From the NCBI RefSeq assembly GCF_003860125.1, contig NZ_RQYL01000001.1:62001-126000 (forward strand): 64,000 nt of DNA, read 5' to 3'. Within the stretch, counting starts at the first letter, position 1; the number at the start of each line of letters is the position of its first letter. Below, one piece after another: positions 1 to 64,000 of this stretch. The notes beneath the pieces are model-generated. The model saw nothing but the letters and a program-made list of their open reading frames with translations, was not told the origin of the DNA and ran no database searches. The position numbers were made by a program, and so were the translations under genes. This DNA is from Fretibacterium sp. OH1220_COT-178. Lineage in GTDB: Bacteria; Synergistota; Synergistia; Synergistales; Aminobacteriaceae.

Positions 1-592
1 CCGTTCTGGACTCGAGGGCCGTATGGAGCGTCATGCGGTCGGCAAACTCGATGGAACCCCCGACCGGAAGGCCGAAGGCGAGGCGCGTGACCTTGAGCGG
101 CTCCGAACCGCCGGCCCCCTTCAGGACGTCCAGGAGCGCGTAATACGTGAGGTCCCCCTCCATGCGGGGATTCGTCGCGATGATGACCTCCTCGACCTCC
201 AGCTCCCGTATGTGCTTCAGGAGAAACGCCACGCTCTCCGGGCTCAGGTCCTCGTCGTCGAAGGGGGAGACCCTGCCGCCCAGCACGTGATAGAGCCCGC
301 TGTAGATGCCGGCCTGCTCGAAGGAAACGAGGTCGTCGATATTCTCGACGACGCAGAGCGTCCTTCGGTCCCTCAGGGCGTCGCGGCATATCGGGCAGGG
401 GTCTCCCTCCGAGATGTTCCCGCACTCGCTGCAGGTGTGGAGGTCGTCCTTGAGAGAGGCGATGCTGGCCCCGAGTTCCCTGAGCAGCGCGGCATCCTGT
501 TTGAGGAGATAAAAGACCATCCTGCGGGCGCTCTTGTTCCCCACGCCCGGGAACTTCGTAAAATGGGAGATGAGACGGCCGATCGGGTCCAA
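1..592 (-). CDS. recR: Recombination protein RecR (3' end just outside window)
   Basis: RecR is the zinc-finger/Toprim partner of RecF/RecO that helps load RecA at gaps. The reading frame runs off the window start after about 197 residues; the family is about 198-200 long, so only a few residues are missing. Visible in order: N-terminal helix-hairpin-helix (KFPGVGNKSARRMVFYLL), a four-Cys zinc finger (CSECGN...CPIC), and the Toprim core (VVENIDD... YHVLGG... ATNPRMEGD). The likely start is a TTG at 592 preceded by an AGGT-type ribosome site; it lies 10 bases after ybaB. The order ybaB-recR is the common bacterial arrangement. Confidence 0.93.
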   Translation of the reverse strand, partial: MDPIGRLISHFTKFPGVGNKSARRMVFYLLKQDAALLRELGASIASLKDDLHTCSECGNISEGDPCPICRDALRDRRTLCVVENIDDLVSFEQAGIYSGLYHVLGGRVSPFDDEDLSPESVAFLLKHIRELEVEEVIIATNPRMEGDLTYYALLDVLKGAGGSEPLKVTRLAFGLPVGGSIEFADRMTLHTALESRT

Positions 593-602
593 GGAAAATG
601 AC

Positions 603-914
603 CTAGAAGCTCAGACCAAGCGAGCCCAGGGCTCCGGTGACGGCGCTCATTCTGGAGTTCGCGAGCTCCTTGCTCTTCAGCAGCCCCTCGTTGACCGCCG
701 CCGTAACCAGGTCCTCCAGCATCTCCTTGTCCTCGGGCTTGATCACCTCGGGATCGATCCGAATCTCCACCAGGGCGCCCTGTCCCGTGAAGACCGCTTT
801 GACCATCCCGCCTCCGACGCTGGCCTCGACGGTCTCCTCGCCCAGCTTCTCCTGGATCTCCATCATCTGGGCCTGCATCCGCTGGGCCTGCTTCATCATG
901 TTGTTCAGTTTCAT
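603..914 (-). CDS. ybaB: YbaB/EbfC family nucleoid-associated protein
   Basis: A 103-residue protein of the YbaB/EbfC family, small dimeric DNA-binding proteins usually encoded immediately before recR. The N-terminus is Met/Gln-rich and helical (MKQAQRMQAQMMEIQEKL), followed by the family core (GGGMVKAVFTGQG, then IRIDPEVI and LEDLVTAAVNEG). Length is normal. An AGGAGG ribosome site precedes the ATG. It is followed after 10 bases by recR, so the two are cotranscribed. No dnaX is visible upstream; the next gene upstream is rlmH. Confidence 0.93.
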   Translation of the reverse strand: MKLNNMMKQAQRMQAQMMEIQEKLGEETVEASVGGGMVKAVFTGQGALVEIRIDPEVIKPEDKEMLEDLVTAAVNEGLLKSKELANSRMSAVTGALGSLGLSF

Positions 915-1009
915 CCGGAAAACCTCCTAAATATTGAGCACCTGTCGCTGCCGATAAATCGCAAATCCAAGGCCGAAAAAAATCCGAACCCATCATGACA
1001 TTCCGGCAG

Positions 1010-1471
1010 CTAATGGTGATACCCGGCCCCCCCAAGGATCGAGAACGCACGGTACAGCTGTTCGGCAAGGAACAGAAAACACATCTCGTGAGGGAACGTC
1101 ATGCGCGAGAGGGACAGGGATTCGTCGGCCCGGGCCGCGACATCGCAGCTCGTTCCCCAGGGGCCGCCCACGATCAGCAGGACCCGCCCTGCCGTCCGCT
1201 CCATCTCCCGGGCAAGGAAGGAAGCCAGCTCCGTGCTGGTCCGCTCCGTCCCATCCTCCCGCAGCAGGACGGCACGGTCCCGAGGACGGATTCGCCTCAG
1301 CAGTTCCAGCCCCTCGCGCTCGATCGCCTCCTCGGGGCGAACCGCCGCGACATCGGGCACCCGATCCACCCCGACGATCCCCGTGGGACGAATGCGCGTC
1401 AGGTACTCCTGGGCCAAAGAGGCAATCCGCCTGTCCTTCAGCTTACCGACGGCGAGGATGACGATCTTCAT
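1010..1471 (-). CDS. rlmH: 23S rRNA (pseudouridine1915-N3)-methyltransferase RlmH
   Basis: RlmH methylates pseudouridine 1915 in helix 69 of 23S rRNA, using S-adenosylmethionine in a SPOUT (knotted) fold. The ATG at 1471 gives 153 residues, the usual family length; the longer open frame upstream overlaps the glycosyltransferase gene and is spurious. Family landmarks: MKIVILAVGKLKDRR at the start, the SAM-binding knot loop (LLIVGGPWGTS) and the C-terminal LAEQLYRAFSILGGAGYHH. It overlaps the preceding glycosyltransferase stop by 4 bases, so it is translationally coupled. Confidence 0.95.
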   Translation of the reverse strand: MKIVILAVGKLKDRRIASLAQEYLTRIRPTGIVGVDRVPDVAAVRPEEAIEREGLELLRRIRPRDRAVLLREDGTERTSTELASFLAREMERTAGRVLLIVGGPWGTSCDVAARADESLSLSRMTFPHEMCFLFLAEQLYRAFSILGGAGYHH

Positions 1472-3210
1472 CGCGCCCCCTGGCGATCCCTCCACGAGTA
1501 CAGCCCCAAGCGGGTCGCCAGAACGCGAAGGACGAACGCCATCAGCCTCAGATCCTTCCTCCATCGTCCCGGTTCCTGAAAAAGTCTGTACAGCCACTCC
1601 ATGCCGATCCTCTGCATCAGGACCGGAGCACGGGAGAGGCGGCCGGAAAACACATCGAAGGCTCCCCCCACGCCCACCGCCAATACATTGCCCAGACGCT
1701 CCCGGTGAAGGGCCACCCACTTCTCCTGTCGGGGCTGCCCCATGGCCACAAGGAGAATCTTTGCCCCGCTGGCGACCACGGCATCCGGCACGCCCGCATC
1801 CTCGAGGTCAAAATAACCGTCCCGAGCCCCCGCAACGGACAGCCCCGGGTAACGCGAGAGGAGGACCTCGGCACAGGCCGAGGCCGTCTCTCCCTTGGCC
1901 CCCAGGAAGTACACGGGCCACCCCTCGACCGCCGCGATGCGGCAGAGCTGTTCTGCGAAATCGATCCCCGCCACCCGTTCCAACATGGGCATCCCCAGGA
2001 AACGCATCCCCCAGAGCAGCCCGACCCCATCGGCCAGGACCATGGAGGCATCCTGCAGGATCTGGTGGTAGTCGGCATCCCGAACGGCCTCGTCCATCCC
2101 CAGGGCGTTGACGGTCACGACAAGCTGCGCTCCCCCTCCCCCGGGATTCGAGATCAGTCCCCGGGCTCGGGAGATCGCATAGTTCATCGACACGTTGTCG
2201 ATCCGTACGCCCCAGAGCGAGGGCTTTTCCTGCGCCATCGGCGAGCGGGAGCGGCGCTTCAGGAGAAGGGGCAGGATCACCGCCAGCGCACAGAGCCCAG
2301 CAACCAGCCACCAGATCCGGGCCATGTAGGTGACGGGGGACTGAAGCAGTGCCGCGACGATACTCACAAGCGCACAAAGCCCCGCGACGAACCGGACGGC
2401 GTCCGGGTGTTCGAGCCCCCGGGCGATCATGTGCCGGTACAGCCGTTCCGTGCCGTAGGGCCGCTCCGAGAACATCATGCTGACCCAGCGCAACGAGACC
2501 TCCACCATCGGGATCGCAAAAAGCCCCAGCGAGAGGAAGAGCATCGAACTGAAGACGATGCCCTTGCTGGTGCCGAACATCGCCGTCCCCGCCACAAGAA
2601 TGCTCCACATCGCGGACATGGAGAGCCCCGCCTGCCTGTAGGCGTTCCCGAAGCGGCTCCAGAAGGCTCCCAGCAGGGCCAGCCCCGAGAAGGCCATGAA
2701 GAATGCGTCCGGGGCGCCCCGCTCCATCAGGAGCACCGCCATGAGCATCAGAGAGAACGTGACGGCAAGAATGTGCCCCAGCAGTCCAGGAATCTCGTCC
2801 AGATGCCGGAACATCAGGGGAAAGAGGGTGAACCAGAGGGCCGTCGCAACCAGGGAGGCCGTCGGCGTGAGGTAGACGTATTCCCCGTCGGCAAAGCGAA
2901 GGAAATCGATCGAGGGACCAAAGAGCGCACAGACAAGGCCGACCAGCAGGTAGCCCAAACGCCATCGGGCATGGGAGAAGAGCCCTTCTCCCATGCCGAC
3001 GACCCCGGCCAGGAATGCCCCCCCCACGACGACGCGGACGTCGGCGTTGCCGAACCACACCCCCAGCAGCACCCAGGTTCCCGCCAAAAGCAGATCGCGG
3101 AGATAGCCGTACTGACGAGGCTCCAGCGCTCGTTTCACCCAATACTGCACCCCGATGCAGACCAGTGCCGCAGCCGAGCACCCCATTACCGTCGCCGCGT
3201 AACCGTCCAC
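1468..3210 (-). CDS. Fusion: degenerate WecA-like membrane domain + WecG/TagA/CpsF (GT26) glycosyltransferase
   Basis: 580 residues in two parts. Residues about 1-330 are a polytopic membrane domain resembling the polyprenyl-phosphate sugar-1-phosphate transferases (WecA/MraY group): the segment around ERLYRHMIARGLEHPDAV matches the conserved His-rich loop region, yet the acidic motifs expected for catalysis (DDxxD-like and NxxDGxDG) read GMGEG and NAYRQAGLSMS instead. Residues about 335-560 are a complete GT26 domain (VTVNALG, ADGVGLLWG, ERVAGIDF, YFLGAKGE, VAMGQPRQEKW, GVGGAFDVFSGR, GMEWLYRLFQEP), which normally adds ManNAc-type sugars to a lipid-linked precursor at the cytoplasmic face. 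A GTG start sits after an AGGAGG directly downstream of serS. Inference: the first half is a lipid-substrate docking module without its own activity. Confidence 0.82.
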   Translation of the reverse strand: MDGYAATVMGCSAAALVCIGVQYWVKRALEPRQYGYLRDLLLAGTWVLLGVWFGNADVRVVVGGAFLAGVVGMGEGLFSHARWRLGYLLVGLVCALFGPSIDFLRFADGEYVYLTPTASLVATALWFTLFPLMFRHLDEIPGLLGHILAVTFSLMLMAVLLMERGAPDAFFMAFSGLALLGAFWSRFGNAYRQAGLSMSAMWSILVAGTAMFGTSKGIVFSSMLFLSLGLFAIPMVEVSLRWVSMMFSERPYGTERLYRHMIARGLEHPDAVRFVAGLCALVSIVAALLQSPVTYMARIWWLVAGLCALAVILPLLLKRRSRSPMAQEKPSLWGVRIDNVSMNYAISRARGLISNPGGGGAQLVVTVNALGMDEAVRDADYHQILQDASMVLADGVGLLWGMRFLGMPMLERVAGIDFAEQLCRIAAVEGWPVYFLGAKGETASACAEVLLSRYPGLSVAGARDGYFDLEDAGVPDAVVASGAKILLVAMGQPRQEKWVALHRERLGNVLAVGVGGAFDVFSGRLSRAPVLMQRIGMEWLYRLFQEPGRWRKDLRLMAFVLRVLATRLGLYSWRDRQGAR

Positions 3211-3226
3211 CGCTCCGGTCCTCCTC

Positions 3227-4504
3227 CTAGGCCTTCCCGATCTCGGTCATCCCGCCCATATAGGGAACAAGCGCCTGCGGGATGGCGATGCTGCCGTCCT
3301 CGCGCTGACAGTTTTCCAAAATAGCGATCAGCGCCCGGCCTATCGCGATGCCGGAGCCGTTGAGGGTGTGGATGAACCGAGGCCGACCTCCGTCCGCCGG
3401 ACGGTAACGCGCGTTCATCCTGCGGGCCTGAAAATCCTCGCAGTTGCTGCAAGAGCTGATCTCGCGGTACTTGCCCTGAGAGGGAAGCCAGACCTCCAGG
3501 TCGTAGGTTTTGGCCGAGCCGAAGCCGATGTCGCCGGAGCAGAGCGCCACGACGCGATAAGGCAGCTCCAGAAGCTGCAGGACCCTCTCCGCATTCCCGG
3601 TGAGCTTCTCAAGCTCCTCGTAGCTCGTCTCCGGCGTACAGAGCTTCACCAGCTCGACCTTGTCGAATTGGTGCTGACGCAGCATCCCTCGGACGTCACG
3701 ACCGGCGGAGCCGGCCTCCCGCCGGAAACAGGGCGTGTAGGCCGTATAGTATCTGGGAAGGTCGGACTCCTCCAGGATCGTCTCACGGTGAAGATTCGTC
3801 AGGGGAACCTCGGCGGTCGGAATCATCCAGAGGTCCTCGCCGTCGATTCGATAGAGGTCCTCGGCAAACTTCGGCAGCTGCCCCGTCCCCTCCAAAACGG
3901 CGGAACGCACCATAAAGGGCGGGAGCACCTCCGTGTAGCCGTGCTGAAGGGTGTGCAGATCCAGCATGAAGGTGATCAGAGCCCGCTCCATCCGGGCACC
4001 CGCCCCCTTCAGGACGGTAAAACGGCTCTGTGCCAGCATGACGCCCTTTTCGAAGTCCATGATTCCCAGCGCCTCGGCCAGGTCCCAATGGGGCTTCGGT
4101 TCGAAGTCAAAATCCCGCGGTGTGCCCCAGGTGCGCACCACCGGATTGTCGTTCTCGTCCGCACCGACGGGGGTGCTCTCGTGCAGACGGTTGGGAAGGG
4201 TCATCAGGATAGCGTTCAGCTTCCCCTCGACCTCATCCAGGGTCGCATCGAGCGTCTTGATCCCGTCCCCCATAAGGCGTATCTCCTCCATGAGGGCGGA
4301 GGCATCCCCCCCCGTCCTCTTGGCCTCTCCGACCTTTCTGGAGCCCTCGTTCCTCCTGGCCTTGAGCTCTTCCGTCTCGGAGATCAGCCTGCGGCGCTCG
4401 GCATCCAGCGCCTCCAGAACGCCGAGGTCGAAATCGTGTCCGCGGTTCGCAAGACAACGGGCCGCCTCCTCGCGATTCGCCAATATCCAGCGCAGATCAA
4501 GCAT
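3227..4504 (-). CDS. serS: Serine--tRNA ligase
   Basis: Class II seryl-tRNA synthetase, charging tRNA-Ser in the cytoplasm. The ATG at 4504 ([14 protein letters not shown]) gives 425 residues, the normal length; the longer open frame runs into ribH. The N-terminal coiled-coil arm (about 30-105) that grips the tRNA long arm is followed by the catalytic core: motif 2 ([26 protein letters not shown]) and motif 3 ([17 protein letters not shown]). Its start overlaps the end of ribH by 8 bases. Confidence 0.96.
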
Positions 4505-4997
4505 CGTACCCCCCCTCCTTTGCCCCGCCCGAGAGGCGGATGTTCCTGAGCAGACTCGCCATTTCAATCGCACTGTACGCGGAATCCGCCCCCTTGTTGC
4601 CCGCCTTGCTGCCGGCACGAAGCAGGGCCTGTTCCAGAGTGTCACAGGTCAGGACGCCGAAGATCACCGGAACGCGGTGCTCCAGCCCCACATGGGCCAG
4701 CCCCTTCGACATTTCGGCGGAGACGTAGTCGAAGTGCGGGGTGTCGCCCCGAATGACCGCGCCCAGAGCAATGATCGCATCGTACTTCCCGCTCAGGGCA
4801 AGCTCCTTGGCGACCAGTGGAAGCTCCCATGCGCCCGGTACGCGAAACACCTCGATGGCGTTATGGGAGACGTCATGACGCAAAAGTGCGTCCTTGGCGC
4901 CCTCCAGAAGCTTTCCGGAGATAAGGTCGTTGAACCTGGAGACGACAATCGCCACCGAAAGTCCCGTTCCCAGCAATTTTCCTTCTATCGTCCGCAT
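4497..4997 (-). CDS. ribH: 6,7-dimethyl-8-ribityllumazine synthase
   Basis: RibH condenses 5-amino-6-ribitylaminouracil with 3,4-dihydroxy-2-butanone 4-phosphate, the penultimate step of riboflavin synthesis, in a pentameric or icosahedral capsid. At 166 residues it is slightly long; the C-terminal tail after [12 protein letters not shown] is extra. Family motifs seen: [32 protein letters not shown] (active-site His) and [20 protein letters not shown]. An AAAGGAGG-like site precedes the ATG. It is the last gene of the riboflavin block and overlaps serS. Confidence 0.96.
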
Positions 4998-5105
4998 CGC
5001 GAAAAAGCCTCCTTTTAAAAATCACGCCCCCCTCACCAGGAACGAGGGGCTGCATCTGCATTCCCAAAGTCGGTAAACGAGCGATGGAGAGGCGGTGCCG
5101 CCCGG

Positions 5106-6350
5106 CTACAGGCAACGCAGCATGTGCCCCATCCTCAGCTCCTTGGTCCGCATGTACCCCTCGTTGTAAGCGTTCGGCTCGATCAGCAGGGGAACACGAT
5201 CCACAATCTCCAGGTCGTATCCCGCCAGGCCTATGACCTTCTTCGGATTGTTCGTCAGGAGCCGGATGCGCCGCAGGCCGAGGTCCATGAGGATCTGGGC
5301 CCCGGTGCCGTAGTCCCGAAGGTCCGGCGGAAAACCGAGCGCCACGTTGGCATCGACCGTATCCATCCCCTCGTCCTGAAGCCTGTACGCCTTGAGCTTG
5401 TTCACCAGCCCGATCCCGCGGCCCTCCTGACGCATGTAGAGCAAAACGCCCGCGCCCTCCCTCTCGATCATCGAAAGGGCCGCATGCAGCTGCGGCCCGC
5501 AGTCGCAGCGCAGGGAACCGAAGATATCTCCGGTGAAACACTCGCTGTGCACCCGCACCAAGACGGAGTCCAGCCCGGCGATATCCCCCTTCACCAGGGC
5601 GACGTGCGTGTGGGCGTCGTCGTTCTGCAGCTTGCTGCGGTAGGCATGGGCCCGAAAAATGCCGAACTCGGTCGGCAGGCTGACCTCCACCTGCTTCTCA
5701 ATCAGCTTCTCACGGGCGCAGCGCCAGGCGATAAGGTCCTTGACCGCAATGAATTTCAGCCCATGCCGCTTCGAGAATTCGATCAGATCCGGAAGACGCG
5801 CCATGGAGCCGTCGTCGTTCATAACCTCGCAGCAGAGCCCGGCTGCGGGCAACCCCGCCAGACGGACCAGGTCGACCGTGGCCTCCGTGTGTCCGGCCCG
5901 CATCAGGACCCCCCCCTCCCGAGCCTCCAGGGGAAAGAGGTGCCCGGGACGCAGAAAGTCCTCGGGACGGGCTGCCGGATCGGCCAACAAACGGGCGGTA
6001 AGGGCCCGCTCGGACGCCGAGATGCCCGTCGTGGTCCCCTCCCGGGCGTCCACCGTAACCAGGAAGGCGGTCGACTTCTTGTCCGTGTTGTGCGTTGTCA
6101 GGGGGTCAAGCTGGAGCCTGCGGGCAATCTCGCCCGACACGGGGGCGCAGATGAGACCCCGTGCGTATCGGGCCATGAAATTGACGTTCTCGGTCGTGGC
6201 GTAGGCCGCGGCCACGATCAGGTCGCCCTCGTTCTCGCGCCCTTCATCGTCCGCGACAAGGACCATGCGCCCCTGACGAAGTTCCTCAATGGCCTCCTCG
6301 ATCGTATTGAAAACGGCTCCCTTTTCAAGCTCCTGTATTTCAGTAACCAA
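5106..6350 (-). CDS. ribBA: Bifunctional 3,4-dihydroxy-2-butanone-4-phosphate synthase / GTP cyclohydrolase II
   Basis: 414-residue fusion that feeds both arms of riboflavin synthesis. The N-terminal RibB half (1-205) shows the acidic metal-binding stretch [12 protein letters not shown] and the GHTEATVDL segment. The C-terminal RibA half (about 210-400) shows the zinc ligands C-x10-C-x-C ([15 protein letters not shown]), the [13 protein letters not shown]-binding motif and RLLTNNPKK. It starts 11 bases inside the end of ribE, so translation is coupled. Length is typical of ribBA. Confidence 0.97.
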
Positions 6351-6978
6351 GATCCTTCAACTCCTCGATCGACAAACGCGTCCCCCGGCCCGATCGGCCG
6401 AGGAGACGCTCCACATACTTGCCCAGAATGTCGGTCTCCAGATTCACGACGGACCCCGTCCTCATCCGCCCCAGGGTACAGGACGCGAGTGTGGTCGGGA
6501 TGAGCCCGACGGAGAAGTCCGAGTCGGAGACGTCGACGACGGTCAAGCTGACGCCGTCGATCGCGACCGATCCCTTGGACACGATACCCCTCAGGAGGTC
6601 GGGCACAGCGCCAAAACGCGCCACTCGTGTCCGCTCGCTCCCCTCGAGACGCCTCAGGACGGCGGTACCATCGACGTGCCCCAGCACCAGATGGCCGTCC
6701 AGCCGGCTGCCCAGCGTCATGGCCCGTTCCAGGTTCACGGATATCCCCGGCCTCAGGCCGGAGAACCATGTCCGCTCCGCAGTCTCCGGCATCATCTCCA
6801 CGTCGAAGACGTCTCCGTGCAGGGCGACGACCGAGAGACAGACGCCGCTCACGGCGACGGACTGCCCGAGCACCAGCTCCCGGGCCGTCCCGGGCCACTC
6901 TATGGAGAGAAGGTATACGGCATCCGTCCGGTGAAAGGCACGAACCGTACCGACCGCCTCTACAAGTCCGGTGAACAT
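6340..6978 (-). CDS. ribE: Riboflavin synthase, alpha subunit
   Basis: Dismutates two 6,7-dimethyl-8-ribityllumazine molecules into riboflavin and the pyrimidine precursor. Two tandem lumazine-binding barrels are visible: the first begins [12 protein letters not shown] with [13 protein letters not shown], the second carries GHVDG and [13 protein letters not shown]. At 212 residues the length is normal. Overlaps ribD upstream by 19 bases and ribBA downstream by 11, so the block is one tightly packed operon ribD-ribE-ribBA-ribH. Confidence 0.96.
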
Positions 6979-8075
6979 GAAAAACGCGCCTCCAGCAAAA
7001 AGTCCTTACCAACCCGACGCGCCCTGGCGTCTTTCAGAAGGACGGAATCGGAGACCGCCTCCAGGCGTAATCCCGTCCCGAGCCCCGGCCCCTCGCCCAT
7101 GATGCGATGCGAGGAGAAAAGGGCTAGTTCGTCCGCAAGGCCAAGCGCCATGAACGACGTCAAAACCCTCGCCCCCCCCTCGACCATAAGGCTGAGAACC
7201 CCCTCCTCCACCAGACAGGAAAGTGCCGCACCGAGGTCCACGAGCCCCCGAGATTCGGGGATCCTGCGGATTCGGGCTCCGGCTTCAGCCAAGGCCTCGG
7301 CTTTGGCGGTGTCGCTGCAGCAGGTGAGGATCAGGCACCCGCCAGAGACGACCTTGGCTCCGATTGGAGTGGAAAGCCTGGAATCCAGGACGACACGAAG
7401 GGGATGCCGTCCCTCCGTGTGCCGCACGGTCAGCTCGGGGTCATCCCGAAGCACGGTGCCGACGCCCACCAGCACGGCATCGTGGGAAGCACGCATCCGA
7501 TGCGCCCACTGCCGTGCCTCGGGACCTGTAATCCACCGGCTCTCCCCATTCGTCAGGGCAATACGCCCATCGAGCCCGGCTGCGGCCTTGAGCGTCACCC
7601 AGGGACGCCCCAAGGTCTGAACTCGGACAAAGCCCCTATTCAGCCACCGGCACTCCGGCTCCAGGCAGGGTCCGGCCACCTCGACCCCTCCGGTGCGCAG
7701 GACCTCCAGCCCCTTGCGATCCACCCTGGGATTTGGGTCCGTCATCCCCGCGACGACGCGCGCTACGCCCTCCTCCACGAGACGGGGTGCGCAGGGCGGC
7801 GTCCTGCCGACATGACAGCAGGGCTCGAGGTTGACATAGGCCGTAGCGCCGCGGGCCGTCTCCCCACGGCGGGCAAGGTCCTCGAGGGCCGCGACCTCCG
7901 CGTGGTCCGCGCCGCAACGCGCATGGTATCCCTCACCTATCACGCGATCGTCGCGAACGAGGACGCAACCCACCATGGGATTGGGCGACGTCTTCCCCGT
8001 TCCCCGGCAGGCCAACGACAGCGCACGACGCATGTAATATTCGTCTATTTTACGATCGGACACGATTTTGTCCAT
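6960..8075 (-). CDS. ribD: Bifunctional diaminohydroxyphosphoribosylaminopyrimidine deaminase / reductase RibD
   Basis: 371 residues with the deaminase domain first (zinc motif HAEVAALEDL, then EPCCHVGRTPPC) and the NADPH-dependent reductase second (WVTLKAAAGLDGRIA... SRWITG... VMVEGGARVLTSF). Together they make 5-amino-6-ribitylamino-uracil phosphate. First gene of the rib block. The ATG at 8075 directly abuts AAGGAG, so a GTG at 8063 (VSDRKIDEYYMRRAL) may be the true start. An upstream -10 box is visible; no FMN riboswitch signature was recognised in the short leader. Confidence 0.95.
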   Translation of the reverse strand: MDKIVSDRKIDEYYMRRALSLACRGTGKTSPNPMVGCVLVRDDRVIGEGYHARCGADHAEVAALEDLARRGETARGATAYVNLEPCCHVGRTPPCAPRLVEEGVARVVAGMTDPNPRVDRKGLEVLRTGGVEVAGPCLEPECRWLNRGFVRVQTLGRPWVTLKAAAGLDGRIALTNGESRWITGPEARQWAHRMRASHDAVLVGVGTVLRDDPELTVRHTEGRHPLRVVLDSRLSTPIGAKVVSGGCLILTCCSDTAKAEALAEAGARIRRIPESRGLVDLGAALSCLVEEGVLSLMVEGGARVLTSFMALGLADELALFSSHRIMGEGPGLGTGLRLEAVSDSVLLKDARARRVGKDFLLEARFSCSPDL

Positions 8076-8113
8076 CTCCTTGTACCGAAAACCATAGTCT
8101 GACCATCCTTACT

Positions 8114-8119
8114 ATTATA
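8114..8119 (-). promoter_or_regulatory. -10 box of the riboflavin operon promoter
   Basis: On the minus strand the sequence reads GGTATAATAG, a perfect TATAAT about 39 bases before the ribD ATG. A -35 match is poor. Transcription from here leaves a leader of only about 30 bases, too short for an FMN riboswitch. Confidence 0.6.
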
Positions 8120-8302
8120 CCGGAAGAACGCCTCCGAAAACGAAGATCAGCCCATTCCTGCCCTCGACGGCCCAGTCCGTCCATTCGTCATGCGTGGTTC
8201 TTCGCAAGGAAAGTATCCCGTTTCCGCAAACATGGTGTATGATTTGGACTCATTGTACTTTTTATCTTCACCGAAAAAACAGTAGAGGCAGGGTGGACAT
8301 CC

Positions 8303-8800
8303 ATGGCACGGAACAACTCGGAAAGGACAAACAAACTTCTCATTTTTTGTCTCTTCATCTGCTTCCTCCTCCCGTTACCCGCTCCCTCCGCCCACGCCGA
8401 AAGCCCGGCCTCGGACTTCTTACGGCTGGCCGGCAAGCTGACCCCCGGGATGACCTTCACCGCTACCGAGGAGCTTCTCGGCCCCCCTGCGGAGACGCAT
8501 CCGGTCGGAGGCGACGCCGCTCTCCTCCGCAAATCGTGGCTGCACGGGGAGCTGGGCATCGAAATTTATTTCCTGAAGGAGGCGGCCTACCGGATCGATC
8601 TCTCACACCGCTTCGAGGGCAAGCTCGATCTGCTGCGTACCCTGGACGAGCTTACGCGCCAGGGACAAAGGACGTACGGGTCCATGCCGCGCTTCGACAC
8701 CCAAAAAAACGAATACTACTGGGAATCGGGAGGCCGTCGCCTCTCGTTTTCCCGATACGACTCCCAGACGATACGCGTACGCCACAGCAACGCTCCTTGA
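8303..8800 (+). CDS. Small exported protein of unknown function
   Basis: 165 residues. Residues 1-33 look like a signal peptide: basic start (MARNNSERTNK), hydrophobic core (LLIFCLFICFLLPLPA) and an AHA-ES cleavage site. The mature part is an alpha/beta-looking domain with TPGMTFTATEELLGPPAE near its start, a pattern that recalls SmpA/BLIP-like folds, in which a small domain follows a 'GMT...VxxLLGxP' motif. I do not recognise a specific family. It is divergent from ribD and followed by a separate flavoprotein gene after about 130 bases. Confidence 0.7.
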   Translation: MARNNSERTNKLLIFCLFICFLLPLPAPSAHAESPASDFLRLAGKLTPGMTFTATEELLGPPAETHPVGGDAALLRKSWLHGELGIEIYFLKEAAYRIDLSHRFEGKLDLLRTLDELTRQGQRTYGSMPRFDTQKNEYYWESGGRRLSFSRYDSQTIRVRHSNAP

Positions 8801-8933
8801 TGGTGACGATTGCGGCCCGATGCGATGCAAGGGAGGCATCCGCCCCATTTTTACAGGGACCGTGCCGCGACGGACGCTTTTTCCGCGTTTTCGGTTTTCA
8901 AGGTGATCCGTTTCTAAGGTAGGAGGGCTTTTT

Positions 8934-11165
8934 TTGAGAGGAATTTCGCGTTTTTCGGCAGGAACCTTCCTGATGTTCGTCCTCTTTGCACACTTCATGG
9001 CAGGCGGCATTGCGGAGGGCAAGGGCATCCCAAGCGTCAGGAAGCAGAGCTACGACGTGGTTGTGGCCGGAGGCGGAATTGGAGGGATCGCGGCCGCCAT
9101 ACAGGCCGCCCGGCTCGGAGCCAGCGTCCTTGTCGTCGAGCCAAGCGCCTGGATCGGAGGACAGGCAACAGCCGCCGGGGTCTCTACCATGGACGACCTC
9201 AGCCGTCTCCGCAGTGGGCTTTACCTCGAATTCATCACCAAGCTCCGCGGATACTACGAGCCGTTGGGCAAATCCATGGGGACGTGCTATTGGGACGCCC
9301 GAAGCGTGGCCTTCGAACCCTATATCGGTCAGCGCATGCTCTACGAGATGATCGACGAGACCCGCAAGGGAGGCCAGAACACTCTGGACATCCTCCTCTC
9401 CTCCACGGTGACGGAGGTGCGGCGCGAGAAGCGGACGGTGCGGGGCCTGACCGTCCACAACGCCGGCGGAGCCCACAAAATCACCTGCCGCGTCCTGATC
9501 GACGCGACGGAGTACGGGGATATCCTGCCCCTGGCAAAAACCGCGTATCGAGCCGGAAACTCCATCTCGCCCTTCGTCGATCCCGAAGCCATGATCCAGG
9601 ACATCACCTGGGTCGCCGTCATTCAAAAGTATCCGGGCGGCATCCCCGGCCATCTGCGCATGACAACGCCCCTGCCCGGCTACGAACTGGCTCGGCGCAA
9701 CTACGAGAGTTACGTCACCCGGGACGGGATGGACTTCAAGGGGACCTATCCCGTAACGCTGCCGGTCAACTTCGTCAGCCACAACGCCTATCGCGGCCTC
9801 CCCGACTCCTCCTCCCATTGGGGCTACGATGCGAACCGGGAGAACTGGCCCCATATCTCCAAGTGCGGCGTCAATTGGGGCAACGACTATCCGGGGAAAT
9901 ACGGCTGGAACGGAAAGCGGGGTCTGCCCGCCGCCTACCTGGAGAACCCCGACCTCCGCAGGAGGGTGGAGCGGGACGCGCTGATCAAGACCCTCCACTT
10001 CATTTACTACATGCAAAACGAGCTGGGAGAGAATTGGTCCGTCGCGGACGACGAATATCATCATCCCGTCCTGCCTCAGGCCGCCGAGGGCCTGCCCGAC
10101 GAGTGGCTGGAGATCGTCCGGCGCATGCCCCCCATCCCCTACGTCCGGGAGTCGCGTCGTATCGTGGGGGATTTCACCCTGACCTCCGCGGAACTGCTGA
10201 AAAACTCCCTGAGCTACAGGGACGGCCAGACCAATCAGGAATTCCCGGACGCCATCGCCATCGGAGGCTACATCCTCGATCTGCACGGTGCGGACACGGA
10301 TTCTGACATGGAATGGATCTTCGACGAGAAGGCGGCTGCGGTACAGCACAACCGGCCGAGAGGCCCGTTTCAGGTCCCCCTGCGCGCACTCGTTCCACAG
10401 GACACGGACGGCCTGCTCGCGGCGGAAAAAAATCTGTCCATGTCCCGCCTGGCCGCCGGGGCGCTGCGCCTTCAGCCCATATCCATGATGACTGGCCAGG
10501 CCGCAGGCGCCCTTGCCGCCCTGTCCATCCGGGACGGCGTCCAACCCCGAGCGCTTCCCGCCGTCCGCGTCCAGCGCGCCCTGCTGGAGGCCGGGGTGGT
10601 GCTGTCGCTCTGCAAATACTCGGACGTTCCTCCGGCACACCCTTACCACAACGCCACGCAAATCGCCAATCTCTACAGGCTGGTCGTTCCGGTCGAACCC
10701 CCTCACGCCCCGTCCTACAACATCAGCGACCTCGACGACGCCGTCCTGGCCATGGCCATCATCAAGGGACACGACAAGGGCGTCTTCGGCGTGGACGAGA
10801 TGCTGACGTGGCGCGAGACCGTCGCCATGATGGAAAAGGCCCGCTCGGCATCCGGAACGGCCCTGGGCAACATTCCTCCTCTCGGGGACAAACCCGACGC
10901 CTTCGTGAATCGGGGCCAGTTCGCCAAAGCCCTCTGCGATGCCTTCGGCTTTCTTCAGCCCGGCGTATTCGCCAATGGGGGGGAGAAAGGGCAGTTCTTC
11001 TCCCTGCCGGAGCACCCCAACACCCCGGCGGTAGCAGCCCTTGCGCCTCTCGGCATCCTGGATCTCTACAAGTCGGAGCGGGAATTTCGATTCGGCCGTC
11101 CGGTGACGCGGGGGGAAGCCGCAGAGATGGTGATGAGGGCGATGACCATCGCAAAGCTGCCCTGA
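8934..11165 (+). CDS. Exported FAD-dependent oxidoreductase with SLH-like C-terminal repeats
   Basis: 743 residues from a TTG start set by an AGGAGG at 8921-8926. An N-terminal signal sequence (about 1-30) precedes a Rossmann FAD site (YDVVVAGGGIGGIAAAIQAARLG at about 40-62) and VVEPSAWIGGQATAAG, placing it in the FAD-dependent oxidoreductase family often listed as 'xanthan lyase-like' or FAD_oxidored. The FAD-closing region is LRLQPISMMTGQAAGALAALS. The last about 140 residues contain two S-layer-homology-like units (VNRGQFAKALCDAFGF; LGILDLYKSEREFRFG then VTRGEAAEMVMRAM), suggesting attachment to the cell surface. The substrate cannot be told. Confidence 0.8.
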   Translation: MRGISRFSAGTFLMFVLFAHFMAGGIAEGKGIPSVRKQSYDVVVAGGGIGGIAAAIQAARLGASVLVVEPSAWIGGQATAAGVSTMDDLSRLRSGLYLEFITKLRGYYEPLGKSMGTCYWDARSVAFEPYIGQRMLYEMIDETRKGGQNTLDILLSSTVTEVRREKRTVRGLTVHNAGGAHKITCRVLIDATEYGDILPLAKTAYRAGNSISPFVDPEAMIQDITWVAVIQKYPGGIPGHLRMTTPLPGYELARRNYESYVTRDGMDFKGTYPVTLPVNFVSHNAYRGLPDSSSHWGYDANRENWPHISKCGVNWGNDYPGKYGWNGKRGLPAAYLENPDLRRRVERDALIKTLHFIYYMQNELGENWSVADDEYHHPVLPQAAEGLPDEWLEIVRRMPPIPYVRESRRIVGDFTLTSAELLKNSLSYRDGQTNQEFPDAIAIGGYILDLHGADTDSDMEWIFDEKAAAVQHNRPRGPFQVPLRALVPQDTDGLLAAEKNLSMSRLAAGALRLQPISMMTGQAAGALAALSIRDGVQPRALPAVRVQRALLEAGVVLSLCKYSDVPPAHPYHNATQIANLYRLVVPVEPPHAPSYNISDLDDAVLAMAIIKGHDKGVFGVDEMLTWRETVAMMEKARSASGTALGNIPPLGDKPDAFVNRGQFAKALCDAFGFLQPGVFANGGEKGQFFSLPEHPNTPAVAALAPLGILDLYKSEREFRFGRPVTRGEAAEMVMRAMTIAKLP

Positions 11166-11183
11166 TTCTTCTCCCGAAGCACA

Positions 11184-11204
11184 GGGAGCCCGTGAGGGGC
11201 TCCC
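11184..11204. repeat. 8-bp perfect hairpin after the flavoprotein gene
   Basis: GGGAGCCC, a 5-base loop and GGGCTCCC, beginning 18 bases after the stop codon. There is no T-run, so it may protect the 3' end rather than terminate. Confidence 0.5.
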
Positions 11205-11283
11205 GTTGCCGAGGGCATCTGTATCCATCTAAACAAACGCTAAAAAGCTGGAAAATAAGATGGACCGTCAATTTTCCGCATCC

Positions 11284-11335
11284 CCCCGCTCGTTCGAGGA
11301 GCATTCCGATCGCTCCCCGAACGGGCGGGGTTTTT
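11284..11335 (+). terminator. Rho-independent terminator downstream of the flavoprotein gene
   Basis: A 13-bp stem (CCCCGCTCGTTCG at 11284-11296 with CGAACGGGCGGGG at 11318-11330, one G-T pair) encloses a second 5-bp stem (GGAGC/GCTCC) and is followed at once by TTTTTC. Confidence 0.8.
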
Positions 11336-11345
11336 CATTCCAGCA

Positions 11346-11552
11346 TCATAGGATAAGCCCCATCTTCTTGACACCCTGGACACTTGTCGCCAGAAGAGCC
11401 TGTTCCCGAACCCTACTTCGCTCCCGGCAACGGCAGTAACGACAGCCGTGCACTTCCTTCACGTCGTCGAAGCCTCTCCACTGTCCGCCTCCGACCTCAA
11501 GTTCCAGGCGGTGTTTTGCAACTTCCTCACGCCATCCTGCCGCCACCGGCAT
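11346..11552 (-). pseudogene. Remnant of an IS1182-type (DDE) transposase C-terminus
   Basis: A short minus-strand frame ends DDVKEVHGCRYCRCRERS followed by RVREQALLATSVQGVKKMGLIL. I recognise this as the usual tail of IS1182-group transposases, in which an '(A/E)AK..HG.R.AR.RG...VR.QALL.A.VQN.KKM' pattern closes the protein. Only about the last 45 residues (11346-11477) look related; the catalytic part and the inverted ends are absent. It sits at the edge of a decaying molybdenum locus. This rests on memory of the family and should be tested by a database search. Confidence 0.5.
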
Positions 11553-11693
11553 TCCGGCTGCGGTTGCATTACAAGGGCGAGAGGAGGATAATGGAACGGC
11601 TTATCGAGATGTTTTTTAAAATGATACGATAGGCGCGTTCGATCCGATCCTCTTCTTTTCGAATTCCATCTTGCCCCGAACGGAGGGACGCCC
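11553..11693. other. Intergenic segment before the molybdenum locus
   Basis: About 140 bases with no convincing gene. A weak AT-rich promoter-like stretch lies around 11608-11632 (TTTTTTAAAATGATACGAT). GGAGGG before 11694 is the ribosome site of the next gene. I looked for the molybdenum-cofactor riboswitch pattern and did not find it. Confidence 0.4.
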
Positions 11694-12482
11694 ATGTGGA
11701 GCCTGTACGACGCATTGATCTCGGGGATCCCCAGCGGGCTCACCGTCAGCGCCTACAACCTCGGGTGCCGCTGGACGACGGTTGCTGCGGCAGGGAACGT
11801 CGGCATCGCCCATACGACGCACGGAAGGGGTCCGGATCGTCTGCACGACGGGCCCCTGACGGGCATGGCCCTGCGGGATGCGGCCGCCCTGGCCAAATCC
11901 TGGGACTTTCCAGAGGCCTCCTTGGGCGTCGCGGCCATCAACGCCTACTACAACACCTGGGACAGGGCCCGGTCGCTCCCGGGCTTCAAGGCAGCGGACG
12001 AGCTGAGGGACGACATCGGGAGCCGGACGGAGAAGAACGCCTTTTACGCGTTCCGGGACGAGATTGAGGGGAAAAGAGTCGCCATTGTCGGGCATTTTCC
12101 TCATATCGAAGAACGGATTGCGCCGCTGTGCCGGCTCTCCATCCTGGAGCGCACCCCCTCCCGGGGCGACTACCCCGACAGCGCCTGTGAGTACATCCTG
12201 CCGGATCAGGACTACGTCTTCATCACCGGCATGACCCTGGTCAACAAGACGCTGCCGCGCCTTCTGCAGATCTGCGGAGACGCCCGGGTGTCGCTGGTGG
12301 GCCCGACGGTGCCGCTCGCCCCGATTCTTTTCGCCCACGGGGTCGACAACCTCTCCGGGTTCGTCTGCACGGAGCCGGAGAGGGTGGACGAGACCGTTCG
12401 GCGCGGCTGTTCGATGGAGATCTTCACGGGCGGGCGCATGGTCAGCATCGACGCGCTCAGCGCCGGGGGACGTTCGGAATGA
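11694..12482 (+). CDS. DUF364 / DUF4213 family protein (putative heavy-metal chelation)
   Basis: 262 residues. The N-terminal part (about 1-90) fits DUF4213 (TVSAYNLGCRWTTVAAAG... GIAHTTHG... LRDAAALAKSWDFPEASLGVAAINAYYN) and the C-terminal part (about 110-250) fits DUF364, a Rossmann-like domain (RVAIVGHFP, YPDSACEYILPDQDYVFITGMTLVNKTLPRLL, LVGPTVPLAPILFAHGVDNLSGF). The family is usually found next to FecCD-type metal ABC transporters and molybdenum genes and is thought to handle a metal or metal complex. Here it heads the locus; its stop overlaps the methyltransferase start (ATGA). Confidence 0.88.
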   Translation: MWSLYDALISGIPSGLTVSAYNLGCRWTTVAAAGNVGIAHTTHGRGPDRLHDGPLTGMALRDAAALAKSWDFPEASLGVAAINAYYNTWDRARSLPGFKAADELRDDIGSRTEKNAFYAFRDEIEGKRVAIVGHFPHIEERIAPLCRLSILERTPSRGDYPDSACEYILPDQDYVFITGMTLVNKTLPRLLQICGDARVSLVGPTVPLAPILFAHGVDNLSGFVCTEPERVDETVRRGCSMEIFTGGRMVSIDALSAGGRSE

Positions 12483-13125
12483 CCGCCGGGAGCGGACCGG
12501 GCATGGACGACGCCCTGGATTACGACTCGATCGCCAGCGAGGTCTTTGCGCCGCTGTATCCCGTGGTCGCGGAGGCAATCCTGAAGCGCACCGGCATCCT
12601 CTCCGGCAGGATGCTGGACATCGGATGCGGGGGCGGGCACCTGGGCTATGCCGTCATGGAGAAGGCCGAGTTCGAGGGCTGGCTTCTCGACATCTCTCCC
12701 GATGCCGTCGCCCTCTGCCGGAGACGCTCGCTCGAACTGGGACTGGAGGACAGGAGCCGCTGCCTCGTCGGGGATGTTCATGCCCTGCCGTTCGGGGACG
12801 CTTTTTTCGACCTCGTCGTCAGTCGGGGTTCTCTCGGGTTCTGGCGCGATTATCCCTTGGCGTTTCGGGAGATCCGCAGAGTGCTGAAGCCCGGCGGAAA
12901 GGCCTACGTCGGAGGCGGGCTCGGGAACCGGGAGACGTTCGAGCGGATAAGGGGGCCCGGATGCGGGAGCTCGATCCGGACTGGCCCGCCAGTATCAGGA
13001 AAAAACAGCGCAACGCCTCCACCGCGGAGCTCCGCGACATCATAGAACGCCTGGGGCTCGGATGCGAGGTCGTGGAGAGCGAGGACGAAGGCCGATGGTT
13101 CGTCCTGTCGCGGCCGGGGCCCTGA
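12479..13125 (+). pseudogene. Class I SAM-dependent methyltransferase, interrupted by a frameshift
   Basis: The first frame (from 12479) reads a clear methyltransferase: motif I MLDIGCGGGHLGYAV, LLDISPDAVALCR, GDVHALPFGDAFFDLVVSRGSLGFW and VLKPGGKAYVGGG. At a run of five G (12951-12955) the sense moves to the -1 frame, which continues ARMRELDPDWPASIRKKQ and ends RWFVLSRPGP at 13125, just before the next gene. In the original frame translation continues with low-complexity Pro/Ser sequence to 13045. One missing G would restore a single 216-residue protein. It could be a true mutation, a sequencing error in a homopolymer, or frameshifting; the locus shows other decay. Confidence 0.8.
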
Positions 13126-13126
13126 C

Positions 13127-14008
13127 ATGGGAAGGCTGCGCCCGGAACTTCTTCCGAAAGGGCGGATATGGCCGTTGATGGTGGCCGCCCCCGTCGCCCT
13201 GTTCTTCCTGTCCTTCGCCATCGGCAGGTACCCCATCGGGGCCGGGACACAGGTGCTGCTCTCTATGGGGCCGGCGAAGCCGAAGGCGACCGACGCCTCC
13301 CTGGCCGACGAACTGCAGGAGCAGCTGGGGATACCGGTGATCGTGGTGGACGCCTCGATGGAAAACGTCGAGGAGACCTATGCGTTCCTGGGGCGTATCC
13401 TGGGCCGGGAGGAGCGCGCCGCCGCACTGGCCGCGTACTGCAGGGCGGCGCTCGATGACGTGAGGAGGAAGGTCTCCGCCATTCCCGAGGAGAAGCGCGT
13501 CCGCGTGTACTACGCCGAGGGACCCGACGGCCTCTCCACGGAGCCCGAATCGTCCGCCCACGCGGCGGTCCTGAAGTTTGCCGGGGCCAAAAACGTGGCC
13601 GACGTGAAGCTCGTTCCGGGAAGCGGCATGTCTCCGGTGTCCCTGGAACAGGTTCTGCACTGGGACCCCGAGGTCATCATCGCTTGGGAGGACCTCCGCG
13701 GCGGCGCACACGCCATGATAGGGAACAATCCGGACTGGGCAGGCATCCGCGCCGTGAAGGACGGACGCGTCTACGCCATGCCGAACACCCCCTTCAGCTG
13801 GATGGACCGCCCTCCGTCGGTCAACCGCTTTCTGGGCCTCCAGTGGGTGGCTCATCTGTTCTATCCCGAGGTCTATGACGTCGACATCCGGGCGGTGACC
13901 CGGGAGTTCTACGACCTGTTCTACTCCGTGAAGCTCACGGACGCCCAGATCGACGACCTCCTGAAGAACGCCGTGAGCGCCCCGGACCGGCCGAAAACGG
14001 GCCGGTGA
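13127..14008 (+). CDS. Chimeric ABC-transporter remnant: FecCD permease start joined to a substrate-binding protein
   Basis: 293 residues. Residues 1-40 look like the first segment of a FecCD-type metal/corrinoid permease: a basic start, a hydrophobic helix and the family-typical LSFAIGRYPIGAG. From about residue 46 the sequence is instead the second half of a FepB/BtuF-type periplasmic binding protein (SLADELQEQLGIPVIVVDAS, AFLGRILGREERA, WDPEVIIAWEDL, WAGIRAVKDGRVYAMPN, RFLGLQWVAHLFYPEVYD). The N-lobe of the binding protein, the rest of the permease and any ATPase are missing. The join near QVLLSMG is in frame, as expected for an internal deletion. Whether the product is made or useful is unknown. 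Confidence 0.72.
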   Translation: MGRLRPELLPKGRIWPLMVAAPVALFFLSFAIGRYPIGAGTQVLLSMGPAKPKATDASLADELQEQLGIPVIVVDASMENVEETYAFLGRILGREERAAALAAYCRAALDDVRRKVSAIPEEKRVRVYYAEGPDGLSTEPESSAHAAVLKFAGAKNVADVKLVPGSGMSPVSLEQVLHWDPEVIIAWEDLRGGAHAMIGNNPDWAGIRAVKDGRVYAMPNTPFSWMDRPPSVNRFLGLQWVAHLFYPEVYDVDIRAVTREFYDLFYSVKLTDAQIDDLLKNAVSAPDRPKTGR

Positions 14009-14048
14009 CGGGCGGCTTCCGACTCGCATAGCGACAGGGAGGATTTTC

Positions 14049-15329
14049 ATGTCCACGAACGTTCTGAGACTGCCGAGCTTTGAGAACCTGCCCACGCGGG
14101 AGGAGGTGCTGGACCGCCTGTTCGCGCTGTGGCGGCCCGAGCTTCCGGCCGAGATTGTCGCGGTGGAGGACGCTCTGGGCCGGGTCACGGCGGAGGACTG
14201 CCGCGCCCGGATCAGCCTGCCGGTGGTGCGCGCCTCCGCCGGGGACGGGATCGCCGTCGATTCCCGACGGTTCCGGGACGGGCTCCCGGACACCTCGGAC
14301 TGGCAGATGGGAAGGGATTTCGTTCGGGCCGACACGGGGGACGATTTCGACGACCGGTTCGACGCCGTCGTCATGATCGAGGACGTCGAGCTGGACGGCG
14401 ACGGCCAGCTCCGCATCCGCAGCGGGGTGACGGTGCGGAGGGGAAGCAACGTCCACCCCTCCGGGAGCATCGTGACGGAGGGGGAACTGCTGGTGGCCAG
14501 GCACATGCCGCTGCGGCCGAGGGACCTGGCCTGCCTCCACCTCGGAGGCGTCTGGGACGTCCCGGTGCTGAAGAGGCCCGCGGTGGCCTTTATCCCCACG
14601 GGGAACGAACTCGTCCCCCCGCGCAGCGCGGTACCCCGTGGAAAGAACGTCGACAGCAACAGCGTGCTCGCCCGGACCAGCCTCCAACTCCTGGGCGCGG
14701 AGCCGCTTCTCTACCCCATCGTCCCCGACGACAGGACGATGCTGAACGCGGCGCTGGACGACGCCCTGGGGAGGGCGGACATCGTCATCCTCAACGGCGG
14801 CTCCTCCAAGGGGGGCGAGGACCACAACGCCCGCCTGCTGCACGAACGGGGAACGGTGCTGTGCCACGGGGCCGCCGCCGCTCCGGGCAAGCCGCTGTGC
14901 GCGGCGATGGTGGACGGCAAACCCATCGTGAACCTTCCGGGCCCCTTCATCGCGGCCTATCATGGGTTCGAGTGGTGCATCGGTGCCCTGGTGTCGTACT
15001 GCCTGCATCAGCCGAAACCCGAGCACCGTCCCCTGGAGGTGACGCTCTCCGGGGGCCTGCCGAGCTCGGATCAGGTCTCGCTTTTGTGCAATCTCGACGT
15101 GCGTCGTGGCGAGGATGGAGGGTACGTCGCCCATCCCATCGACTTCAGGCGCTCGTCGGCCGCACGAACGGCATCCGCCAACGCCCAGTACATGACGCCG
15201 CCGGGCGGTCCGGTCCCGAGTGCGGACAGCAAGCTCGTCGTCGAGCTCCTCAGGGAGGCGGGGTCCATCGCACGCGACCCGACGGTCGGGAACGTCTTGG
15301 AGAAAGGACGCTCCCCGTTTTCCCGGTGA
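14049..15329 (+). CDS. MoeA-family molybdopterin molybdenumtransferase-like protein
   Basis: 426 residues. MoeA inserts molybdate (or tungstate) into adenylylated molybdopterin. Seen: the N-terminal region (TREEVLDRLFALW..., VEDALGRVTAEDCRA, VVRASAGDGIAVDSRRF), the MoeA/MogA core (VAFIPTGNELVPP, KNVDSNSVLARTSLQLLGAE, VPDDRTMLNAALDDAL, ADIVILNGGSSKGGEDHN, HGAAAAPGKPLCAAMVDGKPIVNLPGPF). The usual GGVSxGxxD signature is replaced by NGGSSKGGEDHN, and the first domain reads SAGDGIAVDS where canonical MoeA has xMDGYAxxxxD, so this is a divergent paralogue type often found with molybdate transporters. AGGGAGG precedes the ATG. Confidence 0.85.
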   Translation: MSTNVLRLPSFENLPTREEVLDRLFALWRPELPAEIVAVEDALGRVTAEDCRARISLPVVRASAGDGIAVDSRRFRDGLPDTSDWQMGRDFVRADTGDDFDDRFDAVVMIEDVELDGDGQLRIRSGVTVRRGSNVHPSGSIVTEGELLVARHMPLRPRDLACLHLGGVWDVPVLKRPAVAFIPTGNELVPPRSAVPRGKNVDSNSVLARTSLQLLGAEPLLYPIVPDDRTMLNAALDDALGRADIVILNGGSSKGGEDHNARLLHERGTVLCHGAAAAPGKPLCAAMVDGKPIVNLPGPFIAAYHGFEWCIGALVSYCLHQPKPEHRPLEVTLSGGLPSSDQVSLLCNLDVRRGEDGGYVAHPIDFRRSSAARTASANAQYMTPPGGPVPSADSKLVVELLREAGSIARDPTVGNVLEKGRSPFSR

Positions 15330-15376
15330 TTTTCCGGCGGAGTTCGCATTTTTGTCATCTTGAGGTGGGGGTAAGA

Positions 15377-16123
15377 TTGCTCGAGGTACGGGTGAGGAAA
15401 CGCCTGGGAAACTTCTCGACGGAGGCGGATTTCGCACTGGAGGAAGTGGGGATCACGGCCCTCTACGGCCCCTCCGGCGCGGGGAAGACCACGCTGCTCA
15501 ACATGGTCGCCGGGCTCGTCGTCCCCGATGAGGGGCGCATCGTCTGCGACGGAACGGCCTTCTTCGACTCGGAGCGGAAGATCTTCCTGCCCGTGCAGCA
15601 AAGGGGCATCGGTTACGTGTTTCAGGAGCACCGCCTCTTTTCGCACCTCTCGGTTCGGAACAATCTGCTCTTTGCCTCGCGTTTCTGCGGGCGTCCCTTT
15701 TCCCGGGACTATTTCGACCGAGTGGCCAAGCTGCTCGAGTTGGGGCCGATGCTCGACCGCACGACCTCATCCCTGTCCGGAGGGGAGAGCCAGCGCGTCG
15801 CCATCGGCCGAGCGCTTCTGGCCTGCACGTCCGTCCTTCTGATGGACGAACCCCTGGCCTCGCTCGACTCTCAGCGCAAGGAGGAGTTGATGCGGTACAT
15901 CGCCACGATCCCCCGCAGGCTCGGCGTCTCCGTCCTGTACGTCACCCACGCCGAGGACAAGATCCCTCGCCTTGCCGACCGGGTGCTCCTGGTCCGGCGT
16001 GGGGCGAAGACCCGGCCGGCCCCTGCGGGAAATGGCGTCGGGCGGCCCCGGCATAACGAATTTGCACCATCGCTTGACGATCGCTCTATTGAAAATACCG
16101 AAAGGATGGGTGTGAAACGATGA
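15377..16123 (+). CDS. modC: Molybdate/tungstate ABC transporter ATP-binding protein (ModC-like, no TOBE domain)
   Basis: A TTG start at 15377 with GAGGTGGGG upstream gives 248 residues; the open frame before it lies inside the MoeA gene. ABC ATPase motifs are complete: Walker A YGPSGAGKTTLLNMVAGL, Q-loop YVFQEHRLFSHLSV, signature LSGGESQRVAIGRALL, Walker B VLLMDEPLASLD and the switch His in VLYVTHAED. Canonical ModC has about 350 residues with a molybdate-binding TOBE domain; it is absent here. The last about 35 residues (after ADRVLLVRRG) do not look like the family and may have drifted out of frame. It overlaps modA by ATGA. Confidence 0.88.
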   Translation: MLEVRVRKRLGNFSTEADFALEEVGITALYGPSGAGKTTLLNMVAGLVVPDEGRIVCDGTAFFDSERKIFLPVQQRGIGYVFQEHRLFSHLSVRNNLLFASRFCGRPFSRDYFDRVAKLLELGPMLDRTTSSLSGGESQRVAIGRALLACTSVLLMDEPLASLDSQRKEELMRYIATIPRRLGVSVLYVTHAEDKIPRLADRVLLVRRGAKTRPAPAGNGVGRPRHNEFAPSLDDRSIENTERMGVKR

Positions 16124-16863
16124 AGGAAAGAAAAGGAACTACAACGTTTTTGGCGGTCCTGTTCTTCTTCGCGGCTGCGGTGTCCTCGGCCTGGGGGCAG
16201 GGCGTCTCCGTGACCACGGGGGCGGGTTACAAGCAGATGGTGGAGGAACTGGGCAAGGCGTACCGGGAATCAGGCGCCGAGCTCGAGGAGATGTATGGCG
16301 GTCTCATCGGACAAATCCTGGTTCAGATCAAGCAGGGGAGCGGTGCCAACGTGGTGATCTCGGACAAGGGGACGCTGGACGCCGCCTCGCAGGGCGTCGA
16401 GTTCGGGCGCTTCGAGGCGCTCGGGGACACGGTGCTGGTGCTCGCCTGGCGAAAGGGGGTGGCCCTGTCGATACCAGGAGATCTTGAAAAGGAGGAGATC
16501 GCCCGAGTCGCCATGCCCGACCCCAAGGCGGCCATCTACGGACGCGCCGCGTCCAAGTTCCTGGAATCCTCCGAAATCGGGGCCAGGATCGGGGCCAAAC
16601 TGTCGGTCGTCTCCTCCGTCCCGCAGGTCTTCTCCTACCTGGTGTCCGGGGAGATGGACGCGGGGTTCGTCAACCGCGTCATGGTGCTCAACGCTGGGGA
16701 CAAGCTGGGCGGATGGCTGGAGATCGTCGAGGGATATCCGCCCCTGAAGATGGTCGCCGCAGTCGTCCAGGGGCATGAGAAGGATCCGAAGGTCCTGGAC
16801 TTCCTGGCCTTCCTGACGGGGGAGAAAGGAAGGGGGATCCTGAAACGGCACGGCATCTGGTGA
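16120..16863 (+). CDS. modA: Molybdate/tungstate-binding periplasmic protein (ModA-like)
   Basis: 247 residues with a signal peptide (about 1-27; TTTFLAVLFFFAAAVSSAWG). The mature part follows ModA: SVTTGAGYKQMVEELGKAYRE, NVVISDKGTLDAA, ALGDTVLVLAWRKG, EIARVAMPDPKAAIYGRAASKFL, QVFSYLVSGEMDAGFVNRV, and LDFLAFLTGEKGRGILKRHGIW as the closing helix. It delivers the oxyanion to ModB. It sits between the ATPase and permease genes, in the order C-A-B-D. Confidence 0.88.
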   Translation: MKERKGTTTFLAVLFFFAAAVSSAWGQGVSVTTGAGYKQMVEELGKAYRESGAELEEMYGGLIGQILVQIKQGSGANVVISDKGTLDAASQGVEFGRFEALGDTVLVLAWRKGVALSIPGDLEKEEIARVAMPDPKAAIYGRAASKFLESSEIGARIGAKLSVVSSVPQVFSYLVSGEMDAGFVNRVMVLNAGDKLGGWLEIVEGYPPLKMVAAVVQGHEKDPKVLDFLAFLTGEKGRGILKRHGIW

Positions 16864-16882
16864 TGGAGCCTTCCTGTCCGCC

Positions 16883-17563
16883 ATGTCGGAGTCCGGGTCC
16901 CTGAGCTTCCCCGTACTGCTGACGCTGCGGGTGTGCGCGGCCTGCGCCCTGCTCTATCTCGGAGTGGGGCTTCCCTGCGCTTGGTTCTGCCGTCGGCGGC
17001 GCAGCCTCGCCGCCCGTGCGCTGTCGTTTCTGGTGACGATTCCCCTGATATTCCCCCCGGTGGCCATGGGTTTTCTCCTGCTGCTCCTTCTGGGGCGTAA
17101 CGGCCCCGTGGGGGGAGCTCTCGAGCGCTGGGCCGGGCTCCGCATCGTGTTCTCGGAGGCCGGAGTCGTGCTCTCCGCGTTCGTCGCCGGACTGCCGCTG
17201 GTCGTCCGGCCCCTTCAAGCCGCGATGGAGCGCCCCGAGCTCTACAAGCTCGAGGAGGCCGCGCAAACCCTGGGGTGCGGCGCGCTCGGGACGTTCTGTT
17301 TCGTCACCGTACCGCAGACCTCCCGGGTACTCTTCTCCTGCCTCCTCCTGGGGATCGCCCGGGCCTCGGGGGAGGTGGGCATCACGATGATGCTGGGAGG
17401 GAACATCTCGGGTCGAACCAACACCCTGTCCCTGGAGATCTTCAACTGCGTCTCCAGAGGCGATTTCGATGCCGCGCTGCGGCTGTGCGCCGTTCTGGCC
17501 GTCCTCGGGGTACTGCTGTACGTTCTTCTGGAGGGCTGCCGCGGCAAGGGGGACGTTCCGTGA
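16883..17563 (+). CDS. modB: Molybdate ABC transporter permease (ModB-like)
   Basis: 226 residues, about five membrane helices, with the ABC permease EAA loop (ELYKLEEAAQTLGCGALGTFCFVTVPQTSR) that docks onto the ATPase and ARASGEVGITMMLGGNISGRTNTLSLEIF, the hallmark region of ModB permeases. It starts 20 bases after modA and belongs to the same operon. The best ribosome site (GGAG) is rather distant from the ATG, so translation may be partly coupled to modA. Confidence 0.9.
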   Translation: MSESGSLSFPVLLTLRVCAACALLYLGVGLPCAWFCRRRRSLAARALSFLVTIPLIFPPVAMGFLLLLLLGRNGPVGGALERWAGLRIVFSEAGVVLSAFVAGLPLVVRPLQAAMERPELYKLEEAAQTLGCGALGTFCFVTVPQTSRVLFSCLLLGIARASGEVGITMMLGGNISGRTNTLSLEIFNCVSRGDFDAALRLCAVLAVLGVLLYVLLEGCRGKGDVP

Positions 17564-17605
17564 CCGGAAAAAATTACTTCGCTGCATGAAAGGAGAATAT
17601 CGACG

Positions 17606-18448
17606 ATGTTTTGGGTATCCGACAGCCGCATAGAGGCGTGGATCGAGGAGGACCTGCATTTGATGGACGCGACGGTGGAGGCCCTGGGGATCGAGGAGCG
17701 TCCCGGACGGGTGGAGTGTTTTCCCAAGGAGGACTGCGTGATAGCCGGCGTGGAGGAGGCGGCCCGGATCTTCAGGACCGTGGGAGCGGGAGCGTCGGTG
17801 GAGCGTCCGAGCGGCAGCGTCCTGACGGCCGGCACCGTCTGTCTTCGGGCCGAGGGGACGGCGGGTCGGCTCCATGCCGTCTACAAGGCGGCACAGAACG
17901 TGATGGAATACGCCTCGGGGATCGCGACGCGATGCGCGCGGCTCGTGAGGAACGCAAAAAACGCGGCCCCATCCGTGGAGGTCGCCGTAACCCGGAAGCA
18001 CTTCCCCGGGACGAAACCCCTCTCCGTAAAGGCCGCCCTCGCCGGAGGGGCGACCGCACACCGGCTGGGGCTCTCGGAATCCATCCTCGTATTCGATCAG
18101 CACCGGGAGTTTATGACGGAGCAGGAGTTTGCGACCGCGATTCCCCGGATGGCCGCGCGATATCCCGAGAAGAGGATCATGGCGGAGGTCGACTCGACGG
18201 AGGAGGCCGTCCGTTTTGCCGAGGCGGGCGTCGATGTCGTCCAGTGTGAGCGTTTTTCTCCCCCCGAACTCCGCGAATGCGTCGGGCGGATACGGCGTAT
18301 CCGGCCCGGGATACGCGTCTCTGCCGCCGGGGGCGTCAACGCGGACAACGCGGCGGAATACGCCGCCACAGGGGTGGACGTCCTCGTCACCTCATGGGTG
18401 TACTTCGGCAAGCCTCAAGACGTCAAGATGCGGTTTTCCCGACTTTGA
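17606..18448 (+). CDS. modD: ModD protein (nicotinate-nucleotide pyrophosphorylase-like)
   Basis: 280 residues of the quinolinate phosphoribosyltransferase fold. ModD proteins accompany molybdate transport operons; their substrate is unknown. Seen: VIAGVEEAARIFRTVGA, the long central block NVMEYASGIATRCARLVRNAK, VTRKHFPGTKPLSVKAALAGGATAHRLGLSESILVFDQH, then EVDSTEEAVRFAEAGVDVVQCERFSP and ISAAGGVNADNAAEYAATGVDVLVTS-type barrel ends (here VSAAGGVNADNAAEYAA). AAAGGAG precedes the ATG. It ends the operon and is followed by a perfect palindrome. Confidence 0.88.
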   Translation: MFWVSDSRIEAWIEEDLHLMDATVEALGIEERPGRVECFPKEDCVIAGVEEAARIFRTVGAGASVERPSGSVLTAGTVCLRAEGTAGRLHAVYKAAQNVMEYASGIATRCARLVRNAKNAAPSVEVAVTRKHFPGTKPLSVKAALAGGATAHRLGLSESILVFDQHREFMTEQEFATAIPRMAARYPEKRIMAEVDSTEEAVRFAEAGVDVVQCERFSPPELRECVGRIRRIRPGIRVSAAGGVNADNAAEYAATGVDVLVTSWVYFGKPQDVKMRFSRL

Positions 18449-18492
18449 AACCGATGGGAAGAAGCTGACAGATAAACACGACAATCGAAATG

Positions 18493-18520
18493 CAGAACGG
18501 GGGGAATTCCCCCCGTTCTG
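18493..18520. terminator. 28-nt perfect palindrome between convergent genes
   Basis: CAGAACGGGGGG at 18493-18504 is followed directly by its exact complement (AATT at the centre). It lies 44 bases after modD and 20 bases after the end of the minus-strand gene, so it probably terminates both. No strong T-run follows on either side. Confidence 0.6.
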
Positions 18521-18539
18521 ATGTAGACCTGTGAGCCGC

Positions 18540-19337
18540 CTACCCTTTCCGCCTCCGGAGGAGGAGCAGTCCAGGGACCAAGAGGGACGCTGTCCCCCAA
18601 GCCAGGGCGTTGCAGCTTCCGCCGCCGTTGTCGGCATTTTGTCCTCCTTGATCGGAGGGACGTATAGTCACGCTCATTCTGGGAGTTGCCACTCGATCTA
18701 TTGTCGTAGATGCCTCCGGATCTTTGCGTTCCTCCTGCGTTCCAAAGAAAATGGTATATTTCAATTCGGCGAACTCCTCATTCAAACGTGAGCCATCATT
18801 GCCCGGTTGCTGTCGAGCGTGCGACCTGAGGAGAGACAGCCTACGGGGATAAGAATTCAACACCAATGGATTCTGGACATCGTCATTGACATCCAACAGA
18901 TCGGCCGTATGCGTTCTTAGACGCAAATAACCGTATTCCGAAAAAAATAAATTATCCAACTCATTATTGAATACAGCCTCGTAATCCGGGGAAACCTCAA
19001 GCAGTTCCCCGACCGATCCTATATCCGTGGAAATATCCACGGAGGCCGTTAAGAAAACGGAGCGACGCAAATAATCATCGGCATCCATACGTCCATTTTT
19101 GTTGAAGTCCACCACATCGACATAAACCGTCCGAACTTCCGTGCCCTTCATCAGCATCCGCTCAATCTTATTTCCAGCTTCATCGGCAAACTGAATCTGC
19201 TTGGGCATAGAATAAAATCGACGCCCGCTAAAAAGAAAAGGCTTTGCCCAACTGGAGGCAGGCAATAAAAGAATGCCTGCCCCAAAAACCACCAATATAA
19301 GACCTACAATCAATCTTCTTGTGTTCCGCACGTTCAT
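18540..19337 (-). CDS. Exported protein with EF-hand-like loop and Synergist-CTERM sorting signal
   Basis: 265 residues. An N-terminal signal peptide (about 1-31, LIVGLILVVFGAGILLLP...SWA) and a C-terminal tail GGGSCNALAWGTASLLVP followed by GLLLLRRRKG fit the Synergist-CTERM sorting domain: Gly/Ser/Cys motif, hydrophobic helix, basic end. The Cys is the presumed processing or lipidation point. Residues about 75-95 contain DFNKNGRMDADD, a calcium-binding EF-hand/dockerin-type loop (D-x-N-x-N-G-x-x-D-x-x-D). The rest is not recognised. The base composition of this gene looks more AT-rich than its neighbours by eye. It is the main taxonomic marker in the window. Confidence 0.82.
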   Translation of the reverse strand: MNVRNTRRLIVGLILVVFGAGILLLPASSWAKPFLFSGRRFYSMPKQIQFADEAGNKIERMLMKGTEVRTVYVDVVDFNKNGRMDADDYLRRSVFLTASVDISTDIGSVGELLEVSPDYEAVFNNELDNLFFSEYGYLRLRTHTADLLDVNDDVQNPLVLNSYPRRLSLLRSHARQQPGNDGSRLNEEFAELKYTIFFGTQEERKDPEASTTIDRVATPRMSVTIRPSDQGGQNADNGGGSCNALAWGTASLLVPGLLLLRRRKG

Positions 19338-19404
19338 CCCTCCTAAATTTTATGTCCAAACCAAAAGCCAAATCTTAAAAATTTCCAAATAAAAATCTTT
19401 GCTT

Positions 19405-20721
19405 TTAAGGCCCTCTCTCCCAATTGGCCCCCTTGCGAGCCAGCCTCTGGGGAATCCGGTCCCCCCGAAGCAGGTCGTCGGGAGTCTGGCGCTCCACAAT
19501 CACCTCGGCCTCTCCTCCCTTCACGAGGACAACGGCCGGACGGCAAAGCCGATTGTAGTTGCTTGCCATCGAGAACGTGTAGGCCCCCGTGTTGAACAGA
19601 GCCAGGATATCTCCCCTGCGCGGTGAGGGAAGGCGCACGTCCTCGATCAGAATATCCCCTGTCTCGCAGCACTTTCCCGCAACGGACATCCTTTTCGCCT
19701 CCCGAGACAAGGGGGCATCGACGCGATTCGCCAAAGCGGCCTCATAGACCGCCTGATAGAGCGCGGGACGCGGGTTGTCGGCCATCCCGCCGTCCACACC
19801 GATATAGTTTACACCAGGAAGCTCCTTGACCGTCTCGACCCGATACAATGTGATGCCAGCCTCCGAGACGATCCAGCGCCCCGTTTCTATGGAGACGTGC
19901 GGAAGCTCGAGACCTCCGGCTGCGCAATCACGCACCAGAGCCTGCATCATCGCATCGGTGAACAGGCTCAGAGGCACATGGGGCTCGGACGGGTGCGAAC
20001 GCGCTCCAAACCCGCCGCCCAAATTCAGCTCCCGGGTGCAAAAACCGAAATCCTCCTTCAGACGCCTCATCGCGGAGACGACCCGAACGACGGACCGGAC
20101 GTGCGCCTCGGGTTCGAAAATCTGGGAGCCCACGTGAAAATGCAGACCTCGGAGCTCAAGCCACTCCGCCTCCAAGGCCTTGCGAACGGCTTGGGGCAAC
20201 AGATCGCCGTCCAGGGGCAGACCAAACTTGCTGCCCTCCTGCCCTGTGGTGATGTAGGCATGGGTATTGGGGGCAATCCCCGGGGCGACGCGGAGCAGAA
20301 TCTCCGACCTGCGCCCCTTACGGGCCGCAAGTTCCGCAAGAACCTCAAGCTCCATCAAGCCATCGACGATGATTCGGCCGATTCCCGCATCGAGGGCCGC
20401 GCTCAGTTCCGCCTCGCTTTTTGCGTTCCCGTGCATCTCTATACGGGAGGCCGGAAAACCGGAGGACAGGGCGGTATGCAGCTCGCCCAGGGAGACCACA
20501 TCCAATCCCAGTTCCTCGTCCTCCACGATGCGGGCCATAGCCTGAGTAAGAAAGGCTTTGCTGGCGTAACTGGCCGACGATTTCGGCCACCGGTCCAGAA
20601 AATCCTTTCTGACCTCCGCGCAGCGAGCCCGTATTACGGTTTCGTCCAGAACGTAAAGAGGCGTGCCGAATCGCTCGACCAGCTGCACGCAATCCGCCCC
20701 ACCCCAAAAAAGATGCGCCAC
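19405..20721 (-). CDS. lysA: Diaminopimelate decarboxylase
   Basis: PLP-dependent fold-III decarboxylase making L-lysine from meso-diaminopimelate. 438 residues from a GTG start preceded by AAGGGGG. Seen: the PLP lysine in SASYASKAFL, LDVVSLGEL, MHGNAKSEAEL, the HVGSQI loop, LNLGGGFGA, ETGRWIVSEAG, the C-terminal GKCCETGDIL active-site Cys and FNTGAYTFSMASNYN. All catalytic landmarks are present. It stands alone on the minus strand. Confidence 0.96.
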   Translation of the reverse strand: MAHLFWGGADCVQLVERFGTPLYVLDETVIRARCAEVRKDFLDRWPKSSASYASKAFLTQAMARIVEDEELGLDVVSLGELHTALSSGFPASRIEMHGNAKSEAELSAALDAGIGRIIVDGLMELEVLAELAARKGRRSEILLRVAPGIAPNTHAYITTGQEGSKFGLPLDGDLLPQAVRKALEAEWLELRGLHFHVGSQIFEPEAHVRSVVRVVSAMRRLKEDFGFCTRELNLGGGFGARSHPSEPHVPLSLFTDAMMQALVRDCAAGGLELPHVSIETGRWIVSEAGITLYRVETVKELPGVNYIGVDGGMADNPRPALYQAVYEAALANRVDAPLSREAKRMSVAGKCCETGDILIEDVRLPSPRRGDILALFNTGAYTFSMASNYNRLCRPAVVLVKGGEAEVIVERQTPDDLLRGDRIPQRLARKGANWERGP

Positions 20722-20805
20722 CTTCGAAGTTTCCCCCTTACGATCACGTTTTCCCTATGACTCGGTGAGCCCCCGTGTTCCGAGGAGAAAGGGCCCCCTC
20801 TACGA

Positions 20806-22053
20806 TCAGCCCGCCAGACTGTCCGTCGGCCCGGAGGCCAGCAGAGTGGTCAGCTCCTCCGGGATTACAAACTCGCCGAAGCTGTCCGTGACGTTGACCC
20901 GCAGGGACAGAAGCGACTGGATCACGGTCAGTTCCTGAAGGACATGACTGCCCTTTCTGTCCAGGGGGGCCGCCGAATTGACGACCCGAAAGGCATCCTC
21001 GCCCAGGATATCCATCCACAAAGCAACGCGGCGGATTGCCTTTCCCAGGAGCAAAAGCCAACGGAGCAGCTGCGGAGCGGGAAGTTTCGCCAGAGAAAAG
21101 AGCATGTAGACGAAGACGGATTTCGAGAAAACGCCACGCGGATGCACCTCGCGCGGCAGGGGCTGCTCGAGATAGGCATCGACACAGGCAAAGTCGGTTG
21201 TGGTGCAAAACGACTCCCCTTTCGTCATGCAGGCCAGGTAGGCCAGCAAAAGAGAGGGGGTGACGAAACGGGCATTCCGCATCCGAAAACGCAGGTGCTG
21301 CCATACCGAGATCTCGTTCTCCAATCGAAACGTCAGCGCCCCGGATGAAAATGGGAAAAAACCCTCGTCAAACATGGCATCGACCAAAGCCTGATCGACG
21401 ATGTTTTGATAAGGAACCATAGGCGGCACCACCGGAACGAGGCACAGAGGATACATGGGGCTGTACGGCGTGCTCTCGCGGCTCAAGATGCAGTCCCTGA
21501 AGTTGTCCAGAAGCTTTTGAAACGGAATTTTTTCCGTATTGTAGAGGTAGAAACGCGCCCCCGCAACAAATCCCTTGAGCAGTTTATAGGAAAAATCCGT
21601 CTGCCTGTGGGCGTTTACCGCCATAGGATTGGCACCGTAATAGAGGAGCTTCTTCATGATCTCCGGGTCACGGGCGGACATGAGCACGGTCGAGTCGCCA
21701 TAGCCTTGAGTGTTGTAGTCCGCGTCCGCCCCCATCTCGAGAAGACGCGTCACCGTTCGCGACAAGCCGCGGCGAGCCATCTCCATCAAAAAGGTGTCCC
21801 GACGTGCCAGCCCGAACGATGCGGAGTCGCAGTTCCATCCATTCCGGACCAACTCCGCCACGACCCCCGTAAAGACCTGATCCTTCAGGCCGTGGACGTC
21901 CTGTGGCGAATATCGGGTCACCCCAAACAAGGTCAGCAATCGCGAATCGCTCATGGCGAGAAGCTCGGCCAGGAGGTCCCGGGTCTCGGACAGCTCCCTG
22001 GCCCGAACAATTCGGGCTTGAACATTCTCGAAGTGAAGTGTTACGGCCGACAA
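20806..22053 (-). CDS. Ankyrin-repeat-containing protein of unknown function
   Basis: 415 residues from a TTG start after GGGGGACT. Residues about 85-160 carry two to three ankyrin-like units (RDTFLMEMARRGLSRTVTRLLEMGADAD, STVLMSARDPEIMKKLLYYGANPMAVNAHRQT). The remaining about 250 residues are helical with many aromatic residues and match nothing I recognise. No signal peptide or membrane helix. It lies 84 bases upstream of lysA but there is no sign of a shared role. Confidence 0.72.
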   Translation of the reverse strand: MSAVTLHFENVQARIVRARELSETRDLLAELLAMSDSRLLTLFGVTRYSPQDVHGLKDQVFTGVVAELVRNGWNCDSASFGLARRDTFLMEMARRGLSRTVTRLLEMGADADYNTQGYGDSTVLMSARDPEIMKKLLYYGANPMAVNAHRQTDFSYKLLKGFVAGARFYLYNTEKIPFQKLLDNFRDCILSRESTPYSPMYPLCLVPVVPPMVPYQNIVDQALVDAMFDEGFFPFSSGALTFRLENEISVWQHLRFRMRNARFVTPSLLLAYLACMTKGESFCTTTDFACVDAYLEQPLPREVHPRGVFSKSVFVYMLFSLAKLPAPQLLRWLLLLGKAIRRVALWMDILGEDAFRVVNSAAPLDRKGSHVLQELTVIQSLLSLRVNVTDSFGEFVIPEELTTLLASGPTDSLAG

Positions 22054-22170
22054 GACAGTCCCCCTCCCGGGCGGCTCAAGCCCAATATGACAAACTTCGA
22101 TCGGCAGCGTCCGCGCTGCCCAAAGCTAACGGATCGCAGGAGCGCCGCAGCCTCTTGAGACCACGGGCGC

Positions 22171-22758
22171 CTATTTCAGGACCATCGTCTTGGCTCCGCT
22201 CTGATAGACATCCGAAAGCCGCGCGTAAATGGCGTGCAGCACCGACAAACGGCGGCGTTCCGGCGCTTCGGGCTCCAGCAGTTCGATCTCCGCGGTCAGG
22301 GAGGTCCAGGAAAAATAGGCATTTTTCGGTCTCGGAACATCACAACCGAACAGCTCGCGCACCATCCTCCGGTCGTGAGGAATATTGAAATCCGTCTCCG
22401 TGCTCTCGTAATCGAAGAGATAAAGGATCTCTCGAAAACCGGACCAGGCCAGCGCCGAGGCGCACATGCAACAGGGCTGATGCGTGGATAAAAAAAGACA
22501 ATCGTCAGGGGCCGGATGCTCCTGCAGCTCGTAGAACATCTTGATCGCCCAAACCTCTCCATGCCACAATGGAGACATAGCCTCATGGTTTGTCTCGGCA
22601 AGGACCAAGGACAGGTCCTCTTTCCGCAGAACCGCGGCTCCGAAGACCTTGCTGCCGATCGCAACGCCCTTCTCCGTAAGGGGCACGATCTCCTTTTCAA
22701 TGACATCCAACAAGCGATTCAGGACCTCTCGTCTCAAGAGTCCACCCCCACAAGGCAT
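22171..22758 (-). CDS. Nucleoside/cytidine deaminase-family protein
   Basis: Zinc-dependent deaminase fold. Zinc motif: HGEVWAI (His plus catalytic Glu) and, about 35 residues on, HQPCCMCASALAWSGF (the two Cys ligands). The residue after HG is E in the same relative place as H-A-E of guanine/cytosine deaminases. The C-terminal half (YLFDYESTETDFNIPHDRRMVRELFGC) is family-specific and I cannot name the substrate. ATG at 22758 gives 195 residues; a TTG at 22737 has a better ribosome site and fits the promoter just upstream. The longer frame to 23040 is probably spurious. Confidence 0.8.
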   Translation of the reverse strand: MPCGGGLLRREVLNRLLDVIEKEIVPLTEKGVAIGSKVFGAAVLRKEDLSLVLAETNHEAMSPLWHGEVWAIKMFYELQEHPAPDDCLFLSTHQPCCMCASALAWSGFREILYLFDYESTETDFNIPHDRRMVRELFGCDVPRPKNAYFSWTSLTAEIELLEPEAPERRRLSVLHAIYARLSDVYQSGAKTMVLK

Positions 22759-22767
22759 TCGAACTTC

Positions 22768-22773
22768 ATTATA
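22768..22773 (-). promoter_or_regulatory. Extended -10 promoter of the deaminase gene
   Basis: The minus strand reads TGGTATAATG: TATAAT with an upstream TGn extension and no good -35. Transcription would begin about 7 bases on, near the proposed ATG at 22758, favouring the downstream TTG at 22737 as start. Confidence 0.5.
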
Positions 22774-22820
22774 CCAGCATTCGAGCTCCTGAGGCGCTCC
22801 GTTTGACGACCGGCAAATGT

Positions 22821-23105
22821 TATACTCATGCTGACGGCACTCAACGCCTGCAAAACACCTGCCGTCCCAACGGCCCTGCCGCGACGGACGCGTTTGGCGT
22901 TCTCGGTCCCGGAAGTTCGTTGCGGCCCCGTGTGGTTCCGCGGGGCGGTCCGAAGCAGTCCGCGCCTTTGGGGAAAAGGGGAGGTCCATGTTCCTTCGAA
23001 AACAAGCGAGCTGTGATTCCAATATATTGGGGGTTTCCACACGACCTTCAGGATGCCGTAAGCGGACCGCAGGGACGACGCGTCCCCGCCCATCCCCCTT
23101 TTTTT
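22821..23105 (+). ncRNA. Possible structured leader RNA or small RNA upstream of the PAS-dynamin gene
   Basis: No gene is credible in this interval. An extended -10 (TGTTATACT, box 22821-22826) starts it. Possible pairings: GACGGCA (22833-22839) with TGCCGTC (22860-22866), CCCCG/CGGGG near 22926-22945, and an 8-bp long-range pair GCGGTCCG (22945-22952) with CGGACCGC (23063-23070). Near the end GGGACG/CGTCCC (23072-23086) is followed 12 bases later by seven T. This looks like a 270-nt structured transcript, but no known RNA family was recognised and GC-rich DNA makes chance pairing easy. Confidence 0.3.
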
Positions 23106-23148
23106 CTGCGCGATGACCACGACTCCCTCTCGCCTGTGGGAGGAATTC

Positions 23149-26100
23149 ATGCGCTTTTCCCCTCTGGCTACCCTCGATGTTCGTTTCCCCTCAGGGGAAA
23201 TGGAGCTCTCGTCCCGTCTTCTGTCGCTCCTCCGTCTGCCTGACGAATCGAGGCCGACGAACTTCGAGCAATGGCACGAATTGTGCCATCCCAACGACCA
23301 TAAAGAGGTGCGGACGCTGCTCGAGACCATCCACCACTCGCACCGTACCGCCCTTTCCCTGACTCGGCGTTTTTTTTGCGGCGACGGGATTTACCGCCCC
23401 CTTCGCCTGGATGCATGCATTCTGAGAGGCCCGGACGGACGGCCTCTGCGCCTGATGGGAACCGAGACGGACCTGACGCTCCAGCGCCTTCAGGAGCGCC
23501 AGACGGCTGCATGGCGAACGCTCAACCAGGAGCTGCAGAAAAGGCTCGGAGAGCTGAAGGAAGGGGAAAAACGTGCCGCAGACAATTGGAGGGCGGCAGA
23601 ATCCGAACGTTCCCGTCTGGAAGCGGTTGTCTCCCTCATACAACATATCCCTCTTCCCGTCCGTATTCTACGGGAGGGGGATATCTCATTTCAAAGCAAA
23701 GCTTTAGAGCTTCTGTCCCTGTCCGATCCCGAGATCGAAACCTGGCTGAGCGCGGTCGAGGACGGCGATATCCGGCAGCTGCATGACGCCCACGGCCGCA
23801 CGAGAATCCTGCAAAGCTCCGTATCCTCGTTCGCCGGCTTCGTGCTGATCGTTCTCTTCGACATTTCCGAGCGGGTCGAATTGGAGGGGGACAACCTGAA
23901 CCTGCGCCGTATCCTCCAGCGCCATGCGTTTCGTCCCACCTCGGAAGAAGCGGCCCCCGCCCCCGAGGCTCCCGCTTTCTGGTCCTCGGGGGCCGCCGAC
24001 GACGGCATTCAAATGGCGGACTCCGCACTGGACGCTCTGACGAACCTCCTCGAATCGGTCTTGCGGATTTTGAGGGCCCCGGAAATCGAACAAGCCTTCT
24101 CCTCCCGATCGGAGCAGATCGAGACCTTGCTCGGCTCCGTTGGACGCACGGAGCTTGCGGTGGGCGTCCTGGGGATTACGAGCAGCGGAAAGTCCAGTCT
24201 GATCAACGCAATGATGGGAGAGCGCCTCCTCCCCGAGGAAACCCGGGCCACGACCAACATGACGGTCCTCTGCCGCAAGGGGGGTCTGCGGGCCGTCGAC
24301 ATATGCTACGAGGACGGCAAAAGCGAGCGCGTCGTCGGCAGCGACCTCACCCCCAGACGGCTCGAGGAGCTGACCGCGGAGAGACGTAATCCCGGCAACA
24401 TGCGCGGCATCTCCCGAATCGAATGGACCAGCCCGGCTGCGGCCATCCCTCAAGGATTGGTCCTCATCGACACCCCGGGGATCGATGCCTGCGAGCTTCC
24501 CGGTCACAGCGAACTCGTTCTGCGCCGTATTCTTCCGACCCTGGACATCGTCCTCTACGTCTCCTCGATACGCAGCCCCTTCAAGACGGCCGACCTCAGC
24601 CTGATGCAGGCCGTCCTGGAGGGCAATCAGAGGATGATTCTCCTGCTCACCCAGATCGACCTCGAGCGGGACGACATCGAGGGGGGAAGGGTGATCCTCT
24701 CCCGAGACCAAAAATTGGCGTCCTACGTGCGGGAGCTGCGCCAGAACGTGTCTCGCTCGGCCATCCGGGAATGCGCAATCATACCGGTGTCCTCCAGGTT
24801 GGCCCTGAAGCATTTTTACGATCGAGAATCCACCGAATGGAGGGCATCGAACTTCGAGCCGCTCCTGCGGCAGACGGCCTTGTTCCGGGAACATCTGCTC
24901 CGTTACGGCGTCACGCTGCGAGGGCGAAGGGCACTGAACCTCCTGCGCCACATCCGCGAGGATATGGAAGCGGCCTTGAAAGACAGGGAGGGAGGAGACG
25001 ACCGGTCGGCACTCCTTCGCCAAACCGCTCGAATCCGAGAGCTCAGGGATGCCCAGCGGTGGGTCAGCGCCGAGATATCCTCGGTCCGCAACGAATGGAA
25101 GCATGCGCTCTCTCCCCTGCCGATCCTCTCTCGTTTTCGCCGCGACGTGGAGACGGTCCGAACCCCCGCGGGGCTCCGCGAGCGTTACCAACGATGGGGA
25201 CGAGAGTGGACCGAGCTCATGAACCGGATGACCGAGCGCATGGACCGCGCCAAACTATTCTGCGGCACGATGCTGTCTCGGCACGGCCTAGCCCCCCTAG
25301 ACCGACCGGCTCCCATCCTGGGCCCGGGCGCGGAGCTTCCCGACATCGACCGGTACGTCCGCCATCGCGCCACCGAGATCAGGGTTCGGGGCTGGTTTCA
25401 AGGGCTCGGGTTCTGGCCCGAGCATAAAAAATCCGTCCAATTGTCGCTCGACACCGAACGCCTCCTGCAGGATTGCGAAAAATTGCTGAAGGAGCGTCTC
25501 GAAGTTTTGGAGGAGCACCTGAATTGGTGGGAAAACATCATGAGGGAGACCACCTGTGATCCACTCTACGAGGAGCTGGCAAGGGAGGAAAAGGTCCTTG
25601 ACGAGGCCAGAAAGAACGTGGCGGACCGGGCAGCCTCCCGCTCCGCCCTTCGTGGGGCCGCGACCAGGCTTGGGGAGATCGAGCGAGGGCTTCTGCGCCT
25701 CGTCGACGAATCGGAATTCCCGACCGAAAAGGGCCAGGCGGACCTCATTCCTCCTCGCGCTTCCGATCCGACGTCGCCCCCTGGAGAGGAGAACTTTTTC
25801 ACCCCTCTTTTTCAGGCGATTGCGGAACAAAGCATACAGACCCGTTTTCTCTCCCTTCCCGCGGTGCGTAGACGCCGCCGCATCGTCCTGCTGGGGTTGA
25901 GGCGGCACGATTCCTTGAGGCTTCTCTCTCGCCTCGCTCACGATGCCGGCCTGACGGATATTCCCAGGACTCCGGAGGGACGAGAGATCGGAGAGGACGA
26001 ATGGATCTTTTGCGGCCGCATTCCGCCCGCAATCCCCCACTCGTCTCTGAGGGCTCCCTCCTCCATCCTGGACGAACTGGACTTGCTTGTCGCGCCCTCC

Positions 26101-26667
26101 GATAGCTATCGAGGAGAAGCGATGGACCCTGTGGACTGGCACGACGTATTCGGGGAATGGCTGCCTATCGTGCATCTGGACATCGCCCGAGTCGATTCCG
26201 GGCTGTCGGATCTCGCCCGCGCCCCATACGCCTCGGCACTCGCGAACGTTCCCGAGTGGATCGCGGCTTCGGCCCATGGAGGGCTCTTCGACAGCCGTTT
26301 GTCCGACCTGGTCCTGGACGTCCCTGAACGCCTGGCCTCCTTCACCCGCCTGCGGGGCTTTCAGGGACGCATGGATTGGTTCGTGTACGAGAATTACGAC
26401 CCTCGCTACACGGATCTAATCCCACTGGGACGGCAGGTCGACGCGAGCTCCCGAGACGAGGACCTCGAGACGCTGCTTCTCCTGTGGCAGGAGAGCGGCC
26501 TGGACTTCGTTCCGCCCCTGACGGAACAGCGACTGCGCCTGTGCCTCATGGAAATCCGGGAAAGATCGAGGGCGGATTCCTCGAGACTCTTGAATGGAGG
26601 AGAAGCTTCCCGTTTCTCGGGGGCGGAGCAGGAACGTAAAGAACGGAGGCATCTCGATGCAAAGTAA
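23149..26667 (+). CDS. PAS-domain-fused dynamin-like GTPase
   Basis: 1172 residues from the ATG at 23149, which has GGGAGG five bases upstream; the ATG at 23113 has no ribosome site. Residues about 1-112 look like a PAS domain (ELCHPNDHKEVRTLLETI, RFFCGDGIYRPLRL, GRPLRLMGTETDLT), followed by a coiled coil (about 112-165) and a second PAS-like unit (about 165-255). A dynamin-type GTPase follows: P-loop GITSSGKS (342-349), switch region ATTNMTV, DTPG (441-444), TQID (501-504). A long helical region (about 570-890) resembles a dynamin stalk. Near 912 a second Rossmann-like segment (IVLLGLRRHDSL) sits where a P-loop would be but lacks GKS, suggesting a dead second GTPase. The next gene overlaps it by 11 bases. 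Confidence 0.82.
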   Translation: MRFSPLATLDVRFPSGEMELSSRLLSLLRLPDESRPTNFEQWHELCHPNDHKEVRTLLETIHHSHRTALSLTRRFFCGDGIYRPLRLDACILRGPDGRPLRLMGTETDLTLQRLQERQTAAWRTLNQELQKRLGELKEGEKRAADNWRAAESERSRLEAVVSLIQHIPLPVRILREGDISFQSKALELLSLSDPEIETWLSAVEDGDIRQLHDAHGRTRILQSSVSSFAGFVLIVLFDISERVELEGDNLNLRRILQRHAFRPTSEEAAPAPEAPAFWSSGAADDGIQMADSALDALTNLLESVLRILRAPEIEQAFSSRSEQIETLLGSVGRTELAVGVLGITSSGKSSLINAMMGERLLPEETRATTNMTVLCRKGGLRAVDICYEDGKSERVVGSDLTPRRLEELTAERRNPGNMRGISRIEWTSPAAAIPQGLVLIDTPGIDACELPGHSELVLRRILPTLDIVLYVSSIRSPFKTADLSLMQAVLEGNQRMILLLTQIDLERDDIEGGRVILSRDQKLASYVRELRQNVSRSAIRECAIIPVSSRLALKHFYDRESTEWRASNFEPLLRQTALFREHLLRYGVTLRGRRALNLLRHIREDMEAALKDREGGDDRSALLRQTARIRELRDAQRWVSAEISSVRNEWKHALSPLPILSRFRRDVETVRTPAGLRERYQRWGREWTELMNRMTERMDRAKLFCGTMLSRHGLAPLDRPAPILGPGAELPDIDRYVRHRATEIRVRGWFQGLGFWPEHKKSVQLSLDTERLLQDCEKLLKERLEVLEEHLNWWENIMRETTCDPLYEELAREEKVLDEARKNVADRAASRSALRGAATRLGEIERGLLRLVDESEFPTEKGQADLIPPRASDPTSPPGEENFFTPLFQAIAEQSIQTRFLSLPAVRRRRRIVLLGLRRHDSLRLLSRLAHDAGLTDIPRTPEGREIGEDEWIFCGRIPPAIPHSSLRAPSSILDELDLLVAPSDSYRGEAMDPVDWHDVFGEWLPIVHLDIARVDSGLSDLARAPYASALANVPEWIAASAHGGLFDSRLSDLVLDVPERLASFTRLRGFQGRMDWFVYENYDPRYTDLIPLGRQVDASSRDEDLETLLLLWQESGLDFVPPLTEQRLRLCLMEIRERSRADSSRLLNGGEASRFSGAEQERKERRHLDAK

Positions 26668-27361
26668 GGAGACGCATCACCCCCCCCTGGACCACGCCGG
26701 GGCCCGCATCGTATCGGAGCTCGCGGACAGGCTGCTGCCTCCCCTCAGAGAGGCGCTTTTTGCAATGGAGCGTCGAGAGGAGGGGGGAATGGACGGGACT
26801 TTGGAAGAAGTTCTCGAGAGGGTCGCAAGGATCGAGAAAACCTCCGATGCATTGGCGAGGAAATTGGAGCGCTCCGACGAGCTCTCTCGGCCCCTGACCG
26901 ACCTGCTTCCCGAGCTCGCCTCCTTCATAAAGAGCTTCGAGGAGAAGCGGGCCACGCCTCCCGCCCCTCCCCAGCCACAACCCCTCGAGGAGAAGAGCAA
27001 CGGGCGAATGGACTTGGAGGGGGACCGGCTTATCGAGCTCATGGAAAACCGGATCCCGACATGGGAGGGGCTGTTGCGGGCGCACAATCAAGCACAGAGC
27101 AGAGAGCTCAACGCGCTTTCGGCAGAGCTTGCGGAAATGCAGAACGAGACGGCAAGCACCCTGCTCCGTGCCTTCAGGGAGACCTTGAGACAGGAGCTGG
27201 CCGACCGCGACGCGCTATGGTCCAAACGCCAGGAGAGCCTTCTTGAGGCGGCACAGCAACGTACGAACGCGATGCTAAGGCTCGTCTGGGCCTCGATCGG
27301 GATAGGGATGGCCTCCCTGCTGCTTTTGGTCGCCGTTCTCCTTAGGCTGATCGGCTTTTGA
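26657..27361 (+). CDS. Tail-anchored coiled-coil protein, partner of the PAS-dynamin gene
   Basis: 234 residues from ATG 26657, with CGGAGG seven bases upstream, starting inside the last codons of the GTPase gene. The sequence is rich in Glu, Arg, Leu and Ala in heptad-like runs (about 20-85 and 120-205), with a Pro/Gln-rich hinge (PPAPPQPQPLEE) between. One hydrophobic helix near the C-terminus (MLRLVWASIGIGMASLLLLV) is the only membrane segment, so it is tail-anchored with its bulk in the cytoplasm. No known domain recognised. Overlap and membrane anchor suggest it recruits the GTPase to the membrane. Confidence 0.78.
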   Translation: MQSKETHHPPLDHAGARIVSELADRLLPPLREALFAMERREEGGMDGTLEEVLERVARIEKTSDALARKLERSDELSRPLTDLLPELASFIKSFEEKRATPPAPPQPQPLEEKSNGRMDLEGDRLIELMENRIPTWEGLLRAHNQAQSRELNALSAELAEMQNETASTLLRAFRETLRQELADRDALWSKRQESLLEAAQQRTNAMLRLVWASIGIGMASLLLLVAVLLRLIGF

Positions 27362-28456
27362 TCCGCTCCCCGATATCTCCACCGAGACGGGATTGCCCCG
27401 CTTTGCGTCGATTTTATCGGCATACATCCTTTGATCCGCAATCCTCATCAGATTGAAGATCGAAGCCGTCTCCATTTCGCAGGACAGGGCCGCACCATAC
27501 GCAAAGGAGATTTTGAAATTTCCACAGGCCTCATTGTGTCGGTTCACTCCTTCGCAAAGCTCCCCATAGAAACGTCCTGCCTTTTCCCGATCGAAATTTT
27601 CAAAGAGCCCCAGAAACTCGTCGCCCCCGTTTCGCCCCACGAAGCCGTAGGGCTCCGCCGCCTCCATCAAGATTCGGGCAAATGATGCGATCAGACGATC
27701 TCCCGCCTCATGGCCCAAGGTATCGTTGACGCTCTTCAGGTTGTTCAAATCGACGACGAAGCACATCAGGTCGGGCAGGCGGGCGATCTCTCGATATTTC
27801 TTGACCTGGAGGTCACAGGACCAGCGATTGGGAAGCGTGGTCATCTGATCGACCATGGCCTTTTCCGCCAAAAATCGGTTGCGTTTGTAAAGGCGCCTGG
27901 CCTCTACCGTGTGCAAAAGGAAAACCACGGCCAGTATTCCGGACACGGCGATAAGCACGACCTTCAGCGAGAGGATTCGATCCGTCCTCTGTCCCGATAG
28001 CTGTTCCGCCAAAAAGACGACCGAATTCGCCGTTTCAAAAAAGGTCTCGCTGAGGGCAAAGAGATCGTCAAAGCTCCCCGTACGACGTTCGTCCCCGATG
28101 GCGTCCTTGAGCCTATTCCACTGCCCTTGAAGCTCACCCATCCTCTCCCGAAAGGCATCGTCGTCAAAGGGGTCCAGACCATGCGGGCCCCGGCCGCTTA
28201 TCAATTCGTCGATGATCTCATCGATTTCGGCAAGCAGCCCGTCGTTCCTTCTCCCCATGAGCTCCATCTTGACCAGCCTCTGGGTCGCCCCTCGCACGAT
28301 TCCGGTGTAGTTCATGACACGGGCATCGCCGCTGACGACGGTAGCCAGGTAAAAAGAAAGAAGGTTGAGGAGAATCAGGATCAGAAAAAGGGTTATGACG
28401 ATGAATTTTCTTCTGAAGATCTTTATCGCTCTTCCCCCCTGACAGGACACTCCCAT
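27275..28456 (-). CDS. Membrane diguanylate cyclase (PilJ-like sensor + GGDEF)
   Basis: Makes cyclic di-GMP. From ATG 28456, 393 residues (a TTG at 28483 is possible but has no ribosome site). TM1 (about 12-35) and TM2 (about 165-185) bracket an extracytoplasmic helical domain whose NYTGIVRGATQRLVKMEL resembles the PilJ/NIT-type 'NxxGxxRxxxQRxxK' signature. The GGDEF domain (about 205-345) begins DQMTTLPNRWSC, carries LNNLKSVNDTLGHEAGD and the catalytic GRNGGDEFLGLFENF. No RxxD inhibitory site was evident just before GGDEF. Its 3' end overlaps the convergent coiled-coil gene by 87 bases, making a 40-residue extra tail. Confidence 0.88.
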   Translation of the reverse strand: MGVSCQGGRAIKIFRRKFIVITLFLILILLNLLSFYLATVVSGDARVMNYTGIVRGATQRLVKMELMGRRNDGLLAEIDEIIDELISGRGPHGLDPFDDDAFRERMGELQGQWNRLKDAIGDERRTGSFDDLFALSETFFETANSVVFLAEQLSGQRTDRILSLKVVLIAVSGILAVVFLLHTVEARRLYKRNRFLAEKAMVDQMTTLPNRWSCDLQVKKYREIARLPDLMCFVVDLNNLKSVNDTLGHEAGDRLIASFARILMEAAEPYGFVGRNGGDEFLGLFENFDREKAGRFYGELCEGVNRHNEACGNFKISFAYGAALSCEMETASIFNLMRIADQRMYADKIDAKRGNPVSVEISGSGSKADQPKENGDQKQQGGHPYPDRGPDEP

Positions 28457-28587
28457 CCCGTTACTCGCCGCCCCAAACCACAAATTTTTCGACTAAAGCC
28501 ACGACATCCGCCCCATTCCTGCAAGTCTCAACCTTATACTCCAACTCCATGGGGCTGTCAAGCAAAACCGGGGCCCGCCGGAGACGT

Positions 28588-28616
28588 TTGGCGATTGGGA
28601 GGACACGTATTATAAT
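28588..28616 (+). promoter_or_regulatory. Sigma70-type promoter for tex
   Basis: TTGGCG at 28588-28593, a 17-base spacer and TATAAT at 28611-28616, about 98 bases before the tex ATG. Confidence 0.7.
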
Positions 28617-28713
28617 GCCGAAGTCGGACAAGGATTCCACGGAATCGACCCTATCCGCGGAGGGCCGCGCTCCGACACTTTCCCCTCCGCCCCGAAGGAA
28701 GGAGATGATTCGG

Positions 28714-31020
28714 ATGGCAGCGGAGCTTCGCCCCATCGACATCCCGGAATCGATCTCGAAAGAGCTCGGCCTCAAAAGCGTGCAGGTGCGTTCCGTCCTG
28801 GCTCTGTTCGAGGAGGGCTGTACCGTGCCCTTCATCGCCCGCTACCGCAAGGAGGCCACCGGCTCACTGGACGAGACCGTCATCACCGCGATACGCGACC
28901 GCAGCGAGAGGATGGCCGAACTGGAGAAACGCCGGACTGCGATCCTGGAGTCTTTGGCCGAGAGGGAGCTCCTGACGGACGAGCTTGAAACCACGATCCG
29001 GGAGGCACGAACTTTGACCGCCCTGGAGGACGCCTACCTCCCCTGGCGTCCCAAGCGCAGAACGCGGGCCTCCGTCGCCGTGGAGAAGGGCCTGAACCCC
29101 CTGGCGGACCTGCTTTTTGCTCAGGACGAAGACCTGGATCCGGAAAGTTCGGCACAGCGCTTCGTGGACGCGGAGAAGGGCGTGGCCTCGGTCGAGGAGG
29201 CCTTGGCCGGGGCACGGGATATTTTGGCCGAACGCTTCAGCGAGGACCCCGAGGCACGGCAGGAGACACGCCGCCTTTTCGCACGAAAAGCCGCAGTCTC
29301 CACCACCTGTGCCAAGGGAAAGGAGGAGGAAGGCGCAAATTATCGGGACTACTTCGAATGGAAGGAGCCCGCAGCCTCCATGCCCTCCCATCGCGTGCTG
29401 GCGATTCTGAGGGGGGAGCGGGAGGGCTTTTTGTCCCTGACCGCCGTCCCTCCGGAGGAGGAGGCCCTCTCTCTTCTCAAGCGTCGATTCGTCCGTGGAA
29501 CAGGGCCCGCATCGCGGGCCGTGGCCGACGCTGTGGAGGACGGCTATAAACGGCTTCTGAAAAACTCCATGGAGAACGAGCTGAGGACCGCCCTGAAAAA
29601 ACGCGCGGATGCGGAGGCGATCCGTATCTTCGCCGCCAACGTTCGGGAGGTCCTCATGGCCGCTCCCATGGGGCAGCGAGCGACTCTGGCCATCGATCCC
29701 GGCATCCGCACCGGCTGCAAGGTCGTCTGCCTGGACCCGCAGGGCAACCTGCTGCACGATACCGTAATCTATCTCCACACATCCGACCGCCAGCGCCACG
29801 CCGCGGCCGAGACCCTGCGCCGTCTGATCGAGGAATATTCCATCGAGGCGATCGCCATCGGAAACGGGACGGCGGGCCGCGAGACGGAGGCCTTCGTGCG
29901 CCGTCTGGGGCTTCCTACCGAGATCGTCGTCGCCTCGGTCAACGAGAGCGGGGCATCCGTCTACTCCGCCTCCGAGGTCGCACGGCGCGAATTTCCCGAC
30001 CGGGACGTCACGGTACGCGGGGCCGTTTCCATAGGGCGCCGGCTCATGGACCCCATGGCCGAGCTGGTGAAGATCGACCCCAAATCCATCGGAGTGGGGC
30101 AATACCAGCACGACGTGGACCAGAAGGACCTCAAGCAGGCCCTGGACGACGTGGTGGTTCACTGCGTCAACGCCGTAGGGGTGAACGTCAACACGGCCAG
30201 CCCGGAGATCCTCTCCTACGTCTCCGGGCTGAACAGGCAGGTCGTCGCCCAGATCGTCAAGTACCGCGAGGCCAATGGTCCATTTCCCAACCGGGAGGCC
30301 ATGAAAAAGGTTCCCCGCCTCGGGCCGAAGACCTACGAACAGTCCATCGGCTTCCTTCGGATCCAGGGTGGAGAGAACCCCCTTGATGCCAGCGCCGTCC
30401 ATCCCGAGAACTACGAGACCGTCAATCGAATGGCTCAGTCCCTTTCCTGCTCGGTCCGGGACCTGATGGGCTCGGCGGAGCTGAGGGCGCGCATCGAGCC
30501 CGAACGTTTCGTCTCCGAGACCGCGGGGCTCCCCACCCTGAAGGACATCCTGCAGGAACTCGAGAAGCCCGGGCGCGATCCGCGGGCCTCCTTCGAGGCA
30601 TTCGCCTTCGATCCGAACGTTCACGAGCTCTCCGATCTCCGGGTTGGCCAGGTTCTGCCGGGCATCGTCACCAACGTCACGGCCTTCGGAGCATTCGTGG
30701 ACGTCGGCGTCCATCAGGACGGTCTGGTGCACGTCAGCCGGATCGCCGACACCTTTGTCGAGAACCCGCAGGCCCACCTGAAACCCGGGCAACGGGTTCG
30801 CGTCGCGGTCCTCGAGGTGGACGAGCCGCGCAGGCGCATCTCCCTGTCCATGAAGAAAAGCGACCTCGGAAAATCCGCCTTGGACGGCCCCTCTCCCGTT
30901 CGCCGTCCAGGTCGGAAGGGGGGCGAAAAACCCGACCTCTCGCTGGGCTCCCTTTTTCGGGAACAACTCGGAGGGACGTCGGGACCAGACCGTTCCCAAC
31001 CTCGCCAAAGGGGCGACTGA
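28714..31020 (+). CDS. tex: Tex family transcription accessory protein (S1 RNA-binding)
   Basis: 768 residues. ATG 28714 is chosen because AAGGAAGGAG ends nine bases upstream; the longer frame has no ribosome site. Tex binds RNA and transcription complexes and is implicated in transcript turnover or elongation. Domains in order: N-terminal helical region with FIARYRKEATGSLDE, a YqgF/RuvC-like domain (ATLAIDPGIRTGCKVVCLD), helix-hairpin-helix units (VNVNTASPEILSYVSGLN, FPNREAMKKVPRLGPKTYEQ) and a C-terminal S1 domain (VGQVLPGIVTNVTAFGAFVDVGVHQDGLVHVS). A basic tail follows. Followed after 2 bases by the flavoprotein gene. Confidence 0.95.
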   Translation: MAAELRPIDIPESISKELGLKSVQVRSVLALFEEGCTVPFIARYRKEATGSLDETVITAIRDRSERMAELEKRRTAILESLAERELLTDELETTIREARTLTALEDAYLPWRPKRRTRASVAVEKGLNPLADLLFAQDEDLDPESSAQRFVDAEKGVASVEEALAGARDILAERFSEDPEARQETRRLFARKAAVSTTCAKGKEEEGANYRDYFEWKEPAASMPSHRVLAILRGEREGFLSLTAVPPEEEALSLLKRRFVRGTGPASRAVADAVEDGYKRLLKNSMENELRTALKKRADAEAIRIFAANVREVLMAAPMGQRATLAIDPGIRTGCKVVCLDPQGNLLHDTVIYLHTSDRQRHAAAETLRRLIEEYSIEAIAIGNGTAGRETEAFVRRLGLPTEIVVASVNESGASVYSASEVARREFPDRDVTVRGAVSIGRRLMDPMAELVKIDPKSIGVGQYQHDVDQKDLKQALDDVVVHCVNAVGVNVNTASPEILSYVSGLNRQVVAQIVKYREANGPFPNREAMKKVPRLGPKTYEQSIGFLRIQGGENPLDASAVHPENYETVNRMAQSLSCSVRDLMGSAELRARIEPERFVSETAGLPTLKDILQELEKPGRDPRASFEAFAFDPNVHELSDLRVGQVLPGIVTNVTAFGAFVDVGVHQDGLVHVSRIADTFVENPQAHLKPGQRVRVAVLEVDEPRRRISLSMKKSDLGKSALDGPSPVRRPGRKGGEKPDLSLGSLFREQLGGTSGPDRSQPRQRGD

Positions 31021-31022
31021 CC

Positions 31023-32279
31023 GTGGAGCGTTTCGACACGATCGTGATCGGGGGAGGGCCCGCCGGCCTTATGGCGGCCGGTCAAGCGGCCGCAGTCGGC
31101 GAGCGCGTCCTGTTGGTCGAAAAGAATGCCTCGCTGGGAGAAAAGCTGCTCCTCGCGGGCAAACGGCGATGCAACATCACCAACGCGGAATCGGACACAA
31201 CAGCCTTTCTTTCGCGTTACGGGGAGAACGGACGTTTCCTGTTTTCGGCCTTCAGCCAGATGGGACCGGCCCAGACCATCGAGTTCTTCAACAGGATCGG
31301 GATCCGCACGGTCGTCGAACGGGGGGGGCGCATCTTTCCCGCCGAGGGGGGAGGCCAGCGCGTACTGGATGCCCTTTTGATCCTCTGCAAGAAGGGCGGG
31401 GTGCGCATCCTCAGGAATTCTCCCGTGCGAACCCTGAAAATGAGGAACGGGCGCATCGAGCGGATCGTCACCGCAATCGAGGAGCTGGAGGCCGACCGCT
31501 ATATCGTGGCGACGGGCGGAAAATCCTATCCCAGAACCGGATCCACAGGGGACGGCTATCGGTTTGCCGCCCAGGCGGGGCATACGATCGTGGAGCCGAT
31601 CCCCGCCCTCGTTCCCGTCAAGACGCAGGAGACCTGGGTCAAGCTGGCGAGGGGCTACAACCTGCGCAACGTCCGCCTCTCCGTTCTGGTGGAGGGACAA
31701 AAGGTCGACGAACGGTTCGGGGAGATGGAGTTCACGAACTTCGGCGTCAGCGGCCCCATCGTCATGGACCTCAGCTCACGCATTCCCGAATGGATGGCCC
31801 AGGGGTCGGTGCGTTTTTCGCTGGACCTCAAGCCTGCCCTGGACCTGCACACGCTCAGGGACCGCGTGGATCGCGACTTCCGGAAACACGGGGACCGCCT
31901 GTTTGCAGGGGCACTGCGCGACCTGGTCCCGGGGCCGCTCATACCGCTTATCCTGGAACTCTCGGATGTCCCCTCGGACAAACCCGCTCCCTACGTCTCC
32001 CCGGAGGAAAAAGCGGAACTGGCCAGTCTCCTGAAGAACATCGTCCTGACCGTCAACGGACTCTGGAGCTTCAACCACGCCATCGTCACCCGCGGCGGGG
32101 TCTCGCTGAAGGAGATCGATCCCGGCACAATGCGATCCAAGCTCTGTGAAAACCTCCATTTGGCTGGTGAGGTGCTGGATTTGAACGGACCTTCGGGCGG
32201 ATTCAACCTTCAGGTTTGCTGGAGCACCGGATATGTGGCCGGGCATACGGCATCCCCCAAAGCGGCCCTTCCCGTTTGA
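31023..32279 (+). CDS. BaiN/HI0933 (YhiN) family NAD(P)/FAD-dependent oxidoreductase
   Basis: 418 residues from a GTG, 2 bases after the tex stop. N-terminal FAD site DTIVIGGGPAGLMAAGQAA, then EKNASLGEKLLLAGKRRCNITN, the hallmark GKRRCN-type motif of the HI0933/YhiN family. Further: VERGGRIFPAEGGGQRVLDAL, YIVATGGKSYPRTGSTGDGYRFAAQAGH, FTNFGVSGPIVMDLSSRIP, and the C-terminal FAD-closing GEVLDLNGPSGGFNLQVCWSTGYVAG. The physiological substrate is unknown in most members. The stop codon lies in the loop of a 12-bp hairpin that probably ends the operon. Confidence 0.92.
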   Translation: MERFDTIVIGGGPAGLMAAGQAAAVGERVLLVEKNASLGEKLLLAGKRRCNITNAESDTTAFLSRYGENGRFLFSAFSQMGPAQTIEFFNRIGIRTVVERGGRIFPAEGGGQRVLDALLILCKKGGVRILRNSPVRTLKMRNGRIERIVTAIEELEADRYIVATGGKSYPRTGSTGDGYRFAAQAGHTIVEPIPALVPVKTQETWVKLARGYNLRNVRLSVLVEGQKVDERFGEMEFTNFGVSGPIVMDLSSRIPEWMAQGSVRFSLDLKPALDLHTLRDRVDRDFRKHGDRLFAGALRDLVPGPLIPLILELSDVPSDKPAPYVSPEEKAELASLLKNIVLTVNGLWSFNHAIVTRGGVSLKEIDPGTMRSKLCENLHLAGEVLDLNGPSGGFNLQVCWSTGYVAGHTASPKAALPV

Positions 32280-32291
32280 GGAAGGGCCGCT
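32261..32291. terminator. 12-bp hairpin between convergent genes
   Basis: AGCGGCCCTTCC (32261-32272) pairs perfectly with 32280-32291; the 7-base loop holds the stop codon of the plus-strand flavoprotein gene. No T-run follows. It separates the flavoprotein from mtaD, whose stop is 32 bases further on. Confidence 0.55.
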
Positions 32292-32322
32292 CCGTTGACC
32301 TACCCTCCCCGGGCAGCCTTCT

Positions 32323-33615
32323 TCAGCACGTAATTGCCTCCCGGGCCTCACGCGCCTTCTGCACGATCTCCCGGCTGTCGAGCGTCGGGTAGTCCCCGTT
32401 CCGGTAGAGCCATTTGCCGTTCACCATCGTCCCGGCAACGTCCGCGGAGCTCCCCGCATAGACGATGAACATCGCCAGGTTCTCCTCGTCCGCTCCGATG
32501 TAGTGCGGCCGATCCAGATCCACCAGCACGAGGTCCGCCACCCACCCCTCGCGGATCATGCCCTTGCGCGCGAATCCGAACGCGCGCGCGCCCTCGTAGG
32601 TCGCCATGCGCAGGACGTCCAGCGCAGGGACATGGGTGGGGCTTCGGTCCACTCCCTTGTGCAGCAGCGCGGCGGTCCGCATCTCCTCCCAAAGATCCAG
32701 ACGGTTGTTGCTGGAGGCCCCATCGGTCCCGAGGGCAAGCCCGACGTCGCGGCCAAGCCAGGCCTGAAGGGGCATGACCCCGCTGCCCAGCTTGAGGTTG
32801 CTGCCGGGATTGTGCACCAGGGTCACCCGGGACAGGTCCAGACGATCCGCGAGCGCCGGGTCCATCCATACCGCGTGGGCCAGCACGACCCCCGGCGTGG
32901 AGAGCAGCCCCGTCTCCTCGAGGTAAAGTTCCGGCTCGGTCTTGAGCTCTTCGCGGATGTAGTTCAGCTCCCACTCCGTCTCCAGAAAATGAAAATGCAC
33001 CCCAAGCCCCCGGTCCCGCGCCGCCTCGGTGATCGTTCTCATATCCTCAAGAGGGACGGTGTAGGGCGCGTGAGGCCCCAACTGAACGGTCATCAGTCCC
33101 TCGCGCCCGTGCCAACGCTCCGCCAGCTCCAGATTTTCCTGCAGGGAACGCTGCAATTTTCCGGGAGCGCCCGCCGTGATTCCGCGGCAGAGCGCCGCTC
33201 GGATGCCCGACTGCAGGGCCGCCTCGGCCACGCGCTCCATCCCGAAATACATATCGGCAAAACAGGTCGTGCCGCACGCCAGCATCTCCAAAATGGCCGA
33301 CAATGTCCCCCAATAGATGTAATCGGACGTCAGTCTCTCCTCGACCGGCCATATCTTCTTCTGCAGCCACTCCATCAGAGGGGCCTCCTCCCCGAGGCCT
33401 CGCAGAAGGGTCATCGCCGCATGGGTATGAGCGTTGACGAATCCGGGCAGCACGGCCATCCGCCCGTGCCCGGCCACAACCTTGTCCGCACCCGGCGGAG
33501 TCTCGCCAATATCCAGGATCGACGCGATCCGCCCCTTGGACACGAGCAGATGGCCACGCCGTGCCCGTTCTTCCCCGCCATCCAGCATCAACACATCCTT
33601 GAACAACGTCGCCAT
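32323..33615 (-). CDS. mtaD: 5-methylthioadenosine / S-adenosylhomocysteine deaminase
   Basis: 430-residue amidohydrolase that deaminates methylthioadenosine and/or S-adenosylhomocysteine at the purine. Metal ligands: NAHTHAAMTLLRG (HxH), QLGPHAPYTV, HFHFLETEWE, LAHAVWMD, LGTDGASSNNRLDLWEEM (the Asp). C-terminal GKWLYRNGDY closes the beta-sandwich. An AGGAGG lies before the ATG. Its neighbours ahcY and mtnA act on the same two by-products, so the assignment is consistent with context. Confidence 0.92.
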   Translation of the reverse strand: MATLFKDVLMLDGGEERARRGHLLVSKGRIASILDIGETPPGADKVVAGHGRMAVLPGFVNAHTHAAMTLLRGLGEEAPLMEWLQKKIWPVEERLTSDYIYWGTLSAILEMLACGTTCFADMYFGMERVAEAALQSGIRAALCRGITAGAPGKLQRSLQENLELAERWHGREGLMTVQLGPHAPYTVPLEDMRTITEAARDRGLGVHFHFLETEWELNYIREELKTEPELYLEETGLLSTPGVVLAHAVWMDPALADRLDLSRVTLVHNPGSNLKLGSGVMPLQAWLGRDVGLALGTDGASSNNRLDLWEEMRTAALLHKGVDRSPTHVPALDVLRMATYEGARAFGFARKGMIREGWVADLVLVDLDRPHYIGADEENLAMFIVYAGSSADVAGTMVNGKWLYRNGDYPTLDSREIVQKAREAREAITC

Positions 33616-33677
33616 AGCGAACGCCTCCTATACCGACAATCCCACCAAGGGGCAGTTCCTTTCCGACCATGCTACCC

Positions 33678-33737
33678 GAGGAGCCGCTCCTCAGCTATGG
33701 TTCGATGGGGAGCAAGAGATTGTTCCCCATCGAACCA
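33678..33737. repeat. Two tandem hairpins between ahcY and mtaD
   Basis: GAGGAGC-C-GCTCCTC (33678-33692) is followed by a perfect 14-bp inverted repeat, TGGTTCGATGGGGA (33698-33711) with its complement at 33724-33737, loop 12 bases. They lie 63-122 bases before the mtaD start on the minus strand, in a 285-base gap with no gene. No T-run follows on the minus strand. It may stop ahcY transcription or form an mRNA element; no known riboswitch was recognised. Confidence 0.5.
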
Positions 33738-33900
33738 GCCGTTCCGTTCGCGCGTTGCCCTTACTGGCGGCCTGCGCATACGGCTTGCGCACCGGCGCAG
33801 CACCCGTAGCCTCCAGGACACATAAGACAAGCAGACGGCCGCCGGACAAAGGCGCATAGTCCCGCGATTGCCCAAGGGCTTCATCAGAGCCGGCCGTCCG

Positions 33901-35145
33901 CTAGTCTTGCCAGCTCTTCATATATTCGACCTGTTCGGGCGTCATCGTATCGATCGTGATTCCAAGAGCAGCCAGTTTGGATTCCATCACGGCGCGGTCC
34001 GTCTCCTCCGGCACGGCGTAGAGCCCGGGGGCCATCTTGTGCGTGTAGACGTGTAGAGCCGCCTCCAGCTGGAGGGAGAAGCTCAAGTCCATGATCTCGA
34101 TGGGATGGCCGTCCGCACAGGCCAGGTTCGTCAAACGTCCCTCGCCCAACAGGTTCAGCCGGCGGCCATCCTTCATGACGTAGGTGTCGATGTTCTCCCG
34201 AAGCTGCTCCACACGATCCGCCAGCCCCGCAAGATCGTCCTTGCTGATCTCGACGTCGAAGTGTCCCGCGTTGCCCAGCACGGCGCCGTTCTTCATGAGC
34301 GCGAAATGCTCCTTGCGGATCACGTGGATGTTCCCCGTCAGGGTCAGGAAGATGTCCCCAACCTTCGAAGCCTCCTCCATGCCCATTACATCGAAGCCGT
34401 CCATCAGGGCCTCGCAGGCTTTGTGCGGGTCGATCTCCGTCACGATCACCTTTGCCCCCAGCCCGGCGGCCCGCATGGCGACGCCGCGCCCGCACCAGCC
34501 GTAACCCACCACGACAACCGTCTTCCCCGCCACCACCATGTTCGTGGTGCGCATAAAGCCGTCCCAGACGGACTGCCCCGTCCCGTACCGGTTGTCGAAC
34601 AGGTATTTGCTGAGCGCGTCGTTCACTGCGATCATGGGGAACTTCAGAACTCCCTCGTTCGCCATCGCCCTCAGGCGCTTGACTCCCGAGGTCGTCTCCT
34701 CCGAGCCGCCCAGAATGCCCGGGATCAGCTCCGGCATCTCCTGATGGATCGTGGCGACCACATCGGCCCCATCGTCGATGATGACGTTCGGCTTGTAGCT
34801 CAGAACGGTGCGCACGTATTCGAAGTACTCCTTGGAGGACATGCCCCGATGGCTGTAGACGTGCACCCCCTTGTCCGCCAAAGCCGCACAGATGTCGTCC
34901 TGCGTCGACAATGGGTTGCTGCCACAGGCGGCAACGGTGGCCCCCAGGTGCGACAGGGCCAGCAACAGGTTGGCGGTCTTCGCCTCCAGATGAAGGCAGG
35001 CCGCGATGGTCGCCCCCTTGAAAGGCTGGACGTCCTTGTACTTTTTGTAGAGAAACTGGAGCGACGGCATGTACTGCCAGGCCCATTCGATCTTCTTCCA
35101 GCCGTGCTCCGCCAGTTTGATGTCCGCAACGCAATACTTCTCCAA
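33901..35145 (-). CDS. ahcY: Adenosylhomocysteinase
   Basis: Hydrolyses S-adenosylhomocysteine to adenosine and homocysteine, with bound NAD+. The TTG at 35145 follows GGAGGG by 7 bases and gives 414 residues (LEKYCVADIKLAEHG...). Seen: LHLEAKTANLLLAL, CGSNPLSTQDDICAAL, DDGADV, the NAD+ Rossmann segment VVVVGYGWCGRGVAMRAAGLGA, LGNAGHFDVEI and the C-terminal MDLSFSLQLEAALHV. It is the shorter bacterial/archaeal form. Three CTCAAAA repeats lie just upstream. Confidence 0.95.
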   Translation of the reverse strand: MEKYCVADIKLAEHGWKKIEWAWQYMPSLQFLYKKYKDVQPFKGATIAACLHLEAKTANLLLALSHLGATVAACGSNPLSTQDDICAALADKGVHVYSHRGMSSKEYFEYVRTVLSYKPNVIIDDGADVVATIHQEMPELIPGILGGSEETTSGVKRLRAMANEGVLKFPMIAVNDALSKYLFDNRYGTGQSVWDGFMRTTNMVVAGKTVVVVGYGWCGRGVAMRAAGLGAKVIVTEIDPHKACEALMDGFDVMGMEEASKVGDIFLTLTGNIHVIRKEHFALMKNGAVLGNAGHFDVEISKDDLAGLADRVEQLRENIDTYVMKDGRRLNLLGEGRLTNLACADGHPIEIMDLSFSLQLEAALHVYTHKMAPGLYAVPEETDRAVMESKLAALGITIDTMTPEQVEYMKSWQD

Positions 35146-35183
35146 AACAATCCCTCCAGAATGTATAGCCAAAAAATGCAGTT

Positions 35184-35210
35184 CTCAAAAAAACTCAAAA
35201 CGCCTCAAAA
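35184..35210. promoter_or_regulatory. Three CTCAAAA direct repeats at exact 10-base spacing upstream of ahcY
   Basis: CTCAAAA starts at 35184, 35194 and 35204 (TTTTGAG on the ahcY-sense strand). They fall 39-65 bases before the TTG start; the start-proximal copy overlaps a TTGAGA/TATACA promoter-like pair with a short (15-base) spacer. Spacing of one helical turn puts all copies on one face of the DNA, as for an operator or an A-tract bend. Confidence 0.5.
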
Positions 35211-35303
35211 AACATCCTGTTTCCGATTATAAATCATTCGCGGATGCCAAGCGGACGAACACGCTCCGGATATGTTTGCCGTCCATCCAGGCCCTCGAAC
35301 GGC

Positions 35304-35333
35304 AAAAACTGAGCGCCCTTTGAGGCCAAAGGG
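35304..35333 (-). terminator. Rho-independent terminator of mtnA
   Basis: On the minus strand CCCTTTG-loop-CAAAGGG (35316-35333) is followed within 7 bases by TTTTT (35304-35308). It lies 26 bases after the mtnA stop. Confidence 0.6.
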
Positions 35334-35358
35334 GGCAGAGCATCCACGGCCTTTCAGG

Positions 35359-36366
35359 CTACGGAGAACCGGCCGCCCGCTTAAACGCATAGGGCGGACG
35401 GAACACGCCCCCTTCCGTGACGATGGCCGTAACATAGCGGGCCGGGGTGACGTCGAATGCAGGGTTCCAAACTCGCACCGCATCGGGAACGCGCTGGCCG
35501 TTGAACAGCACGCGCATCTCGTCCTCGGCACGCTCCTCGATCGGGATACCCGACCCGTCGGGGAGAGAAAGGTCGAACGTGCTCCAGGGGGCGGCCACAT
35601 AAAAAGGAATACCGTGTGCCGCGGCGAGAACCGCCAGGGAGTAGGTCCCGATCTTGTTGGCCGTATCTCCGTTGGCCGCTATGCGGTCCGCCCCGACGAT
35701 GACGGCGTCGACACGTCCCATACTCATGAGGGCTCCCGCCATGCCGTCGGCAATCAGGGTGACCTCGAACCCATCGCGCGCCAACTCCCAAGCCGTCAAT
35801 CGCGCCCCCTGAAGCAGCGGCCGCGTCTCGTCCGCATAGACACGGATATCTTTGCCCTCCTCTCGCGCCGAACGCAGAATACCCAAGGCGGTCCCGTGCC
35901 CCCCGGTCGCAATCGCACCGGCATTGCAATGGGTGAGGACCACGGCACTTCGCGGCAGGAGTTTGGCTCCATAGGCCCCCATCCTTCGGTTGGCCTGAAT
36001 GTCCTCTGCATGAATGCGGGCGGCCTCCTCGGCCAGGGCACAAGCAAGGTTGCCCGCATCCGCCGCTTCGAGACATCTCCGCATCCGATCCAGGGCCAGA
36101 AAAAGATTGACCGCCGTGGGCCGAGTGCGGGCCAGGCGATCCAGCGCTTCGACCACCGCGCCGCGTCCGGCGGATGCGGCCATCGCTGCGCCGTAGGCCG
36201 CGGCGATACCGATGGCGGGAGCTCCCCGTACCGTCATGTTCTCGATGGCAAGGGCGACCTCCTCGGGGGTCCGACAGGCGACATAGGCCTCCCTGCCCGG
36301 CAGGACACGCTGATCCAAGAGCCGTAAAGAATTTTCTTCCGCATTCCACTCGAGCGCGTTCAGCAT
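35359..36366 (-). CDS. mtnA: S-methyl-5-thioribose-1-phosphate isomerase
   Basis: Isomerises methylthioribose-1-phosphate to methylthioribulose-1-phosphate in methionine salvage. ATG 36366 with AAAGGAGG gives 335 residues. Seen: [58 protein letters not shown] (active-site Cys), [41 protein letters not shown] (catalytic Asp), and NPAFDVTP. Its start overlaps the xseA stop by 7 bases. No other methionine-salvage enzyme downstream of MtnA is visible in this window. Confidence 0.95.
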
Positions 36367-37580
36367 CCTTCCTCCTTTGTCGAGTCCGCGACGCACACCG
36401 CTTTGCCGTCCGAAAACCGGACCTCCAGTTCGTCCCCCGGCACGATTTCTCGCACCGAGAGCAGTCGCCTGCCGTCTCGTTCGCAGGTCACAAACCCCCG
36501 CTCCAGGGAGGCCAAGGGAGAAAGGGCGTTCAAGGCGGCGGCCCGAACGGACAGCGCGTTCCCCGCCTCCGCAAGACGCAGCCTCATCCCGGAGGAAAGG
36601 CCCCGAAAACGGGCCGAGAGCTCCTCCCCCGCCTCGGACAACCGGCGGGCAAACCGGGAGGACAAGTTGGCACAAATCTCCCTGCTGCGGTTTCGCTCCT
36701 CCATGACGCGGCGCTCGATGGCCCGGACCATTCGGGTATGGGCCTGCTCCAAAAGCCCCACGACTCCGTTCCGATCGGGAAAGACCAGCTCCGCCGCAGC
36801 GGATGGGGTCGAGGCCCGGAGGTCGGAGGCCAGGTCGCACAAGGTCTCGTCTACCTCATGTCCCAAGCCGGTAACGACGGGGAACGGGCAGCCGCGCACC
36901 GCGCGGACCACACGCTCGTCGTCAAAGGGCACCAGATCCTCCCGGCTTCCCCCGCCGCGCACCAGCAGCACGCAATCCACGCCATCCATGGACGCGACTC
37001 GAAAGAACGCCCGGACAAGCTCGTCGGGAGCTTCCGCTCCTTGGACCTGCGCGGGAACAATCAGCACCTCGCAAAGGGGGTAACGGCGCGACGAGACGCG
37101 CAGAACATCCCTGAGGGCGGCACCGGTGGCGGACGTCACGACCGCTACGCGAGCGGGGTACCCGGGAATGGGGCGTTTCAGCTCGGGACGGAAAATCCCC
37201 TCTCGGTTCAGGCGTTCTTTGAGCTCCTGTCGCGCTCGGTCTATTGCGCCGGCCCCGACGGGAACGATGCGACGTGCGTAGAGCTGGTAAACTCCCCGCT
37301 GAGAGTAAACTCCAACGCTCCCCTCCACCAGCACGCTGTCCCCGTTCTCCGGCCACTGGGGAAGATACCCCGTATATTGCTTGAAAATAGCACAAGCGAC
37401 CCTGCTCTCCTTTCCCAGGAGCGTGAAGTAGCAGTGGCCGCTTGTATGTTTTTTGAACTCGGCGATCTCCCCCGCGACGATCAGGGACTTGAGCATGAGG
37501 TCCGAGGCAAAAAGCCCGTGAACGTAAAGCGTCAACTCATCGACGGTCAACTGGGCCCGACTGGTCCTTTGAATCGTCAC
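36360..37580 (-). CDS. xseA: Exodeoxyribonuclease VII large subunit
   Basis: 406 residues from a GTG at 37580. Begins with the OB-fold ([49 protein letters not shown]), then the nuclease core ([40 protein letters not shown] and [56 protein letters not shown]), and a coiled-coil C-terminal arm. Overlaps nusB by 44 bases. No xseB small subunit is seen nearby; the next gene is mtnA. Confidence 0.94.
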
Positions 37581-38070
37581 CGCTCCCTTCTCCGCTCTTG
37601 CCGACGTCCTTCCCCGCTCGCTCAGCCTCCGGGATCAAGTGACGCACCACCCGCGCCAGCACCCCGTTGACAAAACGCCCAGAATCCTCCGTTCCAAAGG
37701 TTTGAGCGATGTCGACGGCCTCCGCGATCGCAACGGCGAAGGGGACCGAACGCTCCAGAAACCCCTCGAAAAGAGCAAGACGCAATACGGCACGATCGAC
37801 TGCCACCATGCGCTCCGGACGCCAGCCCGTCACCACCCGGAGCAGGATATCGTCCGCCTCTCCCCGACGCCTCCAGGCCCCCAGACCGAGAAAACGCGAG
37901 TATTCCTTTACTGCGGGGGATTCCTCCTCCACAAAGCTTCCCTCACCTAAAAACAGATCCCAAGCCGAATCCACATCGTGAATCCGTCGGTTACCCAAGG
38001 AATGAAGAAACTGGACCGCCAACTCTCGAGCACGATGACGGGCTTGAGCCTCTTTCTTTTGACTGGACAA
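37537..38070 (-). CDS. nusB: Transcription antitermination protein NusB
   Basis: 177 residues from a TTG with GGAGGTAG upstream. RNA-binding all-helical NusB fold: RHRARELAVQFLHSL at the start, DRAVLRLALFEGFLERSVPFAVAIAEAVDIAQTFGTEDSGRFVNGVLARVVRHL at the end, both typical. The family is usually about 140-150 long; here there is an insertion in the middle (LGEGSFVEEESPAVKEYS) and a charged C-terminal tail of about 25 residues that overlaps xseA. Confidence 0.93.
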   Translation of the reverse strand: MSSQKKEAQARHRARELAVQFLHSLGNRRIHDVDSAWDLFLGEGSFVEEESPAVKEYSRFLGLGAWRRRGEADDILLRVVTGWRPERMVAVDRAVLRLALFEGFLERSVPFAVAIAEAVDIAQTFGTEDSGRFVNGVLARVVRHLIPEAERAGKDVGKSGEGSGDDSKDQSGPVDRR

Positions 38071-38073
38071 AAA

Positions 38074-38556
38074 CTACCTCCGTTCGTTGCTTTTCCCATC
38101 AAGGGGCCTTGGCCTGTCCAGAAAAGAGGTCAACCCCTTGACGAGAAACCAAGCAAAAACGCCCCAGAAAGAGGTCCAGAAGAGCCCTTTCGCTCCGGCA
38201 ATAAAAGCGAGGGCAATCGCCGAGGCCACCATCATCCACACCCAGGGATTTCGATAGAAAACGGCACGCTTCTCCCCCCAGGCTACCGTCGACCCCTCCA
38301 GATCGGACCACACGACTGAAGCGGCCATGCCCAATGGCTCCAAAAGGGAGATCAGGCGGCTTTCCGCCTCGCTCTCTTGCGAGGCGTCATCCGAGGTCAA
38401 AACTAAAGTCACCGAAGCCGTATCCCCCTCCGCCAACGCAAAGCTGCAGAACTTAAGCTTCGGAGCCAGGAAGCGTCGAATGAAACGCGATAGCCCCTCG
38501 TATGAAACCCTGATATTTCCGTACGGCGTTCGCTTCCATAAAAAGTACACGGTCAC
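38074..38556 (-). CDS. Membrane protein of unknown function between Asp23-family gene and nusB
   Basis: About 160 residues from a GTG (VTVYFLWKRTPYGNIRVSYEG); a TTG at 38586 is an alternative. The soluble first part (about 1-95) contains VSYEGLSRFIRRF and a region that could be a small alpha/beta fold; residues about 105-150 form two hydrophobic segments (WVWMMVASAIALAFIAGAKGLFWTSFWGVFAWFLV). No family recognised. Genes in this position, next to an Asp23 gene, are often membrane anchors for Asp23 (AmaP-like); this one is too divergent to name so. It is followed by nusB after 3 bases. Confidence 0.7.
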   Translation of the reverse strand: MTVYFLWKRTPYGNIRVSYEGLSRFIRRFLAPKLKFCSFALAEGDTASVTLVLTSDDASQESEAESRLISLLEPLGMAASVVWSDLEGSTVAWGEKRAVFYRNPWVWMMVASAIALAFIAGAKGLFWTSFWGVFAWFLVKGLTSFLDRPRPLDGKSNERR

Positions 38557-38666
38557 ATCACTCCCGGAAAAAGTTGCCCTCGACAAGAAGAACTCTCTGG
38601 AGACGATGGGAGCGCCCTGGAGATGTTTTATAGCGGCATGGGCACCCTTCGTCGCCTGACGCGCCT

Positions 38667-39149
38667 CTATTCGCCGGCCTTTTTTTCCTCATCCGCATCA
38701 GCGCTCTCGATCTCGTTTTCCTGGGCGTCCTCGGCGTCCTCCGACTCCGCAAGCACGACGGGTTCATCCACATAAATACCTTGAACATTGATATTGACCG
38801 AGTTGACCGTGTATCCCGTGTAGCGCTCCAGATTGGCCTTGATCTTTTCCTGAACATCCCAGGCAAGATCGGGGATACGCTGTCCGTACTTGACCAAGAC
38901 ATAGGCCTCGACGGATATCGACGGAACCTCTCCATCCTCTACGGTGACGCGCACCCCCTCGCTGGACTTGCGTCCGATGCCGAATTTGGAGGCAATGCCC
39001 GTCGTTGCAGTTTGAATGTTGGGGATCCCCTGAATTGTCTTCTTCGTCAGCTCGACGATGACCTCTTCAGAGATATGGATGCTGCCCTCAAAACGCGACC
39101 CGCCGGAAACAACGGTATTCTTTCTGTCAACCTCCTGAGCCTGTTCCAC
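38667..39149 (-). CDS. Asp23/Gls24 family envelope stress response protein
   Basis: 160 residues from a GTG after AGGAGG. The Asp23 core is clear: GSIHISEEVIVELTKKTIQGIPNIQTATTG, then VRVTVEDGEVPSISVEAYVLVKYGQRIPDLAWDVQEKIKANLERYTGYTVNSVNINVQGIYV. The C-terminal tail is acidic (DAEDAQENEIESADADEE). Family members bind membrane anchors and affect envelope stress, and a copy next to nusB is common in Firmicutes and relatives. Cotranscribed with the CD1247-like gene upstream and the membrane protein downstream. Confidence 0.92.
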   Translation of the reverse strand: MEQAQEVDRKNTVVSGGSRFEGSIHISEEVIVELTKKTIQGIPNIQTATTGIASKFGIGRKSSEGVRVTVEDGEVPSISVEAYVLVKYGQRIPDLAWDVQEKIKANLERYTGYTVNSVNINVQGIYVDEPVVLAESEDAEDAQENEIESADADEEKKAGE

Positions 39150-39170
39150 TCGAATCCCTCCTAACAAAAA

Positions 39171-39599
39171 TCAAACTGCACGGTCGATCTCCTCGCCGCA
39201 CCCCGGACAAAGAATTTTTCCCTCCTCCCTATCCTCCTCACAACGATAGTAGAAGGAATAGGCACAGGAGGGACAGGTTACGGAAACGTAGCTCTCCGCC
39301 TGTTCGTCCACATCGCCTTCATCACAACCCTGTTCTGAATCCAGCCCTATAGACCGTTCAAGCTCGCAGACCGAATCATGAAGCTCGTACAGCTCGTCCG
39401 CAAGCCCCTCGTCATTCTCACGAAGAAGCTCGAAAAGATCGGAATGCCCTTCCAGCTCGCACGCAAGCGCATCCAAGGCTTCCACCACGGCTGCAAAAAT
39501 CTTTGTATCCCGCTCCTCGAGCGACATGCAGTCCAGAAGTCCACGCAGGTAGGCAATCCGCTCCTTGGCATTCAATCCCTTCGCCTCCTCTTCGCCCAT
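39171..39599 (-). CDS. CD1247 N-terminal-domain-like protein with C-terminal zinc ribbon
   Basis: 142 residues. The first 70 (AKERIAYLRGLLDCMSLEERDTKIFAAVVEALDALACELEG) match the CD1247 N-terminal helical domain as I remember it; a very acidic linker (DSEQGCDEGDVDEQAE) follows; the end is a zinc ribbon with paired CxxC (CPSCAYSFYYRCEEDREEGKILCPGCGEE). Role unknown; the family often sits with efp/Asp23-type clusters. It starts 82 bases after efp and ends 22 bases before the Asp23-family start. Confidence 0.75.
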   Translation of the reverse strand: MGEEEAKGLNAKERIAYLRGLLDCMSLEERDTKIFAAVVEALDALACELEGHSDLFELLRENDEGLADELYELHDSVCELERSIGLDSEQGCDEGDVDEQAESYVSVTCPSCAYSFYYRCEEDREEGKILCPGCGEEIDRAV

Positions 39600-39680
39600 A
39601 AGCCCCCCCGTAACGGAAACGCCTCAGGCTTGCCTAAAAAGCCGAGCGCCTTCCCCCGGCAACGGACAAGGAAAAAAGCT

Positions 39681-40253
39681 TTACTTCTTGGCCCTCTCGA
39701 GATAGAGCCCCGAGCGGGTATCGACAACGATCTCCTCTCCCGGCTCCACGAATACGGGAACCGTCACGGTGATGCCGGTTTCCAGAGTCGCCGGCTTGCC
39801 CCCCCCGGAGACGGTATCCCCCTTGAAGCTGGGGGGGGTTTCCACCACCTTGAGAACCACGCTCTTGGGCAATTCGATCCCCATGATCTTCCCTTCGAAG
39901 ACCTCGAGCTTGATCTCCATATCCTCCACCAGGTACTTGGTAGCCTCCCCCAAGACCTCGGGAGAAAGAGTCAGCTGATCATAGGTGGCCAAGTCCATAA
40001 ACACGTAGTCCTTCCCATCCTTGTAGCTGTACTGGGCGGGCTTGTCCTCGTAAATGATCCGCTCGAACTTCTCCCCAGGCTTGAACGAGTTCTCCACCGT
40101 GGACCCCGACTCCACGTTGCGCAGCTTGGTGCGGACGACGGCGCCACCGCGCCCCATTTTGTGATGGTCGTAATCCACGATCTCCCATATGCCGTCCTGC
40201 CAGCGAAACTTCAAGCCTACGTAAAAATCGGTGGTGTCCACTACCTGAGCCAT
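39681..40253 (-). CDS. efp: Elongation factor P (with Arg at the modification site)
   Basis: 190 residues from an ATG with GGAGGAATCCTT upstream. EF-P relieves ribosome stalling at polyproline stretches. All three beta-barrel domains are present, ending VFVEPGEEIVVDTRSGLYLERAKK, and KGDTVSGGGKPATLETG marks the family. In the domain I loop, where most EF-P proteins carry a modified Lys (PGKG), this one reads DHHKMGRGGAVV: Arg-35 takes the place of the Lys. Arg at this place is known from the rhamnosylated EarP type, but no earP is seen in the window. Confidence 0.95.
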   Translation of the reverse strand: MAQVVDTTDFYVGLKFRWQDGIWEIVDYDHHKMGRGGAVVRTKLRNVESGSTVENSFKPGEKFERIIYEDKPAQYSYKDGKDYVFMDLATYDQLTLSPEVLGEATKYLVEDMEIKLEVFEGKIMGIELPKSVVLKVVETPPSFKGDTVSGGGKPATLETGITVTVPVFVEPGEEIVVDTRSGLYLERAKK

Positions 40254-40298
40254 AAGGATTCCTCCATTTTTAGCCGCCAAAGGCGGAAAATCCTCTGT

Positions 40299-40304
40299 AT
40301 TATA
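40299..40304 (-). promoter_or_regulatory. -10 box upstream of efp
   Basis: Minus strand GAGGTATAATACAG, TATAAT about 46 bases before the efp ATG; a -35 match is weak. A short hairpin CCGCC-TTT-GGCGG lies in the leader. Confidence 0.5.
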
Positions 40305-40324
40305 CCTCATGAGCTGAAGATATC

Positions 40325-40377
40325 GAAAAAATGAAGTGCGAGGGAGGCAGAGCCCAAACGGGCGCAACCTCCCTCGC
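40325..40377 (-). terminator. Rho-independent terminator of the pilus operon
   Basis: On the minus strand GCGAGGGAGG ... CCTCCCTCGC (10-bp stem, plus-strand 40338-40347 with 40368-40377) encloses GCCCGTTTGGGC and is followed by ACTTCATTTTTTC. It lies 27 bases after the pilQ-like stop. Confidence 0.75.
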
Positions 40378-40404
40378 ATTCATTTTCTCATTGCTCCAAG
40401 AATA

Positions 40405-42153
40405 TCAGCGCTTCGTCAAAATTGTCTCCTGCTCTACCGCAACGTCCGGGGTCTCCAAAATGTAGGGGACAACCAGGAGAACCACCTGACTCTTTTGGTG
40501 TTTGTAAGAACGGAAAGTAAAGAACTCGCCCAAGAGAGGCAATTGCCCCAGAATGGGTATCCTGTTGACATCCGTCCCCCTATTTTCACGGAAGAGACCG
40601 CCGACGACGAAGGGCTCGCCATTGCGGACCCGAACGTTGGTCGTCACGGACCGGGTCGATGTCTTGGGCATCTGTTCGCCGGTGCTTCCCGTAATCGTGG
40701 CCAAAACCTCTCCCGTCTCGATCGCAAGCTTGATGGTGATGATGCCGTCACGCCCGACTTTCGGGGTCAACTTCAGCTTGGGACCGACCGTCTGCGTCGA
40801 CCAGGTCGGATTGCCCGCCTCGTCCCGATCGGAAATATAGGGGTAGTCCTCCGTCAACCGGACCTCGGCCTCCTCGCCGTCCAAAGTGATCACGGAGGGA
40901 TTGGCGAGGGTCTTGCCCTTGTTCTTGGTCTCGACGGCACGGAAAGCGGCATCGAACTCCCTCCAGATGCCGTGCATCGGGGTGACTAAACTCGTAATGC
41001 CCGGCAAAATGGGGTTCTCTTTGGGTTCCTGGAAGTTGCGTCCCAGCCGATTGTCGTCGATGTACCCCCCACGGCCGCTCCCCCTGGCGTAGCTGAACCA
41101 CCAATGGTTGTAGACCGCATTCAAGGCCGTTTCGACATCGCGCGTCGCGTCCTCCGTAAATTCCAAGATCTTGGCGTGAAGCATGACCTGCCGTCCGGGC
41201 CTATCGAGCTTCTGCAGCAGGGTCGTCACCTCTGCCAGCTTGGCCGGGCTGGACGTCACGTAAAGCATGCGCAGACGCGGATCGACAATCATGCGATCGG
41301 CCGGCATCTTCGTCAAGTTGACCAAAAGGGCTTGTAAAGCCGCCGGATCGGCGTAGGCAATGCTGAAGGAACGAGTTTCCTCGTTTCCGGCAATTTTGGA
41401 AAGGCCGTCGTTGGTACCGATGACGATGGTGTCCTTCCCCACCATGTGGTAACCGATGTCGTAGGTCTTCATCAGATAGGCGAAGGCCTCGCTCAGGGGG
41501 ACGTTCCTGAGGGTCATGGTCACCAAAGCCGGGGGGAGGGAGGGGTCGATGATGACGTTCTTCTTGAGGTGACCGCCCAACATTCGAAAGACATCCCGAA
41601 GCTCGGTATCCCGAAGGTCCAGAGTGATCGGGGTCGTGCTCGCAAACGGGCCTGTAGGGACAGCGCGTTTCACCACGGAACGCGTCTCCGCGGGCTCCCG
41701 CACCATTTTTTCCACCTTTGCAGCCGTGATCAGGCGCAGGGTGTAGGCATCCGCAGGCGCCACGCCACGCATAGCACGCAGCTGCAAAGGACGCTCCGAA
41801 TTCATGCTGATGATCACGTCGTGAGACACCTGGACCAACTTCACGTTCGACAACATCGGAACGACCACCGAATGATCGGTCATATCGGCGGAAGCCAGGC
41901 GAACCTCCGACATAACGATCCGCGTCTGATTCCCGTCAAACTTCAGCTCGGGCAGGGGCAGATCTTTCCCCTTGAGACCGACCACGACCTCCGCATCGCC
42001 TATCTGAAACATCTCCAGATGCGTCAAAGCGGGAAGGTTCGCGAGACCGTCCTTACCCGCCTTCGAGTCGGCAGCCCAAACCGGGCCCCCTGCCATCGAA
42101 AGCAAGGAGAATAAAAACACCAGGAACATGCTTTTGCCAATCAATCGTTTCAT
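40405..42153 (-). CDS. pilQ: Type IV pilus secretin (PilQ-like)
   Basis: 582 residues from ATG 42153. A signal peptide (MFLVFLFSLLSMAGGPVWA) precedes an AMIN-like beta domain (about 40-160), an STN/secretin N-domain region (LDLRDTELRDVFRMLGGHLKKNVIIDPSL, VTMTLRNVPLSEAFAYLMKTYDI) and NolW-like repeats (RSFSIAYADPAALQALL). The C-terminal secretin core runs from VMLHAKILEFTEDA to VNRIPILGQLPLLGEFFTFRSYKHQKSQVVLLVVPYIL. It forms the outer-membrane channel for the pilus, which implies a diderm envelope. Confidence 0.94.
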   Translation of the reverse strand: MKRLIGKSMFLVFLFSLLSMAGGPVWAADSKAGKDGLANLPALTHLEMFQIGDAEVVVGLKGKDLPLPELKFDGNQTRIVMSEVRLASADMTDHSVVVPMLSNVKLVQVSHDVIISMNSERPLQLRAMRGVAPADAYTLRLITAAKVEKMVREPAETRSVVKRAVPTGPFASTTPITLDLRDTELRDVFRMLGGHLKKNVIIDPSLPPALVTMTLRNVPLSEAFAYLMKTYDIGYHMVGKDTIVIGTNDGLSKIAGNEETRSFSIAYADPAALQALLVNLTKMPADRMIVDPRLRMLYVTSSPAKLAEVTTLLQKLDRPGRQVMLHAKILEFTEDATRDVETALNAVYNHWWFSYARGSGRGGYIDDNRLGRNFQEPKENPILPGITSLVTPMHGIWREFDAAFRAVETKNKGKTLANPSVITLDGEEAEVRLTEDYPYISDRDEAGNPTWSTQTVGPKLKLTPKVGRDGIITIKLAIETGEVLATITGSTGEQMPKTSTRSVTTNVRVRNGEPFVVGGLFRENRGTDVNRIPILGQLPLLGEFFTFRSYKHQKSQVVLLVVPYILETPDVAVEQETILTKR

Positions 42154-42176
42154 CGGTCTCTCCCATCTCTTCGTCA

Positions 42177-42773
42177 TCAAAAACCGGGGGCGATATCCCA
42201 ATTTTTATCCGCCCATCGTACGACCACCTTGTCGGCGGCGATGCGCACAACCCGCCCCTTTTTGCCCATGAAAGTATCTCCCTGACGGACGAGCATGCCC
42301 GACCCGACCCCAGCGATATCCATCACGGCCGTACGGTCCTTGCCCAGGATCATGATCGCGCGCACGACGATCTCGGGCGGAGGGTCAATGACAACCTCTC
42401 CGTAGGTATCGGGCTCCAGGACCACCGCTCCCTTCAGGGGATCGTTGAAGACATACTTCCCCATGTCCTTCATGGACTGCGCCCAAACGAAGCTGTTGGA
42501 ACGCAGCGTGGACGCAGCACGCACCTGCTCGATCATGGCGTCCAAACGCTTCCTGTCCGCCTCCACGGTCTGAGGCGTCGTAGATACAGTAAAAATCTTA
42601 TCCTTTAGCAGCAGCTGCATCTGATAGTAACGGTAGCACGCCCCCAGAGTTCCCCCAATGAAGAGGAGAAAAAAGAACAACCGGACGCTGCGGGCCGAGC
42701 CTCCACTGTTGACCCCCGTGAGGTTGCCCCACGCAGTACGCCATGCCTCTCGCCACCCCATCTGGTTAGCCAT
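42177..42773 (-). CDS. Type IV pilus assembly protein, PilP-like position
   Basis: 198 residues from ATG 42773 with GGAGG upstream. One membrane helix (VRLFFFLLFIGGTLGACYRYY) near residue 35, then a coiled segment (about 60-100) and a beta-rich C-terminal domain (GAVVLEPDTYGEVVIDPPPEIVVRAIMILGKDRTAVMDIAGVGSGMLVRQGDTFMGKKGRVVRIAADKVVVRW). The last part has the character of PilP/GspC 'HR' domains, which link the inner-membrane complex to the secretin. Assignment is by position between pilO and pilQ and by fold features. Confidence 0.72.
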   Translation of the reverse strand: MANQMGWREAWRTAWGNLTGVNSGGSARSVRLFFFLLFIGGTLGACYRYYQMQLLLKDKIFTVSTTPQTVEADRKRLDAMIEQVRAASTLRSNSFVWAQSMKDMGKYVFNDPLKGAVVLEPDTYGEVVIDPPPEIVVRAIMILGKDRTAVMDIAGVGSGMLVRQGDTFMGKKGRVVRIAADKVVVRWADKNWDIAPGF

Positions 42774-42784
42774 AATCCAACCTC

Positions 42785-43315
42785 CTACCGTTGAGCGGCG
42801 ACGATGGCCTCCACCGTCACATCGGCCTGCACCCAACCCTGAAGCGCCGTCGAGGAGCCGATTGGCTTGTCCGCTCCCAAGGTCAAAGCGGAAACCCTCA
42901 CCGTCGTCGGGAGATTGCGCCAAGCGGCAAGAACCCGCATCAGCGCATAATATTCCCCTCTTGTCGTCATCGCGATGGTGCTGACTCCATCCTTGTTCAC
43001 GCCCTGCTGGCGCGTCGAGAGGATCTCCACCCCGTTGTTCTGTACGACCTGCTGGACGTCGGAATAGAACGCCAACTCGCTCTCGGCGACGTTGACGTGG
43101 TAGCTCTCGAGTTCATTGAAAGCCTTGTTGAACACGGATATCTGATCCATCAGGGCTTGAGTGGCGCTGGTCAGATCGACCTTTCTCTGCTCCAGCTCAT
43201 CGGCCTGCTCCCTGAGATCGTCCAGACGAATCCCCAGGTAGTAGACCGCCCCGACGAGGGCAACACAAAAGAGAAAAAAAAGCAGTCCCAAGGTCGTTAC
43301 CTTATTGTCCTTCAT
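42785..43315 (-). CDS. pilO: Type IV pilus inner-membrane protein PilO-like
   Basis: 176 residues: one N-terminal membrane helix (LGLLFFLFCVALVGAVYYLG), a coiled coil (about 30-70), and a small alpha/beta domain (LAFYSDVQQVVQNNGVEILSTRQQG, TTRGEYYALMRVLAAWRNLPTTVRVSALTL). This is the PilO/GspM architecture. It pairs with the adjacent PilN-like protein. Its start overlaps the PilN-like stop by 4 bases. Confidence 0.85.
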   Translation of the reverse strand: MKDNKVTTLGLLFFLFCVALVGAVYYLGIRLDDLREQADELEQRKVDLTSATQALMDQISVFNKAFNELESYHVNVAESELAFYSDVQQVVQNNGVEILSTRQQGVNKDGVSTIAMTTRGEYYALMRVLAAWRNLPTTVRVSALTLGADKPIGSSTALQGWVQADVTVEAIVAAQR

Positions 43316-43917
43316 GGCTGTCCTCCCATTGCAATCCCCTGCCCGAAGGGGCGTGCGATCAGAGTCAACGTAAAGGATACCCGCCCCGTCTTCTCGTCCT
43401 TCTTCGTGGTGGGCATGGTTACGGCACTGAACAGCCCGCTGCCGCTCAGCCCGTCCGTCAGCGCTATGATCTGCTCCTCCGTCGAGGCCGTGGCGTCCAC
43501 CGTCGCCGTATAGACGACCATATTGTCCTTATCGGCGCTAGGGACGAAACGTATGGAGTTGACCCCCATGCCCTGATCCATATAGGTCTCCAGGGCATTC
43601 AGCACTTCAAGCGTCGGGGGCTCGCTCTGCATGATCTCCAGGGTCTTTCGAAACTGGGACTCCTTGGCCTTCAGGCGGGATATCTCTGTGGTCAGCGCTG
43701 CCTGATTGTTCTCGAGATTGGCAATCTCCCCCTCCAGCAGCTCTATTTCCGACTGAAGCGCCTGCGTCTCGATAAACGCCTTGACAGTGTAAAAACCGCT
43801 GCTGATCAGAAAAGCCAACAAAAGCAGGACGGCAAAAAGTCGCACGATGTTGAAGGAATGACGCTTGCGTTCCCTCTCCAGGAATTCCGCAGGACGGAGA
43901 TCGAATCGGACCCTCAT
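43312..43917 (-). CDS. pilN: Type IV pilus inner-membrane protein PilN-like
   Basis: 201 residues from ATG 43917, overlapping the pilM stop. The N-terminal MRVRFDLRPAEFLERERKRH carries the conserved short cytoplasmic peptide (usually 'INLLP' type) that binds PilM; a membrane helix (about 26-46) and a coiled coil (about 50-90) follow, then a ferredoxin-like domain (PTLEVLNALETYMDQGMGVNSIRFV, VDATASTEEQIIALTDGLSGSGLFSAV). Confidence 0.87.
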   Translation of the reverse strand: MRVRFDLRPAEFLERERKRHSFNIVRLFAVLLLLAFLISSGFYTVKAFIETQALQSEIELLEGEIANLENNQAALTTEISRLKAKESQFRKTLEIMQSEPPTLEVLNALETYMDQGMGVNSIRFVPSADKDNMVVYTATVDATASTEEQIIALTDGLSGSGLFSAVTMPTTKKDEKTGRVSFTLTLIARPFGQGIAMGGQP

Positions 43918-44855
43918 AGCAGATTCCTCAGCGCGAGCCCGAAGGCCGCATCGTAGCCCGGAACGTTGCCCAGGGGCGACGGAACACCCCACGTCGTCCA
44001 GACGTCCGAGAACGTCACGTTGACGGATGCCCCCGCCTCCAAAAGGGACTTCAGCCGGGGATTTTCCCCTATGCTTCCTCCCAGGACCAGGTTTCGGATC
44101 TCAATTCCCCTGTACTGGTTCCCCGCAAATATCATGGTGTTCTGGACATCCTTCAGGATTGGGACCAGATCCTCCTCGGAGTTTCGACGGGCGGGATTCG
44201 TCAAATCGATCAGGGTGGACCTGAAAAGAATCCCGTTGTCCCTGTACCCCAGAACGATGTGGGTGACCTCCGGCTCGACCCCCACAATAAAATAGGCATC
44301 CTCCCGAGGACGCGGCCCCATGGAGGCCCGGAAGAACGCCACGTTCATCGGCTCCACAGCGCCAAGCGGTATCCCCACCCGTTCGCTGGCCTTCAGGAGG
44401 TCCCGCATGTAGGACAGACGACAGGTGGCGACAAGCACAGTGGACTTGGCCGCGGCATCCCGTGCCGGGACATCGACCTCGGCGATATCCGAGGCGGACT
44501 CCGCCCAAGCATAGGGGAAATATTTGTCGAACTCCAGGGCCAAGGCGTCCCGAACGTCGCCCAGAGGCATCTTGGGATACTCGACCAGCCTCAGAGTGAC
44601 GTCTCGAGACGGAACCCCCAACACCACGGGGAAGGCAAACTTTCCCAACTGCGATTTCAGATCGTCGAAGGCCTTTTCGACGGTCCCGACTTTCTGCAGC
44701 GATTCCTTGACAACCCCTCCCGAGGAAACAGGAATAAATTCCTGTCTCACCACGCGCAGCCCCGATCCGCTTCGCTCCAGTTCGAGGTAGCGCAAAGAGT
44801 CCTCATGCAGGGCCAGTCCTGCAACCCCTCCTTTAGCCTTTCTCCTCGAAAACAA
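43914..44855 (-). CDS. pilM: Type IV pilus assembly ATPase-like protein PilM
   Basis: 313 residues from a TTG at 44855 with GGAGGGAGG upstream. Cytoplasmic actin/FtsA-fold protein that ties PilN to the pilus motor. Seen: GVAGLALHEDSLRYLELERSG, the PilM core VVLGVPSRDVTLRLVEYPKMPLGDVRDALALEFDKYFPY, AAKSTVLVATCRLSYMRDLLKASERVGIPLGAVEPMNVAFFRA and YFIVGVEPEVTHIVLGYRDN. First of the M-N-O-P-Q run, 30 bases after a possible small gene. Confidence 0.9.
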   Translation of the reverse strand: MFSRRKAKGGVAGLALHEDSLRYLELERSGSGLRVVRQEFIPVSSGGVVKESLQKVGTVEKAFDDLKSQLGKFAFPVVLGVPSRDVTLRLVEYPKMPLGDVRDALALEFDKYFPYAWAESASDIAEVDVPARDAAAKSTVLVATCRLSYMRDLLKASERVGIPLGAVEPMNVAFFRASMGPRPREDAYFIVGVEPEVTHIVLGYRDNGILFRSTLIDLTNPARRNSEEDLVPILKDVQNTMIFAGNQYRGIEIRNLVLGGSIGENPRLKSLLEAGASVNVTFSDVWTTWGVPSPLGNVPGYDAAFGLALRNLL

Positions 44856-44884
44856 CGTAACGCCTCCCTCCAGATAGATCAAAC

Positions 44885-45079
44885 TCAAAAGCAAAGACCG
44901 GACGGCCAATCCCCACGCCCTTCGATCAATCCTCGGATTCTCTTTGCCCGAAGAGCCCAGGAAGCGCCCGAAACCACTTGCAAAGCGTACAAATCCTTTC
45001 GTAACCGGTTTGATTCAACCCAACGGTCCAGGGATTTCAGAAACGACGAGCAGTAATCCTCCAGCTCAGGAAAAGCCAA
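44885..45079 (-). CDS. Possible small protein upstream of pilM
   Basis: A 64-residue frame from a TTG at 45079 with GAGG six bases upstream. It contains Trp, Tyr, Leu and charged residues in a helical pattern (LEDYCSSFLKSLDRWVESN, LYALQVVSGASWALRAKRIRGLIEG), unlike most chance frames in this window. It lies between a good promoter (45153-45181) and pilM and ends 30 bases before pilM. No family is recognised; it could be chance. Confidence 0.4.
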   Translation of the reverse strand: MAFPELEDYCSSFLKSLDRWVESNRLRKDLYALQVVSGASWALRAKRIRGLIEGRGDWPSGLCF

Positions 45080-45152
45080 AGAAAACCTCGATGAGCCTCA
45101 ATTCCTGGCCCCAAATCGCGTTTTTCCCCGGAATTAAGATCGATCCTCCCGT

Positions 45153-45181
45153 ATTCTACAGTTCTAATCGAGTTTTTACAA
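45153..45181 (-). promoter_or_regulatory. Promoter of the pilM-Q operon
   Basis: Minus strand TTGTAA, 17-base spacer, TAGAAT (plus 45176-45181 and 45153-45158). It lies about 300 bases before pilM and 75 before the possible small gene. Confidence 0.6.
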
Positions 45182-45251
45182 CAACTCAGACAAGTTTCTT
45201 ATAAAATTGCACGTCATCGTCCCTTCCGAAACATTCCACAGCTATGCCCCT

Positions 45252-45767
45252 TCACGACCAGATCTCCCGCCAAATTAAGGGGCGCTCGTCCAGCACGGTC
45301 GTGACCGAACCATCGGGGAGCAGCACATCACGCGTCACCAACACGAGCTCGATCGCCAGGTTCGAGGCGGGGCTCCCCGTCTCGGCGCGAATGAGCAGGC
45401 CCATCGGACAGGAAGGAAGGGCACTCCCCGGACCGGCGGGGTTCTCGAACGCATGGTTGAGATCCTGAACGACGGCAAGCGCCCCGTCAGCCCCGTGGGT
45501 CACAAAAACTTGCAGGGCGTTGGGACCGCCGCTCACCGGGCCCGAGGACAGCCTGGGCGGGCGCCCGGCGGCCAGTTCGCCCCGAATCCAGCGGCGGCAG
45601 ACCGCGATCAGCGAAGTCAGCTCGGCCCTGTCCCGAAAACGCGCCGCCACTGCCGTCAGCGACTCCTGAGACCAGGAGAGGATCAAGAACAGCCACGAGA
45701 AAATCGATGCGGCCGCCAACAGGAGGATCATCACGCCGGCCAAAGAGGCCCCCTGACGCCGCATCAC
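45252..45767 (-). CDS. Type IV pilus minor-pilin-like protein (PilX-like position)
   Basis: 171 residues. The start (MMRRQGASLAGVMILLLAAASIFSWLFLIL) has a basic end, a Gly followed by a hydrophobic helix as in prepilins, though the +5 Glu of the classic motif is missing. The rest is a beta-rich small domain (NALQVFVTHGADGALAVVQDLNHAF... LLIRAETGSPASNLAIELVLVTRDVLLPDGSVTTVLDE). Operon order after the PilV- and PilW-like genes suggests the PilX role. Overlaps the previous gene by 4 bases. Confidence 0.65.
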   Translation of the reverse strand: MMRRQGASLAGVMILLLAAASIFSWLFLILSWSQESLTAVAARFRDRAELTSLIAVCRRWIRGELAAGRPPRLSSGPVSGGPNALQVFVTHGADGALAVVQDLNHAFENPAGPGSALPSCPMGLLIRAETGSPASNLAIELVLVTRDVLLPDGSVTTVLDERPLIWREIWS

Positions 45768-46717
45768 AGGTTTTCGGACCTCCAGGAAGCGCGTGAAACA
45801 TACAGCTCATGATTCGAGAACTCCGCCCTCCAAGGCGCGTCATCGGGCCACGATGCCGGCTTGGCGGAGGGCCCGAAAACGGCGGGACCTCCCGAGGTCA
45901 GCACCCAAAGATCAAGGATCCTCGAGGCCGGACGCCACTCCAGCCAGAGGGCCAGGACCCCGCTCTCACGCGGCTGAAAGTTCGGTGGGTACCAATCGCT
46001 CCGCATCTCCTGAAAGTACAGGATGTTATTTTGCACACGAAATCGTTCGCAGCGCAAAAGAAACAGCTCGCTCAGGGGTGGGATCGTGACGGGATCGGGA
46101 AGGTCATCCGCCAATTGGAGGGACAAGTCCTTACCATTGCGGGCCCCGAGATGAACGGGATACCCGGCCATGGGCAGGGAGAACCAGCTCCTCAGGTCGC
46201 GAGGCCGGCCCGCAAAGGGATCCACGTTCTCAAGGGTTCCCGACAAAACGGTGAGTTTTACGCTCTCTCCGGGAGCGGCGGAGACGACGCCTCCCCCCGG
46301 AGCCCTCAACAGCACTCCAGAGGGCAGCGAGAATAGGACGAACAGGCCGCTGCCCCGATAAACCCCTCCCTCGTCCGGGGCGGGTTCCAAAAGGGCACCG
46401 GAGTCCCTGTAAACCTGCAGGGGGCGGACGAGCCCGGGCCACCCGGCTATGACCGGCGCGCCAGGCAAACCACGTCCCAAGGCCCGCTGCAACATGCCGC
46501 TGATCCTGCACGAGGACAACCCCAACCCCGCGTGCAGGACTCGCGGCTCGAGAAAGGACAGGACGCGCTCCCCGCGCTCCCGGGCCAGGAGCCGCCGCGA
46601 CACGCGTTCCGAGGAGAGGATGAGCCATCGTCCTCCCGCAAGCAGCGTCGCAGCCAGGACGGCCCCAACCGCCAGGGTCACGAGGAGCTCGACGAGCGAC
46701 AACCCCCTTCGGACCAT
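45764..46717 (-). CDS. Prepilin-type protein, PilW-like
   Basis: 317 residues from ATG 46717. Begins with a type IV prepilin motif, RRGLSLVELLVTLAVGAVL (Gly then Glu at +5 after processing; here G-L-S-L-V-E). A long C-terminal beta-rich domain follows (LFVLFSLPSGVLLRAPGGG, RDLRSWFSLPMAGYPVHLG, ALWLEWRPASRILDLWVLTSGGPAVFG). Length and order match PilW-type minor pilins, which prime pilus assembly. Confidence 0.78.
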   Translation of the reverse strand: MVRRGLSLVELLVTLAVGAVLAATLLAGGRWLILSSERVSRRLLARERGERVLSFLEPRVLHAGLGLSSCRISGMLQRALGRGLPGAPVIAGWPGLVRPLQVYRDSGALLEPAPDEGGVYRGSGLFVLFSLPSGVLLRAPGGGVVSAAPGESVKLTVLSGTLENVDPFAGRPRDLRSWFSLPMAGYPVHLGARNGKDLSLQLADDLPDPVTIPPLSELFLLRCERFRVQNNILYFQEMRSDWYPPNFQPRESGVLALWLEWRPASRILDLWVLTSGGPAVFGPSAKPASWPDDAPWRAEFSNHELYVSRASWRSENL

Positions 46718-46719
46718 TT

Positions 46720-47058
46720 TCAGAAGGCCCTCACCGTGACGAGGGGGGAGTCCAAGGTTCCCGATCGGGCCTCGAGGGTCACCCAGACCTCCCCGTGGCT
46801 CCCGACCCGCGAGGACCATACGAAGGAGACGCCTCCCCCGGGAAGATCCCTGGGCATGGAGGCGAGGGAGGCGACGTTGACCGTGGACCCCAGGCGATTG
46901 AACCACCAGTCGGTTCCATACCGACGGGCGTCGGCCCCCTCGATGCGGATGGCGCCCAGCAGACAGCCGCCCAGGGCCGAGAACAGGGACGGCAGAAAAA
47001 GGGCAAGGATAAACAAGGCCACCAGGACCTCCATCAATGTGTCCCCCCTGCGGCTCAT
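46720..47058 (-). CDS. Prepilin-type protein, PilV-like
   Basis: 112 residues from ATG 47058. Prepilin motif SRRGDTLMEVLVALFILALF (Gly-Asp-Thr-Leu-Met-Glu, Glu at +5) followed by a hydrophobic helix and a small domain (WWFNRLGSTVNVASLASMPRDLPGGGVSFVWSSRVGSHGEVWVTLEAR). The order PilV-W-X-like, then pilM-Q, is a normal minor-pilin arrangement. It ends 3 bases before the PilW-like start. Confidence 0.75.
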   Translation of the reverse strand: MSRRGDTLMEVLVALFILALFLPSLFSALGGCLLGAIRIEGADARRYGTDWWFNRLGSTVNVASLASMPRDLPGGGVSFVWSSRVGSHGEVWVTLEARSGTLDSPLVTVRAF

Positions 47059-47059
47059 C

Positions 47060-49033
47060 TCAAGCCTCTTGAGGCAAGGGCCCACTGCCGTCCCTGAGGG
47101 AAAGTCGGGTGCACCTGCAGGAGGGCAGGGCTTCGAGAATCCTCCATTCCCGACGGTCGACGGCCCGGCCGTCCAGAAGGACCACCCGACCGTGGTCGGA
47201 CGCGCTGCGGATCAAACGTCCCACGGCCTGGCGCAGGAACATCCGGGCATTGGGAAGCGTCACCCGCACAAACCCCTTCCCCTCCTCCAGCTCGTTGCGC
47301 GCACGCACCAACGGGTCGTTGGGATGCGGAAACGGAATTCTGTCCACGATCACCTGAGTCAGCCCCTCCCCAGGGATGTCCACCCCTTCACGAAAAGAAA
47401 CACTTCCGATGAGAACGGATGTCTCGTCCTCCCTGAATCGCGCGAGGAGTTCCCTCTGCGGCAGATCCCCCTGCACCAGCACCGCATAGCCACCGGTGCG
47501 CTCCCGCATTTTTTTCGCAAAAGCATGGAGCAGCCTCAGCGAGGAGAGAAGCACGAGCGTCCGCCCCCCGTTCTCGTCACACAGCTTCCTCATGACACGG
47601 CACATCGTCGCGTCGTATCCGTCCCCTCCGACGGGAACCCCGACATCCACAACCAGGATCTCCATCTGCCTGGCGAAGTCGAAGGGAGACTCCACCGCGA
47701 GGGTTCGATCCGGAAGGATCCCCGATTCCCGTGACCAGAACGAAAAATCGCCCGAGAGGGTCAACGTCGCCGAGAGCAGGACGTTCTTTTGCGGACTCTC
47801 GCGCTCCAAGACGTCCCGCACGATGTCGGCCACGGTGACGGGCATGCTCGTCAGGGCCTCTCCGTCCCCCCAATAGGCCCAGCCGGGAAAACGGCCAACC
47901 TCAAGGCACCAGAGCAGCGATTTTTTGAAAGAACGGACCTCGTCGATCCAATTCATGAGCTCCGCCCCTTCGGCCAGGACGGCTTTGTCGGAGAAGTCTC
48001 CGGCCATGAAACGGTCCTCGATGCCCCTCAGAAGATGAAGCCCTCGGTCCAGCCCGTCCGTGAGAGACCGACCGAGGCGCAGAAGCTCCGGATCGCAGGC
48101 GCCAATGCCCCCGTCGCGGGGCATGCGCCATCGAACGGCCTCGAAAAGCTCCTTCAGGGACGACCGACAGCGTTCCCCCTCCTCCCGAACGGACGAAGGG
48201 TCGACGGCATGGGAACGCAACAAAGATTCGAACCGTTGCAGGGTGCGCGGACCCAACAGGGCGGCCATCCCCTCCGCTCCGGCGCGAACGGCCGAGGCCC
48301 CGCGTGCGACATCCGGCAGGCGATGCGCCTCGTCGCAGATCAGCCAGTCGTAGCGCACGGGAAAAGTTCCGCCTCCCTCGAGGATGTGCGAGAAAAAGAG
48401 ATGATAGTTGGCGACCACGACATCCCAATCCTGCGCATCCCTGTAGGCACCGATGACGAAACAACGCTCCCGGAAGGGGCAGCTCGTCCCGATGCAGCTC
48501 CGTCCCCCCGCCGTCAGCTGAGCCAAAAGAGGGTGCCCGTCGCTCAGGCCCAGCTCGGACAGGTCGCCCGTCGTCGTCTCGGCCAACCACCGAGCGACGT
48601 CGACGGACGGGCCGCCGTCGTCCCCGAAGAGCGAGAGAGACTCCCCGGGAGGCAATCCGGCCCCCTTACGGCGACAGGCGTAACGAGAACGCCCCTTCAG
48701 AAGGCCGAAACGGAAGTCCCGCCCGACAAGCCGTTGCAGCCTGGGAAGATCCTTGCCGATCAACTGTTCCTGAAGCGCGATGCTCGCCGTCAGGAACAGA
48801 ATGCTGCGTTCCCCATGCGCCTCCATCAGAGCGGGGACGAGGACCGAGAAGGTCTTGCCCACGCCGGGGGGGGCCTCCGCCGCAAACGTCCTCTCCAAGG
48901 GAGACCGGAGAAACGACTGCACGGCCAGGGCCAATTCGAGCTGCTGCGGGCGGAACTCATACCCCGGAAGGCGCGACAACGGCCCGGAGGGAGAATAAAA
49001 TTCCTGTAAAGTGGGTCCCGTGGTATAATTCAC
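47060..49033 (-). CDS. DinG/XPD-family ATP-dependent helicase
   Basis: About 657 residues from a GTG at 49033 (VNYTTGPTLQEF); the frame stays open further upstream but that part faces rpsT and is not coding. Superfamily 2 helicase with an iron-sulfur cluster: Walker A AAEAPPGVGKTFSVLVPAL, four Cys in FGLLKGRSRYAC..., RSCIGTSCPFRERC, DEAH box WLICDEAH, motif III-like VLLSATL, and motif VI QAVGRLIRS. DinG unwinds R-loops and G-quadruplex-like structures. The exact start is uncertain because no strong ribosome site lies before the GTG. Confidence 0.87.
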   Translation of the reverse strand: MNYTTGPTLQEFYSPSGPLSRLPGYEFRPQQLELALAVQSFLRSPLERTFAAEAPPGVGKTFSVLVPALMEAHGERSILFLTASIALQEQLIGKDLPRLQRLVGRDFRFGLLKGRSRYACRRKGAGLPPGESLSLFGDDGGPSVDVARWLAETTTGDLSELGLSDGHPLLAQLTAGGRSCIGTSCPFRERCFVIGAYRDAQDWDVVVANYHLFFSHILEGGGTFPVRYDWLICDEAHRLPDVARGASAVRAGAEGMAALLGPRTLQRFESLLRSHAVDPSSVREEGERCRSSLKELFEAVRWRMPRDGGIGACDPELLRLGRSLTDGLDRGLHLLRGIEDRFMAGDFSDKAVLAEGAELMNWIDEVRSFKKSLLWCLEVGRFPGWAYWGDGEALTSMPVTVADIVRDVLERESPQKNVLLSATLTLSGDFSFWSRESGILPDRTLAVESPFDFARQMEILVVDVGVPVGGDGYDATMCRVMRKLCDENGGRTLVLLSSLRLLHAFAKKMRERTGGYAVLVQGDLPQRELLARFREDETSVLIGSVSFREGVDIPGEGLTQVIVDRIPFPHPNDPLVRARNELEEGKGFVRVTLPNARMFLRQAVGRLIRSASDHGRVVLLDGRAVDRREWRILEALPSCRCTRLSLRDGSGPLPQEA

Positions 49034-49138
49034 CTCGATCTGAGATAACGGATGCTGATTCCAGTGCTCGGCGAAGGGAGAGGATCGTTCCCGTTTTCTC
49101 CCGGGCAACGTTCTAGGGCATACGCAGGTGCAAACGTC

Positions 49139-49168
49139 TTGCGCACCTATTATACAGAATGTTAAAAT
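49139..49168 (+). promoter_or_regulatory. Candidate promoter of rpsT
   Basis: TTGCGC (49139-49144) and TAAAAT (49163-49168), spacer 18, about 73 bases before rpsT. A second extended -10, TGGTATAAT (box 49024-49029), lies further upstream and overlaps the start of the helicase gene on the other strand. Confidence 0.4.
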
Positions 49169-49240
49169 GCCCTCCGTTGTGTTTAAGCCGGGAACGGATT
49201 GACATTCGAAAGAATTGCAACGAGGAGGTGACTCGAAAGA

Positions 49241-49510
49241 ATGCCCAACAAGCAGTCGGCCAAGAGGCGAGTTCGCATCGCCGAGCGCAATCGTGTTTAC
49301 AACCGGTACTGGACGACGCGGTGCAGGAACGCCGTAAAGAAGGTTCTGGAGGCCGTGGAGGCCAAGGACGGCGACGCGGCGACCAAGAATTTCGACCTGG
49401 CCCAGAGCGTGATCGACAAGGCGGTGGTCAAGGGCGTCATGCATCGCAACACGGCGACGCGGCGCAAGAAGATGATGGCCCTTCGCGTTAAGAGCCTCCG
49501 CGAGTCCTAG
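49241..49510 (+). CDS. rpsT: 30S ribosomal protein S20
   Basis: 89 residues: MPNKQSAKRRVRIAERNRVYNRYWTTRCRNAVKK, VIDKAVVKGVMHRNTATRRKKMMALRV. These are the three-helix landmarks of S20, which binds the 5' domain of 16S rRNA. AGGAGG lies 6-8 bases before the ATG. Monocistronic, bounded by its own terminator. Confidence 0.97.
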   Translation: MPNKQSAKRRVRIAERNRVYNRYWTTRCRNAVKKVLEAVEAKDGDAATKNFDLAQSVIDKAVVKGVMHRNTATRRKKMMALRVKSLRES

Positions 49511-49550
49511 GCGCTCCGGCCGGGAACGTGGGGTTTCGCGATTCTTCAGA

Positions 49551-49587
49551 AGAGGGGGTGCCCGTTGGGGCAGCCTCTTTTTTTATT
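49551..49587 (+). terminator. Rho-independent terminator of rpsT
   Basis: AGAGG...TGCCC-GTTG-GGGCA-G-CCTCT stem (49551-49578) followed by TTTTTTTATTTT. It lies 41 bases after the rpsT stop. Confidence 0.85.
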
Positions 49588-49614
49588 TTACAAGCCCGGA
49601 TTATCGACTATAAT
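49587..49614 (+). promoter_or_regulatory. Promoter of the V-ATPase operon
   Basis: TTTACA (49587-49592), a 16-base spacer and a perfect TATAAT (49609-49614), immediately after the rpsT terminator. Confidence 0.7.
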
Positions 49615-49902
49615 GGACCCGTGTTTTTGTCCGGCATTCCGATTTTTTGGCTTCAAGACTTCCAGCAAAAACGCGGCCTCCCGGAGATGGCGCCCGTTGT
49701 GGATTCCTCTTAAATAATGGTCGCGCGCGTTTCAAAAACGAGTGTATTCAGATCGGAAATGAGGGACAAGATCACGGGTCAACGCCCCCTTCGCAATCGT
49801 TTTAAGGGATATAAGGGGGGACGCGCCACGGAGGGGAATTCTCGTTTCCCCCCTTTTGAGCTTCTGTTTGACCTTGCGTTTTACGGGGGGAGGTGAACTC
49901 GA
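49615..49902 (+). other. Long untranslated leader of the V-ATPase operon
   Basis: About 288 bases with no gene. It contains one small hairpin with a T-run, GGGGAA (49833-49838) with TTCCCC (49846-49851) then CCTTTT, which could act as a weak attenuator. A GGGGGGAGGTGA ribosome site lies at its end. No known riboswitch recognised. Confidence 0.45.
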
Positions 49903-50229
49903 GTGAAGGAAAATTTGATGGACGAGATCAAGGCCGCCGAGGAAAGGGCGGCTGCGGGCGTCCAGGAGGCGAAGGCCGCTGCGGTCCGGAAGCTGAACCA
50001 GGCCCAGGCCGAGGCGGAGAACACCGTCAAGGAGGCACGGCAGTCGGCGGCACGACGTTTTCGCGAGAGGATCCAGGCCGCCGAGCAGGCGGTGGAGGCC
50101 GAGGCGAAGGCCATCGTGAGCGCCCGCGAGGCTAAGGCCAAGGCCTTTTACGAGGAGCACAAAGCAAAGGTCGTTGGCGTGTCCTCGTGGATAACGGAAG
50201 AGGTGATGGGTAGATATGGGCGTGGCTAA
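49903..50229 (+). CDS. ntpF: V-type ATPase stator subunit (G/H, NtpF-like)
   Basis: 108 residues from a GTG with GGGGAGGTGA upstream. Almost entirely an Ala/Glu/Lys/Arg-rich coiled coil (EIKAAEERAAAGVQEAKAAAVRKLNQAQAEAENTVKEARQ), the shape of the peripheral-stalk subunit that pairs with E. Its end overlaps subunit I by 14 bases. First gene of the operon as in ntpFIKECGABD of Enterococcus. Confidence 0.85.
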   Translation: MKENLMDEIKAAEERAAAGVQEAKAAAVRKLNQAQAEAENTVKEARQSAARRFRERIQAAEQAVEAEAKAIVSAREAKAKAFYEEHKAKVVGVSSWITEEVMGRYGRG

Positions 50230-52219
50230 GCTCAAGAAAGCGGAGCTTTACTATCACAAATCCGTTCGCGAAAAAATCGCCGAGATTTTGCAGGACAGCG
50301 GAGTCTGTCAGATCATCGAGGATCCCGAGCGGGAGGCCCGGCCAACGGAGATCGAGGCCTGCCTTGCGGAGAGCGAGGAGCGGCTCTCGGACATACGTTA
50401 TCTCCTGCGTACTCTGTCGGGTCGCTACAGGGATCCGATCCCCTCGATCGATCGTCTGCTGGGAGAGCGTCCGGTCGTCTCCATGGCCAACCTGTCCCGG
50501 TTGGCGCGCGAAACGGATTTGGCGGGGGTCTCCGCGGCCGTCCGCCAAAAGGAACACGAGATCAACGAACTGAGGGCCGAGGCATCGCAGCTCAGGACCA
50601 ACCGGAGCCTGCTCGATTCCCTTGGCTTCTTTCCCCACTCTCTTTCCCTTCTGACTGAGGGAACCCGTACCGTGCGGGGCATCGCGGGTACGGTAAAGGC
50701 CGAGCAGTTCGAGGCATTCAGGAGGGCTCTGGCGGAGTTCGCTCAGGATACGGAGCTCATCCTTCCCAAGGACATCCCCGCCGCCAGGGACGTCCCGGTC
50801 GTCGTGCTCCTGTCCCGGGACCGGAGCGATAAAATCATTGAGACCTGCACCCGCAACGGGATGTCGATCAGCGACATCCCCCCCTTGTTCAAGGGCACCG
50901 TAACTGAGGAGTCCGTGGCCTTGGTGTCGAAACTGGCCGAGCTCGAGCTCAGGGAACGGACCCTGTCGGAGGAGCTCGACGCCCTCGCGGAGAGGTGGAC
51001 GCCGATCGTCCAGAAGCTCTCCGATTATTGGAACAGCCTCGCCGGGCGTCATCGCGCCCTGGGGGAGAGCGACGAGACCGACCGGACCCTGAGAACCCGT
51101 TTTTGGGTTCCGGAGCGGGAGGCGGCCGAACTGCAGAAAAGGATCGAGGCCGTAAGTCCGTCCGTAGCCCTTTTCCTGAGCGACCCCGCAGAGGGCGACG
51201 AACCGCCCGCCCTTCTGGAGAACGGCCGGTTCGTCCGTCCGTTCAACGTCCTGACGACGCTCTACTCCCCTCCCGTCTACGGCGGGACGGACCCGACGCC
51301 GCTCCTGGCTCCCTTCTTCTTCATCTTCTTCGGGATGTGCCTGGGGGACGCGGGGTATGCCTTGGTGATGCTGGGCCTCATCGCCTGGCTCTTCAAGAAA
51401 TACCGGCGTATTCCCTCGTCGGTCAAGGACTTTATCGTTCTCTTCGCCTTCTGCGCCGTCTCGACGTTCGTATACGGGATCCTCAGCGGCAGTTTCTTCG
51501 GCGACTTCGTAGACGCCTTCCTGCCCTTCCTGATACCGGTCAAGAAGGCCCTCATGGCGGTCGATCCCATGACGAATCCGATGCAGGTCCTGGGCATCTC
51601 GCTGATTCTGGGCGTCGTTCACCTGATGTTCGGCCTTGGAATCGCCGCCTACGACAACATCCGAAACGGCCGCTGCATCGACGCGATCGGGGGCAACATC
51701 GCCTGGATCTTCTTCATCACGGGGCTGTGTCTGTTCGGATCGGCCGCGGGCGGTTTTCTTCCCTCCTTTTTCAGTCCCCTGGGCAAGATCATGGCCGCAG
51801 CGGGGGCGCTCGTCATATTCTGGTACGCGGGGCGCGAGAAGAAAAATGTGCTCTCCAAGGCGCTTTCAGGCTTTCTTGCCCTTTACGGCTCCACCTCCTA
51901 TCTGGGGGACATCCTCAGCTACAGCAGGCTTCTGGCCCTTGGGTTCGGCTCGGCGGTCATCGGGATGATCATCAACCTCCTGGGGGGAATGTCCGCCGAG
52001 ATCCCCTACGTCGGGTGGCTTGTCGCCATCGTCGTCCTGGTGGGTGGACATCTCTTCAGCATCCTCATCAATATCCTGGGCGCTTTCGTCCATCCCCTGC
52101 GTCTGCAGTACGTCGAGTTCTTCGGGAAGTTCTATCCGGGCGGAGGGCTTTCGTACGCCCCTTTGACCCACTCCGAGGAGTACGTGGAGATCGACAACAG
52201 CTGCTCCTCCAAGGTTTAA
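50216..52219 (+). CDS. ntpI: V-type ATP synthase subunit I
   Basis: 667 residues, the membrane stator subunit (a-subunit equivalent). The first about 350 residues are soluble with long coiled coils (AVRQKEHEINELRAEASQLRTN). The rest has about eight membrane helices, beginning PLLAPFFFIFFGMCLGDAGYALVML, with DILSYSRLLALGFGSAVIGMIINLL, where the essential Arg (SYSRLLALG) faces the proteolipid ring, and LGAFVHPLRLQYVEFFGKFYPGGG at the end. Length is normal. Confidence 0.95.
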   Translation: MGVAKLKKAELYYHKSVREKIAEILQDSGVCQIIEDPEREARPTEIEACLAESEERLSDIRYLLRTLSGRYRDPIPSIDRLLGERPVVSMANLSRLARETDLAGVSAAVRQKEHEINELRAEASQLRTNRSLLDSLGFFPHSLSLLTEGTRTVRGIAGTVKAEQFEAFRRALAEFAQDTELILPKDIPAARDVPVVVLLSRDRSDKIIETCTRNGMSISDIPPLFKGTVTEESVALVSKLAELELRERTLSEELDALAERWTPIVQKLSDYWNSLAGRHRALGESDETDRTLRTRFWVPEREAAELQKRIEAVSPSVALFLSDPAEGDEPPALLENGRFVRPFNVLTTLYSPPVYGGTDPTPLLAPFFFIFFGMCLGDAGYALVMLGLIAWLFKKYRRIPSSVKDFIVLFAFCAVSTFVYGILSGSFFGDFVDAFLPFLIPVKKALMAVDPMTNPMQVLGISLILGVVHLMFGLGIAAYDNIRNGRCIDAIGGNIAWIFFITGLCLFGSAAGGFLPSFFSPLGKIMAAAGALVIFWYAGREKKNVLSKALSGFLALYGSTSYLGDILSYSRLLALGFGSAVIGMIINLLGGMSAEIPYVGWLVAIVVLVGGHLFSILINILGAFVHPLRLQYVEFFGKFYPGGGLSYAPLTHSEEYVEIDNSCSSKV

Positions 52220-52242
52220 TCCGACACGGACAACACGGATAA

Positions 52243-52779
<537 letters not shown>

Positions 52780-52793
52780 GGCGGGTGGCTCGC

Positions 52794-53372
52794 ATGTCAC
52801 TTGCCGACATCAAAGCCAGAATAAGCGCCGAGGCACAGGACCAGATCCGGGCGATCGAGGCCGAGAACGATGCCCGGGTCGCCGAGATCACGGGCAAGGC
52901 GGAGGCCGAGGTCAAGGCCATCCGGGATTCCTACGGGGAAAGGCTCTCGAAGGAGGAGCCCGAGGTGGCCAGACGCCGCAAGATCGTGGCCGAGCTCGAC
53001 GCTGCGAAGGTGGATCTGGGCGTGCGCCAAACCCTCGTCGGCGAGGCCTTCGAGAGTTCCCTCCGCCGACTGGCCGAAATGCCTCGGGACCAATACGTGG
53101 CCTTCGCGAACCGTCTGATGGAGCAGGCCGTCCGCACGGGGCACGAGGTCGTCCTCGTCGGAAGGGGAGAAAAGCACCTCGACAAGTCCTGGCTCGACGA
53201 GTACAACACGGCCCATCAGACCTCCCTGGTCCTCTCCCCCGACCGCCTGTCCATCTCCGGCGGCTTCGTCCTCCGGGACGGGAGGATCGACGTCAATTGT
53301 TCCTGGGACATGCTTCTCGAGGACATTCGTTCGGAGATCGAGTCCGAAGTCGTCAGGAAGCTGTTCCCCTAG
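52794..53372 (+). CDS. ntpE: V-type ATP synthase subunit E
   Basis: 192 residues from ATG 52794 (GTG 52785 is possible). The first half is a charged coiled coil (IKARISAEAQDQIRAIEAENDARVAEITGKAEAEVKAIRDS); the second a compact domain (LVLSPDRLSISGGFVLRDGRIDVNCSWDMLLEDIRSEIESEVVRKLF) as in subunit E. With subunit G/F-like protein it makes the peripheral stalk. It starts 14 bases after subunit K. Confidence 0.92.
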   Translation: MSLADIKARISAEAQDQIRAIEAENDARVAEITGKAEAEVKAIRDSYGERLSKEEPEVARRRKIVAELDAAKVDLGVRQTLVGEAFESSLRRLAEMPRDQYVAFANRLMEQAVRTGHEVVLVGRGEKHLDKSWLDEYNTAHQTSLVLSPDRLSISGGFVLRDGRIDVNCSWDMLLEDIRSEIESEVVRKLFP

Positions 53373-53383
53373 GGGGTGCGACC

Positions 53384-54388
53384 GTGAGTTACGTGTATGC
53401 CGTGGCCAGATTGCGAGGCATGGAGAATCGCCTTCTGGACGCATCCTTCCTCTCCCGGCTCATCGACAGCCCGACGCTCGACGACGCCCTGAAGGCCCTG
53501 GGGGAGACGCCTTACTCCCGTTGGCTCGGAAAGGCCGCCGAGGCCGGCTTCGACAAGCTCATCGACGAGGAGATGCTCGCCACATGCAGGGAGCTGGAAC
53601 AGTTCGTGCCGGACAAGGCGCTCCTGACCCTTTTTCGGATGCCCTACGACTATCATAACGTCAAGGTGGTCCTGAAGAGCCTTTTCAAGGTTCGAGGCGG
53701 GGATTCCGAGGGGCGCCGCCACGAACTGCTTTCGCCTTTGGGCTCCGTCGACCCCGCCGAGCTGGTTTCGGCCCTCGAGACGGAGGAATATGCCCATCTC
53801 CCCTACGGTCTGGGCGATCTGATCCCCCGTTGCTGGTTCCTGTGGGAACAGACGAGGGACGCGCAGGCGGTGGAGCTGCTCCTGGACCACCACTTGTTTG
53901 CCACGATGCTCTCCCTTGCCGAGAATCTGAAGATGCCGACCATCGTGGATTGGGTGAGGAACAAGATCGATGCGGAGAACCTTCGCAGCGCCGTGAGGCT
54001 CCAGCGTATGGGCTTCGACACGGCGAAGGGGCTGCCCTTCTTTCATCCCGGCGGGACGATCCGTCCCGACGACGTCGCGCGCCTCCTCGGGGAGCCTTTG
54101 GAAACGTGGAGCAAACTCCTCTCTCACACCGGCATCGGCCCCCTGCTGGATGCCCTTCAGGACCGGTCGGACCTCCGGACGACCCTCTCGGAGGTCTCCA
54201 AGGCCCTCGACGCGTACCTGATCCGGGTGCTCGAAAAGGCGCGCTTTTCGATGGACTCCCCGGCGAACGTCCTCCTCTACCTGCTGACCAAGGAGGCCGA
54301 GGCGCGCAATCTGCGCATCGTCCTGGTCTGCGTAGCCGGCGGGCTGAATCGTGAATTTGCAAGGAGGCTGTTGAGCCATGTCCGATAG
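53384..54388 (+). CDS. ntpC: V-type ATP synthase subunit C
   Basis: 334 residues from a GTG with GGGGGTGCG upstream. All-helical, the socket that couples the rotor to the ring. Family features: [95 protein letters not shown] and [12 protein letters not shown] at the end. Overlaps the next gene by 11 bases. Confidence 0.93.
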
Positions 54389-54716
54389 CCTTTCTTTGCC
54401 GATGGCCGCCATCGGCAGCTATGAGATGGTGCTCCCCTTTCAGGCCGTGGGCGTCAAACCCTTCATCCTGGAGGCGAACGAGCGGGACACGTTCGAGCGG
54501 ACGCTCGAGAAACTGGCCCGTGAAAATTACGCCGTGGTCTTCATTCAAGAGGACCTCTTCGTCGACTTCATTGAGAAGGTCGAGGAGATCAACGACACCT
54601 ATCCCACCAGCGTCCTGCCCCTGCCCGGACTGTCGGGCAATACCGGCGCAGGGCTGGCCTCCATCCGCAGCAGCGTGGAGAAGGCCGTGGGCATGGACAT
54701 CTTTGCGGAGAGATAG
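54378..54716 (+). CDS. ntpG: V-type ATP synthase subunit F (NtpG)
   Basis: 112 residues. Small Rossmann-like regulator on the central stalk. [40 protein letters not shown] and [32 protein letters not shown] match the subunit F core. Its start lies inside the last codons of subunit C. Confidence 0.92.
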
Positions 54717-54771
54717 GAAGGGCGGGCAGCTCCCCTTTCCTCGAGGAAAATGTATAGCGGAGGCGATAATA

Positions 54772-56565
54772 GTGCCCAATGAAAGATTGGTAAAAGGGAC
54801 CATAGAGCGGATCGCCGGCCCATTGGTCATCGCCAAGGGAATGACGGGTGCCAGCATGTACGACGTTGTGCACATCGGCGAGATCGGTCTGGTCGGAGAG
54901 ATCGTGGAGCTGGAGGGGGACAAGGCCTCCATCCAGGCCTACGAGGAGACCTCCGGCCTCATGCCCGGCGAGCCCGTCGTCTGCCTGGGCGAGCCCCTGA
55001 GCGTCGAGCTCGGTCCCGGAATTATCGAACAGTTCTACGACGGCATCCAGCGCCCCCTCGAGCTGATCGAGCAGGCGGCGGAAAGCCATTTCATCTCGCG
55101 CGGAATCAACGTTCCGGCGATCGATCGCAAGAAAAAATGGAACTTCGAGCCCAGGGTGAAGGTCGGGGATCTCGTCGAATCGGGCGATATCCTCGGAGTC
55201 GTTCAGGAGACGGTCGTCGTCGAACACCGCATTCTGGTGCCGAACGGCGTCAAGGGCAAGGTCAAGACCATCCAGTCCGGGGAGCGCACGGTCGAGGAGG
55301 TCGTCGCCGTACTGGACGACGAGGGGACCCTGCACGAGGTCAAGATGCTTCAGCGTTGGCCCGTGCGTCAGCCGCGCCCCGTCGCCAAGCGCCTTCCCCC
55401 CAACGTGCCGATGAGCACCGGGCAGCGCGTCGTCGACGCCTTCTTCCCCATCGCTCTCGGGGGGACGGCCTGCGTTCCAGGCCCCTTCGGTTCCGGCAAG
55501 ACGGTCATCCAGCACCAGTTCGCCAAGTGGGCCCAGGCCCAGATCGTCGTCTACGTCGGGTGCGGGGAGCGCGGCAACGAGATGACGGACGTGCTTCTGG
55601 AGTTCCCCGAGCTGGAGGACCCGCAGTCCGGACACCCGCTGATGAAGCGGACCACGCTCATCGCCAACACCTCCAACATGCCCGTGGCGGCGCGCGAGGC
55701 CTCCATCTACACGGCCATCACCCTGGCCGAGTACTACCGGGACATGGGCTACTCCGTGGCCCTGATGGCGGACTCGACCAGCCGATGGGCCGAGGCCCTG
55801 CGCGAGATGTCCGGCCGCCTCGAGGAGATGCCCGGCGAGGAGGGCTACCCCGCCTACCTGGGGACACGCCTCGCCTCCTTCTACGAGCGCGCCGGCCGCT
55901 GCATCGTCAAGGGCGGAGAAGGGCGCGAGGGATCCATCAGCGTCATCGGGGCAGTCTCGCCCCCCGGCGGCGACCTCTCCGAGCCCGTCACGCAGAACAC
56001 GCTGCGCGTCACCAAAGTGTTCTGGGGCCTCGACGCGAATCTGGCCTATCAGCGCCACTTCCCCGCCATCAACTGGCTCTCCAGCTACTCGCTCTACACG
56101 GAGCGCCTGGATGCCTATTGGGACGAGAAGTTCGACGACGAGTGGAGCGGCTTGCGCATCGAGGCCATGAGCCTTCTGGAGGAGGAGGATCAACTGCGCG
56201 AGGTCGTACGCCTGGTCGGGATCGACGCCCTCTCCAAAGAGGAGCGGATGGTGCTGGAGACGGCAAAGTCCCTGCGCGAGGATTTTCTGCATCAGAACGC
56301 CTTCCACGAGATCGACACCTATGCCTCGATGGACAAGCAGTTCAAGATGCTCAAGACCATCGTCCGTTTCCATCATCTGGGCATGGACGCCCTTCGGAAG
56401 GGCGTCGCCATGAACGCGCTCTTCAACCTCCCGGTGCGCGAACAGATCGCCCGCATGCGCTATCTCGAGGAGGCCCAGATCGCTCAGATCGACAAGCTTG
56501 AGGATACGATAAAGGAACAGATCAACGGGATCGTCCCGGTGGGTGGTGAGAGCAATGTTGCCTAA
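54772..56565 (+). CDS. ntpA: V-type ATP synthase catalytic subunit A
   Basis: 597 residues from a GTG preceded by GGAGG. The catalytic subunit: [23 protein letters not shown], the non-homologous insert region ending in [29 protein letters not shown], the P-loop [48 protein letters not shown] and [18 protein letters not shown]. Standard length. Its last 11 bases overlap the subunit B start. Confidence 0.97.
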
Positions 56566-57964
56566 GGAATACAGGACCGTCTCGGGCCTTGCCGGCCCCC
56601 TGATGATGGTGGAGAACACGAGCGACGTCCGATACGACGAGCTGGTCGAGATCGAGCTCGGCAACGGGGAGAAGCGCCGCGGCCGTGTGCTCGAGATCGA
56701 GTCGACGCGCGCACTGGTTCAGGTCTTCGAGGGCACCTCGGGCATCGACATCGCCGACACGAAGGTGCGCTTCGTCGGCAAGGTTCTGACGCTGCCGGTG
56801 TCACGCGACATGCTGGGACGCGTCTTCAACGGACGCGGCGAGCCCATCGACGGCGGTGCCCCCCTGATCGCCGAGAAGAAGCTGGACATCAACGGAATGC
56901 CGATGAACCCCTACTCCCGGGACTTCCCCTCGGAGTTCATCCAGACCGGCATCTCCACGATCGACGGGCTGAACCCGATGGTCCGCGGTCAGAAGCTGCC
57001 CATCTTCTCGGCTTCCGGACTTCCCCACAACCGCATGGCCGCGCAGATCGCACGTCAGGCGACGGTCATCAGCGGCCACGAGGACTTCGCCGTCGTGTTC
57101 GCCGCGATGGGCATCACCTTCGAGGAGGCCTCCTTCTTCATGGAGGACTTCCGCAAAACGGGCGCCCTCCAGCGTACGGTGCTCTACATCAACCTGGCGG
57201 ACGACCCGGCGATCGAGCGCATCACCACGCCGCGCATCGCCCTCACCGCAGCGGAGTACCTGGCGTTCGAATGCGACATGCACGTCGTGGTCATCCTCAC
57301 CGACCTGACGAACTACTGCGAGGCGCTGCGCGAGATTTCGGCGGCCCGCAAGGAGGTCCCCGGCCGGCGCGGCTATCCCGGCTACCTGTACACCGACCTC
57401 GCGACCATGTACGAGCGAGCCGGACGTCTGAAGGGAAAGAGCGGCTCCATCACCCAGATCCCCATTCTGACCATGCCCGAGGACGACAAGACGCACCCGA
57501 TCCCCGACCTCACCGGCTACATCACGGAGGGGCAGATCATCCTCAGCCGCGGCCTGCACCGCAAGGGCATCTATCCGCCGGTAGACGTCATGCCCTCCCT
57601 CTCCCGCCTCAAGGACAAGGGCATCGGCAAGGAGAAGACCCGAGAGGATCACGCCGACCTGATGAACCAGCTCTTCGCCGGCTACGCGCGCGGCAAGGAG
57701 GCCAAGGAGCTCGCGGTCATCCTCGGCGAGGGCGCTTTGACGGACGAGGACAAGGCCTTCGCCAAGTTTGCCGACGTCTTCGAGGACCGCTACATCCGTC
57801 AGGGCGAATACGAGAACCGTACCGTCAAGGAGACGCTCGAGCTGGGCTGGGACCTTCTCACCCTGATCCCGACGAAGGAGCTGAAGCGCGTCCGCGACGC
57901 CTACATCGACAAGTATCTGAAACCCCTGCTCGACAAGAAGGCGGAACAGGGCATAAAGGCCTAA
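56555..57964 (+). CDS. ntpB: V-type ATP synthase subunit B
   Basis: 469 residues from ATG 56555 with GGTGGTGAG upstream. Non-catalytic nucleotide-binding subunit: [48 protein letters not shown] (the degenerate P-loop place), [25 protein letters not shown] and [21 protein letters not shown]. Length is normal. It is followed by subunit D after 15 bases. Confidence 0.97.
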
Positions 57965-57979
57965 GGAGGCGGTGGAGCG

Positions 57980-58603
57980 ATGGCACGCATCAACGTCAAC
58001 CCCAACCGCATGGAGCTCTCGAAGCTCAAGAAGCGCCTGGCGGTGGCCAAGCGGGGGCACAAGCTGCTGAAGGACAAGCAGGACGCCCTCATCAAGGCGT
58101 TTTTGGAGCGGGCTCGAGCGGGCAAGGAGCTCCGGGAGAGGGTCGAGGCCGAACTTCAGGAGTGCTACGGGACCTTTGCGCTCTCCCGGGCGCAGACCAC
58201 CCCCGAGATCCTGGAGCAGGCACTGATCTTTCCGGGGGCGCGCTGCACGCTCTCCGTGGACTGGCACAACGTCATGAGCGTCATGGTCCCGCAATACGAC
58301 GTCAAGCAGGAAGGCAACCCCGTAAACTACGGCTTCGTCTCCGTCCCCCTGCTGCTGGATGTGGCTCTGGAGCAGTTCAGCAAACTGATCCTCCGCCTGC
58401 TGGAACTGGCCGCCGAGGAGAAGGCCATCCGCCTGATGGCCGGCGAGATCGAACGTACCCGGCGGCGCGTCAACGCCCTGGAGTACGTCATGATCCCCAA
58501 TCTGCAGGAGACCATCCGCTACATCAGCATGAAGCTGGACGAGCAGGAACGCTCGACCCTCAGCCGCCTGATGAAGATCAAGGAGATCGTCCGATCGGCT
58601 TGA
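57980..58603 (+). CDS. ntpD: V-type ATP synthase subunit D
   Basis: 207 residues, the central rotor shaft. MARINVNPNRMELSKLKKRLAVAKRGHKLLKDKQDALIK at the start and RRRVNALEYVMIPNLQETIRYISMKLDEQERSTLSRLMKIKE at the end are the antiparallel coiled coils of subunit D. AGGAGG lies before the ATG. Last gene of the operon, 17 bases before a strong terminator. Confidence 0.96.
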   Translation: MARINVNPNRMELSKLKKRLAVAKRGHKLLKDKQDALIKAFLERARAGKELRERVEAELQECYGTFALSRAQTTPEILEQALIFPGARCTLSVDWHNVMSVMVPQYDVKQEGNPVNYGFVSVPLLLDVALEQFSKLILRLLELAAEEKAIRLMAGEIERTRRRVNALEYVMIPNLQETIRYISMKLDEQERSTLSRLMKIKEIVRSA

Positions 58604-58620
58604 AGACGAACCTGTTCCAT

Positions 58621-58656
58621 AAAAAAACTCCCCCTCGCAGGAGGGGGAGTTTTTTT
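58621..58656. terminator. Strong bidirectional terminator after the V-ATPase operon
   Basis: A 10-bp perfect stem (ACTCCCCCTC at 58627-58636 with its complement at 58641-58650, loop GCAG) flanked by A7 and T7, so it works for the V-ATPase operon on the plus strand and for the DUF533 gene on the minus strand. Confidence 0.92.
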
Positions 58657-58692
58657 ATGGAGACACTCTCCAAGATGAGTCCGAAGACGGCA

Positions 58693-59445
58693 CTATGCCG
58701 ATTGCATCCCCACAAGCTGCTCGATGTTGCCCACAACCTCCGGCGTGAGCCCCATGGATTGGGCAAGCCGCTCCAGGTACGTCCGCTCCGCCAGGGTATC
58801 CACCTCGACAGCCATCAGAGAGGCGGAGTACACCTGCGCGGCAAGCTCGGGACGACCTCGGACCGCCGCAACGATCGCCTCCGTGGACATCGGGCTCTGC
58901 AGCTGCGAAAGGACATAATTCATTCCGTCCTGATCAATCCCCACCTCCTTCATCCTGCCGGTGATGCGATTCAGCTCGTCCGCATCAATTTTTCCATCCG
59001 CCTTGGCCGCATCGAGCATCGCGGTAAGAACCAGATGCGCGTCATTCTCAAGCTGCTGAGCCTGGCCTGGAGTTGGATTTTCGATCAAGCCCACCGGTGG
59101 CTGAGGATTCTGCCCGGCATTTTTGAGGGCCTTGAAGGCCATCATTCCAAGGAGCCCCATCAGGCCACCGCCCAGTCCCTTCAAAGGGGCACTCGACCTT
59201 CCGGAAAGAGCGCCAAGCAAAGCGCCAACGCCGGCAGCGGCAAGATTTTCCCTTCCACCGACAGCCTGTTCCGCGCGATTCATAAAAGATTGTCCGCGTC
59301 CTAGGAGGCCGGAAAACATCTCCTGAAGGCCAGCAGATTCTTTCCCGGAGAACAGATCCAAAACGTTCCGCATCCGTCCCTCCGACGAAGGGGCGAGACC
59401 ACTTCGGGTCAGAGCCCCCAGCATCTCCATAAAATTTGCCGCCAT
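58693..59445 (-). CDS. DUF533 (YebE-like) membrane protein
   Basis: 250 residues. A Gly-rich hydrophobic stretch (NLAAAGVGALLGALSGRSSAPLKGLGGGLMGLLGMMAFKAL) near 70-110 is followed by a TerB-like helical domain (NDAHLVLTAMLDAAKADGKIDADELNRITGRMKEVG, EVDTLAERTYLERLAQSMGL) typical of DUF533. The acidic DxKID motif recalls metal binding. Function unknown. It stands alone and shares the terminator with the V-ATPase operon. Confidence 0.85.
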   Translation of the reverse strand: MAANFMEMLGALTRSGLAPSSEGRMRNVLDLFSGKESAGLQEMFSGLLGRGQSFMNRAEQAVGGRENLAAAGVGALLGALSGRSSAPLKGLGGGLMGLLGMMAFKALKNAGQNPQPPVGLIENPTPGQAQQLENDAHLVLTAMLDAAKADGKIDADELNRITGRMKEVGIDQDGMNYVLSQLQSPMSTEAIVAAVRGRPELAAQVYSASLMAVEVDTLAERTYLERLAQSMGLTPEVVGNIEQLVGMQSA

Positions 59446-59474
59446 AAACCGTTCCCCCTTCCGATATAAATGAC

Positions 59475-60062
59475 TCAGCCCCAGACCGCCAGATACTTCG
59501 AGCGGAATTCCTCGAAGTTCATCGTCGTGGAGCCGGCCAGCACCAAGTTCCCATCCTGCACGAAGGAAGGGACGACCTCGAGGCCCATCCCCTCCGCCTC
59601 ACGATCGCGCTCGGCGAGGATCTCCCCATACTTCCCCTCCCGAAGGCTCCGGCCGAGGGCCTCCCCATCCAGCCCAACCTCGCTTCCGAGCTCCACAACA
59701 GCCTCCACGGAGGAGACGTTCTTATCCTCCACGAAAATGGCCTGGAAGACTCGCTCGATATAGGCATCCGTCCTGCCGGCAGCCCGGGCGAACTCGAGCC
59801 CCATCAGGGCGTTTCGGGTATTCGGCGAAACGTGTGTCGCCTCGAAATGCCGAAGCTCGCCGCCCAGGGCACGGTATCGCTTGAGATCGGCCTCCGCCTT
59901 GGCGTCGCTCTTCGCCGGTCCGCCCTCGGGCGGATATTCCGGGTGAATTTCCCAGGGCACCCACTCCGCCTCCACGGGGCGCTCCTCCTGCATCTTGAGC
60001 CAGAAGCCCCGACCAAGATAACAGAAAGGACACAAGAAATCGAAATAAACCTTGATCATCAT
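59475..60062 (-). CDS. DsbA-family (FrnE-like) oxidoreductase
   Basis: 195 residues from ATG 60062 (AAAGGAG upstream). Thioredoxin-fold with a helical insert: IKVYFDFLCPFCYLGRGFWLKMQ at the start carries a CPFC active site; VSSVEAVVELGSEVGLDGEALGRSL and VVPSFVQDGNLVLAGSTT (cis-Pro loop VPSF) close the fold. No signal peptide, so it is cytoplasmic, of the FrnE/2-hydroxychromene isomerase kind. Starts 18 bases after the nitroreductase-like gene. Confidence 0.9.
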   Translation of the reverse strand: MMIKVYFDFLCPFCYLGRGFWLKMQEERPVEAEWVPWEIHPEYPPEGGPAKSDAKAEADLKRYRALGGELRHFEATHVSPNTRNALMGLEFARAAGRTDAYIERVFQAIFVEDKNVSSVEAVVELGSEVGLDGEALGRSLREGKYGEILAERDREAEGMGLEVVPSFVQDGNLVLAGSTTMNFEEFRSKYLAVWG

Positions 60063-60079
60063 AGCGCTCTCCTTTCGGC

Positions 60080-60604
60080 TCACCAGCGCTCGAGATGCAC
60101 GGCCCCCTCATCAATACCACGATGCGGCGGCTTGTTCTCGGCACCATAGCCAATCGCGGCGATGCCCATGACCCGGATCCCCTGGGGCACTCCCAGCAGG
60201 GCCTCGATCTTTTCAGGTAGATCATCACGCCCCCAGCGGACTCCAAGCCAGACGGAATTCAGTCCCAGCCCCTCCGCAGCCAGCAAAATGTTCTGCATTG
60301 CCGCGGCGCAGTCCTCCTCCCACCAAGGGTTTTCATGCCCCTCGTGCAGGATAGCCCCGCACACGGCCACGGCCAGCGGAGCCTGAAGCAACATCTTGGC
60401 GTAAGGATGCGCCTCAGCCAGAGCGTTCAGGGTCCTGCGTTCCCGAATCACCACGAAATGCCAGGGGCGTCTGTTGGCCGCGCTGGGCGCAGCACAGGCA
60501 CACTCCAGAAGCAAGTCTATCTTATCCTGTTCTACCGGCCTCTCGGAATAGCTTCTCACACTTCGGCGTGCACGTATACCGTCCAAAAGCTCCCAGTTCT
60601 CCAT
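60080..60604 (-). CDS. Nitroreductase family FMN protein
   Basis: 174 residues from ATG 60604 with AAAGGGG upstream. The flavin-binding start (ELLDGIRARRSVRSYSERPVEQDKIDLLLECACAAPSAANRRPWHFVVI) and the second half (DCAAAMQNILLAAEGLGLNSVWLGV, GIRVMGIAAIGYGAENKPPHR) are typical of the nitroreductase family. It reduces nitro or quinone compounds with NAD(P)H. It ends 18 bases before the DsbA-family gene, so they are probably cotranscribed. Confidence 0.93.
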   Translation of the reverse strand: MENWELLDGIRARRSVRSYSERPVEQDKIDLLLECACAAPSAANRRPWHFVVIRERRTLNALAEAHPYAKMLLQAPLAVAVCGAILHEGHENPWWEEDCAAAMQNILLAAEGLGLNSVWLGVRWGRDDLPEKIEALLGVPQGIRVMGIAAIGYGAENKPPHRGIDEGAVHLERW

Positions 60605-60686
60605 CAGTTCAGCCCCTTTCGACACAACAGCGCAATCCCAGGAAGAACTAACCCCTTTTCGTCTTCCACTTCCAGCGAAGCACCGA

Positions 60687-61700
60687 TCAAACCATGCGCA
60701 GAATCGTCCCCCCCCAGGAGAGCCCGACGCCGAACCCCAGCACCAACACGGAGTCTCCCTTTACGAGCCTCCCGGACCGCATTGTGTCGTAAAGGGCGAT
60801 CGGGATGGTCGAGCTGACGGTGTTGCCGTACTTCTCGATGTCGAAGACGAACTTCTCCTCGGGGACGGCAAGAAGGTCGCGCAGCTTCTCCAGCATCATG
60901 TGGCTGGCCTGGTGCAGCACGACAAACTGCGTTTCCTCCAGGGAGGTCCCGTTTTTCCTGAAGACGTCGTGCATGCATCCCGGGGCAATCTCCATGGAGA
61001 ATTTGAGTATCTCGGGCCCGTCCATATAAAGGTTCTCGGGGGTACGGACGTTCCCCCACTTGTTCCGAGTCTCCACGCGGGTCTCCGGGGAAGAGGGAAG
61101 GGCCCAGGCACCGGCCGGGATGATGAGCCTTTGGGCCCCGCTGCCGTCCGTACCGAGGACAAACTCCCCGATCCCCCGTTCATCGGACGACTCCACGAGA
61201 ATCGCCGCCGCCGCATCGCCGAAAAGGGTCCGTGTGCTTTTGTCCTGAGGGTGTATGGTTCGGGTTATGGTCTCGGCCGTGATCAACAGGACCTTTTTTG
61301 CCACGCCCCCCAGGATCAGCCCCTTGGCCAAGGCCAGCCCATAGATGAACCCGGAGCACCCCAGATTGTAGTCCAGAGCGCCGATGTCCCTTCTCAACCC
61401 CAGCCGGTTCTGTACGATACAGGCTGTGGCCGGAAGAAAGTGGTCCGGACACTCCGTACAGAGCAGCAGGAAATCAATCTCGTTCCGATCGACGCCATGC
61501 TCCTCGAAAAGCCGCTCCCCCGCGGCCGTCGCCAGATCGGAGACCTTTTCATCCTCGACGACATGCCGTTCCGATATGCCGGTCTTGCCGAAAATCTTGC
61601 TCTCCGTCCAGGTCCCGAATTGGCGGACCAGCTCCGCGTTGTCCAGGACCCGCTCCGGAAGATATACCGATATGGCCCTCACGGCCGCTTCTTGACCCAT
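60687..61700 (-). CDS. 3-oxoacyl-ACP synthase III family protein (FabH-like)
   Basis: 337 residues with GGAGG ten bases before the ATG. The KAS III triad is complete: Cys in ALDYNLGCSGFIYGLALAKGLI, His in FVVLHQASHMMLEKL, Asn in IEKYGNTVSSTIPIAL. Also LLLCTECPDHFLPATACIVQNRLG and FGDAAAAILVESS. KAS III starts fatty-acid synthesis or makes a beta-ketoacyl product. No other fab genes are nearby, so it could serve a separate pathway. Confidence 0.9.
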   Translation of the reverse strand: MGQEAAVRAISVYLPERVLDNAELVRQFGTWTESKIFGKTGISERHVVEDEKVSDLATAAGERLFEEHGVDRNEIDFLLLCTECPDHFLPATACIVQNRLGLRRDIGALDYNLGCSGFIYGLALAKGLILGGVAKKVLLITAETITRTIHPQDKSTRTLFGDAAAAILVESSDERGIGEFVLGTDGSGAQRLIIPAGAWALPSSPETRVETRNKWGNVRTPENLYMDGPEILKFSMEIAPGCMHDVFRKNGTSLEETQFVVLHQASHMMLEKLRDLLAVPEEKFVFDIEKYGNTVSSTIPIALYDTMRSGRLVKGDSVLVLGFGVGLSWGGTILRMV

Positions 61701-61876
61701 TCTGTGTTAGCCTCCATCATCATGCGTTTCGATACGATCTATCGAATTTTGAAGTTCCATTGGAAAGCACGAACGCGAACAAAAACAAGGCCCGGTGCGA
61801 AGGGACAAGCCCAAATGCAAGAGCCCGCAGGCGTATCGCCCATCGATATACCGGGGCCATCGATGTCCGGCACCGT

Positions 61877-62518
61877 TTATTTTTTCCCCGAGCCCTTGGC
61901 CTTGATCTCGGCAAGGCGCCGGCCGGCACTCTGGGCCTGGGGCGTCTCGGGATAGTCCCGAACCACGGCCGCATAGGCCTCCCTTGCCCTTTCCGTCTCA
62001 TTCGCCTGATCCCAGGCCTCGGCCTCGGTCAAGGCCAGAAAGGGACGATAGGACGATGGCAGATCCATAGCCCCGGCCCGTAGAAGCTCCCGACAGAGCT
62101 CCACGACCCGGCTCCGGTTCTCCGTTCCCTCATACAGCAGGACCAATCGGTTTCGAACCTGAACGCCCCATCTCGAGGTGGGATAGTGCGCCAAAAAGAG
62201 CTCCAGCACCTCGCGCGCCATCTGTTCCCGGGGCTCGGGGAAGGAGTCGAGATAGAGATTGGACAGCGTCCAGAGCGCTTCTTCGGCGGCCTCGGTCTCC
62301 GGACAGGACTTCACGATTTCGTAATAAAGCGATTCGCGCTCTTCGACCCGCTCCTCGGGAAGACGGGAGATCGCCAGCCGAATCTCCAGGGCCCTTTGAT
62401 CCTGCTCCGCAAGGGACCGACCGGCCGCCGCCCCCGAAGCGGACGGCGAGGCGAATAACAAAATCCAGGACAGAGCGCAGAAAATCCGCCTCCACAAGTT
62501 TCGTTTAACGGCGAACAC
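61877..62518 (-). CDS. Exported tetratricopeptide-like repeat protein
   Basis: About 213 residues from a GTG at 62518; the longer open frame is likely not coding because the dhaK promoter lies there. A hydrophobic signal (IFCALSWILLFASPSASGAAAG) is followed by helical repeats resembling TPR/YbgF units (YEIVKSCPETEAAEEALWTLSNLYLD, ELFLAHYPTSRWGVQVRNRLVLLY, AYAAVVRDYPETPQAQSAGRRLAEIKAKG). It probably acts as a scaffold in the periplasm. Start uncertain. Confidence 0.7.
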   Translation of the reverse strand: MFAVKRNLWRRIFCALSWILLFASPSASGAAAGRSLAEQDQRALEIRLAISRLPEERVEERESLYYEIVKSCPETEAAEEALWTLSNLYLDSFPEPREQMAREVLELFLAHYPTSRWGVQVRNRLVLLYEGTENRSRVVELCRELLRAGAMDLPSSYRPFLALTEAEAWDQANETERAREAYAAVVRDYPETPQAQSAGRRLAEIKAKGSGKK

Positions 62519-62688
62519 ACATCCCGCCCCCTTCGTGCGTCTTACCAAATCATGCCGCGTTGCATACTTGGTTTTATTACCTGGTGACACTCCTCTTGCC
62601 GGAGTTATTTTAACTGTTCCCCCCCCTTTCGACAACGCAACCGTCGAAAAATAGGCGAAGTGACCGACCTGGGGAAAAGGCGAGAGGA
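62519..62688. other. Intergenic region between divergent genes
   Basis: About 170 bases before the dhaK control elements. A C-rich run (about 62621) is visible. No gene is convincing here. Confidence 0.4.
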
Positions 62689-62737
62689 AAATGCCATCCG
62701 GCATTTCGTTGTTGGGTCTCGGGAAGAATGTTACAAT
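62689..62737 (+). promoter_or_regulatory. dhaK promoter with a palindrome at its upstream edge
   Basis: TTGTTG (62709-62714), 17-base spacer, TACAAT (62732-62737), about 118 bases before dhaK. Immediately upstream AAATGCC-ATCC-GGCATTT (62689-62706) forms a 7-bp inverted repeat that could be an operator. Confidence 0.55.
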
Positions 62738-62855
62738 TCGGTTGGGAGAAGAAGCAACCTTGCCGCGGCCTTTTCCGTGAAACCATCCCCACGTTGCCGA
62801 CCGGAATCCATCCGAGACCTCGGATTCCATCAAAATTGAGAGGGAGGAAGGGACT

Positions 62856-63848
62856 ATGAAGAAATTCATCAACGATGCAGGACTTGTCGAAAGTCAGATG
62901 GTCGAGGGCATGGTCAAGGCATATCCGAAACACCTGCGCAAACTGGACTGCGGCAACGTGGTCGTCCGCGCGAGGAAGAAGGAGGGTAAGGTCGCCCTGA
63001 TCAGCGGCGGCGGCAGCGGGCACGAACCCGCCCATGGAGGCTACGTGGGCACGGGGATGTTGGACTGCGCCGTGGCCGGAGCCGTCTTCACCTCCCCGAC
63101 CCCGGACCAGATCTTCGAGGGGATCAAGGCCGTCGCGACCGACAAGGGCGTCCTGATGGTGGTGAAAAACTACACGGGCGACGTCATGAACTTCGAGATG
63201 GCCGCGGAGATGGCCCGAGACGAGGGAATCCTTGTGGACCATGTGGTCACGAACGACGACGTGGCCGTCCAGGACAGCCTGTACACGACGGGACGTCGCG
63301 GCGTCGCCGGGACCGTGTTCGTCCATAAGATCGCCGGCGCCAAGGCAGAACAGGGGGCCTCCCTCGAGGAGGTCAAGGCCATAGGGCAGAGGGTGATCGA
63401 CAACGTGCGCACCATGGGCGCGGCCTTGGCTCCCTGCACGGTTCCCGCAGCAGGCCGGCCGGGATTCGAGCTGGCGGACGACGAGATGGAAATTGGCATC
63501 GGCATCCACGGCGAACCGGGGACCCGACGGGGAAAATTGTGCGCTGCGGATGAGATCGCCGTGATGCTGCTCGACAGGGTCCTCGCGGACCTCGACTACT
63601 CCGGCAGGAAGGTCGCCGTGATGGTCAACGGAGCCGGTGGGACTCCGCTGATGGAGCTCTTCATCGTCAACAACGCGGTGCACGACATTCTGACGGAGCG
63701 AGGCATCGGGGTTTACAGAACCTACGTCGGCAACTACATGACATCGATCGAGATGGCGGGGCTTTCCGTCTCCTTGCTGCGTCTTGACGACGAGCTCAGG
63801 GAACTCCTGGACGCCCGGGCGGATACCCCGGCCTTCATCGAAGCCTGA
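62856..63848 (+). CDS. dhaK: Dihydroxyacetone kinase subunit DhaK
   Basis: 330 residues with GGGAGGAAGG upstream. DhaK binds dihydroxyacetone covalently through a His. Seen: MKKFINDAGLVESQMVEGMVKAYP, VALISGGGSGHEPAHGGYVGTGMLDCAVAGAVFTSPTPDQI, VKNYTGDVMNFEMAAEMA, VDHVVTNDDVAVQDS, and IGIHGEPGTRRGK with the substrate-binding His. Length is that of the PTS-type DhaK. Followed after 51 bases by dhaL. Confidence 0.96.
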   Translation: MKKFINDAGLVESQMVEGMVKAYPKHLRKLDCGNVVVRARKKEGKVALISGGGSGHEPAHGGYVGTGMLDCAVAGAVFTSPTPDQIFEGIKAVATDKGVLMVVKNYTGDVMNFEMAAEMARDEGILVDHVVTNDDVAVQDSLYTTGRRGVAGTVFVHKIAGAKAEQGASLEEVKAIGQRVIDNVRTMGAALAPCTVPAAGRPGFELADDEMEIGIGIHGEPGTRRGKLCAADEIAVMLLDRVLADLDYSGRKVAVMVNGAGGTPLMELFIVNNAVHDILTERGIGVYRTYVGNYMTSIEMAGLSVSLLRLDDELRELLDARADTPAFIEA

Positions 63849-63899
63849 CACGAAGGCACTACGGAGAGGACGGCGAAAGGACGACGGTGGAGAACGAGA

Positions 63900-64000
63900 A
63901 TGACGGACTCTAAAAAAATCCTGACGATCTTGTCGAAGATCAACTTCAGGCTGCAGGAGAACAAGGATTTCCTGACCGGCCTGGACAGCGCCATCGGTGA
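63900..64000 (+). CDS. dhaL: Dihydroxyacetone kinase subunit DhaL (partial, 5' end)
   Basis: Only 33 codons are in the window: MTDSKKILTILSKINFRLQ then ENKDFLTGLDSAIG, running off the end. The typical DhaL continuation is AIGDGDHG, the ADP/Mg2+ ligand loop, which starts exactly at the cut. Start ATG 63900 follows GGTGGAGA. DhaL carries ADP as a cofactor and, in PTS-type systems, takes phosphate from DhaM. Confidence 0.85.
   Translation, partial: MTDSKKILTILSKINFRLQENKDFLTGLDSAIG

Follow-up and report, generated by a model that had tools for sequence, protein, structure and literature searches.

A FecCD-type permease start joined in frame to a binding-protein end in Fretibacterium sp. OH1220_COT-178, a probable remnant of a deleted transporter operon

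Introduction

Transporters of the FecCD class need three components for import: a binding protein with two lobes, a dimeric permease and an ATPase. In the class III binding proteins (Peripla_BP_2) the ligand is held between the two lobes. Solved structures are available for such a protein from Sulfurospirillum deleyianum (4pag) and for HI1472 of Haemophilus influenzae (3psa/3psh), known as MolA.

Here we describe an open reading frame of Fretibacterium sp. OH1220_COT-178 that combines parts of a permease and of a class III binding protein. It lies in a window of 64,000 nucleotides (the whole stretch of DNA analyzed; positions 62,001 to 126,000 of contig NZ_RQYL01000001.1). Positions given below are those of the window, and the features given with coordinates from 11694 to 18448 are on the plus strand.

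Results

The open reading frame at 13127-14008 encodes 293 aa from an ATG start without an internal stop. A FecCD-type permease contributes its first membrane helix, and the frame then runs on into a class III binding protein (BtuF/FepB-like), of which the last two-thirds are present. The start is placed directly after the stop of a methyltransferase gene, as would be expected of a functional operon. The permease N-terminus and first membrane helix account for residues 1 to about 41 (13127..13249). Of lobe 1 the binding-protein-derived part (13250..14008) retains only the two final strands, and these are followed by the inter-lobe helix and the entire lobe 2. Similarity switches from permease to binding protein within the codons of residues 37-42 (IGAGTQ, 13234..13252). 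An in-frame chimera of a permease start and a binding-protein end had been proposed in the first-pass annotation, and this was borne out by profile, motif and whole-genome matches.

The C-terminal part belongs to the family PF01497 (Peripla_BP_2), with 54.4 bits against a cut-off of 27.5 over profile positions 72-233 of 235. Against a profile of 61 intact relatives it scored 334 bits, beginning at position 116 of 348. When the binding protein of locus L110 (353 aa) was compared with the whole genome, its alignment to the chimeric reading frame began at query residue 112 and window position 13253. Seven further places in the genome were matched, with alignments starting at query residues 2-47; the one on contig C53 starts at base 5 of that contig. 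A pair of lobes with a ligand cleft is not encoded, as the similarity starts only at these points in the profile and in the L110 protein. A separate signal peptide or lipobox is apparently not present either, since the reading frame starts with the permease helix and the first 46 residues contain no Cys. Similarity to binding proteins had previously been placed from about residue 46; the origin was correct but the start is at about residue 42-43. Likewise, lobe 2 was rightly recognized, but lobe 1 is not missing altogether because its last two strands are retained. The lobe boundaries in the chimera were set in part by analogy with BtuF.

A profile built from 54 FecCD permeases gave the N-terminal 46 residues 10.4 bits, with the alignment at the N-terminus of the profile (positions 13-39). 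Among 2,000 shuffled versions of the same residues the highest score was 6.4 bits, and the unshuffled stretch scored 7.3 bits inside the whole reading frame. By itself this profile score is weak evidence, but a permease origin is backed by two further results. A search of the whole genome with the L110 permease returned five complete permeases and then, as sixth and last match, the start of 13127-14008 (43%, E 0.0028). In addition, the stretch SFAIGRYP is common to the chimera and permeases such as that of L012 (VSFAIGRYP). The corresponding motif [LFI]S[LF].[IL]GRYP was present in 7 of the 54 permeases. In the other reading frames of the fetched loci (727,680 residues) it was found only in three copies of the chimeric reading frame and in one permease copy, which had been left out of the 54 as a near-duplicate or unselected.

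A complete multi-helix FecCD membrane domain is not present, and a genome search with PF01032 did not report the locus. Residues 13-37 form the sole strongly hydrophobic stretch of the chimera (19-residue means 1.6-2.2; best elsewhere 0.82). They are preceded by 13 residues of which four are basic, which favours a location of the binding-protein part outside. The earlier prediction of a single membrane helix with this part outside fits these features, i.e., one N-terminal hydrophobic stretch and a soluble domain.

Binding-protein similarity could be followed back to Q42/V43, where QVLLSMGP in the chimera corresponds to DLFLHMGP in L110 and EVLLSVGS in L112. Permease-like sequence can extend to T41 (GRYFIAPGT in the paralogue L114). 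This places the join at about 13234-13252, well inside contig C1 (about C1:75,234-75,252). A deletion between shared 'VLL' stretches, as first suggested, does not agree with this, because QVLLSMGP is binding-protein sequence alone and the switch is upstream of it, in codons 37-42. In L114 the permease and binding-protein genes have TCATCGC in common at the register of the join. A comparable shared repeat was absent in five other relatives compared, and only short imperfect direct repeats, none at the join, were seen around the locus. A deletion mediated by a short repeat is therefore only possible.

The order permease, ATPase, binding protein was found intact in 8 of 18 tabulated loci (L110, L111, L112, L114, L115, L038, L043, and L045, with L111 and L043 both counted although they seem to represent one contig). 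Among the remaining loci, the binding protein is located elsewhere in L039-L042 and L086, a contig end interrupts L106 and L113, and no permease was seen in L077, L047, and L090. The segment absent from the chimera measures 1,971-2,100 bp in six of the seven collinear loci measured; the seventh, L045, has 4,389 bp and holds an extra binding-protein gene. L114 has no segment length, as its permease motif was missed by the measurement. L114 lies on contig C4 of the same genome and represents a paralogue, a complete transporter with the same gene order.

Five complete FecCD permeases are encoded on other contigs of the genome, each with its own binding protein nearby; these are separate systems. 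Relocation of the missing permease was ruled out, since profile and sequence searches of the whole genome found no orphan permease. Comparison with intact loci of related genomes thus gave about 2 kb in the collinear relatives and none here. Together with the gene order of L114 and the absence of an orphan permease, this supports the internal deletion in a permease-ATPase-binding protein operon that had been proposed.

A natural family of proteins with this architecture was looked for and none was found among 39 relatives (own genome included, no congeneric genome in the set), 185 genomes of the phylum (own included; threshold 1e-30) or 55 loci from other species, one of which (L092) is cut by its own contig end. 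The search of the 185 genomes listed 11 places, and all besides the chimera itself begin at query residue 37 or later. Matches from query residues 25, 17, and 10 in L062, L082, and L084 were rejected as chimeras, as these are reading frames of 365-394 aa in which the shared part starts at residue 155-162, i.e., ordinary binding proteins. Short reading frames in L066 and L090 were also rejected, since their three forward frames show broken or masked sequence. Among the papers listed for in-frame fusions of this kind none was relevant, judged by title.

In 32 relatives, 42 positions of the binding-protein part show at least 90% conservation, and the chimera has kept 41 of these. The single miss is residue 42, at the join, and is probably a misalignment. 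The relatives themselves miss 0-5 of their 42-44 conserved positions each. GC3 of the retained part was of coding type (0.87). Conservation to this degree indicates that the sequence has not drifted, so that the deletion is recent, or the assembly is wrong, or the reading frame is in use.

A structure model of the chimera (33 sequences in the alignment) had a mean pLDDT of 79.8. Residues 1-51 were modelled below pLDDT 50; the inter-lobe helices and lobe 2 were confident, with 165 residues at pLDDT 90 or more. The best structural matches of the model were binding proteins, with the 4pag chains first (TM-score 0.65, normalised by target length). For the two chains Foldseek gave E 5.4e-17 and 9.8e-17 at 35% identity, with an rmsd of 2.3 over 230-231 columns.

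The first gene of the cluster (11694..12482) encodes a DUF4213/DUF364 protein of 262 aa (Pfam DUF364 122 bits, DUF4213 63.6 bits). Of the 185 phylum genomes searched, only its own gave a match at E<=1e-20, which hints that part of the cluster may have been acquired horizontally. The nearest fetched relatives of this gene (11694-12482) are in the Coriobacteriaceae MAGs L039 and L040 (about 44%). Farther upstream, a FAD_oxidored protein of 743 aa (8934-11165) has a C-terminal end with a weak match to an S-layer homology domain, at the limit of the Pfam cut-off (20.8 bits, E 0.00039).

A SAM methyltransferase gene (12479..13125; Methyltransf_11 73 bits) follows and appears to be frameshifted at about 12949-12960. 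It reads in frame 1 to about 12952 and continues in the frame ending at 13125, where GC3 is of coding type (0.82). Four homologues of 204-219 aa match frame 1 only as far as 12934-12952. In one of them, from L086, the C-terminus could be aligned with frame 3 at 12934-13113 (20%, E 0.014); the C-termini of the other three had no frame 3 match. A read-through product of about 215 aa would suit the homologues in length. A run of five G (12951-12955) lies beside the frame change, and the apparent frameshift could be real, i.e., gene decay, or a sequencing error. The apparent frameshift is absent from the first-pass annotation. Together with the join it probably makes two lesions in about 300 bp. 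In a rough coding scan of the 64 kb, which did not proceed gene by gene, no further gene looked obviously split.

Downstream of the chimera is a MoeA-like gene of 426 aa (14049..15329), with MoeA_N and MoCF_biosynth domains and 250 bits to NF011068, under the model cut-off of 534; it is 44% identical to a MoeA-like gene in Coriobacteriaceae L040. Genes for a molybdate binding protein ModA (16120..16863; TIGR01256 modA 71.2 bits, cut-off 62.5), a ModB-like permease (16883..17563; BPD_transp_1 38.7 bits) and ModD (17606..18448; TIGR01334 modD 244 bits, cut-off 178.85) follow. The reading frame between the MoeA-like gene and ModA has a putative ATPase Walker A motif, recognized by eye, and this Mod-type system is apparently intact. 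The Coriobacteriaceae cluster L039/L040 has a similar gene content, with binding protein, permease, ATPase, two MoeA-like genes and DUF364.

Binding-protein relatives recur in Azotobacter, Azomonas, Azonexus, Rhodocyclales, and Methanospirillum (L046-L091), many of which are presumably nitrogen fixers. Such a distribution would fit a role of the binding-protein family with molybdenum or vanadium. The cluster context, that is the DUF364 gene, the MoeA-like gene, ModA, the ModB-like permease and ModD, suggests molybdate, tungstate or a similar metal complex as the substrate of the lost FecCD-type system. PMC2954201, on the structure of a DUF364 protein, connects the family through genome context with molybdate, tungstate, vanadium, and iron transport.

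Discussion

Judging from the sequence, the chimeric reading frame is probably a recent pseudogene, formed by one internal deletion that joined its ends in frame, i.e., by ordinary operon decay. A single deletion is the simplest account of the locus. It would have removed about 2.0-2.1 kb from a permease-ATPase-binding protein operon, so that the ATPase was lost entirely, the FecCD-type permease almost entirely and the binding protein over its first third. The ends would have met in frame by luck, at one chance in three. If translated, the product would be one membrane helix bearing an incomplete binding protein outside, with no complete cleft, pore or ATPase, and could not transport, since FecCD-type import depends on all three components of the system. 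Loss of the transporter could have been tolerated thanks to the Mod-type system 2-4 kb downstream. Of the three ways to explain the lack of drift, we infer that a recent deletion is the most likely, because of the probable lesion next to it, the lack of any other such protein, and the redundancy provided by five FecCD permeases and the Mod-type system. That the reading frame has been kept in use is the least likely.

An intact genome in which the assembler skipped about 2 kb would also account for a binding-protein part free of decay, and this we consider unlikely. The assembly is a draft of 105 contigs, the five-G run at the methyltransferase frameshift is a classic site of error, and the L114 breakpoints have a 7-base run in common. 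However, the join is far inside contig C1, and the few bases presumably shared there would not suffice to confuse an assembler. Furthermore, the missing genes were found on no other contig, the five strong FecCD matches having binding proteins of their own nearby.

It is very unlikely that the chimera is a functional new protein, i.e., a membrane-tethered single-lobe binder that sequesters a ligand or passes it to the paralogous transporter on C4. The 293 open codons, the intact conserved positions, the confidently modelled lobe 2 and the completeness of that transporter would agree with it. The permease-derived start was however poorly modelled (residues 1-51), and most of lobe 1 is gone although class III ligands sit between the two lobes. 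Neither the 185 phylum genomes nor the 55 loci held a relative of the same architecture, and the upstream methyltransferase appears broken. We give still less credence to an expressed protein that is maintained as a membrane-anchored half binding protein and uses its conserved ligand-lobe surface to modulate the FecCD transporter on C4 or to sense the ligand of the latter. If the reading frame did prove to be expressed and conserved, it would represent an unusual half-lobe design. Two or more events, such as loss of the ATPase first and fusion later, are very unlikely, as one deletion in the collinear order of the relatives suffices.

Read as the remnant of a recent deletion, the locus is a clean case of operon loss by apparently one event, beside a redundant molybdate system. 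Automatic pipelines would probably label the reading frame a binding protein although the parent system is gone.

Compared to the molybdate-binding class III protein HI1472, the retained part has the same fold and family (Foldseek E 7.1e-10) at 24% identity, and both occur in a molybdate context. HI1472 has two complete lobes, and for the chimera molybdate is only a putative ligand. With the FecCD/BtuC-type permeases of the same operon family (e.g., L110, L044, and L012) the chimera has the first helix and the SF.[IL]GRYP stretch in common, but it lacks about 300 of their about 340 residues. The nearest solved class III protein is 4pag, with which residues about 42-282 align along lobe 2. Unlike proteins of the 4pag type, the chimera apparently has no signal peptide and its lobe 1 is reduced to two strands; a permease helix replaces the signal peptide and the rest of lobe 1.

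Follow-up and report, generated by a model that had tools for sequence, protein, structure and literature searches.

Organization of the locus

The window, the 64,000-nucleotide stretch of the Fretibacterium sp. OH1220_COT-178 contig analyzed here, contains a gene encoding a single chain in the order PAS domain, helix, PAS domain, dynamin-type GTPase, helical stalk and C-terminal domain, followed by a gene for a tail-anchored partner (Table 1). A one-chain layout of two PAS-like units, a GTPase, a stalk and a second alpha/beta region lacking GKS had been proposed in the sequence-only reading, as had an 11-base overlap with the next gene, whose coiled-coil product has one C-terminal membrane helix. 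Pfam searches and an AlphaFold2 model (alignment of 35 rows, mean pLDDT 79.9) bore out the layout, with corrections, and the overlap and anchor were confirmed by the ORF coordinates and hydropathy.

The first ATG of the large open reading frame is at 23113, giving 1184 residues; the earlier reading had started from the ATG at 23149, giving 1172. Position 23113 is the likelier start because a W..F motif conserved in relatives just before residue 1 of the 1172-residue form equals MTTTPSRLWEEFMRF of the window's protein; this segment of the relatives matches the extra 12 residues of the longer form. The GGAGG ahead of 23149 lies within the codons for those 12 residues. Domain residue numbers below are those of the 1172-residue form.

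Table 1 Features of the PAS-dynamin locus and its surroundings (window positions unless a locus is named)
Feature	Position	Strand	Residues or size	Basis and remarks
Pyridoxal-dependent decarboxylase	19405-20721
Protein with weak ankyrin-repeat matches	20806-22053		415 aa
PAS-dynamin-pseudoGTPase gene	23113-26667	+	1184 aa	1172 aa if the start is 23149
PAS1	23170-23472	+	8-108	PAS_3 match; PAS secondary structure with high pLDDT
Long connecting helix, PAS1 to PAS2	23476-23646	+	110-166	AlphaFold2 model
PAS2, diverged	23653-23862	+	169-238	Profile match and model
Dynamin-type GTPase domain	24151-24813	+	335-555	Dynamin_N match
Helical stalk	24856-25710	+	570-854	Model and Foldseek; only in long forms
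Beta-hairpin at stalk tip	25357-25449	+	737-767	Conserved RGWF..FWP; candidate membrane contact; low model confidence
C-terminal pseudo-GTPase-like domain	25801-26433	+	885-1095	Model and Foldseek
Partner gene	26657-27361	+	234 aa	Helical; C-terminal membrane anchor
Partner motif LD..(T/G)ARIVSELA, N-terminal	26687-26725	+		Alignment; also in unlinked orthologues
Partner motif WEG.LRA...Q(T/S)REL..LS.E	27062-27130	+		Alignment; related motif in unlinked orthologues
Partner single transmembrane helix, C-terminal	27272-27346	+		Hydropathy
Diguanylate cyclase	27275-28483	-		GGDEF, E = 1.4e-23; converges on the pair
OmpA-like genes of relatives (examples)	L073:3493-4533, L074:5000-5926, seven further loci			DHPLF.RP.GY N-terminal region

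A tandem PAS section

Pfam PAS_3 matches residues 32-105 of PAS1 above its cut-off (E = 1e-7) and is matched in 33 of the 35 family members; Cys77 of this domain is invariant. PAS2 of the window's protein has no Pfam match. A family profile of PAS2 compared with solved PAS domains nevertheless matches the BvgS PAS domain (E = 2.8e-10), and PAS_4 matches the PAS2 region of one relative (L077), indicating that PAS2 is diverged in the window's protein and clear in relatives. No profile homology was found between PAS1 and PAS2, so PAS2 is assigned through its matches to PAS domains of other proteins. PAS2 terminates in a D-I/V-S/T-E motif, which is followed by a helix.

In the AlphaFold2 model both units display the PAS-type order of strands and helices and are joined by the long helix, and Foldseek finds that the front part of the chain resembles the tandem PAS proteins FixL and LOV-PAS. 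Thus, by Pfam, the relatives, profile comparison, model and Foldseek, the two PAS-like units proposed for the first ~250 residues both fold as PAS. No known ligand-binding or cofactor signature was identified in these PAS domains.

A dynamin-type GTPase, its stalk and a probable pseudo-GTPase head

Dynamin_N matches residues 338-502 above cut-off (E = 1.6e-18) and is found in 31 of the 35 family members. The G1 to G4 motifs of the dynamin superfamily are all present (GITSSGKS, TRATTN, DTPG and TQID), with G4 taking the form T/SQID instead of TKxD, which upholds the complete GTPase recognized earlier from GITSSGKS, DTPG and TQID. The nearest solved structures by sequence profile are C. jejuni DLP1, BDLP, mitofusin and IniA. 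As in the dynamin superfamily, a stalk follows the G domain of the window's protein; the model places its long helices at residues 570-711 and 769-854, and Foldseek aligns the GTPase and stalk together with IniA, BDLP and mitofusin, in agreement with the long helical stalk first proposed. The stalk is absent from short relatives, while the aromatic hairpin at its tip was found in all long forms.

The C-terminal domain is strongly conserved over residues 885-1085, including RHDSLRLLSRLAHD, DSGLSDLARAPY and WF.YENY. It has no sequence relatives that we could find in Pfam or the PDB, it lacks the P-loop, DxxG and NKxD motifs, and hhalign detected no profile homology with the protein's own G domain. 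Modelled alone, the domain reaches a pTM of 0.84, and nearly all of its top Foldseek matches are to G domains (SAR1, EHD, EngB, Rag and Arf; E 1e-4 to 1e-3), with TM scores that are moderate at 0.43-0.51. The link to G domains came only from this fold search. We conclude that the domain is probably a pseudo-GTPase, i.e., a G-domain fold without nucleotide motifs. The second alpha/beta domain without GKS is thus present as first described, and the model and Foldseek matches make it most likely a pseudo-GTPase head instead of a Rossmann-like region.

Distribution and loss of parts in the family

The C-terminal domain was detected in 58 of 188 genomes searched from the phylum Synergistota. All 58 belong to the window's own family-level group, and the PAS-dynamin family was seen nowhere else. 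Named relatives include Fretibacterium (among them F. fastidiosum) as well as further Synergistaceae, a large share of them sampled from the rumen; the carriers are gut- and mouth-dwelling bacteria.

All 15 long forms have an intact P-loop, G2 and G3. By contrast, the stalk is absent in 40 of 40 short forms, and among these the G2 threonines are gone in 20, the D.PG motif in 10 and the P-loop lysine in 4. Five proteins (L101, L102, L047, L115 and L117) have degenerate P-loops, with GK changed to GR or GG, and lack the G2 region, making them natural pseudo-enzymes. Short forms retain PAS1 (the exception being L060, which lacks it), the C-terminal domain and the partner. Because the short forms lose the stalk and often catalytic motifs yet keep these parts, neither stalk nor catalysis, judged from the sequences, belongs to the common core of the family. 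In a quick tree, the long or short state requires two changes.

The partner is retained with the PAS-dynamin protein

In all complete loci of long forms, and in some short-form loci, the partner gene lies immediately 3' of the GTPase gene. A profile built without sequences of the rumen genus g16 was used to survey 101 genomes and found the partner in 40, comprising 39 of the 41 with PAS-dynamin and 1 of the 60 without it (Fisher p about 2e-24 by genomes and 3e-8 by genera, both values inflated by kinship). In both genomes with the GTPase only, that gene is at or near a contig end. The single partner-only genome (G014; L135:3363-4855, minus strand) has an OmpA-like gene directly adjoining a truncated partner, with PAS-dynamin missing between them, an apparent loss from a three-gene operon.

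The pair is adjacent in most genera and unlinked in the large genus g16, where loss of the partner was ruled out: all the GTPase-bearing genomes of this genus that were searched have it. There it sits on a different contig, in many genomes next to haem-synthesis genes, and has recognizable forms of both motifs. Retention after unlinking would be hard to explain otherwise, and the two proteins are evidently functionally coupled. The expectation that the pair is kept across related Synergistota genomes was thereby borne out.

Neighboring genes

The pyridoxal-dependent decarboxylase recurs near the PAS-dynamin gene in 33 loci, and FliD is nearby in 16 rumen loci. The 415-residue protein with weak ankyrin-repeat matches has a conserved counterpart (64-69%) next to the PAS-dynamin gene at two loci from Fretibacterium. 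A gene for a secreted OmpA-like protein lies immediately upstream on the same strand in nine PAS-dynamin loci; many of the long relatives have it. This gene occurs in 13 genomes of the window's group, 12 of which also have PAS-dynamin, and homologues outside the family occur without the pair; none was found in the window's genome (best match E = 0.12). No phage or plasmid carriage of PAS-dynamin was found.

The diguanylate cyclase gene that had been singled out as converging on the pair is indeed present, and its frame runs tail to tail into the last 87 bases of the partner gene (27275-27361). Its relevance is not supported, as none of the other loci has a counterpart close to the pair.

A proposed signal-regulated module at the inner membrane

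The explanation that we place first, with confidence evenly poised, is a dynamin-type module that is regulated by a signal, attached to the inner membrane and acting throughout the family as a sensor/scaffold switch. The tandem PAS domains would sense or bind a cytoplasmic cue and their helices would relay it to the GTPase head, the state of which may alter how it pairs with the pseudo-GTPase head in its own or a neighboring chain. The tail-anchored partner would place the complex at the inner membrane or carry the output, and would most likely touch PAS1 or the pseudo-GTPase head, since these are the only parts retained in nearly all members. Long forms like that of the window may also self-assemble via the stalk.

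The sequence-only reading had favored a signal-controlled membrane-remodelling or membrane-protection module. Its PAS fusion, dynamin-type GTPase and coupled tail-anchored partner stand, but remodelling or protection as a family-wide role is weakened by the short relatives: because these proteins, without a stalk and often without GTPase motifs, keep PAS1, the C-terminal domain and the partner, the pattern favors signalling or scaffolding at the membrane as the function that the family's members share. In the window's protein itself, both the GTPase motifs and the stalk appear complete, which counts against a purely signalling reading, and membrane remodelling by long forms such as this one is possible.

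A true remodelling or protecting dynamin of the DynA, BDLP or IniA kind, with PAS-gated assembly and the partner as membrane anchor, would account for the long forms, all of which combine intact G1-G3 motifs with a long stalk and an aromatic tip hairpin, and for the alignment of GTPase and stalk with IniA and BDLP. The secreted OmpA-like protein encoded in the same operon at nine loci would tie such a module to the cell envelope, and in B. subtilis, DynA has a role in surveillance of the membrane and in protection from phage lysis (PMC8844932). Yet the stalk tip is poorly modelled, and this account must accommodate the many relatives in which the stalk and often catalytic motifs are gone while PAS1, the C-terminal domain and the partner persist; we regard it as rather unlikely, though the most serious of the alternatives. 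A defence role proper, Leo- or DynA-like, seems very improbable: the weak PADLOC match to LeoA (E = 8e-10) spans a generic GTPase region, the NCBIfam LeoA model NF041922 scores 11 bits against a cut-off of 325, and the gene is chromosomal, with recurring neighbors, and was not found in phages or plasmids.

Improbable, to a lesser degree, is that the GTPase and its small partner turn on a diguanylate cyclase, as E. coli RdcA (CrfC/YjdA) and RdcB (YjcZ) activate DgcE (PMC6510439). The shared plan and the GGDEF gene adjoining the pair in the window suggest it, and the E. coli RdcA P-loop mutant K82A is still functional (PMC6510439), which fits lineages without GTPase motifs. Against this, the GGDEF gene is absent near the pair at all other loci, RdcB is soluble whereas the window's partner has a membrane helix, and similarity to CrfC is confined to the P-loop region, with the NCBIfam model NF007368 scoring 19 bits against a cut-off of 1146. 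RdcA/RdcB remains a precedent for a dynamin-like GTPase in signalling, one that is functional even with its P-loop mutated.

Taken as a class, these proteins may be group-specific dynamin-like signal transducers, with PAS input, a GTPase that can be switched off, a pseudo-GTPase and an obligate tail-anchored partner as core output unit, a view we hold tentatively, at slightly less than even confidence. The family constitutes a natural experiment in which relatives have shed the stalk, and even GTPase motifs, but retain the sensor, second head and partner, making the question of a dynamin as signal-gated switch versus membrane cutter directly testable.

Comparison with known systems

Each part of the module is of a known kind; the combination of domains and the loss pattern appear not to have been described before. 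Our literature search, of incomplete coverage, found no bacterial dynamin fused to PAS or other sensor domains, in line with the earlier statement that the bacterial dynamin-like proteins BDLP, DynA and LeoA are not known to be described as PAS-fused.

The best sequence and fold matches, BDLP, IniA and C. jejuni DLP1/2, share the dynamin-type GTPase and long helical stalk. The window's protein adds two PAS domains and the probable C-terminal pseudo-GTPase, and its operon partner is a tail-anchored helical protein and not a second dynamin. B. subtilis DynA has two GTPase-fold heads in one chain. The window's protein probably likewise has two such heads, and the NCBIfam DynA model matches its GTPase (E = 3.2e-9), but its second head is motif-less and without a stalk of its own, and PAS domains are present. 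It accordingly falls outside the two-headed DynA type, in which each head has a stalk (its score with NF052648 is 35, where the cut-off is 1600).

RdcA/RdcB offers the likeness of a dynamin-like GTPase used in signalling with a small operon partner (PMC6510439), although no PAS domain is described in RdcA. FixL and the LOV-PAS kinases resemble the window's protein by fold in their PAS-helix-PAS-helix input section, while in the window's protein a dynamin GTPase takes the place of the kinase or cyclase output.
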